DNA from: Bacteroidota bacterium
GTDB lineage: Bacteria > Bacteroidota > Bacteroidia > UKL13-3
Assembly (NCBI GenBank): GCA_947457395.1
Contig: CANGVA010000017.1
Span: 1 to 46,315 of the forward strand
Direction: 5' to 3'
DNA length: 46,315 nt
In this document: piece after piece, positions 1 through 46,315 of the stretch
Layout of the letters: each line of letters starts with the position of its first letter
Position numbering within the stretch: position 1 is the stretch's first letter
The notes under the pieces: model-generated
Databases searched by the model: none
What the model was told of the DNA's origin: nothing
Seen by the model: only the letters and a program-made list of their open reading frames with translations
Program-made: the position numbers and the translations under genes

Positions 1-1161
1 AAATTCCTTAACGACTCTATGATGTTTAAAAACAATATCCTCGCCAATCTAAACAACATCAATAACTCTTCAGCTAATGCTTCGCAGGTTAGAACCAAAG
101 TTGTTCAAAACGGAACTGATACCTTTAACACATTTGGCGGTATCTTAACCAGTCCGTTTAACTACAATAGCCCTAATTTTATGCCAACCGGTTCTTCCGT
201 TGCCAATTCAGGCGCTTCTTTTGCAGGACCACGTATCAGTGATGCATTTTTTACGCCTACTACCTTTAGAGGTGCAATGGGTAATAATGCAGATAGCAAC
301 TGGACTAACTGCTGGTGTAAATTTAACCCACAAAATGAAAACTATAATTCAGCACCTGTTAACTACCCTGCTCCGCTGGCTAATTTTAATGCAAGTGCGC
401 CAACAGGAAGAACAGTTGTGTTTACCAATAACTCGTCAAATGCAACAAATTACTTTTGGGATTTTGGTGTATCAGGATCAAATGCTGATACTTCCGTAGA
501 TGCGAATCCAACATTTGTATTTCCTGCAAACGGCACTTATACGGTAACCCTGCTTGCTAAAAGTGCTTGTGGTACTTCTACTCAAACAGCCTCAGTTACT
601 ATCAATGACCAATCGTCAACTCCGGTAGCCAATTTTACTTTTGTACAAAATAGTACTGTAGGATCAAGAGCATTTACCTTTACAAATACAACAGATGAAA
701 AAGGATTTGCAACTACATACTTGTGGGACTTTGGAGTAACAGGAATAACAACCGATACATCTACTGAAAAGAATCCTTCATTTACTTTCCCTGCAAACGG
801 AAGCTATCAAGTGAAACTGCTTGCAGTTGGTTCAATTGGAAGAGATTCAATAACGAAGACTGTAAATGTAATTGCAACTTCAGTTGAAGAAAAGGTAAGT
901 GGAATTGCCAATATTAGCTTGTACCCTAACCCAACTAATAATGAAGTTAACTTATTATTTAATACAACAGAACAAACTGAAATAACCATTGCTGTAGTTG
1001 ATCTTACAGGCAAGGTATTGAAACAGATTGAAAGCAATACATTCCGGACGGGTGCACACCAAGTGCAATTCACTACCGGTGATCTTTCATCAGGTATGTA
1101 CTTTGTGAGAATGGAAACACAGACTGGGATAAAAACCATGAGACTTGTAGTAGTAAAATAA
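1..1161 (+). CDS. PKD-domain surface protein with T9SS type A sorting domain (5' partial)
   Basis: This is the 3' part of a secreted surface protein. The reading frame is open to the first base of the window, so the real start lies upstream and the Met at base 19 is probably internal. The visible part has an asparagine-rich stretch ending in an NWTNCW...FNPQNENY segment, as seen after beta-helix regions in Bacteroidota cargo. Two PKD-type domains follow, at roughly residues 120-200 and 205-290 counted from base 19, each with a W-D-F-G core motif. The last ~80 residues form a T9SS type A sorting domain (LYPNPTNNEVNL..., then LTGKVL, SGMYFVRM and a basic end). The inferred role is a cell-surface or released protein exported through the outer membrane by T9SS; ligand or enzymatic function is unknown. 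A strong terminator follows. Confidence 0.85.
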   Translation, partial: KFLNDSMMFKNNILANLNNINNSSANASQVRTKVVQNGTDTFNTFGGILTSPFNYNSPNFMPTGSSVANSGASFAGPRISDAFFTPTTFRGAMGNNADSNWTNCWCKFNPQNENYNSAPVNYPAPLANFNASAPTGRTVVFTNNSSNATNYFWDFGVSGSNADTSVDANPTFVFPANGTYTVTLLAKSACGTSTQTASVTINDQSSTPVANFTFVQNSTVGSRAFTFTNTTDEKGFATTYLWDFGVTGITTDTSTEKNPSFTFPANGSYQVKLLAVGSIGRDSITKTVNVIATSVEEKVSGIANISLYPNPTNNEVNLLFNTTEQTEITIAVVDLTGKVLKQIESNTFRTGAHQVQFTTGDLSSGMYFVRMETQTGIKTMRLVVVK

Positions 1162-1185
1162 AGCGAGTCGCTTAAAGTTAAGAGA

Positions 1186-1211
1186 GCCTCCCGACAAGGG
1201 AGGCTTTTTTT
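1186..1211 (+). terminator. Rho-independent terminator after the PKD/T9SS gene
   Basis: A perfect 7-bp stem (GCCTCCC / GGGAGGC) with a 5-base loop at 1186-1204 is followed directly by a run of seven T. It lies 25 bp after the stop codon of the upstream gene. Confidence 0.9.
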
Positions 1212-1253
1212 ATTTTTGGAGGTAATCATAAAAGCTACTTTATTTGACAAGGT

Positions 1254-1745
1254 ATGAGAAAACATATTCTACAATTTTTCTGCATATTGGCTCTTATAGT
1301 ATTTGGCTTCTTGTTTACTTCGTTTACAACAAAAAAGAATATTCCGGAAACCAATGTAAAAATCATTGCATACGTAAAGGACGTAATTGGTAAAACAGTT
1401 GGTAAGGGTGAATGCTGGGACCTTGCAGCTGAAGCCTTAAGTAGTGCCGGAGCAAAGTGGACTCCTCCATATAGCTTTGGTAAGATGATTGACTATAAAA
1501 AAGATTTACTGTTTCCGGGTGATATTATTCAGATTAGTAATGTGGTGATGGAATCAAGAAGTGATACAGCCATTACGAGGTGGAAAATGGTGCAGCATAC
1601 TGCAATTTTATTCAAAACCGGCACTAATGGTTCTGTTCAGGTTGCAGAGCAAAATGTAAATGGCGTAAGAAAAGTAATAATCAGCACCTGGAATCTACAT
1701 GATATAAAGAGCGGGAAAATGCAATTCTATCGTCCGCAGCCTTAA
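1254..1745 (+). CDS. Secreted NlpC/P60-like (BBC1/AIM3 cysteine-peptidase-fold) protein
   Basis: A protein of 163 residues with a hydrophobic N-terminal segment (about residues 5-24) that acts as a signal peptide or anchor. The body resembles the small cysteine-peptidase-fold family known from BBC1/AIM3-type proteins, related to NlpC/P60 and CHAP. It has GKGECWDLA with a candidate nucleophile Cys54, a PGDIIQ strand, QHTAILF with candidate catalytic His115, and an AEQN segment near residues 131-134 for the third residue. Family knowledge suggests hydrolase or transferase activity on amide or thioester bonds outside the cytoplasm; the substrate is unknown. The stop codon overlaps the stop of the convergent J-domain gene by 4 bp. 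Confidence 0.7.
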   Translation: MRKHILQFFCILALIVFGFLFTSFTTKKNIPETNVKIIAYVKDVIGKTVGKGECWDLAAEALSSAGAKWTPPYSFGKMIDYKKDLLFPGDIIQISNVVMESRSDTAITRWKMVQHTAILFKTGTNGSVQVAEQNVNGVRKVIISTWNLHDIKSGKMQFYRPQP

Positions 1746-2758
1746 TCTGATATAATCGATTCCCTGCTAAAAGAATATGATTTAACAACCCTTATACCAA
1801 GAAGCCCAGTGGCAGTTTGGTAATGAATTACGTTATGACTTATTACTTCAGAGAAATTTAAAAACAAGCGCACCCCTGTAAATTCATAGTAAACGTCTCC
1901 TTCCAAATAAATCAAAGTTGATTCCTTACCAGTATCATCTTGTGCCAAATGATAAAAGTAAGTTTCATGCTTTTGAGGACCACTGAAAGTAAAATTAATA
2001 ATGAGCAATAGAGAAATAAAAGCAGGTAATAAACCAAAGGAAATCAGTTGGGGCTTTTGCTTACCTTTATAGCGCAATATGTAAAACAGAAGCAATGGTA
2101 GCAGAACATAGACAACTGCAAGTGCTTCGGTAGATATAAAAGTATTAAAACCGATTCTTATAAAAATCCAAATATTGATAAGCACCAAAAATGCCAGATG
2201 AAAGTAGCGCCACTTAATAAAGTATAAAAAAGAATGAAGATAACGAGTTACAGTAATGTCACTTCGGTTTAATGTTATCATATAGATAACTGCGATACCC
2301 AGAATATCAATTATAAGTGCACCAATTAAACCGCTCGTGCCATTTTGCTTATAAGCAAACACAGTAATAAGCATAAATACAATCAGACTTGCCAAGCTAA
2401 TAAATACATCGAGCATATCTGCCAGTGAGGTCGTTGATTTATAATATTCAGTTTGTGTAAATGCGTCATACCGCATACGCGCATGGGCAGCAGCCCTTGC
2501 ACGTGCAGCTTTTATTTTATCTTCTACCGTTTGCCTGCTTTGGGATGCATCCAGAAAGGTCTGTTTACCCGATTTATAATCTATTAAAAATTCATAGGCC
2601 TCATTGATGAGCACAAATTTTTCATGAGCATTTGTCTCCTTATTTAAATCCGGATGAAAGAGTTTTGCACGTTCACGATATGCTTTTTTAATTTCGTCAA
2701 TGGTAGCATTTTCAGTCACACCCAACACCTGGAGGTATAATTGAAGTGAAACTGCCAT
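1742..2758 (-). CDS. J-domain integral membrane protein
   Basis: A protein of 338 residues. Residues ~6-65 are a canonical J-domain (YLQVLGV..., KKAYRERAKLFHPDLNKE, with HPD at 35-37), which in the DnaJ family stimulates the ATPase of an Hsp70 partner. A basic/alanine-rich linker follows (around KAARARAAAHARMRYD), then several hydrophobic helices between about residues 115 and 260, and an extracytoplasmic-looking C-terminal region. The glycine-rich and zinc domains of DnaJ are absent, so this is a type III (class C) membrane J-protein that probably recruits DnaK to the inner membrane. It starts 1 bp after the outer-membrane protein gene stops and is the last gene of a probable lspA operon. 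The client is unknown. Confidence 0.8.
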   Translation of the reverse strand: MAVSLQLYLQVLGVTENATIDEIKKAYRERAKLFHPDLNKETNAHEKFVLINEAYEFLIDYKSGKQTFLDASQSRQTVEDKIKAARARAAAHARMRYDAFTQTEYYKSTTSLADMLDVFISLASLIVFMLITVFAYKQNGTSGLIGALIIDILGIAVIYMITLNRSDITVTRYLHSFLYFIKWRYFHLAFLVLINIWIFIRIGFNTFISTEALAVVYVLLPLLLFYILRYKGKQKPQLISFGLLPAFISLLLIINFTFSGPQKHETYFYHLAQDDTGKESTLIYLEGDVYYEFTGVRLFLNFSEVISHNVIHYQTATGLLGIRVVKSYSFSRESIISD

Positions 2759-2759
2759 T

Positions 2760-3446
2760 TTAATTTCTTTGTAAAGAGATACCTATACCAAAAGCAATTC
2801 TGAAGATATTTACAGGAAACTTTTGCATATCATCTGTATTAGAGAAATAGTTAAACTGAAATGAAGTTGGGGTATAAATATTATCAACCTGCGCAATGAA
2901 ATTGATACGACTATTGAATTTATAGATTGCCATTAAACCCCAGCTGTATGCAGGTGCAACATCTGTTGCCGAATTTATAATACGTGTATAATCCCTACCG
3001 GAAAACTGTTCTGTAATTCTTTTTTCAGGAATCTTTACATGGGCAAAGCCAGCTTGCAACTTTACGCCTAATGTAAATTGGTTGAAAGGAACAAAAGCAT
3101 ATATGCCTGTAAGCGCTTGGTTCACCCGGTACTTATCTACTGCCAGCATATCAAATGAAGATAATGGATTAGCTAGATTCAGTGACCGGGTATACGCATT
3201 GCTGTTAAAGTCGGCCGTCATCTGGCCAAAATCTGCCGTGATACCCAGGTTTGGATAAACAGGATAGACTACAGACAAGCCATAACTAAAGCCTGATTGT
3301 GCGAAGCCACTTTCCTGATTAGTAAAATTTTGATTACTAAAACTACCGGCCGGTAATGCACCCCCAATGGATAGCGCTGCAAGCTGTGCAAAGCAGCAAT
3401 GCATCATGCACAATAGAAGCAAACCGGTAATGTATAGCTTTTTCAT
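2760..3446 (-). CDS. Outer-membrane beta-barrel protein, hypothetical
   Basis: A protein of 228 residues with a clear signal peptide (MKKLYITGLLLLCMMHCCFA, cleavage before QLAAL). The mature part alternates polar and hydrophobic residues with many aromatic and glycine residues and ends in a strand-like segment (FRIAFGIGISLQRN), as expected for an eight-stranded outer-membrane barrel of the OMP_b-brl type. Its start overlaps the lspA stop by 4 bp (ATGA), so the two are probably translationally coupled. No specific function is recognised. Confidence 0.7.
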   Translation of the reverse strand: MKKLYITGLLLLCMMHCCFAQLAALSIGGALPAGSFSNQNFTNQESGFAQSGFSYGLSVVYPVYPNLGITADFGQMTADFNSNAYTRSLNLANPLSSFDMLAVDKYRVNQALTGIYAFVPFNQFTLGVKLQAGFAHVKIPEKRITEQFSGRDYTRIINSATDVAPAYSWGLMAIYKFNSRINFIAQVDNIYTPTSFQFNYFSNTDDMQKFPVNIFRIAFGIGISLQRN

Positions 3447-4108
3447 GAAACGGATGTTTCGTTTGTATCAACGGGAGCAGGTTGCTTTTCATTTGCATGC
3501 TCAGCAAAAAAAGTTTTTTGAAACAAGATTATGGCAATAAAACCTACACTGATGGCTGCATCGGCTACATTGAATACTGGTCTAAAGAATTCAAAGAACT
3601 CACCTCCCCAAAATGGCACCCACTCAGGCAACGTGGTTCTTATAACCGGGAAATAAAACATATCTACCACCCTGCCATGAAACAAGGTTGCATAGCCACC
3701 ACCGGGTGGTAGGAACCCAGCCTTATCGAAAGGTGTGCTTTCATTAAACCAAATACCATAGAAAACACTGTCAATAATATTTCCCAATGCACCTGCACCA
3801 ATTAACGACCAGGATAGTATATAACCCATATGTGCTTTTTTGGTAATGAGTTGCCACACATACCAGCCAATTGCGCCCACAGCGAGGATACGGAACATAG
3901 TTAAGGCAATTTTACCCCACTCCCCACCAAACTCCATACCGAATGCCATCCCATAATTTTCAGTAAAATGTAGCTTAAACCAATTGCCTGCAACATTAAC
4001 CTCCTCCCCCAGATAGAAATGTGTTTTTATAAAAAATTTTATGCACTGATCAAAAGTTAGTATCAATATAACAAGTGCAGTTGGCCAAAGCAATCTTTTA
4101 TCGTTCAT
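3443..4108 (-). CDS. lspA: Lipoprotein signal peptidase (signal peptidase II)
   Basis: A protein of 221 residues with the LspA pattern: four hydrophobic segments, the NYGMAFGM motif near residue 51, GNIIDSVFYG near 110, GRVVDMFYFP with catalytic Asp149, and FNVADAAISVG with catalytic Asp183. It is an inner-membrane aspartyl peptidase that cleaves the signal peptide of prolipoproteins at the lipobox Cys. It is longer than the ~165-residue E. coli enzyme because of an insertion between the two catalytic motifs (about residues 118-172), common in Bacteroidota. It heads an operon with the outer-membrane protein and J-domain genes. A terminator separates it from the DksA-like gene upstream, and a TAGATTTG box lies 5 bp before its ATG. 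Confidence 0.95.
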   Translation of the reverse strand: MNDKRLLWPTALVILILTFDQCIKFFIKTHFYLGEEVNVAGNWFKLHFTENYGMAFGMEFGGEWGKIALTMFRILAVGAIGWYVWQLITKKAHMGYILSWSLIGAGALGNIIDSVFYGIWFNESTPFDKAGFLPPGGGYATLFHGRVVDMFYFPVIRTTLPEWVPFWGGEFFEFFRPVFNVADAAISVGFIAIILFQKTFFAEHANEKQPAPVDTNETSVS

Positions 4109-4112
4109 AAAG

Positions 4113-4120
4113 CAAATCTA
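4113..4120 (-). promoter_or_regulatory. Possible -7 promoter box for lspA
   Basis: On the minus strand this reads TAGATTTG, matching the Bacteroidota -7 consensus TAnnTTTG. It lies 5 bp upstream of the lspA ATG and just downstream of the preceding terminator. No TTTG -33 box is visible at the usual spacing, so support is partial, and any transcript would be nearly leaderless. Confidence 0.4.
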
Positions 4121-4130
4121 AGTATTCTTT

Positions 4131-4163
4131 AAAAAAAGAAAGAGACGTTGTTGTCAACGTCTC
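4131..4163 (-). terminator. Terminator of the ileS / DksA-like operon
   Basis: A perfect 9-bp stem (GAGACGTTG / CAACGTCTC) with a 4-base loop at 4142-4163. On the minus strand it is followed by a T-rich tail (TTTCTTTTTTT). It lies 29 bp after the stop of the DksA-like gene. Confidence 0.85.
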
Positions 4164-4191
4164 CCCCTTCCATTAAAATATTTATGACTTA

Positions 4192-5196
4192 TTATTTGTA
4201 CTGTTGCAATTTTGCTTCCATGCTTAATGTGGTATGTGGCACTGCACGCAAACGCTCCTTGGAAATGAGTCTTCCTGTAACACGACAAATACCGTATGTT
4301 TTATTTTCAATTCTAACGAGTGCGTTTTCCAGGTTCTCAATAAATTTTTTCTGACGTGCAGCTAACTGACTCACATATTCTTTCTCAGCAGAGGCAGCGC
4401 CATCTTCTAAAGTTTTGTAAGAATTATCTGAATCGTCTCCGGCATTCATACCCGGATTTTGCATTTGGTCAATCAGATTTGATAATTCTTCTTTGGCAAC
4501 GGCTAATTTTTGATTAATGATGTCACGAAATTCACCCAACTCACTATCACTATAGCGTTTAGAATCAGAACCCTCATTTCTTTTCTCAGCTGAGGCAACT
4601 TTAGCGGCTGCCGGCAGGTTCTTTACAGGTATATAGGTGGCAGAGGCAGGTTTAGGCTCAGATTTAACAAAAGGTTTAGGCTCAGATTTAGCCACAGGTT
4701 TGGCAACTGGTTTAGCAACCGGCTTAGCTATTGGCTTCGCTGCAGGTTTAGCAACTGGCTTGGAAACTGTTTTTACTACCGGTTTTTTAACCACTACTTT
4801 TTTAGGTGCAGGTTTTTTTGCAATTGTTTTTTTAACTGCTACCTTTTTTGCAACAGGCTTTTTGGCTGCAGGTTTTTTAGCCGCAGGCTTTTTTGCCACT
4901 ACTTTCTTTACCGCTTTCTTTACAACCTTTTTAGGCACCACCTTTTTAACCGGCTTTGCAGGAGCTTTCTTCACGGCTTTCTTCACTACCTTTTTTGCAG
5001 CGGGTTTTTTAGGTATCGCTTTCTTTACCACTTTCTTAGGAGTAGTTTTTTTAGCTGCCGCTTTCTTTACTACCTTCTTAGCTGCAGGTTTTTTAGCTAC
5101 CGCCTTCTTTACCGCTTTCTTTGCAGCAGGTTTTTTAGCTGCAGCCTTCTTGGCAGATTTCTTTGCCGCAGCCTTCTTGATTATTTTCTTTGCCAT
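4192..5196 (-). CDS. DksA/TraR-family protein with long histone-H1-like Lys/Ala/Pro N-terminus
   Basis: A protein of 334 residues in two parts. Residues 1 to ~190 are a low-complexity tail built from repeats such as PAAKKVVKKA and later KPVAKPVAKP, resembling histone H1 C-terminal tails. Residues ~205-334 resemble the DksA/TraR family: a long helical region (ELGEFRDIINQKLAVAKEELSNL...) and an end with YGICRVTGRLI and AVPHTTLS. Only Cys304 of the usual four zinc cysteines is present, so the zinc finger is degenerate, as often seen in Bacteroidota members. The C-terminal domain would act in the secondary channel of RNA polymerase, and the basic tail probably binds DNA or RNA; both roles are inferred. 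It follows ileS with a 1-bp gap and is co-transcribed with it. The tail's direct repeats also make a false long frame on the other strand. Confidence 0.85.
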   Translation of the reverse strand: MAKKIIKKAAAKKSAKKAAAKKPAAKKAVKKAVAKKPAAKKVVKKAAAKKTTPKKVVKKAIPKKPAAKKVVKKAVKKAPAKPVKKVVPKKVVKKAVKKVVAKKPAAKKPAAKKPVAKKVAVKKTIAKKPAPKKVVVKKPVVKTVSKPVAKPAAKPIAKPVAKPVAKPVAKSEPKPFVKSEPKPASATYIPVKNLPAAAKVASAEKRNEGSDSKRYSDSELGEFRDIINQKLAVAKEELSNLIDQMQNPGMNAGDDSDNSYKTLEDGAASAEKEYVSQLAARQKKFIENLENALVRIENKTYGICRVTGRLISKERLRAVPHTTLSMEAKLQQYK

Positions 5197-5197
5197 A

Positions 5198-8100
5198 CTA
5201 ATTCCTGTTTTCTTTAATCAATTGAACATTCAGTTTATTATCATCAATTTCTATTTCGGCACCCCCGGTAATTTGTTCCTCAAATTCCATTTCGGTTGCC
5301 AGAATTTCGGTGCAAATATATGTTTTGTAAGAAATTATGGAATTTTTTATGTAAGGATGCGACTCAATCTTCACCTTAATCTTATCTGTTACCTCCAAAT
5401 TGCTCTCCTTTCTTAGGTTCTGAAGCTTGCTAACAAGTTCTCTGGCAATACCCTCAGATATCAGACTATCAGATAGTTCTATATCTAAAGCTACCGTAAT
5501 TTTACCTTCACTAGCCACTTTATAGCCTTTAATTTCAGCAGATAAAATTTCTACATCTTCCATTAAAATTTCCATCATTTGTCCCTCAATTTCAATGGTT
5601 AAACGGCCATTTTTCTCCAACTCGGCAATTTTATCCCCTCCCAAGGTGGCTATTTTTTCGGCAGCAGCCTTCATTTTAGCACCTGCTTTTTTCCCTAAAA
5701 CCCTGAAATTGGGCTTAATAGACTTTTCTATGGCATCAATAAAGGCCAGCTCTTTTACGTTTACCTCAGACAAAATCAAGTCCTGCACATGGGCTATCTC
5801 ATCCTTTATTCCGGCATCAACCACCGGTATCAGCATTTTTTGAAGCGGCTGACGCACCTTTAGGTTTTCTTTTTTGCGGATAGACAATACAAGGGATGTG
5901 ATTTTCTGGGCATAATCCATCTGGTTTTCAAGCAGATGATCTACCACAGCATAATCTGCTGCAATCAGGTTGGTAAGATGCACCGATTCCAATTTGCCAT
6001 GCAAATTTTTATAAACCCAGTCGCTGAAAAAAGGAGCAAAGGAGCTACTTAACTGTGCAACTGTTGCCAAACACTGATATAGCGTTTCATAAGCAGCTTT
6101 CTTATCGGCATTCATTTCTCCTTTCCAGAAACGCCTGCGACTTAAACGCACATACCAGTTTGACAGATGATCACAGGTAAATTCTTCTATGGCACGCACA
6201 GCCGGTGTAGCATCATACGCATCCATATCGGTGCGTACTGTTTTAATTAAGCTGTTAAGTTTGCTCATAATCCACCGGTCGAGTTCGGTGCGTTTGATTA
6301 CAGGTGTAATGTTGTTTTCATCGAACCCAAAACCATCTATGTTGGCATAAATAGCAAAAAACGAATAGGTATTATAAAGTGTGCCGAAAAATTTTCGCTG
6401 GCACTCAGCCACTCCTTCTAAATCAAATTTCAGGTTATCCCATGGGTCGCTGTTACTCAGCATATACCAGCGGGTGGCATCTGCACCATATTTGGCAATG
6501 GTACTAAACGGATCAATTACATTGCCCAGACGCTTACTCATTTTATTTCCGTTTTTATCCAATACCAGCCCATTGGCAATTACATTTTTAAATGCAATAC
6601 CCGGATTGCCGTTTGCTTTATTTATTGCTTTTATTTCATCACTGCATTCATTAAGCAATACAGCCAGTGCATGCAAAGTAAAAAACCAGCCACGGGTTTG
6701 ATCAACTCCTTCAGCAATAAAATCTGCCGGATAATTGGCCTTAAATGTTTCACTATTTTGATTAGGGAAAAACCATTGGGCATATGGCATGGCCCCACTA
6801 TCAAACCACACATCTATCAGGTCTGCCTCTCTGTACATTTTTTTACCGGTTGGCGAAACCAGCATTACATCATCAACATATGGTTTATGCAAATCTTTTA
6901 CTTCAAAGGCTTTATCCATAAAGCCTACTGCAACCGACTTGGTAATTTCTTTTTCCAATTCTTCTTTGCTCCCTATGCACATTTCTTCTGAACCATCTTG
7001 CGTGCGCCAAATTGGTAGCGGTGTGCCCCAGTAACGTGAACGAGATAAGTTCCAGTCAACCAGATTTTCAAGCCAATTACCAAACCTACCTGTTCCGGTG
7101 TGTTCAGGCTTCCAGTTTATTTGTTTGTTCAGCTCAACCAGTTTGTCTTTATATGCGGTGGTTTTAATAAACCAACTTTCGAGCGGATAATAGAGAATAG
7201 GCTTATCGGTGCGCCAGCAGTGCGGATAAGGATGCTCGTATTTTTCTTTTTTAAACAGCTTGCCTTCGGTTTGCAGTTTAAGAATGATGCGCTCATCTAC
7301 ACTTAAATAATTTAGTTTAGAAGTATCTTTAATAATGCCTTTGAGTGCTTGTTTTTGCTTTTCGAGTTCAACAGCTTTTTCGGCATCGGTTAAGTAAGCC
7401 TCCTTCACATATTCATCACCAAACAAAAAGATGTCATCTTTTACTTCAGGTAAAAATTTGCCGCGCTTATCAACCAGTGTTAAACTGCCTATACCATTTT
7501 GTTTGGCTACTCTAAAGTCATCGGCACCAAAGCTGGGGGCAATATGCACAATGCCTGTTCCGTCTTCTGTTGTTACAAAATCACCTGCAATAACTTTAAA
7601 TGCATCCCCATTCTCAACTGATACAAAAGGCAGCAATTGTTCATAATGTATACCAAGCAGCTCACTTCCTTTTATTTCTTTTACAAGACGGTATGGGATA
7701 AGTTTGTTGCCTGCTTTATATTCATCAAAAGGTAACTCCGCTTGCTCGGGTTTAAAGTATTTGGTTAGTAAATCTTTTGCCAGCACCACCTTGCACACGT
7801 TAGCGGTATGTGGGTTGTATGTTTCTACCAGCACATAGTGAATGTTGGCACCAACAGCCAAGGCTGTGTTGGATGGCAATGTCCATGGTGTGGTGGTCCA
7901 TGCGAGAAAATACACATCACCATCAAAGGGTGCATTTACTGCTTTAAACATTGCCACAGCCGTATGGTCTTTTACATCTTTATAAGTACCGGGCTGATTA
8001 AGCTCATGAGAACTTAAACCGGTACCTGCAGCAGGAGAATAAGGCTGAATGGTGTAACCTTTATAAAGTAGTCCTTTGTTGTATAATTGTTTTAAGATCC

Positions 8101-8584
8101 ACCACAGACTTTCTATGTAGTTATTTTCATAAGTGATGTAAGGGTCGTTGAGGTTAACCCAGTATCCCATGCGCTCCGTCAAATTGTTCCACACATCCGT
8201 AAACTTCATTACATCTTTGCGGCAGGCCTCATTGTACTCGGCAACCGATATTTTTTTTCCGATATCTTCTTTGGTAATACCCAGTGTTTTTTCAACCTGC
8301 AACTCAACCGGCAAACCATGGGTATCCCATCCTGCCTTACGTTTTACCTGAAAACCTTTTAATGTATGGTAGCGGCAAAAGATATCTTTAACCGTGCGGC
8401 TCATTACGTGGTGAATGCCCGGCATACCATTGGCACTGGGTGGGCCTTCATAAAAAACAAAAGTTTTGGCACCTTCGCGGTTGCTTACACTTTTCTCAAA
8501 TATGCCATGCTCTTTCCAGAAGCGGAGTATTTCTTCTTCAAAAGCAGGGAAATCCAGTTTCTTGTATTCTTTATATCGGGTCAT
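5198..8584 (-). CDS. ileS: Isoleucyl-tRNA synthetase (type 2)
   Basis: A protein of 1128 residues that charges tRNA-Ile in the cytoplasm. Class I signatures are clear: a HIGH-type motif (MPGIHH, residues 54-59) and KMSKR near residue 681. The GWDTHGLPVELQVEK segment and TPWTLPSNTALAV of the CP1 editing domain are also present, followed by an anticodon-binding domain (ELDRWIMSKLNSL...) and a long C-terminal region. The GIHH motif, the length over 1100 residues and the C-terminal extension match the eukaryote-like IleRS2 group, whose members are usually insensitive to mupirocin. Upstream is an 81-bp gap to the RND transporter gene on the same strand; downstream the DksA-like gene is 1 bp away. 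Confidence 0.97.
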   Translation of the reverse strand: MTRYKEYKKLDFPAFEEEILRFWKEHGIFEKSVSNREGAKTFVFYEGPPSANGMPGIHHVMSRTVKDIFCRYHTLKGFQVKRKAGWDTHGLPVELQVEKTLGITKEDIGKKISVAEYNEACRKDVMKFTDVWNNLTERMGYWVNLNDPYITYENNYIESLWWILKQLYNKGLLYKGYTIQPYSPAAGTGLSSHELNQPGTYKDVKDHTAVAMFKAVNAPFDGDVYFLAWTTTPWTLPSNTALAVGANIHYVLVETYNPHTANVCKVVLAKDLLTKYFKPEQAELPFDEYKAGNKLIPYRLVKEIKGSELLGIHYEQLLPFVSVENGDAFKVIAGDFVTTEDGTGIVHIAPSFGADDFRVAKQNGIGSLTLVDKRGKFLPEVKDDIFLFGDEYVKEAYLTDAEKAVELEKQKQALKGIIKDTSKLNYLSVDERIILKLQTEGKLFKKEKYEHPYPHCWRTDKPILYYPLESWFIKTTAYKDKLVELNKQINWKPEHTGTGRFGNWLENLVDWNLSRSRYWGTPLPIWRTQDGSEEMCIGSKEELEKEITKSVAVGFMDKAFEVKDLHKPYVDDVMLVSPTGKKMYREADLIDVWFDSGAMPYAQWFFPNQNSETFKANYPADFIAEGVDQTRGWFFTLHALAVLLNECSDEIKAINKANGNPGIAFKNVIANGLVLDKNGNKMSKRLGNVIDPFSTIAKYGADATRWYMLSNSDPWDNLKFDLEGVAECQRKFFGTLYNTYSFFAIYANIDGFGFDENNITPVIKRTELDRWIMSKLNSLIKTVRTDMDAYDATPAVRAIEEFTCDHLSNWYVRLSRRRFWKGEMNADKKAAYETLYQCLATVAQLSSSFAPFFSDWVYKNLHGKLESVHLTNLIAADYAVVDHLLENQMDYAQKITSLVLSIRKKENLKVRQPLQKMLIPVVDAGIKDEIAHVQDLILSEVNVKELAFIDAIEKSIKPNFRVLGKKAGAKMKAAAEKIATLGGDKIAELEKNGRLTIEIEGQMMEILMEDVEILSAEIKGYKVASEGKITVALDIELSDSLISEGIARELVSKLQNLRKESNLEVTDKIKVKIESHPYIKNSIISYKTYICTEILATEMEFEEQITGGAEIEIDDNKLNVQLIKENRN

Positions 8585-8665
8585 GTTTTAAAGGCGTTAT
8601 CCATGCAGATGGGCACAGGTAAAAGTTTGCGAAAATAGGGTTTAGGGTATAGAAAAGAAAATAGC

Positions 8666-11035
8666 CTATTCCTCATCGGATTTGCCCGGCTCCGGCTCAA
8701 TATCTATGAGGGTTTTGCCAAATTCTTTCTTGGCATTAATGGATTTTTCCAGTGAAAGCAGCATAGCTGGCAGCAATAGCAAATTCATGAGCATACCAAA
8801 CAACAGGGAAAGGGATGTTAGCACACCCAGGGCAATGGTACCGCCAAAATCAGAAGCGGCAAAAATGATGAATCCAAAAAACAAAGCCACTGCGGTATAG
8901 ATAATACTTGGGCCTGCTTCATTAAGTGATTCCGGAATGGCAAGTTTCATGCTCCAGTTATTGTGCTTTAACGAATTGCGGTATTTGGCTAAATAATGAA
9001 TGGTAAAATCTACAACAATGCCGTATGCTACTGAAAAAATAATAATGGTAGATGGTTTGAGTCTGATTTGAAAGAATCCCATGATACCAATAGTCATGAG
9101 CAATGGCACAATATTAGGAATAAGAGATATGGTTACCATTTTCCAACTTAAAAATAAAAATGCCATCATAACGGAAATTATGAGCAAGGCGGCAATCATA
9201 CTTTGAAGCAGGTTGGATACCAGGTAATCATTTCCTTTTAAAAATATAACGCTGGTACCGGTGAGTTTAACCTGATATTTTTCACCGGTAAAAATCTCAT
9301 CCACCAAGCGCTGCACTCGTGCATTGAGCATTTTCATCTGTTCCGAACCAACATCGGCCATTTGCACACTGATGCGCGCAATCTGGTAGTTGCTGTCAAC
9401 CATGGATTTTACCAGACTGCCGTTTGCACCAGACCCTGCAGGCAAGTAAGACATCAGTTCAGGAATTTCCAGTGCTCCGGGTATCAGATAATAACGTGCA
9501 TCACCCCCGTGATAAGACTGATTGGCAAACTTTAAAAAATCAACTACCGAAACAGATTTAGAAAACTCAGGAAACGTATTCAACTCCTTTTGCAGGCGAT
9601 TAATTTTTTGCAGCGTGGCTAAATCTTTTACTCCGTTTTTTCTTTTGGTATTGATGCTAATTTCGTAAGGCAATACACCCTTGAGGTGCTGTTCAAAAAA
9701 TTTCAAATCGGTATAAACTTTATCTTTTACAGGTAAATCATCTACCACATAACCCAAAGTGCGCACCCGGGTAGCACCCCAAACCGAAACAAGACAAATA
9801 AGCACCGTAACAGCATAAATACTTTTGCGGTGATTATACACCACATAATTACACCACTCCATCACACGCATCAGCCGTTGGCTGTCCAGGTGTTTGGTAT
9901 GCGCAGGTTTGGGTGGTGGCAGGTAACTGTATACAATTGGAATAAATACCAGCGAGATAAGATACACCAGCATGATATTGATACCGGAAATAACAGAAAA
10001 CTGATCGAGTATGGCACTGCCTGAAAAGCTGAATACACAAAAACCTACGGCAGTAGTGATATTGGTTAGAAATAAAGGCAAACCGTTTTTGGTAATGAGC
10101 CGCATAATGGCCAGCATTTTATTGCCATGTATTCTAAACTCCTGATGATATACGTTTAGCAGATAAATGCAGTTTTGTATACCAATAATTACCATGAGCG
10201 GTGGCAATATGCCGGTAAGTAAGGTAATGCGGTAGCCAAATAAATGTATACTGCCTAGCGTGCATATTACAGATATAACCACCACTATTAAAGAAAACAA
10301 AACCGCAGAGAAAAATTTAAAAAACATAAAGATAAACAGTGCGGTAATGGCTATGCTCAGGTAGGTAAATAATTTAATTTCATTGGCCACTTTTGATGCA
10401 TGAACCGTGCGCACGTATGGCAAACCTGAGTAGTGCATGTTTGTTTCATGCTCTTTGCCAAACTCGTTGCACAAACGTTCCAGTTCATTAACAAGGGGAA
10501 TGCGTTCTTTAGAGTCGAGCTGTTGCTTGTGCAATGTTATGGCAATGAGTACAACATTGGTTTGCTCATTATACAGCAACCCTTTATAAAAAGGCAGGTT
10601 ATGCACCAATGCCTTAAAAGAGTCGGCTTCTTGTTGTGTATCCAGATAACGGTTAAGTAAGGGCTTAAGCTGCAATACATGCAGGCTGTCATTTTTAACC
10701 AGGTTGTAAATTTTAGGTATGGATACTACTTTTTCTACACCGGGTGTTTTTTCAAGGGCATTGCACAGGGCATAAAAGTCATTGAAATAATCTCGCTCAA
10801 ATAATTGATTGGATTGAAAACCCACAGCCAGAATATTGCCGTCCTCGCCAAAAGTTTCTTTAAACTTTATATACGTTATATAATCTTCATCATCCTTAGG
10901 AACAACCTTGGCAAAATCATAGGTTAGTTTTACCTGCGAAGCCAAGAAAGCAAATACCACAGTAAGCAAGCCCAATGCAATGAGCAGAGCCAGGCGGTTG
11001 CGCAAAATAAAACGTCCGAATTGTTGCCAGATCAT
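8666..11035 (-). CDS. RND superfamily (MMPL-type) transporter
   Basis: A protein of 789 residues with the duplicated RND layout: an N-terminal transmembrane helix (about residues 12-32), a large periplasmic loop, a bundle of five or six helices (about 230-375), another helix near residue 405, a second periplasmic loop, and a second helix bundle (about 625-765). The segment AYGIVVDFTIHYLAKYRN carries the helix Asp typical of proton-driven RND transporters; the matching site in the first half reads GIQNCIYLLNVY with Asn. It belongs to the MMPL/SSD branch (YdfJ, HpnN-like) that moves lipids or hydrophobic compounds. The substrate cannot be told from sequence. It is transcribed divergently from porZ. 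Confidence 0.85.
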   Translation of the reverse strand: MIWQQFGRFILRNRLALLIALGLLTVVFAFLASQVKLTYDFAKVVPKDDEDYITYIKFKETFGEDGNILAVGFQSNQLFERDYFNDFYALCNALEKTPGVEKVVSIPKIYNLVKNDSLHVLQLKPLLNRYLDTQQEADSFKALVHNLPFYKGLLYNEQTNVVLIAITLHKQQLDSKERIPLVNELERLCNEFGKEHETNMHYSGLPYVRTVHASKVANEIKLFTYLSIAITALFIFMFFKFFSAVLFSLIVVVISVICTLGSIHLFGYRITLLTGILPPLMVIIGIQNCIYLLNVYHQEFRIHGNKMLAIMRLITKNGLPLFLTNITTAVGFCVFSFSGSAILDQFSVISGINIMLVYLISLVFIPIVYSYLPPPKPAHTKHLDSQRLMRVMEWCNYVVYNHRKSIYAVTVLICLVSVWGATRVRTLGYVVDDLPVKDKVYTDLKFFEQHLKGVLPYEISINTKRKNGVKDLATLQKINRLQKELNTFPEFSKSVSVVDFLKFANQSYHGGDARYYLIPGALEIPELMSYLPAGSGANGSLVKSMVDSNYQIARISVQMADVGSEQMKMLNARVQRLVDEIFTGEKYQVKLTGTSVIFLKGNDYLVSNLLQSMIAALLIISVMMAFLFLSWKMVTISLIPNIVPLLMTIGIMGFFQIRLKPSTIIIFSVAYGIVVDFTIHYLAKYRNSLKHNNWSMKLAIPESLNEAGPSIIYTAVALFFGFIIFAASDFGGTIALGVLTSLSLLFGMLMNLLLLPAMLLSLEKSINAKKEFGKTLIDIEPEPGKSDEE

Positions 11036-11138
11036 GAATGAGGGGCAAAAATAGAAAAAATGGGCTCACTGCGGGTTAAATTTATATTTTCGTGGACCTT
11101 ATACCATTTATATGCCTCTTAGCGTTTACTCTAAACGT

Positions 11139-13451
11139 ATGTTTAAAAACAAAATCTTGCTGCTGCTTTGTGCCTGCCTGTGCGGTTTAAACCAATATGC
11201 CCAACAAGCCAAAGCACCGGTAAATGGCTGGCGTGTGCACCTATCGTTCAGGGTAAATAATGACTTAACCGAAGCGGGTGAACTTGTTTATGTGGCCTCA
11301 AAAAGTGCTTTGTTTACGTTACAAAAAAACAGCGGAGAGGTAGCAGTAATATCTAAAATTAACGGACTCTCTGATGTGGAAGCTACCAATATAGAGTACG
11401 ATGCTGCAACCGGAACTGTTATTATTGGCTATAACAACAGCAATATTGATTTACTGAGTGGCGGTTTTACTTATAATATTCCGGATATTAAAGATAAAAT
11501 CATTATTGGTGATAAAAACATCAATAATATTACTGTGCATAATAAGCTGGCTTACCTGGCCTGCGGCTTTGGTATTGCAGTTATTGATCTGGAAAAGAAA
11601 AAACTTGCCGATACCTATACCAATCTGGGTGCAGGCGGCAGCAACATTGCCATATCAGATGTAGCAGTTTATGATAATAATATTTATGCTGCTACCCGCA
11701 ATGGCATTTACCGAGCAGCATTAAATAACAATAACCTGAGCGATTTTAATAACTGGAGTTTATTTAAAACCTCTCAATACAGCAACCATATGGAGGTTTT
11801 TGGCGGACAGTTGTATGCTGTGGTTGATTCTGCTGTTTATCTTTATGACGGTATTAGCTGGAGTGCACAGCCTCTTAATAATATGGCCAAAGCGAAAGTG
11901 AATGATATGAAGGTGTGCAATAACCGGTTGGTGGTGGCAACCGATCAGATGATTATGATGCTGAAAGCCGGTGAAACAATCCCGGAAATGCGGCCTGAAG
12001 TAAAAACTACCTCGGCCATTGTTTCTGCAGAAGGCGATCTTTATTTTATAGCACTGGATTATTCACTAATAAAAATAGAAGGCCGATTTGGCAATGCTGA
12101 TTATTTTGGACCGGCCGGGCCTTATGCCAATACTGCCCAGCGCATGGCCTATTTTGATAAACAGTTGTGGGTGGCTGCAGGGCAGGTTGATGGTTTTGGA
12201 AACGGTGCCGGTTGGAGTCCGCGCAGCAACAATGACAAATTTTACAGGTTTACCGAAAATAGTTGGACTAGTTTTAAGCAAAGCAATGCCTCGCAAATTT
12301 TAAACAGCAGAGATTTTATTGATGTGGCTATAAACCCCGAAAATAAAAAAGTGTATATGGCAAGTTTTGGCAATGGCTTGCTTGAGCTGGATGAAAACGG
12401 AAATGTGCTTACCCTGTTCGACTCATCTAACAGCAGTATACAAAATTTTAATGCAGTTGGATACAGGCCCACTTTTGTTTCCGGTGTGGCATTTGATGCC
12501 AAAGGCAATTTATGGGTGAGTAATTTTGGTGCAGTTAGGCCCATCTCTGTAAAAACAAGAGAAGGTAACTGGTACTCCTTTCAATTTCCGGCAAATATAG
12601 ATACACGCCTTGGCTATATCTTGTGCGATGACTACAACAACAAATGGAGTTTTAATACAAAAGGCGGAGGCCTGCTGGTGTTTAATGATAACGGCACACC
12701 TGCCAACAGCAATGACGATAATTATAAACTACTTACCTCTGCACAACAAAACGGTGCATTGCCAAGCAATACCGTGCTAAGCATGGTGCAGGATTTAAAA
12801 GGCGAAGTTTGGGTTGGAACCGATAAAGGATTTTGCATTTTCAGGAATCCGCAAGATATTTTTAAACCCAATAAAGACTTTGATGCCACACGCATTGTGG
12901 TAAAAACCGGACTGGTGTTTTCCAATATGCTGGGCGATAATCCCATTACCTGCATACGTGTAGATGCCGCCAACCGTAAATGGATTGGCACAGCCAATGG
13001 TGGTGTGTTTCTGCTATCGGAAGATGGATATACCATTCTTCGAAATTTTAATACTTCCAACAGTCCATTGTTATCCGATGCCATTTATGAGATTGGGCTT
13101 GATGGACAAACAGGCGAAGTATTTATTGCAACCGATAGGGGCATTATTTCATATATGGGAGATGCAACAGATGCCGGAAACACGCATGGAGATGTGATGG
13201 TTTACCCCAACCCGGTTAGACCTGAGTATACAGGCAATATTGCCATTAAAGGATTGGTAAAAGATGCCAACGTAAAAATAACAGATGTGGCAGGCAATTT
13301 GGTTTATGAAACAAAAGCCAATGGAGGCATGGCCACCTGGAACGGATTAAATTTTAGCGGCAAGCGCGCTGCCACAGGCGTGTATCTGATATACTCCTCC
13401 AATGCCGATGGCACGGAAACGTTTGTAACCAAAATACTTTTTGTGAATTGA
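11139..13451 (+). CDS. porZ: Type IX secretion system protein PorZ
   Basis: About 770 residues with a signal peptide (MFKNKILLLLCACLCGLNQYAQ). I chose the ATG at 11139 because the peptide is canonical from there; an in-frame ATG at 11112 would add nine residues. After the signal, the segment VNGWRVHLSF...NNDLTEAGELVYVASKSALF is typical of the PorZ N-terminal propeller domain. It is followed by many short propeller blades, including two-component-regulator-type ones (GEVWVGTDKGFCIF, RKWIGTANGGVFLL). The end is a T9SS-type C-terminal domain (VMVYPNPVRPEYTG..., ATGVYLIYSS). PorZ belongs to the cell-surface attachment complex with PorU, PorV and PorQ, where it binds A-LPS and presents it to the sortase PorU. 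This fits the T9SS cargo genes elsewhere in the window. Confidence 0.9.
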   Translation: MFKNKILLLLCACLCGLNQYAQQAKAPVNGWRVHLSFRVNNDLTEAGELVYVASKSALFTLQKNSGEVAVISKINGLSDVEATNIEYDAATGTVIIGYNNSNIDLLSGGFTYNIPDIKDKIIIGDKNINNITVHNKLAYLACGFGIAVIDLEKKKLADTYTNLGAGGSNIAISDVAVYDNNIYAATRNGIYRAALNNNNLSDFNNWSLFKTSQYSNHMEVFGGQLYAVVDSAVYLYDGISWSAQPLNNMAKAKVNDMKVCNNRLVVATDQMIMMLKAGETIPEMRPEVKTTSAIVSAEGDLYFIALDYSLIKIEGRFGNADYFGPAGPYANTAQRMAYFDKQLWVAAGQVDGFGNGAGWSPRSNNDKFYRFTENSWTSFKQSNASQILNSRDFIDVAINPENKKVYMASFGNGLLELDENGNVLTLFDSSNSSIQNFNAVGYRPTFVSGVAFDAKGNLWVSNFGAVRPISVKTREGNWYSFQFPANIDTRLGYILCDDYNNKWSFNTKGGGLLVFNDNGTPANSNDDNYKLLTSAQQNGALPSNTVLSMVQDLKGEVWVGTDKGFCIFRNPQDIFKPNKDFDATRIVVKTGLVFSNMLGDNPITCIRVDAANRKWIGTANGGVFLLSEDGYTILRNFNTSNSPLLSDAIYEIGLDGQTGEVFIATDRGIISYMGDATDAGNTHGDVMVYPNPVRPEYTGNIAIKGLVKDANVKITDVAGNLVYETKANGGMATWNGLNFSGKRAATGVYLIYSSNADGTETFVTKILFVN

Positions 13452-13502
13452 GTTGATACAAAACAGTTGCCGGTACTTATCCGCACTTCAATTTTATGCA
13501 AA

Positions 13503-14135
13503 CTACAGACGCCTGATAACAGGCAATGAATCTATACTCTTAACGCGTGAAACAAGTTGCCCTTGGTTAAAATAAAAAAAACGACCTGCTTTTTGAGCTG
13601 TATGCTTATCTACCATTAGGTCCTTTAAAAACCTCTTTATATAAGTCCTTGTAAAATTTGATTGATAATATTTGGTATCGATACCAACTATTGGCCGTTT
13701 AAGTTTATTTGAATGAAGCATACGGGAGCAATCATAATACTCAGCAACAACAACCAACTCAACAGAAGCTTTAGCGCATTTTTGCTGAAGCAAATCCAAC
13801 GACTCACAATACTTGGATTTACATTTTGGCGACCATATATAAACAATGGCATGCTGATACTTTGTAATATGTTGCTTTACATCATTGCCATTACCAATCA
13901 TTAACTTATTTACACGGAACGTATCAATTAGTAAATTTTGACCCATATTCGTTTCAATTGACCAATCAAATAAATCAGGGCATATTTTTTTTGATTGAAC
14001 ATAATAAGAAGTAAGGCCCTGCAACGTACCATTTACCTTTATTAGACCGCATGAATTAGCGATGCAAAAGTAGATTACTAAAACAAGTGAAAGGCAAATT
14101 GAGCTTTTACTAAATCTTAAACCAATAAATAACAT
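13503..14135 (-). CDS. Putative lipoprotein with thioredoxin-like features, hypothetical
   Basis: A protein of 210 residues. The N-terminus has a hydrophobic segment ending in IANSC (Cys29), an acceptable Bacteroidota lipobox. The middle has AIVYIWSPKCKSKYCESLDLL followed by a VELVVVAEYYD strand. This resembles the strand, active-site helix and strand of a thioredoxin fold, but the cysteines are spaced C-x4-C rather than C-x2-C, so redox activity is doubtful. It is the last gene of the island array, and a 230-bp repeat element ends 52 bp upstream of its ATG. Function unknown; an orphan immunity protein or a stress lipoprotein are both possible. Confidence 0.55.
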   Translation of the reverse strand: MLFIGLRFSKSSICLSLVLVIYFCIANSCGLIKVNGTLQGLTSYYVQSKKICPDLFDWSIETNMGQNLLIDTFRVNKLMIGNGNDVKQHITKYQHAIVYIWSPKCKSKYCESLDLLQQKCAKASVELVVVAEYYDCSRMLHSNKLKRPIVGIDTKYYQSNFTRTYIKRFLKDLMVDKHTAQKAGRFFYFNQGQLVSRVKSIDSLPVIRRL

Positions 14136-14187
14136 AATAACTGTAATTTTATTACTTGAATTGTAGCAAAGGATAGTGAAATAAATG

Positions 14188-14417
14188 CCCCCAGATGCCG
14201 CGCGAATCTTTCGTGTGGCTTTTTAACTTCAAGACGAATGTCTTTAAAATGCATATGTATTTTTATTGCCTAAACAATGATACATAAAATATCTCACGGC
14301 AACAGAAATGTTTTGCTGCTTATAAAAGCTAATCTTCGTTTTGTGTCATTAAGAAGTATCATGTATAAATGATTGAATTTGTTATTTAATACTATACTAG
14401 TTACCACGCGAAAGATT
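14188..14417. repeat. 230-bp repeat element A, copy 1 (REP-ended, MITE/BIME-like)
   Basis: Nearly identical to 17252-17480: I count three substitutions plus one small change near the right end. The left end carries a hairpin (14197-14219), and AATCTTTCGTGTGG (14205-14218) is answered by the inverted copy CCACGCGAAAGATT at 14404-14417. The interior has no convincing reading frame but holds ATGATAC and GTATCAT as an inverted pair. The gap 14136-14489 consists mainly of this element and part of repeat B. It could be a non-autonomous element mobilised by the nearby RAYT, or a structured RNA. Confidence 0.8.
14197..14219. repeat. REP-like palindrome at left end of repeat A copy 1
   Basis: GCCGCGCGA and TCGTGTGGC pair over 9 positions (two as G-U in RNA) around a 5-base loop. 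It shares arms with the palindromes at 15178-15200, 15841-15864 and 17261-17283. Confidence 0.7.
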
Positions 14418-14445
14418 AGCTACGCTGTCCTGCGTTTCACGCGGT

Positions 14446-14550
14446 AGCGGGGGCGATGCAATCGCGTGGCAGCGGAGAGGCTATTGAAATTATTTGGTTT
14501 CATGGTACCACTTGTATTCTTTGTATCCATATCCTTTGTACTTTTTATTT
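14446..14550. repeat. 105-bp direct repeat B, copy 1
   Basis: Identical to 16553-16657 except for one base seen (GCGTGG versus GCGCGG). It begins with a GC-rich palindrome (GCGATGCAATCGC) and then contains the last ~20 codons and the stop of the neighbouring secreted-protein gene. The two copies are exactly 2107 bp apart in the same orientation. Confidence 0.85.
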
Positions 14551-15104
14551 TTATTTAGTTTAAGCTTGTTGATATTGATTTTCTTATTCACTTTGAATAG
14601 AAAAAACCGGTATTTTTTATAATGTAATATACCATTCTCCGAATCATAAACCGGCTCTTTAAATCCGCAATTATGAAAATGCAATACATCCAAACCACAG
14701 TTTTGTTGCTTCCATAATACCACTCGCAATGATGCAGGATTGAATGTGCCATCTATGGATTTCATGATATAAATATTTTGTTGCCTAAAATAAACGAGAT
14801 AATGATTTCGAAAATCATAAAGTAAGTAACCTAATTTAGTAGATGTATTGGCCTTATAGAATAAAAAAGTATAATGGTCATCCATTTGTACCACATTACT
14901 GTCATTAAAATGGCTTTCAATACCATACTTAATTTTATAGTATTTTAAGTAAACTAAATAACCCACACCATATTTTATATGTAGGTTTGAGTCTGTGAAT
15001 TCAACCCTTGAGGAATCAACCAATGTTTCTAACTTAACCATACGCTGAGCATACAACCCATTGAGAATAAAACTTGATAGTATTATAAAGAAGATTGATT
15101 TCAT
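14490..15104 (-). CDS. Secreted hypothetical protein of the island array
   Basis: A protein of 204 residues from the ATG at 15104. That start gives a clean signal peptide (MKSIFFIILSSFILNGLYAQ). The frame stays open upstream to 15236, but that part would run through a REP palindrome and the end of the RAYT gene and is rejected. The mature protein is rich in Tyr, Lys and Phe (for example YLVYLKYYKIKYG and KYKGYGYKEYKWYHETK), with no domain I recognise. Its last ~20 codons lie in repeat B and are found again at 16597-16657, so a homologous gene once existed there. Function unknown. Confidence 0.6.
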   Translation of the reverse strand: MKSIFFIILSSFILNGLYAQRMVKLETLVDSSRVEFTDSNLHIKYGVGYLVYLKYYKIKYGIESHFNDSNVVQMDDHYTFLFYKANTSTKLGYLLYDFRNHYLVYFRQQNIYIMKSIDGTFNPASLRVVLWKQQNCGLDVLHFHNCGFKEPVYDSENGILHYKKYRFFLFKVNKKININKLKLNKNKKYKGYGYKEYKWYHETK

Positions 15105-15177
15105 CGGGCAAAATAACTTAAATGTAAAAACTCTCTTGCATACATTTGCAAACTTAAGAAACCAGGTACACCCCGCT

Positions 15178-15200
15178 ACCGCGCGATTGTATCGCGTGGT
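15178..15200. repeat. REP-like palindrome downstream of the RAYT gene
   Basis: CCGCGCGAT and ATCGCGTGG pair around a 3-base loop (one G-U), with an extra A/T pair outside. It lies 23 bp past the RAYT stop codon and is an inverted partner of the palindrome at 15841-15864 on the other side of the gene. Confidence 0.75.
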
Positions 15201-15222
15201 TTTTACAATATTAACAATTACA

Positions 15223-15795
15223 TCAAAATCTAACATTTACTTGGTCAATTACTTCAATACCTTTCAGCAAACCTTGTCCACCGGCATAATCTATTGCACT
15301 ACTATACAAATATTCGTGTGCTGCAAAAACATACCCTTCCTCAACCGGATTGTTATGAATATAATTTACCTTTTGCATTATTACAGCATTGCTCCACAAT
15401 TCAATTGGTTTATTATCGTGTCGCCAAAATTGATGTTTTGTTGTGTTGGAACTGGACCTTCCTGCATTAGTAAATTGTTCAATTAACCATTCTCTTCTGC
15501 TCTCTTTGGGGTTCGTTCTTATTGCCTCTATCAATCTTTTACTCGTAAATCGTTTAATATCTCCTAGTACTAATTCGGGTTTATGAGGTTCTGATACACC
15601 AAAAATTAAATGAACATGATTGGTCATGATACACCAAGCAAAGACCCTCATCGTTTTATGCTCTATGGCATATCGTAAACTATCGAGCACTATATTTTTA
15701 TATTCGTTTCGAGTAAACACGTCTATCCAATTTACTACTGCAAAACTTACAAAGTATAAACCTTCTGGATTATGAAATTTATAGTTTCTAGACAT
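15223..15795 (-). CDS. REP-associated tyrosine transposase (RAYT, Y1/IS200-like)
   Basis: A protein of 190 residues of the IS200/Y1 transposase superfamily. The HUH motif is MTNHVHLIFG (His60 and His62), and the candidate nucleophile is Tyr145 in VNYIHNNPVEEGYV, followed by YLYSSAIDYAGG; this combination is the RAYT signature. RAYTs bind and process single-stranded REP palindromes. Here the gene is bracketed by two GC-rich palindromes with the same arms (15178-15200 and 15841-15864), and related palindromes recur elsewhere in the island, so gene and repeats fit as one REP system. Length and motifs look intact. It is the only transposase-type gene in the window. Confidence 0.9.
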   Translation of the reverse strand: MSRNYKFHNPEGLYFVSFAVVNWIDVFTRNEYKNIVLDSLRYAIEHKTMRVFAWCIMTNHVHLIFGVSEPHKPELVLGDIKRFTSKRLIEAIRTNPKESRREWLIEQFTNAGRSSSNTTKHQFWRHDNKPIELWSNAVIMQKVNYIHNNPVEEGYVFAAHEYLYSSAIDYAGGQGLLKGIEVIDQVNVRF

Positions 15796-15840
15796 GGTAG
15801 ATTAATCTTCAACTGCAATTTAAGATTTAGGATGCGAAAT

Positions 15841-15864
15841 ACCACGCGACAGGAGTCGCGCGGC
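15841..15864. repeat. REP-like palindrome upstream of the RAYT gene
   Basis: CCACGCGA (15842-15849) and TCGCGCGG (15856-15863) pair with one G-U around a short loop, followed by CAGCAGTAGCGG. It lies 46 bp upstream of the RAYT ATG. Its arms are the same sequence family as at 15178-15200 and in repeat A. Confidence 0.75.
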
Positions 15865-15888
15865 AGCAGTAGCGGAGTAAAGCTATAA

Positions 15889-16431
15889 TTAGTCTTTAAG
15901 ACGTTTTAGCTTCTGTAGAATGTCGTTCTCAAATGTACTCTTAGCTTTTCTTTTTTGAGCTGACGTTAATTGCCAATTCATAAAATTAGCTGACGCTTTA
16001 TCCATGAATAATACATTCATAACACATAAATCTGACGTAAATCCATTGAACCACGAATATTTATTCGCGATATCAACTCTGAACACCATATCTCCATCTG
16101 TTGACTTTACCCACCAATACGTCTTCTCATAATCTTTTGCTGTATTTGTTATCTTAAAAATGCATCGACAGGTATTACAATTTGAACTATCAATGAATGC
16201 TACTTTTTCAATTTTTAAAGGAGTATTTTTCTCAATAATTGCCACAGTTTGTTCATCCACTCTGTTTTCAGGGTGCTTTAACCAAAACTTATCCAACAGC
16301 TGAATAGTTTCTGCTTCGTTTACATACAGCCTACTATAACATCGCAATACTGTATCGCCTGCAGAGAGACAACTTATAAAGCCTAAACACAAAATCAAAT
16401 AAAAAGCTATAAGTATATGGGTTGATTTCAT
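15889..16431 (-). CDS. Small putative lipoprotein of the island array, hypothetical
   Basis: A protein of 180 residues with a hydrophobic N-terminus ending in LGFISCLSAG, so Cys21 could be lipidated; otherwise it is a secreted protein. The body has a Cys pair (SSNCNTCRCIF), a YWWVKSTDGDMVFRVDI strand pair, then SWFNGFTSDLCVM, and ends in a basic helix (SAQKRKAKSTFENDILQKLKRLKD). No family is recognised. Size, N-terminus and the basic Phe-Glu C-terminal helix resemble the neighbour at 16652-17197, so the two may be distant paralogues. It is adjacent to the RAYT promoter side. Orphan immunity protein is one possible role, inferred from context only. Confidence 0.55.
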   Translation of the reverse strand: MKSTHILIAFYLILCLGFISCLSAGDTVLRCYSRLYVNEAETIQLLDKFWLKHPENRVDEQTVAIIEKNTPLKIEKVAFIDSSNCNTCRCIFKITNTAKDYEKTYWWVKSTDGDMVFRVDIANKYSWFNGFTSDLCVMNVLFMDKASANFMNWQLTSAQKRKAKSTFENDILQKLKRLKD

Positions 16432-16552
16432 ACGATTATATTATCTTAACCTACTAAGACCATAAATTGCTGTTGGAATAAGCAATGCTTTTGGCAAAGC
16501 AGCTGCGAAGGTATTAGCTACGCTAAACTTCCCCGAGCAATCAGGGCGCGGC

Positions 16553-16657
16553 AGCGGGGGCGATGCAATCGCGCGGCAGCGGAGAGGCTATTGAAATTAT
16601 TTGGTTTCATGGTACCACTTGTATTCTTTGTATCCATATCCTTTGTACTTTTTATTT
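16553..16657. repeat. 105-bp direct repeat B, copy 2 (with gene-end remnant)
   Basis: Second copy of the 14446-14550 repeat. On the minus strand bases 16657-16597 encode the same peptide end (...KYKGYGYKEYKWYHETK and stop) as the intact gene at 14490-15104, but here it has no body upstream: the gene at 16652-17197 ends just at the junction. Confidence 0.85.
16597..16657 (-). pseudogene. 3'-end remnant of a homologue of the 14490-15104 gene
   Basis: About 19 codons plus a stop, matching the C-terminus of the intact gene exactly at protein level. The upstream body is missing and is replaced by a different lipoprotein gene whose stop codon falls at 16652. This marks a recombination or replacement point in the array. 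Confidence 0.65.
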
Positions 16658-17197
16658 ATAAATATTCGTGTCTCTAAAGTATGGTTTTAATAATGGTAGT
16701 AATTCCTCGTTGAATTTTTCTAGATATCGTTTTCTAAGGATTTTATATTTTTTTTGATTATCATAAAAAGTATAATCAGAAGTTAATTTGGTATTCAGTG
16801 AATCGTAAATAAAAAATTCGCTAACTGCAAATCCTGACGAAAATAATCCAATTTTATAGATGGTAGTTTTATCCGGTGTAAACATATACCATGAATATAA
16901 ATTTGTCCAGTTGATAACAGGATAAAGAGGATGGATTTTATTACGCTGAAACACTTGTTGCTCTTCAGTAACAGAGAAGTAAAAATCTGTGTTTTTAAAA
17001 TAATTATTAGCAAAAGTACTATCAATCATTAACTCTATATGGTCGTTTTTAAATTTCTCCATTATAGGTATGATATATCCTACTTCTAGAGAATAAACAT
17101 TGGGTATCCTAACTTTGAAGACGGTTGTATACCCTGAAGTATAACATGAAACATTTATACAGCTAAATGTAACTAAAATAATTAATGTATTTTTCAT
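16652..17197 (-). CDS. Small secreted protein or lipoprotein of the island array, hypothetical
   Basis: A protein of 181 residues with an N-terminal signal segment (MKNTLIILVTFSCINVSCYTSG) and possible lipidation at Cys18. The remainder is rich in Tyr, Phe and Lys, has paired strands such as NLYSWYMFTPDKTTIYKIGL, and ends with a basic helix (KKYKILRKRYLEKFNEELLPLLKPY). No known family is recognised. Repeat A copy 2 ends 54 bp upstream of the ATG, the same arrangement as for the gene at 13503-14135. The stop codon coincides with the edge of repeat B copy 2. Confidence 0.55.
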   Translation of the reverse strand: MKNTLIILVTFSCINVSCYTSGYTTVFKVRIPNVYSLEVGYIIPIMEKFKNDHIELMIDSTFANNYFKNTDFYFSVTEEQQVFQRNKIHPLYPVINWTNLYSWYMFTPDKTTIYKIGLFSSGFAVSEFFIYDSLNTKLTSDYTFYDNQKKYKILRKRYLEKFNEELLPLLKPYFRDTNIYK

Positions 17198-17251
17198 GTT
17201 AATACGGTTATCTGATCATCCAACCATAGGGTATTTTTTGTGCATTTATAC

Positions 17252-17480
17252 CCCCCAGATGCCGCGCTAATCTTTCGCGTGGCTTTTTAACTTCAAGACG
17301 AATGTCTTTAAAATGCATATGTATTTTTATTGCCTAAACAATGATACATAAAATATCTCACGGCAACAGAAATGTTTTGCTGCTTATAAAAGCTAATCTT
17401 TGTTTTGTGTCATTAAGAAGTATCATGTATAAATGATTGAATTTGTTATTTAATACTATACTAGTGCCACGCGAAAGATT
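17252..17480. repeat. 230-bp repeat element A, copy 2
   Basis: Copy of 14188-14417 in the same orientation, 3063 bp away. Here the inverted ends are perfect: AATCTTTCGCGTGG at 17269-17282 and CCACGCGAAAGATT at 17467-17480. It fills most of the gap 17198-17523 between the SH3 lipoprotein and the next gene; I see no gene in that gap. Confidence 0.8.
17261..17283. repeat. REP-like palindrome at left end of repeat A copy 2
   Basis: GCCGCGCTA...TCGCGTGGC hairpin, the counterpart of 14197-14219 with two base differences. Confidence 0.65.
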
Positions 17481-17523
17481 CTCGCAGTAGCGTGGGCAGC
17501 AGCGTGGGCCGGGCTTTAAATGT

Positions 17524-18240
17524 TTAATCACTTTTTCTGTCTTTTGCGATTTTCTGCTTTATCTCAGTTGGCATCGCAGAGTATTTTAATATTCGGCTTT
17601 TGTGTAGGTAGCCTACAATTGCTTTTATATCGTCTTTTCTTGATACCTGCCACCAATCGCTATTACTATTCGGAACATAATAAAAAAATTCTTTGTCTGT
17701 AATCTTGTCAATGACCTTTGCCTCGTTTGAAGGTGCTTCTCTTACATTTGTATATCCATCTTTGTCATTAATAATTCCTACTAACAATAGTTTCTGTACA
17801 GGGGATTCACTGCGCACCTTACTACCCAAAAGAATTCCATCGCTCAACCAAATCTTATCTATTATACTCGGTATATCAGACCCTAGTTCAAAATAAATTC
17901 TATTGTTTTTTGAAAATGATAGTTCTAAATAAACAGCAAATTGTAGCCCTTCATCAGATACTTCGGCTTTATCAATGATTCTATATATTTCATCTTTGGG
18001 CAATCCACCTGTAAGCTCATTCAAATATGGTTTTATTTTTTTGAACATTCCTGAATCAAGAGAAGCGTCCCAATACACTTCTGAGAGTATTTGATTAGAG
18101 GGCTGTTGGTTATATAATAATGCATAAAAATCCTTAACAATACTCTTATAATCCTCTTGATGCTGTTTTACCCAATCGTTTTCCTGAGGTTGGGAGCAAG
18201 CTAAAAATGGAATACACAGGAAGAAAAGTATAATTGTCAT
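17524..18240 (-). CDS. SH3-domain lipoprotein, candidate immunity protein for the Rhs toxin
   Basis: A protein of 238 residues with a lipoprotein signal peptide (MTIILFFLCIPFLACSQ, lipidated Cys15). Residues ~20-145 are an unrecognised domain. Residues ~155-220 are a bacterial SH3 (SH3_3-type) domain: DGYTNVREAPSNEAKVIDKI, DWWQVSR and VGYLHKSRIL. Such domains often bind cell-wall peptides. The gene starts 12 bp after the Rhs toxin-tip gene, on the same strand, the usual position of a cognate immunity gene. A periplasmic lipoprotein is the expected location for immunity against a peptidoglycan-attacking toxin. The immunity role is inferred from position, location and domain type; it could also be an unrelated envelope lipoprotein. 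Confidence 0.7.
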   Translation of the reverse strand: MTIILFFLCIPFLACSQPQENDWVKQHQEDYKSIVKDFYALLYNQQPSNQILSEVYWDASLDSGMFKKIKPYLNELTGGLPKDEIYRIIDKAEVSDEGLQFAVYLELSFSKNNRIYFELGSDIPSIIDKIWLSDGILLGSKVRSESPVQKLLLVGIINDKDGYTNVREAPSNEAKVIDKITDKEFFYYVPNSNSDWWQVSRKDDIKAIVGYLHKSRILKYSAMPTEIKQKIAKDRKSD

Positions 18241-18252
18241 AGCTTGAATTAT

Positions 18253-19404
18253 TTATGGTTTAGGATAAATTACATGAACAGGCATCGTGCCATACGTGTT
18301 GTAGTAATTACTATACCTGTTATAGAAATCCAACAAATTTGCTCTGTCTCCTCTTAATCCAATACAACCTTCGGTACCTGGCGATCTAGCAGGGTGGATA
18401 CGAATTAAACCTGTTTCCCTACCTCTTAATGGGTCATATCTGTCAGGTCCTAACGTAACTCTAAAACTTACATCATTCAAACTATATTTAGGGTGAGCTT
18501 GAGAGTTCAAGTAACCTGTATTCCAAGTACCTTCGGGGATAGTGTAAGATTTAATGTTACTCGCACCACTTACAGCCGGATATGTTGCAACTGCTTCACC
18601 GGATGAATTATACCAAATTAAATTGCCCTGGGTTTTATATGCATTTACAAACTTGGCTTCATACTGTAAATAATCCCCCCCACTACCTTGGGCCCCACCT
18701 CCACCTTTACCAAAGCCACCCATGCCCGCTACGCCTTGGCCACCAACGATGCCCCCCTGCAACCAAGTATAATATGCGCTATAGGATAATTCTATTGGCT
18801 TTACTATTTTTTCTCCTACTATAACAACATCAGCAGATTGTTTCGTTACTTCAATAACATCCTTCTTATGAACAACAGTTATTGGATCTCTATCTTTAGG
18901 TCCACCTGCATTACCTGTTGGGTCAATCCATTTTAACGGGTTATTCCAAACATAGCTATACCTATTGTAGTGTTGCGCATTATATGGATCTACTACATAC
19001 TTATCCGGCCCCAGCATGCGTGCAATATAGGGGTCATACAAGCGGGCATTCATATTAATAAGACCAAACTCATCCAAATGCTCATGGCCGGTAAAACCAC
19101 GGGTTAGTATTGTGGGGTTGGTTATGTTGGCGTAGCTCCAGTTGGCAGTGTTGCGCCTGCGGCCCCAGGCATCAAAGCTATAGCTTTCTGCAATAACACC
19201 GCTGGGTTGTATCAATTCCAATACACTGCCCAAATTATCGGTAAATGTGTAATACAGCTGCTGTGTGTTTCCTGTGCGTATCATTACTGCAAATAAGCCG
19301 TTTTCTGCACCAATATAATATATTTCTTTGGTTTGGCCATTGGCAATAATTCTTTCATAATTACCTAAATAATAAGTTTCGCTTTGTGTTGTGGGGGTGC
19401 TATA
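18253..19404 (-). CDS. 5'-truncated Rhs core with C-terminal L,D-transpeptidase-like (Tlde1/DUF2778-like) toxin domain
   Basis: The open frame runs from just after a TAA at 19405-19407 to the stop at 18253. The first 40 codons (SETYYLGNYERI, EIYYIGAENG) are Rhs/YD repeat sequence without a start codon; the first Met is at 19284. Next come the Rhs-associated core (GFTGHEHLDEFGLINMNARLYDPYIARMLGPD) and YSYVWNNPLKWIDPTG, after which Rhs proteins switch to a variable toxin. The linker is Gly-rich (GGVAGMGG-like). The last ~120 residues contain LIWYNSSGEAVATYPAVSG, YTIPEGTW and IRIHPARSPGTEGCIGL, with His297 and Cys307 counted from the Met at 19284. This order resembles Tlde1/DUF2778 and L,D-transpeptidase folds, which attack peptide stems of peptidoglycan. 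Most of the Rhs shell is missing, so this is a displaced orphan tip or a decayed gene. The lipoprotein gene downstream is its likely immunity partner. Confidence 0.8.
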   Translation of the reverse strand, partial: YSTPTTQSETYYLGNYERIIANGQTKEIYYIGAENGLFAVMIRTGNTQQLYYTFTDNLGSVLELIQPSGVIAESYSFDAWGRRRNTANWSYANITNPTILTRGFTGHEHLDEFGLINMNARLYDPYIARMLGPDKYVVDPYNAQHYNRYSYVWNNPLKWIDPTGNAGGPKDRDPITVVHKKDVIEVTKQSADVVIVGEKIVKPIELSYSAYYTWLQGGIVGGQGVAGMGGFGKGGGGAQGSGGDYLQYEAKFVNAYKTQGNLIWYNSSGEAVATYPAVSGASNIKSYTIPEGTWNTGYLNSQAHPKYSLNDVSFRVTLGPDRYDPLRGRETGLIRIHPARSPGTEGCIGLRGDRANLLDFYNRYSNYYNTYGTMPVHVIYPKP

Positions 19405-19535
19405 TTAAACTTTAATTAGCCATGCAAAAAATTCCGACACCATTTGTTAACAGTGGGAAATAAGTATAATAGTATTTAGTTTTTACCAAAATTTAATACT
19501 TGTGTTTTACTTCCGCCATATCCTAACTTGCACCC

Positions 19536-20264
19536 GTGCTTACCAAATGCAAAGCCATTGTTATAAAAAGTATTAATTACGCTGAAAGCAGCGTAGTGCT
19601 TACCTGTTACACCGATTTGTTTGGCATACAAACGTATATGGTGAATGGCGTGCGCTCCAAAAAAGGCAGTATCAGACCATCGCATGTATTGCCGCTAACT
19701 CTGCTGGAAATTGAAGCATACCACCAGCAAAATAAAAATATGCAGCGCATGAAAGAATTGCGTTGCACACCCATGCTGCAAAGCCTGCACTTTGATATGG
19801 TTAAAAGTGCCATTGGCATGTTTATGGCTGAAATAATGTATAAAACCATACGCGAAGAAAACCAGCCCGACCCTGCCCTGTTTACCTTTCTGTTCAATGC
19901 CATACAAGCGCTCGACCTACAGCAGCAAGCTGCAAATTTTCCTGTATTTTTTTTACTACACCTTAGCCGCTATCTGGGCTTTTTACCTAAACAAAATTAT
20001 TCCGTACAACACAATAGCTTCGACTGGGCAGCAGGAGAATTTAAAACATATGATCCTCTGCATCCAGGTTTAATTGAACCTCAAATCAGTAAACTTATCG
20101 CAGAATTATTGGCAGCTGATTTTAATAATTTTTCAGAAGTACATATAACAAACAAACAACGCAGCGATATGCTAAACTGCCTTATTCTGTTTTATCAAAA
20201 TCATACCGATACCTTGCACGAAGTAAAATCACATAAAGTGCTGGCAGAAGTGCTGGGGAATTGA
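19536..20264 (+). CDS. recO: DNA repair protein RecO
   Basis: A protein of 242 residues starting at a GTG (19536). The N-terminal OB-fold (KCKAIVIKSINYAESSVVLTCYTDLFG, then YMVNGVRSKKG) is the RecO signature, and the C-terminal helical domain (FLLHLSRYLGFLP) fits the family and its usual length. RecO works with RecR to load RecA at gaps and anneals single strands. The Rhs fragment ends 131 bp before it on the other strand. The island therefore lies between porZ and recO. Confidence 0.92.
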   Translation: MLTKCKAIVIKSINYAESSVVLTCYTDLFGIQTYMVNGVRSKKGSIRPSHVLPLTLLEIEAYHQQNKNMQRMKELRCTPMLQSLHFDMVKSAIGMFMAEIMYKTIREENQPDPALFTFLFNAIQALDLQQQAANFPVFFLLHLSRYLGFLPKQNYSVQHNSFDWAAGEFKTYDPLHPGLIEPQISKLIAELLAADFNNFSEVHITNKQRSDMLNCLILFYQNHTDTLHEVKSHKVLAEVLGN

Positions 20265-20340
20265 TGATTGGCAGTTTTGCTATTGGATGTTTGGTCGCTA
20301 AAGTTAGAAATTAGACAGATTAAATCATATTAATGTGATC

Positions 20341-20372
20341 ATGAGTTGATGTGATGATGAGTTGATGTTAGT
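20341..20372. repeat. Short tandem repeat, two 16-bp units
   Basis: The unit ATGAGTTGATGT plus four bases occurs twice in a row. Too short to assign a function. Confidence 0.6.
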
Positions 20373-20510
20373 TAGAACATATTATTCTAATTTCATTCCT
20401 GTTTTTTCGTGCTTCAACTCTAAACTTCATCATCGGACACGCACTATTCTAAATTCGATATTTTAATATTGCGTTTACGTATTGGGCATATTGATAATTT
20501 CCGTTAACAA

Positions 20511-20542
20511 TAAAAAAAGACTACCCGGTTAAAAGCAGTCTT
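20511..20542 (-). terminator. Terminator downstream of folE
   Basis: On the minus strand a stem AAGACT / AGTCTT (20517-20542) with a long inner loop is followed by a run of T. It lies 28 bp after the folE stop. The stem is short, so confidence is moderate. Confidence 0.6.
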
Positions 20543-20569
20543 GTTTAGTTTAATTGAAATAGGGGTTAA

Positions 20570-21262
20570 TTAAGATTGAATGGTTATCAATCGTAAAAAT
20601 TCTTCACGTGTCTTTTGATCCAAGAATTTGCCGGAATAATCGCTCGTAACAGTTTTGCTGCTCACATCCTGAATACCACGCGAGGCAACACATAAGTGAT
20701 CGGCCTCTATTACCACCGCTACATCCTCTGTTTGCAAAACCTGCTTTAAATCATTGGCTATTTGCACCGTCATGCGCTCCTGCACTTGCGGACGTGCAGC
20801 ATAGTAACGCACAATGCGGTTTAATTTAGATAATCCAACTACTTTACCATTAGAGATATAGGCCACATGCGCCTTACCGATAATAGGTACAAAGTGATGC
20901 TCACAGTTGCTGTAAAAAGAAATATTCTTTTCAATAAGCATTTGCTTATACTGATACTTATTTTCAAACAGTGCCACCTTTGGCTTATTGGCAGGGTTTA
21001 ATCCTTTAAATATTTCCTGCACATACATTTTGGCTACACGGTGTGGCGTGCCCTTCAGGCTGTCGTCATCCAGATCCAAACCCAGTATGAGCATAATTTC
21101 TCTGAAATGCTTTTCAATGAGTTCAATTTTCAGGTCGTCATCTTTTTCAAATGCATCCGGACGCAGGGGTGTTTCTGCAGATCCACTGAAAGGATGATCG
21201 TCTGTTTCAAAAACGTCCTTATTATTTTCCTTCATATTCAACAATGTTTCTTTCTGTTTCAT
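20570..21262 (-). CDS. folE: GTP cyclohydrolase I
   Basis: A protein of 230 residues that converts GTP to 7,8-dihydroneopterin triphosphate, the first step of folate, tetrahydrobiopterin and 7-deazaguanine synthesis. Family motifs: [10 protein letters not shown] (71-80), the zinc motif CEHHFVP (Cys120, His123) with HLCVASRG (Cys191), and [13 protein letters not shown]. The N-terminal ~45 residues are acidic and variable. As written, the start overlaps the preceding PTPS/QueD gene by 41 bp; a second in-frame ATG at 21235 would reduce the overlap to 14 bp and is equally plausible. The two genes form an operon and probably act in sequence. Confidence 0.95.
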
Positions 21263-21632
21263 ACAATTTTATTTTGAGTGTTAATGTTGGTTCCAGCTTA
21301 TTGCGTAAACGCCTCCAGATCACCACAGCAATATTTTCTGCCGTTGGATTCAGATTTTTAAAATCCGGTACATCCAAGTTCAGGTTCATGTGGTCAAATC
21401 TGCTTAGCACCTCCTGTTCAATCAGGTTTTGCAAAACCTTCATATCAATCAGGTAGCCGCTTACCGGATCAATTTCACCGGTTACCGAAACCTCCAGTGT
21501 ATAGTTATGTCCGTGATAGTTGGCATTATTGCACAACCCAAAAAATCGCTTGTTCTCTTCATCAGTCCAGGCGGGCACATGCAGCCGGTGAGCTGAATTA
21601 AAGTGCGATTTGCGTGTTACGGTTATTTCCAT
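21222..21632 (-). CDS. 6-pyruvoyl-tetrahydropterin synthase / 6-carboxytetrahydropterin synthase family
   Basis: A protein of 136 residues of the PTPS/QueD family. Zinc ligands are His in FNSAHRL and the HGH of [11 protein letters not shown]; the Cys of that motif is the candidate catalytic residue, DHMNLN holds the conserved His, and [11 protein letters not shown] is also typical. It uses dihydroneopterin triphosphate made by FolE, encoded by the overlapping gene downstream. The CNNxNxHGHNY form and the [13 protein letters not shown] segment look more like animal PTPS than E. coli QueD, so the product could be 6-pyruvoyl-tetrahydropterin or the queuosine precursor CPH4. No queC or queE gene is in the window to decide. 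Confidence 0.88.
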
Positions 21633-21641
21633 ACAAGTTTA

Positions 21642-21649
21642 CAAAGGTA
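21642..21649 (-). promoter_or_regulatory. Possible -7 promoter box for the PTPS-folE operon
   Basis: Minus strand reads TACCTTTG, matching TAnnTTTG, 9 bp before the ATG. No -33 TTTG at the normal distance, so support is partial. Confidence 0.4.
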
Positions 21650-21883
21650 AGCAACCAAATCTTGTTTAACGTGTATTGGTGCTACATTATACATAACTTG
21701 TTTATCTTTTAAATGTTTTAGTTGAACAATTATTACCACCTACATCCCCATTTTTAACCTACATTCCACTCACTTGATGCCGCCTTAAGGCTTTACAAAT
21801 AGGCTTTTTATCATTTTTATATCCCTGACAATGTGCTGCTTAAGAATTGTTAAAGTTTTTTTACAAAAAATTAAACAAACGGA

Positions 21884-21917
21884 TTTGGATTTATCCTGCT
21901 AAAGTCATTTAACTTTG
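21884..21917 (+). promoter_or_regulatory. Candidate promoter of the ECF sigma factor gene
   Basis: TTTG (21884-21887) and TAACTTTG (21910-21917) match the two Bacteroidota promoter boxes. The 22-bp gap is a little longer than usual. The ATG is 31 bp downstream. Confidence 0.5.
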
Positions 21918-21948
21918 TGGAACAAATTTCTTAAATAATTAAACAATT

Positions 21949-22479
21949 ATGACTGCAATAGAATTCAAACAAATGGTACAAAAAGAGGGAAGTTCCCTCA
22001 GGCACTACGCCTATCAGCTTACACGCAACGTAGAAGATACCAATGATCTGGTGCAGGACACCATGCTCAAAGCGTTAATGTATCAGGACAAATTTGCCGA
22101 TGGTACCAACCTGAAAGGATGGTTATATACCATTATGAAAAACACCTTTATTAATAATTACCGCAGAATGATGAAGCGAAACACCTTCATTGATCAAACC
22201 GATAATGATTATTATTTAGACTCTGCATCGCATGCTGTTAAAAATGCAGGCGAACAAAAATTTATGATGAGAGATATTGAAGCCGCCATTGACAGATTGC
22301 CGTCCAGCCTAAAGAAACCTTTTACCATGAATTTTAAGGGTTTTAAATACCATGAAATAGCAGAAATACTGCGTATTCCTATTGGAACTGTGAAGACGCG
22401 CATATTTGTTGCCAGAAGAGCGCTGCGTGATGAGCTAAATACCTATGGTAAAATGTACGGTTTAGAAAATGTAAACTAA
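21949..22479 (+). CDS. ECF-type RNA polymerase sigma factor
   Basis: A protein of 176 residues with the ECF layout. Region 2 is at about residues 12-80 (LRHYAYQLTRNVEDTNDLVQDTMLKAL, NLKGWLYTIMKNTFINNYRR) and region 4 at about 115-165 (IDRLPSSLKKPFTMNFKGFKYHEIAEILRIPIGTVKTRIFVARRAL). It directs RNA polymerase to a specific promoter set. No anti-sigma gene follows. The strongly conserved TNLKGWLYTIMKNTFINNYRR segment is seen in a widespread Bacteroidota group; SigP, which controls T9SS genes in Porphyromonas, is a possible relative, but I cannot confirm orthology. Confidence 0.9.
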   Translation: MTAIEFKQMVQKEGSSLRHYAYQLTRNVEDTNDLVQDTMLKALMYQDKFADGTNLKGWLYTIMKNTFINNYRRMMKRNTFIDQTDNDYYLDSASHAVKNAGEQKFMMRDIEAAIDRLPSSLKKPFTMNFKGFKYHEIAEILRIPIGTVKTRIFVARRALRDELNTYGKMYGLENVN

Positions 22480-22513
22480 TTCTCAGTTGTTTTAATACAT
22501 CTTTTCAAAGAAG

Positions 22514-22536
22514 GCCGGCATTAGCCGGCTTTTTTT
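22514..22536 (+). terminator. Terminator of the sigma factor gene
   Basis: Stem GCCGGC / GCCGGC around a 4-base loop (22514-22529), followed by seven T. It lies 34 bp after the stop codon and ends at the stop of the convergent glycosyltransferase gene. Confidence 0.88.
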
Positions 22537-23983
22537 ATTTAAACCGATTTTTCATCTCCTTCATCCATACTTCGGCAGGTGTTTCCTGTCTTAGTTTCCA
22601 ATCAGGCCTTGCATTAAAATAGCGTGGATTGTAATAAAGTGTTACGTATACTGCGCCTCGTTCATATGAATTACCCGACCATTTTTGCAACACGGCTAGC
22701 TGTTCTTTTGTAAATTCTGCATTGACATTGCTGACCAGCACAACAGGATAGCTAGCCAGAGGCCCATCCTTTATCCGGTGAATAGTTAAGCCCTCATCAT
22801 TGAGGTATTTGAGTCTTGGCTCATTGGCAACAGGCGCATAACTGTATACAGGCACGGTATCGGTTAAATCGCGGCTAACCATTTGCTCTAGTTCAAAATA
22901 TGAGCGGTAAGCAAGCGTAGCATCTCCCAGTGTTTTACCCGGATAATGCAGAAAGTTGCCGGCCAGCAAACATAGCATACAAAAACCAATAGCTACATAT
23001 TTCCATTTTCTGGCAATGGTTTGCAACTGAAATAAGAGCAGCAAAAAAGCTACCAGATGAAACATGAGCAAATAACGATGACCGATGGTGTTTTTAAGAA
23101 ATAGGGAAAGGCATGCCATATTAACTAACAGCAATACACCAAAATAAAAAAAAGCAGGCTGATAAGGCTTATTGCGTAGCATCCAAAAACAAAATAACAG
23201 TATGTAAACCGGCAACATGCCATAATCAAGCAAACGCCAGCAAACAATTAGAAAGCTTTTAAAAAATGTAGCTGAGAAATTAACTTCCTTGGCATCGGCA
23301 TAGTTGGGTGAATGAACAACCCAGCCGGTGTGCTGCAAATGCAATAACAGCCATACCCCATAAGCAAGTGCCGGCAAGGCAAACAAACCTACAGATTGCT
23401 TCAATACAACAGCCAAATGCAGTTTGTGTATAAACAGCTTCTCAGCAACATATGCAATAAAAAATCCGATAAGAAAAAAAACAGCTTGCGTATGCATGCA
23501 CATCATGAGTGTGAGTCCGGTTAGTTGCCAGCCCTTTTTATTTTGCACAAAACCTGCGTAGGCAAGTAATACCATGCCCATAAAAGCCATGGTATTTAGC
23601 ATCATAGCACTTTGAGATAGGTATGTTGCAAAACAACACAACCATAATAATGCACACCATTGCATAAAAGGAGAAAGCAAATGCTTTGATAAACGAATAA
23701 ATATGCAGCCTGTAATAAATGCCCAAAAGCAGGAAAATGCATGCGCTACAAAAAGTGATTTGCCAAATAACATCCAGCAGGCGGCAAGCAACCAGGCATA
23801 TAGGGTTGGGTGACCCGGATCGTGTTGCAGCGGATAAAAAATAGTTTGTAAATTACGGTCATAAATATTGCTTGCTGCGCGCACCGTTGATGAAATGGCA
23901 TCACCAAAAAAGGGATCGTGCTGCACCACCAAAAAAATGGCTAACTGAAAAACAAACAGAAATAAATAGATAAGTTTATTCAA
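22535..23983 (-). CDS. Membrane glycosyltransferase, PMT/ArnT-like (GT-C fold)
   Basis: A protein of 482 residues with about ten or more hydrophobic helices in the first 340 residues and a soluble C-terminal part. The first extracytoplasmic loop has HDPFFGDAISS, and DPGHPTLYAWLLAACWMLFG follows, the arrangement of acidic residues and helix seen in GT39/PMT-like glycosyltransferases. These enzymes transfer a sugar from a polyprenyl-phosphate carrier on the outer face of the inner membrane. Acceptor and sugar are unknown; surface glycan or protein glycosylation are options. It lies downstream of bshA on the same strand, 56 bp away. Confidence 0.75.
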   Translation of the reverse strand: MNKLIYLFLFVFQLAIFLVVQHDPFFGDAISSTVRAASNIYDRNLQTIFYPLQHDPGHPTLYAWLLAACWMLFGKSLFVAHAFSCFWAFITGCIFIRLSKHLLSPFMQWCALLWLCCFATYLSQSAMMLNTMAFMGMVLLAYAGFVQNKKGWQLTGLTLMMCMHTQAVFFLIGFFIAYVAEKLFIHKLHLAVVLKQSVGLFALPALAYGVWLLLHLQHTGWVVHSPNYADAKEVNFSATFFKSFLIVCWRLLDYGMLPVYILLFCFWMLRNKPYQPAFFYFGVLLLVNMACLSLFLKNTIGHRYLLMFHLVAFLLLLFQLQTIARKWKYVAIGFCMLCLLAGNFLHYPGKTLGDATLAYRSYFELEQMVSRDLTDTVPVYSYAPVANEPRLKYLNDEGLTIHRIKDGPLASYPVVLVSNVNAEFTKEQLAVLQKWSGNSYERGAVYVTLYYNPRYFNARPDWKLRQETPAEVWMKEMKNRFK

Positions 23984-24039
23984 GCAAAACGAAAGTAAGG
24001 AATAGCTCTGATATTTTACCCGAACCTAAGTTCCCTCTT

Positions 24040-25164
24040 TTACCTGCTACATACTTGCCTGTAGCATTCCTCATACAAAGGAACAATTTTATCAATATCA
24101 AATAACAATGCCCTTTGCTTAGCGTGTTGTTTAAATTCTTTTAAACGCTGCTCATCAGATAAAATATAAATACTTTTCTCTGCCATAGCTTTCACATCAC
24201 CCACGTTGCACAGATAGCCGGTTTTACCATCTACATTTAACTCCGGTATACCACCTGCATTGCTTGATACAACAGGCACTTCGCAAGCCATTGCTTCTAA
24301 TGCAGCTAGTCCGAAACTTTCTGTTTCAGATGGCATTAAAAACAAATCGCAAATGGAAAGAATTTCTTCAATGGCATCCTGCTTGCCCAAAAAGGAAACC
24401 TTTTCGCAAATATCCAGTTCCCTGCATAGCTGCTCTATATTATACCTCTCCGGACCATCACCTACCAGCAACAAACGCGCATTTATCTGTTGAAGCACCA
24501 GACTAAATATTTTTAATACATCTTCTACCCTTTTTACTTTTCTGAAGTTAGATGTGTGAACCAGCAGTTTCTCTCCTGCAGGTGTGACCGCCTTTCTAAA
24601 ATGCTCTCTGGGCTGCTTACTAAATCTTTTAATATCTATAAAGTTGGGTATAACCCGTATTTCTTTATTTACATGAAAAAATGCATAGGTATCTTTCTTT
24701 AGAGAGTCGGAAACAGATGTAATAGCATCTGACTCATTCAGTGAGTAGCTTACTACTGATTCTAAGGCCTTATCCTTACCAACCAAGGTTATATCTGTTC
24801 CGTGCAAAGTGGTGATAACCGGAATATGAATCCCCTCTTTGGCCAATATATTTTTGGCCATCACTGCAGCCGCTGCATGTGGTATGGCATAATGCACGTG
24901 TAAAATATCCAGCTTTTCAAATTTTACTACATCTACCAGGCGGCTGGTAAGAGTTGATTCATAAGGGGGGAAATCAAACAAGGGATAACTGCTTACATAT
25001 ACCTCATGATAAAAAATGTTTTCTGCAAAAAAATCTAAGCGTGCGGGCTGCTTATATGAAATAAAATGCACCTGATGACCTCTTTGTGCAAGCGCCTTGC
25101 CAAGCTCGGTAGCTACTACACCACTGCCACCATAGGTGGGATAACAAACAATTCCAATTTTCAT
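24040..25164 (-). CDS. bshA: N-acetyl-alpha-D-glucosaminyl L-malate synthase BshA
   Basis: 374 residues from the ATG at 25164; an upstream in-frame Met at 25200 would add a non-conserved 12 residues. The N-terminus MKIGIVCYPTYGGSGVVATELGKALAQRGH and the HVHYAIPHAAAAV segment are typical of BshA. The C-terminal GT4 motif is PSETESFGLAALEAMACEVPVVSSNAGGIPE. The enzyme joins UDP-GlcNAc and L-malate in the first step of bacillithiol synthesis, the low-molecular-weight thiol of Bacillota and many Bacteroidota. No bshB or bshC is in the window, so those steps must be encoded elsewhere. Confidence 0.93.
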   Translation of the reverse strand: MKIGIVCYPTYGGSGVVATELGKALAQRGHQVHFISYKQPARLDFFAENIFYHEVYVSSYPLFDFPPYESTLTSRLVDVVKFEKLDILHVHYAIPHAAAAVMAKNILAKEGIHIPVITTLHGTDITLVGKDKALESVVSYSLNESDAITSVSDSLKKDTYAFFHVNKEIRVIPNFIDIKRFSKQPREHFRKAVTPAGEKLLVHTSNFRKVKRVEDVLKIFSLVLQQINARLLLVGDGPERYNIEQLCRELDICEKVSFLGKQDAIEEILSICDLFLMPSETESFGLAALEAMACEVPVVSSNAGGIPELNVDGKTGYLCNVGDVKAMAEKSIYILSDEQRLKEFKQHAKQRALLFDIDKIVPLYEECYRQVCSR

Positions 25165-25239
25165 AAATAGTAAACCTGTGGGTTTATAAATAAACTTCAA
25201 AGTTGCAGATTATGTTTGAAATGCAAGGCAGGGCATGCA

Positions 25240-28155
25240 TTATTTTCCGCTTTTTCTAAGCGTTTCATATACCACATCCATTATTCTGGTACGTATGTTC
25301 AAATCAACCAGCTTTTTATTATCCGCACTTGGATGCACACGATTACTTAAAAAAACATAAACCAGTCCGAACTTGGGATCAGCCCATGCACAGGTTCCTG
25401 TAAAACCGGTATGACCAAAAGCAAGCGGAGAAGCCATGCGGCTTGTTGGCGAAGCCTTTTTGGTATCGGTTTCAGGCTTATCAAAACCTAAACCCCTGCG
25501 ACTTGTCTTACCATGTTTTTTAGTAAATTCCTTTACCGTACTTTCCTTCATCAATCGCTTGCCACCATATTCTCCCCCGTTTAGCAACATCTGCATCATT
25601 ACTGCCACATCATTGGCACTACCAAACAATCCCGCATGTCCGCTAATTCCGCCAAGCATGGCGGCTGTTGGATCGTGAACGGTTCCATTAAGCAGCTGTT
25701 TTCTAAATACAGAATCCCACTCGGTAGGCACTATCCAGTCGCGGTTTAAATGTTTAAGCGGATTAAAGTGCAAGACGGAAAGGTTAAGTGGTTTATAAAT
25801 TTGCTCACTCAAATATGTTTCAAAAGATTGACCGCTTATACGCTCAACTACTTTGCGCAATAAAATAAAACCAATATCAGAATATACATACTCAGGATGC
25901 TGCTTTACCTCTGTATCTATAATCTGCTGCCACAACCACGGTTCGTAATCCTTATGCAAATATAAACCATAAGCAACCGGGATGGTATAGTTTGAATCCT
26001 GCTGATTGGCATATAAAACCGGATTGAGGCTTCCATTTACCAGTGTTTTCTTATAAAACGGAACAAAGGGTACTAATCCGGCCTGGTGCAGCAATACATC
26101 ATGCAGAGAAAGATGTTCTTTATTTGAACCTTTTAACTCAGGCAGGTAATCACCCAAATGAGCATCGATTTTTATTTTCTTTTCATCATACAACTTCATC
26201 ACTGCAACCGTGGTTGCCAGTATTTTGGTGAGTGAAGCAAGATCATAGGCATGGTAATTTTTTACTACCTGAATTTTATCATAGGTATGATGACCGAATG
26301 ATTTTTGATACATCACCTTTCCGTCTTTTGCAACCAGTATTTGACAGCCGGGTGTGGCTCCGCTACTGATGGCCTGCATGGCAATTGAATCAATGATATT
26401 TAGTGGTGTATGGTCTATGCCTATTTCTTCCGGAAACACATACTCAAATCTATCCAGTGCATTGGTTTTCTCACCGCTGCCCAACAAAAAGTTTTCATTA
26501 ACCGTAACCGGCATTACACCACCTGCTTTTACTGCACCAAATAAAATTTGTGCAGAGAGCTGGTTATATTCATCCAGATCCTCATAAGCAACAATAGCAT
26601 TGCGTATGCCATTGAATTGCCTGAGTATATATGGATTTCCGTGACAAATAAAGATTACCTTCTTACCGGATGAGAGTAACCTGTTTCCAAATTCAATTTG
26701 TGCCGGTGTAAGGCCTAGTTTTTTGCTTACAAAGCGGCTGGTATTTTGTAAAGAAACGATGAGCAGGTTATAAGAATTGAGCACTGAAAAAAGGCTATCG
26801 TAATACGGCTGCATCTCTGCTTTATCAATACTGTAATAATCGGCCCGGATGTAGTTGGTACACATTTCCTGAAAGGATGTAAAGCCTGATGAACCCAGTG
26901 ACACAACAGCAATTTGGTATAACTCCGGATTTCGAACAGGAATAATTTTATCCTCATCCTTGGCCACCACCACCCCTTGCTTAATAACCTTTTTGGTCAT
27001 CAGGTAGGTTTCGCAGCAGTTTAAATCAGTTGTAAGATTTTCTAGATTAACAGGCGCATACTGGTTAAGCCCCAGCCAGTATTTGGCAACCAATATTTTT
27101 TTGCAACTCTTCTCAATTTGTTCCCAAGTTATTTCACCTTTGTTAATGTATTCCTTCATACGCATGATAGCCATGGGAACATCCTCAACAAACAGCAACA
27201 CATCATTGCCTGCCGCAAAAGCTTTTGCTGCTACCTCTCCGGGTCCATAAAAATCAGCAACACCTTTCATATTCAATGCATCAGTAATGACCAATCCATC
27301 AAAGCCCAATTCATTCCGCAACAATCCGGTGATAACAGGTTTTGAAACGGATGTAGGCGTGTTGGTTGTATCAATAGCAGGTACATTGAGATGAGCCACC
27401 ATTACACTCATTACATTGGCAGCAATTAATTCCCTGAATGGATATAACTCGAGTGAGTCAAGCCTTTTTCTGTCGCCTTTTATTACCGGCAATCCATAAT
27501 GGCTATCTGTTTCGGTATCACCATGCCCGGGGAAATGTTTAGCCGATGCAATAATTTTTTCATCCTGCATACCTCTTGCGTATTGCATGCCCAGGCGGGC
27601 TGCCCATTGCCTGTGCTCTCCAAAAGAGCGATCGTTTATTACCGGATTATTCGGATTGTTATTTACATCAATATCAGGAGCAAAGTTCCAGTGGATACCC
27701 ATGCGTTTGCATTGCCTGCCAATAACCCTGCCCATGTCATACATGAGTTGCTCATCTCTTGCAGCACCAATTACCATTTGCCTTGGAAAAACAGGAGTAC
27801 TATCGAGCCTCATAGATAAGCCCCACTCTCCATCAATACCAATAATAAGTGGCACTTTGGCTAGTGCCTGATATTGGTTGGTAAGAGCAGCCTGCTTATG
27901 TGGCGAGCCTTTAAAAAAGATAATACCACCTACTTTCAATTCACGTACATGGCACTCCACATCACGTATATGAACAGAATCGCGGTTACTAAATGCAGCA
28001 ATCATGATGAGTTGGGCAATACGCTCGTCTTCTGACAAGGCCGCATAAACCGAATCTGCCCATGCATTGGGCTTGCCCCATTTGATATAATCTGACTGGG
28101 CAGATACACAAACTGAGATAAAGATAGAAACGGTTAACAGAAAGCGGTAAATCAT
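25240..28155 (-). CDS. Glycoside hydrolase family 3 (NagZ-like) fused to a serine beta-lactamase-like domain
   Basis: About 970 residues with a signal peptide (MIYRFLLTVSIFISVCVSAQ), chosen from the ATG at 28155; an in-frame ATG at 28173 adds six residues. Residues ~20-365 are a GH3 N-terminal domain with the NagZ motif KHFPGHGDTETDSH. A GH3 C-terminal-like domain follows to about residue 580. The last ~390 residues are a beta-lactamase/transpeptidase-like domain with SLTK (nucleophile Ser) in YDLASLTKILATT, a YSD motif (YVYSDIGF) and FGHTGFTG near the end. The probable role is removal of GlcNAc from muropeptides or glycans plus amide/ester hydrolysis in the periplasm, linked to peptidoglycan turnover. 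The architecture is recurrent in Bacteroidota. Confidence 0.88.
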   Translation of the reverse strand: MIYRFLLTVSIFISVCVSAQSDYIKWGKPNAWADSVYAALSEDERIAQLIMIAAFSNRDSVHIRDVECHVRELKVGGIIFFKGSPHKQAALTNQYQALAKVPLIIGIDGEWGLSMRLDSTPVFPRQMVIGAARDEQLMYDMGRVIGRQCKRMGIHWNFAPDIDVNNNPNNPVINDRSFGEHRQWAARLGMQYARGMQDEKIIASAKHFPGHGDTETDSHYGLPVIKGDRKRLDSLELYPFRELIAANVMSVMVAHLNVPAIDTTNTPTSVSKPVITGLLRNELGFDGLVITDALNMKGVADFYGPGEVAAKAFAAGNDVLLFVEDVPMAIMRMKEYINKGEITWEQIEKSCKKILVAKYWLGLNQYAPVNLENLTTDLNCCETYLMTKKVIKQGVVVAKDEDKIIPVRNPELYQIAVVSLGSSGFTSFQEMCTNYIRADYYSIDKAEMQPYYDSLFSVLNSYNLLIVSLQNTSRFVSKKLGLTPAQIEFGNRLLSSGKKVIFICHGNPYILRQFNGIRNAIVAYEDLDEYNQLSAQILFGAVKAGGVMPVTVNENFLLGSGEKTNALDRFEYVFPEEIGIDHTPLNIIDSIAMQAISSGATPGCQILVAKDGKVMYQKSFGHHTYDKIQVVKNYHAYDLASLTKILATTVAVMKLYDEKKIKIDAHLGDYLPELKGSNKEHLSLHDVLLHQAGLVPFVPFYKKTLVNGSLNPVLYANQQDSNYTIPVAYGLYLHKDYEPWLWQQIIDTEVKQHPEYVYSDIGFILLRKVVERISGQSFETYLSEQIYKPLNLSVLHFNPLKHLNRDWIVPTEWDSVFRKQLLNGTVHDPTAAMLGGISGHAGLFGSANDVAVMMQMLLNGGEYGGKRLMKESTVKEFTKKHGKTSRRGLGFDKPETDTKKASPTSRMASPLAFGHTGFTGTCAWADPKFGLVYVFLSNRVHPSADNKKLVDLNIRTRIMDVVYETLRKSGK

Positions 28156-28288
28156 ATACTTAATCAGTAACAAAAAACGCTATTTAAGCCCGAAATGGCT
28201 AATAGCAGCAACCTGAGTTATATACGTAAATATCAACAAAAAAGGCTAAGCGTTCAAATATTGCTTATTTTGCAGGCAGGGAAAAACC

Positions 28289-30115
28289 ATGTCTGATATC
28301 ATAAAATTACTGCCCGACCATGTGGCCAATCAAATTGCAGCCGGAGAGGTCATTCAACGACCAGCATCTGTTGTAAAGGAATTGCTGGAAAACTGTATTG
28401 ATGCCGGTAGCACTGAAATAAAACTGATGATACGTGAGGGCGGCAAAACCTATATTCAGGTAATGGATAACGGCAAGGGAATGTCTCCAACTGATGCACG
28501 TATGTGCTGGGAAAGACATGCTACGTCTAAAATAGCACAGGCCGAAGATATCTATCAGATTAAAACCATGGGATTTCGTGGAGAGGCATTAGCATCTATT
28601 GCCTCTGTGGCACAAGTTGAACTGAGAACCAGAAGAGCGGTGGATACCGTTGGCACACTCATGGTTATTGAAGGCAGTGAGGTAAAAAAACAAGAGCCCA
28701 CTGCCATAGCAAATGGCACCGCCATCACAGTAAAAAATTTATTTTACAATATTCCTGCCCGAAGAAATTTTCTTAAATCCAATCATGTAGAAACACGGCA
28801 TATCATCGATGAATTTAGCAGGGTTGCGCTTGCTCATCCGCACATTGCACTTAGCATGTATAATAATGATGAGGAAGTGTATATACTCAAAGGCGGAACG
28901 CTGGAGCAGCGCATTGAACAAATGTTTAGCTATCGCACGTTTGAACATCTTTTGCCTGCCGATGAGCAAACCACGATTGTAAACGTGAGTGGATTTATTG
29001 GAAAACCTGAAATATCTCGCAAAACAAGAGGAGAGCAATTCTTTTTTGTAAATGGCAGATTTATTAAAGATGCATACCTGAACCATGCTGTGGTAAATTG
29101 CTATGAAAATCTGATTAGCAAGGAGCAATTCCCATTTTATGTATTGCACATTACTATTGATCCTGCCCAAATTGATGTAAACGTACATCCAACAAAAACA
29201 GAAATTAAGTTTGAAGATGAAAGAGCCATTTATCAAATCATTCGGGCTGTTGTAAAAAAAGCTCTTGGACAACATTACCACGTACCTACATTTGAACCTG
29301 CCAGCGATGATACATTTTTAAACCTTCCGCAAGCACCAGTTAATCAATCTGAGCAGCGTGGTTTCAGCCATGCAACTGCAACCGGCACACGCAATACACA
29401 ATTACTTAATGATAGAGGTAAAGCTGAAAGCAAATCTGTTTCTAAAGACTGGCAGGAGTTGTTTTCTATTATGGATAATAAGGAAACGGTTGGTAAATCA
29501 TCTTTTACCACGCATCAAAAAGAACATCAATTGCAAGTAACTACTAATGCTCCGTTTTCCTCCAATATATTTCAGCTACACAACAGCCTTATTTTTTCTC
29601 AGATTAAAACAGGGGTAATGATTATTGACCAGAAGGCAGCCCATGAAAGGGTATTGTATGAAAAATATTTACGTGCACTTGCCAGCCACCCCATTGTGAG
29701 CCAACAAAAATTATTTCCCAAAAGTGTAAGCTTTTCACCGGCAGATGCGCAATTACTTAATGAAATGATGCATGATATGCGTGCACTGGGTTTTGATATT
29801 AATGAGCTTGGCGGCAACACATTCGCGGTTAATGGTGTGCCTGCTGAGTTGAGCAATCATCATGAAATGGTTTTACTGGCAGAGATGTTGGAAAATTACA
29901 AACAACAATCCTTTGCAACCCTTAACAAACATGAGCGTCTTGCCCGCTCTCTGGCACAGAAGGCAGCAATAAACCAAGGTACCAAACTAACCTTGGATGA
30001 GATGAAAAACTTAATTGACGAATTGTTTGCCTGCGCACAACCCAATTTTGCCCCTGACGGGCGGGCTTGTATAGTAACAATGAAGAATGAAGACTTATTT
30101 GCTATGTTTAAATGA
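28289..30115 (+). CDS. mutL: DNA mismatch repair protein MutL
   Basis: A protein of 608 residues. The N-terminal GHKL ATPase has all motifs: ELLENCIDAG (Glu and Asn at 31-35), DNGKGM (60-65), GFRGEAL (95-101) and NLFYNIPARRNF. A transducer domain follows with NVHPTKTEIKF, then a disordered linker (about 330-410) and a C-terminal dimerisation domain. The C-terminal domain has DQKAAHERVLYE near residue 447, close to the endonuclease motif DQHAx2Ex4E with Lys for His, but the usual CPHGRP motif near the C-terminus reads APDGRA. Nicking activity is therefore uncertain. It relays mismatch recognition by MutS to excision. Confidence 0.95.
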   Translation: MSDIIKLLPDHVANQIAAGEVIQRPASVVKELLENCIDAGSTEIKLMIREGGKTYIQVMDNGKGMSPTDARMCWERHATSKIAQAEDIYQIKTMGFRGEALASIASVAQVELRTRRAVDTVGTLMVIEGSEVKKQEPTAIANGTAITVKNLFYNIPARRNFLKSNHVETRHIIDEFSRVALAHPHIALSMYNNDEEVYILKGGTLEQRIEQMFSYRTFEHLLPADEQTTIVNVSGFIGKPEISRKTRGEQFFFVNGRFIKDAYLNHAVVNCYENLISKEQFPFYVLHITIDPAQIDVNVHPTKTEIKFEDERAIYQIIRAVVKKALGQHYHVPTFEPASDDTFLNLPQAPVNQSEQRGFSHATATGTRNTQLLNDRGKAESKSVSKDWQELFSIMDNKETVGKSSFTTHQKEHQLQVTTNAPFSSNIFQLHNSLIFSQIKTGVMIIDQKAAHERVLYEKYLRALASHPIVSQQKLFPKSVSFSPADAQLLNEMMHDMRALGFDINELGGNTFAVNGVPAELSNHHEMVLLAEMLENYKQQSFATLNKHERLARSLAQKAAINQGTKLTLDEMKNLIDELFACAQPNFAPDGRACIVTMKNEDLFAMFK

Positions 30116-30118
30116 GCA

Positions 30119-30349
30119 TTAAGCCAAAATAACCACTTTATTTTTAAGCACCTCTACTACACCACCGGTTATTTCAAACTGCTCGTTTCCGCTTTTGGTT
30201 TGCACATTCACCTTACCCTTGTCTAAACTTGAAACAAGAGCAGCATGATTATTCAGTATCTGAAACCTGCCTTTACTGCCGGGAACGGTTACACTTTCTA
30301 CGTCTCCGGAAAACAAGGTTTTATCGGGTGTTAAAATTTCAAGTTGCAT
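30119..30349 (-). CDS. atpC: F0F1 ATP synthase subunit epsilon (short form)
   Basis: A protein of 76 residues comprising only the N-terminal beta-sandwich domain (MQLEILTPDKTLFSGDVESVTVPGSKG, then FQILNNHAALVSSL). The C-terminal helical hairpin found in ~135-residue epsilon subunits, which inhibits ATP hydrolysis, is absent; the stop codon follows the NKVVILA strand directly. Short forms occur in other Bacteroidota. It follows atpD by 10 bp in a two-gene operon. Its product sits in the central stalk of the F1 part at the inner membrane. Confidence 0.93.
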   Translation of the reverse strand: MQLEILTPDKTLFSGDVESVTVPGSKGRFQILNNHAALVSSLDKGKVNVQTKSGNEQFEITGGVVEVLKNKVVILA

Positions 30350-30359
30350 GTATGTTTAA

Positions 30360-31927
<1,568 letters not shown>

Positions 31928-31942
31928 CCATTTATTTCATCT

Positions 31943-31950
31943 TATTTTTG
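31943..31950 (+). promoter_or_regulatory. Possible -7 box for the DNA glycosylase gene
   Basis: TATTTTTG matches TAnnTTTG and ends 4 bp before the GTG start, which would give a leaderless transcript. No -33 box at the normal distance. Confidence 0.35.
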
Positions 31951-31954
31951 ACAA

Positions 31955-32548
31955 GTGAAAAAACTGGAAACCGATTTTTATCTACGCCCTGATGTTGTGC
32001 AGGTTGCAAAAGATTTATTAGGAAAAATATTGGTCACAAACTTCGGCAACAACCTCACAGCTGTAATGATAACAGAAACAGAAGCATATGCAGGTGCAAC
32101 GGATAGAGCCAGCCATGCTTATGGAAATAAATATACGGCACGCACAGCCCCCATGTTTAAAAATGGCGGTATTGCCTATGTTTACCTGTGCTATGGGATA
32201 CACCATTTATTTAATGTGGTAACCAATACCGAAGGCATACCGCATGCAGTGCTTATAAGGGCAGGCCAGCCATTAGAGGGGCTGGAATTAATGCTGAAAC
32301 GAAGAAACAAACTATCCCTTACTCCGCAACTAACCAACGGCCCCGGCTCTTTAAGTGCTGCCTTGGGCATTACTACCAAGGCTAATGCCAGCAACCTGCG
32401 TAACAATAGCATTTGGATAGCAGAACATCTGAACATCAAAACAACTGATATCACTGCATCTCCGAGGGTTGGCATTGATTATGCAGGAGCGGATGCAAAA
32501 CTGCCTTACCGCTTTAGAATTAAAAACAATCTATTTATCGGTAAATGA
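31955..32548 (+). CDS. DNA-3-methyladenine glycosylase (AAG/MPG family)
   Basis: A protein of 197 residues starting at GTG. Family motifs: RPDVVQVAKDLLGKILV, the catalytic ITETEAYAG (Glu), DRASHAYGNKYTART, YVYLCYGIHHLFNVVT, AVLIRAGQP, and TNGPGSLSAALGI. It excises alkylated purines in base-excision repair in the cytoplasm. It lies alone, divergent from atpD. Length is normal for bacterial members. Confidence 0.95.
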   Translation: MKKLETDFYLRPDVVQVAKDLLGKILVTNFGNNLTAVMITETEAYAGATDRASHAYGNKYTARTAPMFKNGGIAYVYLCYGIHHLFNVVTNTEGIPHAVLIRAGQPLEGLELMLKRRNKLSLTPQLTNGPGSLSAALGITTKANASNLRNNSIWIAEHLNIKTTDITASPRVGIDYAGADAKLPYRFRIKNNLFIGK

Positions 32549-32709
32549 GGTAGAACCTGTTTATCTAGCTCTAGATTGAATATTCAAGCCATTTTGTAAA
32601 TTTTGCAATTCTTTAATATCAAACTAGGGAAATATGCAATAAACAGATGGTGTTTTTGGAAAATCTCGTTATGAATCATATTTTTATAAGTGAAATTTGC
32701 TTAGTAAAT

Positions 32710-33471
32710 ATGAAATCCAAAAGCACCTACCTCTTACAACTATTACTTCTTATTTTGTTTATACTTTCTGCATCCGGCCTGTATGCCCAGTTGAGTATTA
32801 AACTGGCAGATACAGAAATATCGGATAGTGTGCATATAGAAACAACAGACGGTGCACATTACTTTGGGATTTTAACCGGCAAAAATGATTCTGCTATTGC
32901 TTTGCTTGCTGCAAGAAGAACCGACACTTTATTTTTAAAAGTACAACAACTTCACTCCGTAGAAACCATAAAGTCTGTATTGCCGGAACAAGTAAGTGAG
33001 GATGAAGACTCATGGGAAAATTCCAAGAGAAGGCGCGACAGTATAGAAAGCCTAAAAAAAATAGAACCGCTCAAAACAGGCACTAAGGTTGGGCAAGTGC
33101 TTGCCGGAACAGGAGGGCTTATAGCAGGCGCTGTAACTGGTTTCGTAGGCGGTGCTCTAATAGGCTTATCAATAAGTGGTGATGCTGCAGATTTTGGTGC
33201 TTTCTTATTAGGTGCTGGTATAGGAAGTATCGCTGGGGGCACCATGCTGAGTAGCTATTTAATTTATAGTATAGGAAATACGCCTACAGTAAAAGGAAAA
33301 TATTGGCGAACGTATACAGGAGTAGTGATTGGGTGCGCTGTATCTATTATTTTCCCACCGCTGCTATTGGTGGTACCGTCTATGATTGGTGTAAGCTACT
33401 ATAATAAATCCAGATACAAGGTTCCAAATAATATTAAGGCTCCCCAAACCAAGAAGCGTTCAACATGGTAG
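32710..33471 (+). CDS. Secreted or envelope protein with Gly-rich hydrophobic segments, hypothetical
   Basis: About 253 residues from the ATG at 32710, which gives a signal peptide (MKSKSTYLLQLLLLILFILSASGLYAQ); the frame is open 21 codons further up but that part is not signal-like. The N-terminal mature domain (SVHIETTDGAHYFGILTGKNDSAIAL..., TDTLFLKVQQLHSVE) looks like a small beta-domain. A charged linker follows, then two glycine-rich hydrophobic stretches (about GGLIAGAVTGFVGGALIGL and AGIGSIAGGTML) and another near the C-terminus. The glycine spacing resembles glycine-zipper membrane segments. No family is recognised. Confidence 0.65.
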   Translation: MKSKSTYLLQLLLLILFILSASGLYAQLSIKLADTEISDSVHIETTDGAHYFGILTGKNDSAIALLAARRTDTLFLKVQQLHSVETIKSVLPEQVSEDEDSWENSKRRRDSIESLKKIEPLKTGTKVGQVLAGTGGLIAGAVTGFVGGALIGLSISGDAADFGAFLLGAGIGSIAGGTMLSSYLIYSIGNTPTVKGKYWRTYTGVVIGCAVSIIFPPLLLVVPSMIGVSYYNKSRYKVPNNIKAPQTKKRSTW

Positions 33472-33524
33472 ATTGTAACGCTTGGTTATGTGATTAACGA
33501 ACAATGACTGTAGGTCAATACCAA

Positions 33525-34043
33525 TTAATCCTGGACAAAAAGGGCTTTTAATTCTGTGGCTTCTTCTGGTTTCATTTTACCGGCAAGCACCAGCCTGAGT
33601 TGTCTTCTTCTCAGCGCACCTTCAAATCTTTTTACCTCATCCTCAGTTTCCGGTTCAATGGATGGAACTTTAACAGGAGAGCCCTGCCTATCTAGGGCAA
33701 CAAAAGTGTAATAAGCCTCGTTGCTTTTAAACGTTTCGCCACTGGGTATGTTTTCTGCCTGAACTACAATATGCACTTCCATAGAAGAATTAAACGCCCT
33801 GCTAACTTTAGCCTGCAGCGTTACCACATCACCCAGCTTGATGCATTTACCAAAGCTCACATTATCAACCGAAGCAGTTACCACTGTTTTACCAGAATGC
33901 TTTTGAGCGGCAATAGCTGCCACAATATCCATCCAGTGCAGGAGCCTGCCACCCATCAGGTTATTTAATGTATTGGTATCATTTGGTAATACCAGTTCAT
34001 TCATGATGGTATGTGAAGCAGAAGGTTTTTTAACAGTTGTCAT
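33525..34043 (-). CDS. Acyl-CoA thioesterase (hotdog fold)
   Basis: A protein of 172 residues of the YciA/BFIT-type acyl-CoA thioesterase family. Signature segments: ELVLPNDTNTLNNLMGGRLLHWMDIVAAIAAQKHSG (with the conserved Asn and the catalytic-helix Asp), VVTASVDNVSFGKCIKLGD, and VHIVVQAENIPSGE. It hydrolyses acyl-CoA to free acid and CoA in the cytoplasm. It is the only gene between a hypothetical gene and the giant surface protein. The C-terminal tail (RRRQLRLVLAGKMKPEEATELKALF) is helical and variable. Confidence 0.9.
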   Translation of the reverse strand: MTTVKKPSASHTIMNELVLPNDTNTLNNLMGGRLLHWMDIVAAIAAQKHSGKTVVTASVDNVSFGKCIKLGDVVTLQAKVSRAFNSSMEVHIVVQAENIPSGETFKSNEAYYTFVALDRQGSPVKVPSIEPETEDEVKRFEGALRRRQLRLVLAGKMKPEEATELKALFVQD

Positions 34044-34057
34044 GACTAAATTTTTAA

Positions 34058-34065
34058 CAAAGGTA
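34058..34065 (-). promoter_or_regulatory. Possible -7 box for the thioesterase gene
   Basis: Minus strand reads TACCTTTG (TAnnTTTG), 14 bp before the ATG. No clear -33 box. Confidence 0.4.
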
Positions 34066-34081
34066 CATGCAGCAGCTCATA

Positions 34082-34109
34082 TAAAAAAAGCCCCCGCAAT
34101 GCGGGGGCT
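34082..34109 (-). terminator. Terminator of the giant surface protein gene
   Basis: A 9-bp stem AGCCCCCGC / GCGGGGGCT with a 3-base loop (34089-34109). On the minus strand it is followed by seven T. It lies 22 bp after the gene's stop. Confidence 0.9.
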
Positions 34110-34131
34110 TTAAGGTTATAATCCAATCAAC

Positions 34132-37100
34132 CTATTTCTGTTGGATGATTTGTTTGTGTATCACCACGTCATCTATCTGAATATTCATCATGTAGGCACC
34201 GGCCGCACCATTAAAGCCCATTTCACTCAGGCTAATGGTTTGGTTACCTGCATTGAGTTTGCCTTTATTAATAGAAGCAACGTTTCTACCCAACATATCA
34301 TAAACGGTAACACGCACGGTTGATGCTTTATTCAGGCTAAAACTTACCTGTGCATCCGTATTGAATGGGTTTGGATATACATTTAGATTAAACTTATTTG
34401 CCAGCACATCATTGATACCTACTGTAGCAATTACAATAGCCGGATTTAACGTGGCCGAGCCTGTGCATCCGTTGGCATCTGTTACAGTTACTGAAACTGC
34501 ATAAGATCCAGCTGAGGTATAAGTATTGGTTATACTATCAACAAAGGTATTTCTTACACCTCCATCTTTAAAGTCCCATGTATACTTAGCCATGTTAGCA
34601 GGTGTAGCATTAAAGCGGTAGGTCATTGTGCGGTTATTAAGTAAAGTTGAAGTGATGGTAGGTACAGGTGCATTATTGATGCTGATGTTTACCAGTGAAG
34701 TATCACGGCAGCCACCTGCAGTTACAATTAGCGTTACCGGCTTACTACCTGAACTGGTATAGGTATGTGTAGGCTCTTGTACAGATGAATTGTTGCCATC
34801 TCCAAAAGACCAAGCATAGGTCAAAGTAACACCACCAGGGCCAAAGGATCCGTTATCGAAAGAAATGGCGGTTCCCACACAACCTTTATTGGTTCCAGCA
34901 GCTGCGGTAAATCCAGCAACTGGTTTCTCGGCTATTGTGATGTTTTGTGTTACTGAATCGCGGCAACCATTTGTAGCCTCAACTGCAAGCAATTTAACTG
35001 CATATGTACCTAATGCCCCATACACCTTACCCGGAGTAACTGCATTTGAATTTGGTGTATTGTCGCCAAAATTCCAATTGTAGCTAACGTTTGCCAAACC
35101 ACCAACAAAGGTAGTGGTATTGCTAAACCTAATACTATCTGACTGACAAGCATTGGTAAATGTGTAACCTGCAGCAGGTTTAGGGAAAACTGTTACTGGT
35201 TGTGATGTTGAATCAATACAACCAAAGTTTGAGGTTACTTTTAATTTAATGACAAATGAACCTGCCGAAGGATATCTGTATGTTGGGTTGTTTGACAGAC
35301 CCGTTCCGCCATTACCAAACTCCCAGTTACTGCCAAATGAATTTCCTGCTTTTGCTGAAGGCACATTAGAGTTATTCGTGATTGGCAACAGAGCTCCGTT
35401 GCAATGGTTAGCTGTGGTGAAACTTGCAACAGGGCGAGGGAAAACATAAACGGTGCGTAAAGTTGAATTTGAGCAGCCAACATTATTAGTTACAGTTAGT
35501 AATACGTTGTAAGTAGTATCTACTACTGCAAAGAATGCTTTTGGATTCTGAGCTGTAGATGTTCCAATGATGCTTCCTCCCAAAGAGTATGTCCATGCGT
35601 TGTTTAATCCGGTTCCGGTTGAATTATTTGTAAATGTTACAGAGTCATTTGAGCAAACCAAACCATTGCTAAAAGAAGCTACTGGTACAGGCAATACGGT
35701 AATTGTTTTTTGGAAAGATCGCATAATGTTGGAATTATTTCTTGTTTCCAATCTAACTACATATTGTCCAGGTGTTGTCCATGATTTGCTTGGTTCGGAT
35801 AAGGTTGAAGTGGTGTTATCACCAAATGACCAATTATATGTGAGTGGTAATGTTGCAGGTGAACCTGAACTTTGATTGACAAAATTCAAAAGTGATCCGG
35901 CACATACAGAGTCTCTACCATTACTAAACAATGAAGTAGGTGGCGAAGTTATTTTAATAAAGCGGGTTACGAGCGAATCGCAGTTGGTTGGCAGCAAGCG
36001 ATAGTTTATCGTCATAATGAAAGTACTGTCGCCATCTGCAAGACCTGGCCTTACAACATATTTTCCTGCACCACTGGTAGTTGGAGGCGTGTAAACAGCA
36101 TTAGATATATTTGTGCCTGCAGCTGTTCTGATCTGATTAGATGTGATTGTCCATCTGGTTCCAAAACTACTATATGGCAAACCTGAAGGTGCTACGATAT
36201 TATATTCAAGCGTGTCACCAACAATAGCGCCATCCGGATCAAGGCTTGTGCCATTGTTGTATGCTCCGGTAAATGGTGAACCCTTAGCAGCAAACGGACC
36301 AGAAGTAAAGCGGCTGATATAAATCTTAGCAGTATCATTTAATGAGTTGCTGCAAGAGGTACCTTGATTAGTAGTAAGCAGATTTGTATACTGCACATTT
36401 ACAAATACAGAATCGGTATTAGGATTAGCTGCAGTTAATGTGAGTGCATTACCTGTTCCGGTAACTACTGCGCTCATTGGAAGTGCTGTGAAGGCATCAA
36501 TAAGGCGATAGCTATATTGGCTGCTGGAGGAAGATATTTGCAATGAAATATTATCATATGCACAAATATTTGCAGTTAATGGTGTAATGCTAATGCTTTG
36601 TAAATCATCAAACACAATGATACTATCAATAATGACATTATTACCTGCACCAGCAGCTGTCGCCTCAATGCCTACTTTTACACTTGGTATACCGATAAAG
36701 TTTTTCAAGCACACATCAATCTGACGATAACCAGGGAATGGGAAATTAGGATTAACGCGACCTGTTTGAACAAGCGGGAAAGACCAGCCGAAACCTGTAT
36801 TTACCGTTATCGCTATTTGATCATTAGCCAATGGCAAGTCAGCATTTTGAGACACCCACAAACGAACTGTAGGATTTTTCATGTTAGAGAAATCCATGCA
36901 AGGAGATACAATTCTTGAAGCAGTACCATTAGGTAAGGTAGCAGATGGGAATACTGCTGCGCGTATGCCTGTTGCAGGGGCAAGGCTTGGGTTGGCTACT
37001 GATCCGCCTAATTGGCTTAACTGCCACAATCCATTTCCGGAAATTTGCTCAACACTCCATCCACCAGCTGCACCATCAAATCCATTGGTTACAGGGAATG

Positions 37101-40100
37101 TGTTAAATAGTGTACCAATCAAGTCAAAACCGGATGCAGGAAAGCTACCGATGAGTCCGGAAGCATCGTAACAAACAACACGATATCTAATATTGGAGTT
37201 ATTGGGCTGAACCGGAATAGTGTATGTTCTAAACTCTCCTGTTACTGCTGATACCAGCACAAATTGCTCAGGACCACCATTTACGGAGTAGAACAATGTA
37301 TCCGCAACACGTGTGCGCTCTATAAAACGAATTACAATATTGTAAGGTCCGTTTGAACAAACAGTTGCAGGAGGCGTAACATTAAATAATCGAGGTGCCA
37401 CACTATCAAGATATGAACCAAGATATTCATGTGCACCAATTGATGGCGTAAACGGATCACGGCTAGCGCCTCTGATATCTGTGTTATAACCTGCAACAAA
37501 AGCACCACCTGCCCAAAGCGTTGATGGTGTATTGTCGGGTATGAACAAGATTGTATCGTTTGTGAAAGGACTGGCAATACTAATTGAGTATAAATCTTGA
37601 TTTGTGTAAGCCATGTGGGCAGCAAGGTTTGCATTAAAGTTTGCTGTTACATGGTTTGATGCCGCATTAAATGCAGAAATCCTGTTAATGGTATTTGCAG
37701 CGTTGACAAAATAACTGTTGTTATCGATAGTATTAAACATATTAGTAACGTTTGCTCCAATTACAAGTGCATAGGCATAGCCAGTTGGAGCGGTGCGTCC
37801 TAAAGAATTCTGTAATAAATTATTGCGCAGGGTAATACCACCTCTGATGTTTGAATTAAACATAATAGGTGCACAAACAGATGAAGGCTGCGATGGTAAA
37901 GATCCCGGGATAGCAAACGCCAAATTAATTGAATTATAAATCAAATTAAGCCCAACATTATTGTACTGGGTATTGCTCTCAACTAGAATACCATAAGGAT
38001 TAAGTGTAGAAGCCACATTTCCTGCACCTGTGCCGCCAGATGAAACACCAGAAATCATATTATTAATAATATCGATGTTACGCGGTGTTTGAGCATTGGT
38101 TGGTATACTTCCGAGATTTACAGTGATACCATATGCACCACCTAATCCGGTCGTATTGAAGATATCATAAATGATATTTCTTCTAACAGAGATTCCTGAG
38201 TCTAAAGACAAAGTGGTTGAAGGCTCTGATGATAGATCAATACCTCTATTATTATTAAAAGTACTGATATTGTTCTTGATAACATTACTATCAACTACTG
38301 CTACCGCCTGAGCTCCCAAATAAATACCGGCAGCATTATTTATTCCCCCGAAATAATTAGTTGGTGCCGTGCCACCGGTAGCATGATTTCCACCAATTTC
38401 ATTTCTGCGGATAATATTACCTCTATCCTGCGATCCTGAAGTAGATGCAAAACCTCTTAAATAAATGCCATATCTAACAGCACCTATAAAATTATTTTCA
38501 AAACGGTTATTATTATTACCACTTACACCAGCATTAGATGGCGTAGTTACACTACCACCAGAATATATACCTGCAAATGAGTTAATGCTGAAGGTAGTAG
38601 AGTTTCCGATTATGTTACAGTTTCTAACGGTAATATTGGTGTTGGGCGTTCCTGCAGAACTCAAATCAACAACTTTAAGTGTAGTAGCAGTTGCTGTTGC
38701 TGGAAGCATAATGGTGAAATTCCGAGTATTGCTTCCATTATTAGACCCATCAATTATAAAATTCGAAGCTCCATCAAAACGAATTACACTACCGTTTGCA
38801 GGGTATGGTCCAAAACCACCACCCAATGTTGTAATGGTATCATTTCTTCCTGCTCCTGGTCTCAGAACTACCGGGCGACTTGCGCTTGAACGCGGATAGG
38901 CAGAAATTGTTGTGATCAGGGTATCACCTTCGCCCATATAACCAGCTGCTGTTTCAAGAATAATTGGGGAAGCCGGGCTGGCATTATCTACACCATTCGC
39001 ATTTAAATACTGTATGGCTCTACTAATAGTGCTAAACGAAAATGGAGCAGTTCCAGCAACCCTTGGCTGGTTTTGAACTCCATTAATTAAATAGGTTTGT
39101 CCACCTGCCAATGGCAAAAATGTGAGCGGGAACTCAACAGCACCGATACAAGAGTTTACGCCACCACGGGTATTACCATAAATATCATTTGTGATGCCCG
39201 GCAATGAAACTGCCGCATTAAATAATGGTGCTGCTAAGGTTAAATCAGGATTTGGCAAGGTATCATTTGAAAAGGCAACATTATTGGATAGAGATTGTAA
39301 ATCACCACCTGTAAAAACCTGCCATGCTGCCAGATTTGAAAATGTTTGTGCACCATTATTTGCAATTGCAATAAAATTGGTTGCATTGGCGCCTGCTGAG
39401 ACATAGTTATTATTATTAGAAATGGTTGTAGGTCCGGCAAAAATTGAAGCGTTATGACCAACAAAAACTGCGCAATTATTTCCTGTACCACTTAAGCGAC
39501 CTAATCTATTAATAATATTATTATTTCGCATCAATACTCCACCTCTAATTGAGTTAGGGAAGTATACACCATAGGATCCGGTATTGGAATTAAGGGTACT
39601 TCCACTCATATTGATTGTGTTATACAAAAGTTGCAATCCAAGGTTTGAAATAACCGCGGAGCCTTCCATAACAATACCTCCGGGATTGGTTATGGTTGGT
39701 ATAGCTGCAGAGCCTGAAGCTCTAATATTTGCAATTGAATTATTTATAAATCTGATTGCACGCACACCTGTGGTATCTGTCGTACCATAGTGGTATCTTA
39801 TACCATATACAAAACTTGAACCTGTAATAATATTATAAATAAAGTTTCTGCTAACAGTAATATTAGAGTCCTTGCTATTAGGCTCTGATGCAATAAAATC
39901 CAGATCAATACCTTTAAATCCTACAGAACTGGTACCTGTAGGAAAACAGTTTCTGATTACATTGCTATCAACAACACAATTGGCAATTGCTTTCAGTGAT
40001 ATACCTGCTTGGTCAGTTGTTGAACCTGATCCGCCTATAAAAGTGGTTTTAGTTGTGCCGTTAGGCGCAATAACACCACCAATGATATTTCTTGCGATGG

Positions 40101-42588
40101 TTATATTACGACTTTGCAAACCAATACCATCAAGACTTCTCAAGAAAATACCTGAACGAACCGATTCAATATTATTGTTTGTAAAAACAAGGTTATTGTT
40201 TAAACCAAAAAGCGAGCTTGCGAATACGCCACTTGGAGGCGTATGATGGCCCAAATAAATAGCTGCAGATGTAAAAATCTGGAAAGTATTTGAACTACCC
40301 TGAAGTATACAACCGGTAATGGTGATATCAGTTGTTGGGCTGCTCTCTGTTGGAGTTATGGCAACAACCTTTGCTGTGGTATTGGTAATATTTCCTGGAA
40401 TTAATAATGTTAAGTTTTTATTGTTTCCATCAACAGTAAAGAAGTCTGAGCCAATGAATCTTAATACTGCCGCGTGATTAGGAATATTATTAATTGCAGG
40501 CATTGTTATGGTATCGGCATAACCATTGGCTATTGTAAGAATAACTCTTCTTGAAGCAGAGGCTCCAACATAGTCATTAATATGCGGGATAAATGACTCA
40601 ATATTTTTATTGTATCCTGCTTCCAAAACCAATTGAATGTTACCGCTTCCGGCTACACCAAAATGATTTACATAGTTTACCGCATCTGAAACTGTAGCGA
40701 ACTCACCCGCACCTGCAGGGCCAACAGGCCAACTATTATTGCCTCTGATTCTGTAGATAGCACCTCCGTTTAGTGGATAATATGCTTGGGTTGTATTTGG
40801 TGTAAACTGATATGCGCCAATTGAAGTAGCTGAAGCAGGACGCGAAGTGCCATTTATATCTGTAGCAAGTCCTGCAATTGCGGCACCTGCATTACCTAAA
40901 AATGAACCTGCACCGTTACTGATCGCACAAGTTGTATCATCCACTCCAATAAACGGAGGAATCGTTGTAATACTATTGGCATCACCTGTTGTTGAAAGTC
41001 TCCAGTCGTTTAATGAAGCACGCCCCCTGTTCTGACTAAAGCCTATAAAAGCATTACCGCCCCTGCTTGTAGTCAAATAAAATGCATTATTATTAGATAA
41101 TGCAAAAGGGTTTGCCGTTGCGTTTGCAACTACCACACCGTAATTAACCGAATTGTTTCCAGCCGTTGAGATAGTTCTACCCATACGGTTTGCAATCAAA
41201 TTATTCAGCATGGTAATACCACCGGTTACGTTAGTACCAATGAATACTGCTGCAGAAAAACCACCTGCATTTAAAGTATCACCATACATGTGAATTGTGT
41301 TATATGCCATAGTAATACCGGCATTTGCTGAGTTGTCTTCTAAACTTATTCCAATATTGTAGGTGGCCGCAAGTAGCGAGGCTATGCCTGATGTTGCCAT
41401 AATATCAGACACAACATTATTGGTAATTGAGATATTATATGGATTTGCATGTGAAGTGGCATTTTGAAAGCGAATTCCATAAACACCCGTATTTGATTGA
41501 AGACTGGTTAAGTTATAAATCCGGTTAGCATTGATTGTAATGCCTGAGTCAATAGAAAGCGTTCCCGCATCGGTTGTAAGTGCAATTCCTCTAAAATTAC
41601 CATTGCTGAAAGAAGAAGGAATATTATTTCTGATAATATTGCCTTGAACAACCGCGTTTGCCTGAGCCGAGAGTAAGATACCGGCATTTGCAAATGTATT
41701 GGAACCACCAATAAAGGTTGTATTAGAGCCGCCACCGGGAGCAATTACACCACCAATGACATTATTAGAAATATTGAGACCTAAGTCGTGGTTGTTGATA
41801 GTAGTTCCTAAGCCCCTCATATAGATACCACATTGAACTGCTTCAATAACGTTATTTAAAATGCTAATATTCTGACTTCTTCTGGCAGCGTTTCCGGGTG
41901 TTGCTATACTACCTAAGTAAACACCGGCAAAGGTATTGGCTGATGTGGTTGTGCTATTACCTAAAAGACGACAATTTCTTATGGTTATTGAGTTACAGCC
42001 GTTATTTGCAAAAGGAATAATATCAATAATCTTAGAGGTGGTTTGGTTGGATGAACCCATATCGAAAGTCAGATTTCGTTGACCTGATGTGCCTTCACCA
42101 TTAATTGTAAAGAACTGCACCCCGTTGAATCTGAATAATGAAGCATTTCCTGCGATGAATGAAGAAGTGGTGATAGTAACATTCATGCCGGCTGCAGGTC
42201 TAAGCACAACAGGACGACTTAGCGCCATGCCTGGATATCCCCCATTAGGAGTATTGCCAACAGCAATTAGAGATGATTCTACCCCCGTGTAACCAGGAAC
42301 AAGAATAATGTTAATTGTGCCGGCTGTTGCTGCATCTGTACCATTGGTATTTAAGGCTGATAAAATACCGGTAGTATTTTGATACGCACCACCACCATAA
42401 AAACCCATCAAATTAATGAATGTGTCTTTGGGTGCTACAAGGTCATTTCCAACACCATCAACCCAATAAGTTTGGCCTCCCTGAAACGGAGCCTGGGCAT
42501 TTACATTTTCTGAGACAAAACCCAGTAGAAAAGCCAACGCACATGTTCTTGCTAGGGCTTTTAAGGGAGAAGTAAAAATTGCTTTCAT
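34132..42588 (-). CDS. Giant T9SS-exported surface protein: three beta-helix modules, MAM-like domain, six PKD domains
   Basis: A protein of 2818 residues with a signal peptide (about 1-31, ...SENVNA). Three homologous modules of about 555-570 residues follow: ~33-600, ~601-1155 and ~1156-1722. Each begins with a GGQTYWVDG-type motif (GGAIYRIRG, GGQTYLING) and contains parallel beta-helix repeats such as NNVIGGVIAPGG and VVDSNVIRN. Then come an Ig-like segment (~1725-1828), a MAM/jelly-roll-like domain (~1828-1994, NGFDGAAGGWSV), two further segments to ~2213, and six PKD-like domains (~2214-2715, for example YNWSFGDNTTS and YTWDFKDGG). The last ~80 residues are a T9SS type A sorting domain (YPNPFNTDAQVSF, LGRNVASINKG). 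The likely role is adhesion or glycan interaction at the cell surface. No catalytic site was identified. Confidence 0.92.
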   Translation of the reverse strand: MKAIFTSPLKALARTCALAFLLGFVSENVNAQAPFQGGQTYWVDGVGNDLVAPKDTFINLMGFYGGGAYQNTTGILSALNTNGTDAATAGTINIILVPGYTGVESSLIAVGNTPNGGYPGMALSRPVVLRPAAGMNVTITTSSFIAGNASLFRFNGVQFFTINGEGTSGQRNLTFDMGSSNQTTSKIIDIIPFANNGCNSITIRNCRLLGNSTTTSANTFAGVYLGSIATPGNAARRSQNISILNNVIEAVQCGIYMRGLGTTINNHDLGLNISNNVIGGVIAPGGGSNTTFIGGSNTFANAGILLSAQANAVVQGNIIRNNIPSSFSNGNFRGIALTTDAGTLSIDSGITINANRIYNLTSLQSNTGVYGIRFQNATSHANPYNISITNNVVSDIMATSGIASLLAATYNIGISLEDNSANAGITMAYNTIHMYGDTLNAGGFSAAVFIGTNVTGGITMLNNLIANRMGRTISTAGNNSVNYGVVVANATANPFALSNNNAFYLTTSRGGNAFIGFSQNRGRASLNDWRLSTTGDANSITTIPPFIGVDDTTCAISNGAGSFLGNAGAAIAGLATDINGTSRPASATSIGAYQFTPNTTQAYYPLNGGAIYRIRGNNSWPVGPAGAGEFATVSDAVNYVNHFGVAGSGNIQLVLEAGYNKNIESFIPHINDYVGASASRRVILTIANGYADTITMPAINNIPNHAAVLRFIGSDFFTVDGNNKNLTLLIPGNITNTTAKVVAITPTESSPTTDITITGCILQGSSNTFQIFTSAAIYLGHHTPPSGVFASSLFGLNNNLVFTNNNIESVRSGIFLRSLDGIGLQSRNITIARNIIGGVIAPNGTTKTTFIGGSGSTTDQAGISLKAIANCVVDSNVIRNCFPTGTSSVGFKGIDLDFIASEPNSKDSNITVSRNFIYNIITGSSFVYGIRYHYGTTDTTGVRAIRFINNSIANIRASGSAAIPTITNPGGIVMEGSAVISNLGLQLLYNTINMSGSTLNSNTGSYGVYFPNSIRGGVLMRNNNIINRLGRLSGTGNNCAVFVGHNASIFAGPTTISNNNNYVSAGANATNFIAIANNGAQTFSNLAAWQVFTGGDLQSLSNNVAFSNDTLPNPDLTLAAPLFNAAVSLPGITNDIYGNTRGGVNSCIGAVEFPLTFLPLAGGQTYLINGVQNQPRVAGTAPFSFSTISRAIQYLNANGVDNASPASPIILETAAGYMGEGDTLITTISAYPRSSASRPVVLRPGAGRNDTITTLGGGFGPYPANGSVIRFDGASNFIIDGSNNGSNTRNFTIMLPATATATTLKVVDLSSAGTPNTNITVRNCNIIGNSTTFSINSFAGIYSGGSVTTPSNAGVSGNNNNRFENNFIGAVRYGIYLRGFASTSGSQDRGNIIRRNEIGGNHATGGTAPTNYFGGINNAAGIYLGAQAVAVVDSNVIKNNISTFNNNRGIDLSSEPSTTLSLDSGISVRRNIIYDIFNTTGLGGAYGITVNLGSIPTNAQTPRNIDIINNMISGVSSGGTGAGNVASTLNPYGILVESNTQYNNVGLNLIYNSINLAFAIPGSLPSQPSSVCAPIMFNSNIRGGITLRNNLLQNSLGRTAPTGYAYALVIGANVTNMFNTIDNNSYFVNAANTINRISAFNAASNHVTANFNANLAAHMAYTNQDLYSISIASPFTNDTILFIPDNTPSTLWAGGAFVAGYNTDIRGASRDPFTPSIGAHEYLGSYLDSVAPRLFNVTPPATVCSNGPYNIVIRFIERTRVADTLFYSVNGGPEQFVLVSAVTGEFRTYTIPVQPNNSNIRYRVVCYDASGLIGSFPASGFDLIGTLFNTFPVTNGFDGAAGGWSVEQISGNGLWQLSQLGGSVANPSLAPATGIRAAVFPSATLPNGTASRIVSPCMDFSNMKNPTVRLWVSQNADLPLANDQIAITVNTGFGWSFPLVQTGRVNPNFPFPGYRQIDVCLKNFIGIPSVKVGIEATAAGAGNNVIIDSIIVFDDLQSISITPLTANICAYDNISLQISSSSSQYSYRLIDAFTALPMSAVVTGTGNALTLTAANPNTDSVFVNVQYTNLLTTNQGTSCSNSLNDTAKIYISRFTSGPFAAKGSPFTGAYNNGTSLDPDGAIVGDTLEYNIVAPSGLPYSSFGTRWTITSNQIRTAAGTNISNAVYTPPTTSGAGKYVVRPGLADGDSTFIMTINYRLLPTNCDSLVTRFIKITSPPTSLFSNGRDSVCAGSLLNFVNQSSGSPATLPLTYNWSFGDNTTSTLSEPSKSWTTPGQYVVRLETRNNSNIMRSFQKTITVLPVPVASFSNGLVCSNDSVTFTNNSTGTGLNNAWTYSLGGSIIGTSTAQNPKAFFAVVDTTYNVLLTVTNNVGCSNSTLRTVYVFPRPVASFTTANHCNGALLPITNNSNVPSAKAGNSFGSNWEFGNGGTGLSNNPTYRYPSAGSFVIKLKVTSNFGCIDSTSQPVTVFPKPAAGYTFTNACQSDSIRFSNTTTFVGGLANVSYNWNFGDNTPNSNAVTPGKVYGALGTYAVKLLAVEATNGCRDSVTQNITIAEKPVAGFTAAAGTNKGCVGTAISFDNGSFGPGGVTLTYAWSFGDGNNSSVQEPTHTYTSSGSKPVTLIVTAGGCRDTSLVNISINNAPVPTITSTLLNNRTMTYRFNATPANMAKYTWDFKDGGVRNTFVDSITNTYTSAGSYAVSVTVTDANGCTGSATLNPAIVIATVGINDVLANKFNLNVYPNPFNTDAQVSFSLNKASTVRVTVYDMLGRNVASINKGKLNAGNQTISLSEMGFNGAAGAYMMNIQIDDVVIHKQIIQQK

Positions 42589-42667
42589 ATGAGGATTTTA
42601 TAAATAATTATTTAAACCAGTAAACTCAAAGTTTTAATTTTTTTATTAAAAAACAAAGCCTCAAAAC

Positions 42668-44188
42668 TTAAAATTTGTATAAATGCAGATTTTTTTTTGC
42701 CATCTGCTTTTTTATCATCACTTTATCAGGCCTTTGGGCTTGTTTCCAGCTAAAGCCCTTTAGTCTTAATTCCTCCGGTTTCAGTTCGTTCAATGGATAA
42801 AATACAGCATCGGGCTGGGTAATGAAATTACTTCTGTAAATCCTGTTCTGATTAAAACTGAATTCCATTTCACTACAGCTAATTACATTTACTCCCAAAG
42901 CTGCTGAATCCTCAGTTGCATAATATATACTTTGGCCATTTCCATAAACCCTAAGGTATTTTATTTTATTATTCTCAAACATGCCTTTCATATTTTTACC
43001 TTTTACCTGATTAAACTCTTTTGCTGCCAGTCTTGAAACCATAAAAGCATTATTATTCAGATAAAATGAATCAAGTTGCTGCTTCCTTACAAATAATAAA
43101 ATAGTATCGGCCGTAATTTGATTTAAACCTGACCATAATACAGGCTGATTATATAAGATAATAATAGAATCTCCGGTATTATAAACCATAGAGTCGCACA
43201 CGGCTTGCATATCATTTTTATAAACCTTTGTATGATAATATGCCTTAATCATTTGAGGTTGCACGGGTGTTTGCTGAAATATATATAAGGTATCAGCAAT
43301 TATATTCATGGTATCATCATCTGCAAACTGTCTGGCTATGGCTTGTCCGGTAACATAGGTTTGTTTTTTCAATCCGTTAAGCAATGCGTAATTACCATAA
43401 ACAATGGTTTTATTTATGCTATCTACTAATTCAACATTTGAATACGCTTTTCCCGATTTGATTTTTCTGTCATAAAAAAGTGTATCAGCATAAAGTGTAT
43501 TTTCTTCACTTTTCACAACAGCATTTTTGCTAAAGAAAGCAGTTTGCTTCTGGTTATTATACCAGCCGGCTTCACAATACAACTTGTCTTGCTTGGATAC
43601 AATTTGCGTTGGCCCGTAGAAATAACAAATACCTGTGATGGTTTGATATCGTAAGGTATCACTATTAATGGTATAATCAGGATGTTCCAGTACAACGTTT
43701 TTCTTAAAGAAAAACTCCTTTGATTTGGTGTAATAGTATCCAAAGCTGCTGGTAAGCACGCCTGAACTTCCTGTTATCCTTCCCCCATTATCATAATCTG
43801 CTCTTCCTGCATTTAAATCAAAATCTATATCGGTAGTGGTAAGGGTAAAATCTTTCTCTGTCATACGTGCATTCCCTCTAAGTTTAGCTTTACGCTGGTT
43901 ACCATCATACTCTAGTTCATCGCCATAAAGAAATAAACTGTCTTCATGATTTATAAATACGTGTCCGTATGCCTCTACATAATTTTTATCCTCAAACTTA
44001 TAAGCACTATCGCAATTCATTAGCGTTCTATCCTGCTTTAATTTTACATTACCTATCAGCCTTGTAACTTTCATACCATTTCGCTGACTGAACTGCAGAG
44101 CATCTGCCCCCATAATTTCAAGCCTGCTTTGTGCATCACACAATTGAACTATAAGTAGACTTAAAAAAGAAAATAGTAAGTTGCGCAT
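42668..44188 (-). CDS. OstA/LptA-like LPS transport family protein
   Basis: A protein of 506 residues with a signal peptide (MRNLLFSFLSLLIVQLCDAQ). The N-terminal part matches the OstA-N/LptA beta-jellyroll family: ADALQFSQRNGMKVTRLIGNVKLKQDRTLMNCDSAYKFEDKNYVEAYGHVFINHEDSLFLYGDEL. This pattern of D-A-L, G-N-V and G-D-x-L is repeated several times over about 450 residues (YADTLFYDRKIKSGKA, ITADTILLFVRKQQLD). It is much longer than E. coli LptA (~185 residues), consistent with a long periplasmic bridge for LPS. It is divergent from tilS with a good promoter candidate in the 46-bp gap. Confidence 0.8.
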   Translation of the reverse strand: MRNLLFSFLSLLIVQLCDAQSRLEIMGADALQFSQRNGMKVTRLIGNVKLKQDRTLMNCDSAYKFEDKNYVEAYGHVFINHEDSLFLYGDELEYDGNQRKAKLRGNARMTEKDFTLTTTDIDFDLNAGRADYDNGGRITGSSGVLTSSFGYYYTKSKEFFFKKNVVLEHPDYTINSDTLRYQTITGICYFYGPTQIVSKQDKLYCEAGWYNNQKQTAFFSKNAVVKSEENTLYADTLFYDRKIKSGKAYSNVELVDSINKTIVYGNYALLNGLKKQTYVTGQAIARQFADDDTMNIIADTLYIFQQTPVQPQMIKAYYHTKVYKNDMQAVCDSMVYNTGDSIIILYNQPVLWSGLNQITADTILLFVRKQQLDSFYLNNNAFMVSRLAAKEFNQVKGKNMKGMFENNKIKYLRVYGNGQSIYYATEDSAALGVNVISCSEMEFSFNQNRIYRSNFITQPDAVFYPLNELKPEELRLKGFSWKQAQRPDKVMIKKQMAKKNLHLYKF

Positions 44189-44196
44189 TAATGTTC

Positions 44197-44226
44197 CAAA
44201 ACTATGGTATTTCTTTTTAATTCAAA
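44197..44226 (-). promoter_or_regulatory. Candidate promoter of the OstA/LptA-like gene
   Basis: Minus strand: TTTG (44226-44223), 18-bp gap, TAGTTTTG (44204-44197), both boxes as in the Bacteroidota consensus. The -7 box ends 8 bp before the ATG, so the leader would be very short. Confidence 0.55.
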
Positions 44227-44234
44227 GAGACATT

Positions 44235-45557
44235 ATGCACCCAGAAGAAGCCATTAAAGCGTTTTTCAGGCAATATCCGGATACGCATCAAAAAAAATAC
44301 CTGATTGCCTTAAGTGGTGGACCTGATTCGATGGTTTTACTTAACTTATTCAAGCATAAAAATCTTGCATTCGAGGCTGCACATTGCAACTTTCAATTGC
44401 GTGGTAAAGAAAGTTTGGCAGACGAATTATTTGTAAAAAAGCAATGCAAGAAACTTGGCATTAAACTTCACACTAAAAATTTTAGGACAAAAGCATATTG
44501 CAAAAAAAACAAATTGGGTTTACAGGAGGGTGCGCGCATACTCAGATATGAATGGTTCAATTATTTATTAAAAGAGTTTGAGTTAGATTTTGTGGTTACA
44601 GCACATCATAAAAACGACCTTGCAGAGACCTATTTATTCAATTTTCTCAGAGGAACTGGCATAAACGGTTTACGCGGTATACCTGCTGTGCGTAACCAAA
44701 TTATCAGGCCATTGCTTGAAACAGATAAAGAAGAAATTCTTGCTCTGGCTAATCAATTGAAAATCTCATACAGAACAGACAGTTCAAACCTAAAAGATAC
44801 CTATAGCAGAAATTATATACGTCTGGTATTAATGCCTGAACTGGAAAAAGAAATCCCTGCTGCTGTGCAGCAAATATCAGACTCAGCAAGGGATATGCAG
44901 GCTTTGGTAAACTATCGCAACAAACAACTTACACTTTTTAAAACGCAACATCTGCATAAGCAGGAAAGTCAAACCGTTTTAGATCTTAAACAAGTTTTAA
45001 AAGATAATATTGTTGCTCACTTGTTTAAGCTATACCTACACGAACTGGGCTTTACTCAAAATCAAGTTTCAAATATCTGCAAGGCGAAACATGGAAGCCG
45101 ATTTTTTACAAAAGACTTAATTGCCCATATCAACAGAGAAAACCTGATTATTGAGCAAACAAAAATTAATGCATCCGGTAATGAGCACAAACAAATGCTT
45201 GTTAGAAAAGATCAATTAAATATTTCTTTACCTGCGCTTAATGCAACTATAACGTTGGGCAATATAAAGCCTGAGTTCATCGGACAAAAAAATCATTATC
45301 TGGATGGAGATAAGCTTACCTGGCCGCTGGTCATCCGAACCTGGAAAGCAGGAGACAAAATCAAACCAATTGGGATGAAAGGCTTCAAAAAAGTGAGCGA
45401 TTTGCTATCAGATAGTAAAATTAGTCCACTACAAAAAAAAGAAATGTATGTGCTGATATCTGACAAAGAGTTGGTAGCTGTTTTGGGATTGCGAAGCAGT
45501 GAAGATTTTAAGATAACCGAAACAACCACATCTTTTACCTCCATAGTTTTCAATTAA
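44235..45557 (+). CDS. tilS: tRNA(Ile)-lysidine synthetase
   Basis: 440 residues from the ATG at 44235; the frame is open to 44181, but that start would overlap the divergent gene and adds non-conserved residues. The PP-loop ATP motif SGGPDSM is at 27-33, followed by AAHCNFQLRGKES, GARILRYEWF, TAHHKNDLAETYLFNFLRGTG and RNYIRLVLMPEL. The C-terminal TilS domain includes WKAGDKIKPIGMKGFKKVSDLLSDSKISPL. The enzyme attaches lysine to C34 of tRNA-Ile(CAU) so that it decodes AUA; this pairs functionally with ileS elsewhere in the window. A bidirectional terminator follows. Confidence 0.96.
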   Translation: MHPEEAIKAFFRQYPDTHQKKYLIALSGGPDSMVLLNLFKHKNLAFEAAHCNFQLRGKESLADELFVKKQCKKLGIKLHTKNFRTKAYCKKNKLGLQEGARILRYEWFNYLLKEFELDFVVTAHHKNDLAETYLFNFLRGTGINGLRGIPAVRNQIIRPLLETDKEEILALANQLKISYRTDSSNLKDTYSRNYIRLVLMPELEKEIPAAVQQISDSARDMQALVNYRNKQLTLFKTQHLHKQESQTVLDLKQVLKDNIVAHLFKLYLHELGFTQNQVSNICKAKHGSRFFTKDLIAHINRENLIIEQTKINASGNEHKQMLVRKDQLNISLPALNATITLGNIKPEFIGQKNHYLDGDKLTWPLVIRTWKAGDKIKPIGMKGFKKVSDLLSDSKISPLQKKEMYVLISDKELVAVLGLRSSEDFKITETTTSFTSIVFN

Positions 45558-45601
45558 TTTAAGAAATGAATTTATAACTAAATCGTTTTATTACTATAGA
45601 A

Positions 45602-45640
45602 AAGGGCTGCACCACTAAAGCGATGCAGCCCTTTACTTTT
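45602..45640. terminator. Bidirectional terminator between tilS and the T9SS cargo gene
   Basis: A 10-bp stem AAGGGCTGCA / TGCAGCCCTT (45602-45633) with a 12-base loop lies between convergent genes. It has T-rich sequence on the plus-strand side (TTTACTTTTT) and a weaker one on the other. Confidence 0.8.
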
Positions 45641-45652
45641 TGGTTAGTTAAA

Positions 45653-46315
45653 TTACTTATTCAGGATTCGTATGGTTATTACCTGTTCTTTATCATCAGT
45701 TATGCGCAACAGATAGATTCCTTTATTCATGCTGCCTAAATCAATGCTTAGCTTTTCCTCATTCGTTGATTGCTCCAACACATTGCGACCAAGCACATCT
45801 GTAACTTCAACCTTCTGTATACTTCCCTTGCTATGATAAATATTTACGATTCCATCTGTAGTTGGATTTGGATAAACAAAAACTGCATTTTCTTTCATAA
45901 CCTCACTTACCGAAGTCGTTACTTCTACGACTTCAACCAAACGAAGAACCTCTAGTGCTTTATTTCCTGATGGATCTGTTGCATTGTACTTAACAAAATA
46001 TAATCCCGGGATGTGGTGTACTACACCAGAACTATTTACAGCGTTGCTTAGATCAAAGGCACTTTCAGGATAATAGTTATCTTTTACTGTAAAGCCCGGA
46101 TCAACATAAGCTTTATAGCGCGGCCATACAATTGGATCTCCTCCAATAAGTTTGATTACTGGACGTGTTTTATCAACCACCCTTACGGTTCTGATTAGCG
46201 TTACGCAGTTGCTGGCCGCATCGCATACATTGTAGGTAATCGTGTATACACCCAGCACATTCATGTTCAGTGTGCTCGTGGTTTGTATCGTTACATTCGG
46301 ATAATAATTGTCTGT
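45653..46315 (-). CDS. T9SS cargo protein with Ig-like (DUF5011/HYR-type) repeats (5' partial)
   Basis: This is the C-terminal part of a secreted protein. The frame is open to the window end (TDNYYPNVTIQTTSTLN precedes the first visible Met at 46264), so the start lies outside. At least two Ig-like repeats are visible: GVYTITYNVCDAASNCVTLIRTVRVVD, and RPVIKLIGGDPIVW...YVDPGFTVKDNYYPESAFDLS with YFVKYNATDPSGNKA. The DNYYP motif at the very start shows that another repeat precedes these. The last ~80 residues are a T9SS type A sorting domain (VYPNPTTDGIVNIYHS, DVLGRNVLEQ, GIYLLRIT). Surface or secreted location; function unknown. Confidence 0.85.
   Translation of the reverse strand, partial: TDNYYPNVTIQTTSTLNMNVLGVYTITYNVCDAASNCVTLIRTVRVVDKTRPVIKLIGGDPIVWPRYKAYVDPGFTVKDNYYPESAFDLSNAVNSSGVVHHIPGLYFVKYNATDPSGNKALEVLRLVEVVEVTTSVSEVMKENAVFVYPNPTTDGIVNIYHSKGSIQKVEVTDVLGRNVLEQSTNEEKLSIDLGSMNKGIYLLRITDDKEQVITIRILNK

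Follow-up and report, generated by a model that had tools for sequence, protein, structure and literature searches.

In the window, that is the whole stretch of 46,315 nucleotides analysed here (contig CANGVA010000017.1 of the Bacteroidota bacterium assembly GCA_947457395.1), the open frame at 18253-19404 on the minus strand is a displaced (orphan) Rhs tip. It is probably a C-terminal cassette composed of a core end of about 155 residues, a linker and a toxin domain of predicted L,D-transpeptidase (LDT) fold, followed by a likely immunity lipoprotein, and this grading includes the mode of action proposed below. A previous sequence-only reading had pointed out the Rhs core end and the LDT-like tip and had missed both the displaced nature of the gene, which has no delivery part, and the candidate immunity gene directly behind it.

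Reading frame and Rhs core fragment

The frame, 383 codons long, opens directly after one stop and closes with that at 18253. The ATG at 19284 is the first start codon in frame and gives a protein of 343 amino acids. The parts of the frame are:

18253-19404, minus strand: whole frame, with Rhs core fragment, Gly-rich linker and predicted LDT-fold tip (from the reading frame)
18910-19371, minus strand: Rhs core fragment, ending NPLKWIDPTG (TIGR03696, 62 bits; G+C 45%)
18661-18909, minus strand: core-tip linker, Gly-rich at its end (from the sequence)
18253-18660, minus strand: predicted L,D-transpeptidase-fold C-terminal domain, the putative toxin tip (PF03734, 32.0 bits over the last 141 residues; fold comparison; composition)
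18394-18396, minus strand: encodes His297 (numbered from the Met at 19284), the predicted catalytic-site residue, identical in all 16 aligned sequences
18364-18366, minus strand: encodes Cys307 (numbered likewise), the predicted nucleophile, also identical in all 16 aligned sequences

The match to Rhs_assc_core (TIGR03696) reaches 59-62 bits against a cut-off of 32.5 and covers a fragment of only about 155 residues, which corresponds to residues 1649-1802 of a 2076-residue Rhs protein from the same family, with 45% identity. Since the TIGR03696 and PF03734 scores both exceed their cut-offs, the match of this frame is more than chance. An LD-peptidase-type domain thus lies C-terminal to RHS sequence in a single frame, as in the Tox-LD-peptidase toxins. 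The observation that an Rhs core end is followed by such a C-terminal domain is confirmed: WIDPTG, LIWYNSSGEAVATYP, YTIPEGTW and IRIHPARSPGTEGCIGL are all present, and the residue numbers given for His297 and Cys307 are correct when counted from the Met at 19284 (His337 and Cys347 in the 383-codon frame). GC3 is 49% for the core part against 29% for both the tip and the next gene, and such a step inside an ORF is expected if core end and tip have separate histories.

The predicted L,D-transpeptidase-fold tip

YkuD (PF03734) is matched by the whole protein with 28.4 bits and by its last 141 residues with 32.0 bits (E 2.2e-7), the cut-off being 23.4. The tip contains the LDT motif of a conserved His followed by [S/T]-x-G-C (HPARSPGTEGC), and across 16 aligned sequences no variation occurs at Gly35, Ile-His-Pro, Gly-Thr and Gly-Cys-Ile-Gly, the GT-x-GCIG strand included. 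The His-to-Cys spacing is nine residues (His-x9-Cys), and the one given for Tlde1a is longer (PMC9638812). A standalone YkuD protein (38.6 bits) with two SH3 domains has the His-x9-Cys spacing too, and its PLG turn, His and GC strand line up with those of the tip in a profile comparison.

The structure model used was made from the 16-sequence alignment, which had been gathered partly with the His/Cys motif itself, and is of moderate confidence (pLDDT 64, pTM 0.60); an earlier model from five sequences had a pLDDT of 37. In the structural alignment of the predicted model, solved L,D-transpeptidases and their close kin fill the first 49 rows (Z 7.2-9.7), and the next row, an unrelated chain, stands at Z 3.0. 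By this alignment the His and Cys of the tip would lie near each other. The best fold matches are Bacillus subtilis YkuD and mycobacterial Ldts (Z 9.7), Csd6/Pgp2 being also found, and Tlde1a (7uma), with Z 8.6, fits no better than these ordinary L,D-transpeptidases. Among the Foldseek matches to the PDB the first seven rows are L,D-transpeptidases or their kin, none of them below E 0.001, and in a viral structure library the model matches phage L,D-carboxypeptidase and DUF5675-type proteins.

An LDT fold of the tip is supported by its profile match, by the conserved motifs and by the predicted structure. The sequence-only reading had proposed a Tlde1/DUF2778-like member of this fold, and its two halves fared differently: the LDT fold stands, with YkuD above its cut-off, the motifs conserved and 49 LDT-type rows before any unrelated chain, whereas the Tlde1/DUF2778 affiliation finds no support by profile, a search of the tip against PF10908 having given no match at E up to 1. 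That the domain is instead a binding or structural domain of another fold, resembling L,D-transpeptidases in motif only, could draw on the moderate confidence of the model and on Foldseek E-values above 0.001. However, the Pfam score, the clear separation of the 49 LDT-type rows from the remainder and the fact that relatives of the tip independently match YkuD, and weakly Tlde1_dom, make this extremely improbable.

When the tip or alignments of it were searched against PDB sequences, nothing came up beyond antibody chains, a capsid vertex protein, and FGF and designed trefoils with a shared LRI-x-PDG stretch; these were judged to be chance matches. Padloc and PHROGs assigned no family to the tip.

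Relatives of the tip

Relatives were gathered by one scan of named genome contigs and by searches of sampled genomes. Related tips were found in Chryseobacterium and a few other Bacteroidota, where homologous tips follow Rhs cores. The tip alone as query matched 5 of 395 genomes of the class, a count that includes the window's own genome and matches that are not all true relatives, one of them falling in an unrelated TonB-type ORF. With a profile as query, 7 of the 246 genomes of the family holding genome G054 were matched. A search for PF10908 in the relatives found nothing, a result of little weight since control genomes were equally silent.

Wherever such related tips were examined, the gene that follows overlaps the tip or lies a few bases from it and encodes an exported protein. 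Most of these neighbours belong to one lipoprotein family, and intact short Rhs-tip frames recur with their lipoproteins in other genomes. An exported protein at this place is consistent with a toxin that acts in the periplasm.

The candidate immunity lipoprotein

The gene following the tip in the window is:

17524-18240, minus strand: candidate immunity gene, encoding a lipoprotein of 238 aa with a FLAC lipobox and, C-terminally, a bacterial SH3 domain (PF08239, E 1.7e-5)

This gene is intact and begins 12 bases after the stop codon of the tip. Its SH3 domain scores 25.4 bits, just under the cut-off of 27, and is also present in other exported proteins; no Pfam Imm family was matched by the lipoprotein. 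Membership in the family of the Chryseobacterium immunity-like lipoproteins found no support (hhalign probability 1%). Because the lipoprotein shows no relation to that family and its SH3 domain occurs elsewhere, we infer the immunity role from position and export, and on this basis it is likely to be the immunity protein of the tip.

The standalone YkuD protein mentioned above (L052 3310-4302) has two domains of the SH3_3 type, and one of them ranks among the nearest matches to the SH3 domain of the window lipoprotein. This fusion may possibly reflect a link between the SH3 domain and the transpeptidase substrate.

Absence of a carrier

The full-length Rhs protein of the same taxonomic family (genome G002) places SpvB, FG-GAP and RHS domains behind a Sec-type signal. 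When the window's genome, which is 99.96% complete, was searched for this carrier, only residues 1649-1802 of the 2076 were matched, and about 1,650 carrier residues are absent from the window gene. As only this part of the carrier is present, the gene has neither the N-terminal export region nor the Rhs shell of a full-length deliverable Rhs. What it does have is the make-up of an orphan Rhs tip, namely a core-end fragment, a putative toxin domain and an immunity-like gene, all without carrier.

No other Rhs core, carrier or YkuD (PF03734) domain was found in this genome, and the upstream DNA as far as recO contains no further Rhs sequence. The tip frame lacks a signal peptide, and the region before the ATG at 19284 yielded no promoter motif of the Bacteroidota type. 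The genome contains 90 T9SS sorting domains, and a search for the T6SS protein VipB (PF05943) found none, which leaves room for a very divergent T6SS. A plasmid search gave nothing. Capture of the tip from a transpeptidase of the organism itself was considered and rejected, since no other YkuD, as distinct from YkuD_2, was found in the genome.

A similar situation exists in a single-contig genome of the same family (G021), in which we found an array of orphan Rhs tips starting mid-core and no full-length Rhs. Several of these orphan tips contain internal stops. The array (L026, G021:C1:1898000-1916000) comprises several cassettes of Rhs core end, tip and immunity-like gene beside two transposase copies.

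The variable island

The cassette lies in an island that includes the following features:

13600-19516: variable island of about 5.9 kb, missing at the corresponding syntenic position of a same-genus genome (G001)
16652-17197, minus strand: exported/lipoprotein-like ORF (NVSC), possible orphan immunity gene (no family match)
15889-16431, minus strand: exported/lipoprotein-like ORF (FISC), possible orphan immunity gene (no convincing family match)
15223-15795, minus strand: REP-associated tyrosine transposase, RAYT (NF047646, 81.6 bits against a cut-off of 80)
14490-15236, minus strand: exported ORF whose real start is probably internal (tblastn to L026 16008-16235, 29% identity, E 1e-6)

In G001 the island is replaced by 1.9 kb of other genes. 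Its G+C content is lower (35% against 40%), and it holds several small exported proteins as well as two pairs of direct repeats, one of 214 bp (14188-14401 and 17252-17465, 99%) and one of 114 bp (14440-14553 and 16547-16660, 97%). The repeats of the second pair overlap the 3' ends of two different exported-protein genes, which suggests recombination between cassettes. Moreover, the ORF at 14490-15236 is homologous to a protein adjoining the orphan-tip array of G021. The island looks like a tip-and-immunity hotspot. REP-like inverted arms were observed near the RAYT gene.

At the left border, a 210-aa ORF (13503-14135) has the same last 31 residues as an otherwise different 122-aa ORF of a same-genus genome (L031 13371-13739). 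From this common end it follows that the border lies inside a gene and that a chimera was formed. This border, together with the missing carrier, signal peptide and promoter motif and the internal stops of several G021 tips, would fit a dead remnant, in which a full Rhs gene once stood here, lost its front and left the toxin and its neighbours to decay without function. Nevertheless the reading frame of the tip continues unbroken through the active-site motif, in which all invariant residues are kept, the gene 12 bases further on is intact, and intact short Rhs-tip frames with lipoproteins are found repeatedly in other genomes. We consider a dead remnant possible, if rather unlikely.

Proposed mode of action

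For the displaced cassette, which we favour, the following mechanism is proposed. Joined to a full-length Sec-exported Rhs carrier, the tip would be released into the periplasm of another cell. There its Cys may attack the peptidoglycan stem peptides at the bond that joins residues 3 and 4, a proposal made because of the established chemistry of L,D-transpeptidases and Tlde1a (PMC9638812). The attack would trim tetrapeptides, or lead to wrong amino-acid exchange or cross-links, and so upset wall growth, and the periplasm-anchored lipoprotein would block the toxin. In the window's genome the tip is presumably not deliverable as it stands, and the cassette is most likely a store or a remnant, retained chiefly because of its immunity gene or as material for later recombination. 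In Salmonella, orphan tips are usable after recombination with the main rhs gene (PMC3967940).

Orphan and main Rhs tips of Salmonella can also be expressed internally, where they act as toxin-antitoxin pairs (PMC7043789). By analogy, tip and lipoprotein might be expressed in their own cell, as an addiction pair or for remodelling of the own wall, and the ATG at 19284 and the fact that the tip is the sole YkuD match in the genome would agree with this. However, the tip lacks a signal peptide, the cytoplasm offers an L,D-transpeptidase no usual substrate, and a periplasmic lipoprotein would not meet a toxin there; a wall-building duty is further disfavoured by the absence of the tip from the same-genus genome G001. 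Such a self-acting module is therefore very unlikely.

A more far-reaching idea is that hotspot islands of this Bacteroidota family acquire and retain cassettes of orphan tip and immunity gene in genomes that have no full-length Rhs, and that these cassettes act as stores of immunity or are donated from strain to strain. The present cassette would then pair an LDT toxin with an immunity lipoprotein of a new type, its SH3 domain shielding the stem peptides. We regard this as speculative and clearly improbable.

Relation to known systems

The pairing of a Bacteroidota Rhs core with an LDT-type tip had been thought not to be well described. This was mistaken, as the Tox-LD-peptidase listed by Zhang et al. 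(2012; PMC3482391) occurs in RHS-repeat proteins, those of Bacteroidetes included, and is linked to immunity genes, and the window tip therefore belongs to a kind already catalogued. Tox-LD-peptidase has conserved H, S/T and C, and Imm16 and the mostly alpha-helical Imm57 are listed by the same paper (PMC3482391). The window gene shares with it the LD-peptidase domain in an RHS context, the three conserved residues and the occurrence in Bacteroidetes, and has a candidate for the linked immunity gene; it differs in being a displaced tip only and in having as neighbour an SH3 lipoprotein that matches no Pfam Imm family. Less usual here are this lipoprotein partner and the persistence of tips in genomes without detectable carrier.

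The type VI effector Tlde1 (PF10908/DUF2778) resembles the tip in its LDT fold (Z 8.6 for Tlde1a, 7uma), in the Cys strand [S/T]-x-G-C-hydrophobic, in the predicted periplasmic peptidoglycan target and in a linked immunity gene, here a candidate. In contrast, the window tip has no PF10908 match, carries His and Cys nine residues apart where Tlde1 has a longer spacing, and is Rhs-borne in a genome in which no VipB was found. To the YkuD catalytic domain (PF03734) it is similar by a score above the curated cut-off, by His and Cys in the expected order and by the best fold match (Z 9.7), whereas it is attached to an Rhs core end, is linked to a lipoprotein gene and has no signal peptide of its own.

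In architecture the cassette can be likened to the orphan Rhs toxin of Salmonella Typhimurium LT2 (Koskiniemi et al. 2014, PMC3967940), which is also an Rhs fragment without export signals that ends in a toxin tip with an adjacent immunity gene. There the main rhs lies upstream for recombination, while no full-length Rhs was found in the window's genome. The cassette is a further, well-supported Bacteroidota case of an Rhs tip predicted to attack the wall, accompanied by what is probably a periplasmic immunity protein. It also shows that near-complete genomes can contain such tips with no carrier found, which raises the question of what keeps them there.

Shorter relatives exist on viral contigs (IMG/VR loci L057-L072) with the signature IHPDG-x-x-PGT-x-GCIG; one DNA-pattern scan of viral contigs gave no match. 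Several of these relatives match YkuD, or weakly Tlde1_dom (PF10908) below its cut-off. The phage LDT-like domains share the conserved core motifs of the tip and differ from it in being mostly short and standalone, or parts of larger phage proteins, no Rhs core being seen with them. One viral protein, possibly of the phage baseplate (L058 166-1272, minus strand), carries the IHPDG/GT-x-GCIG domain internally.
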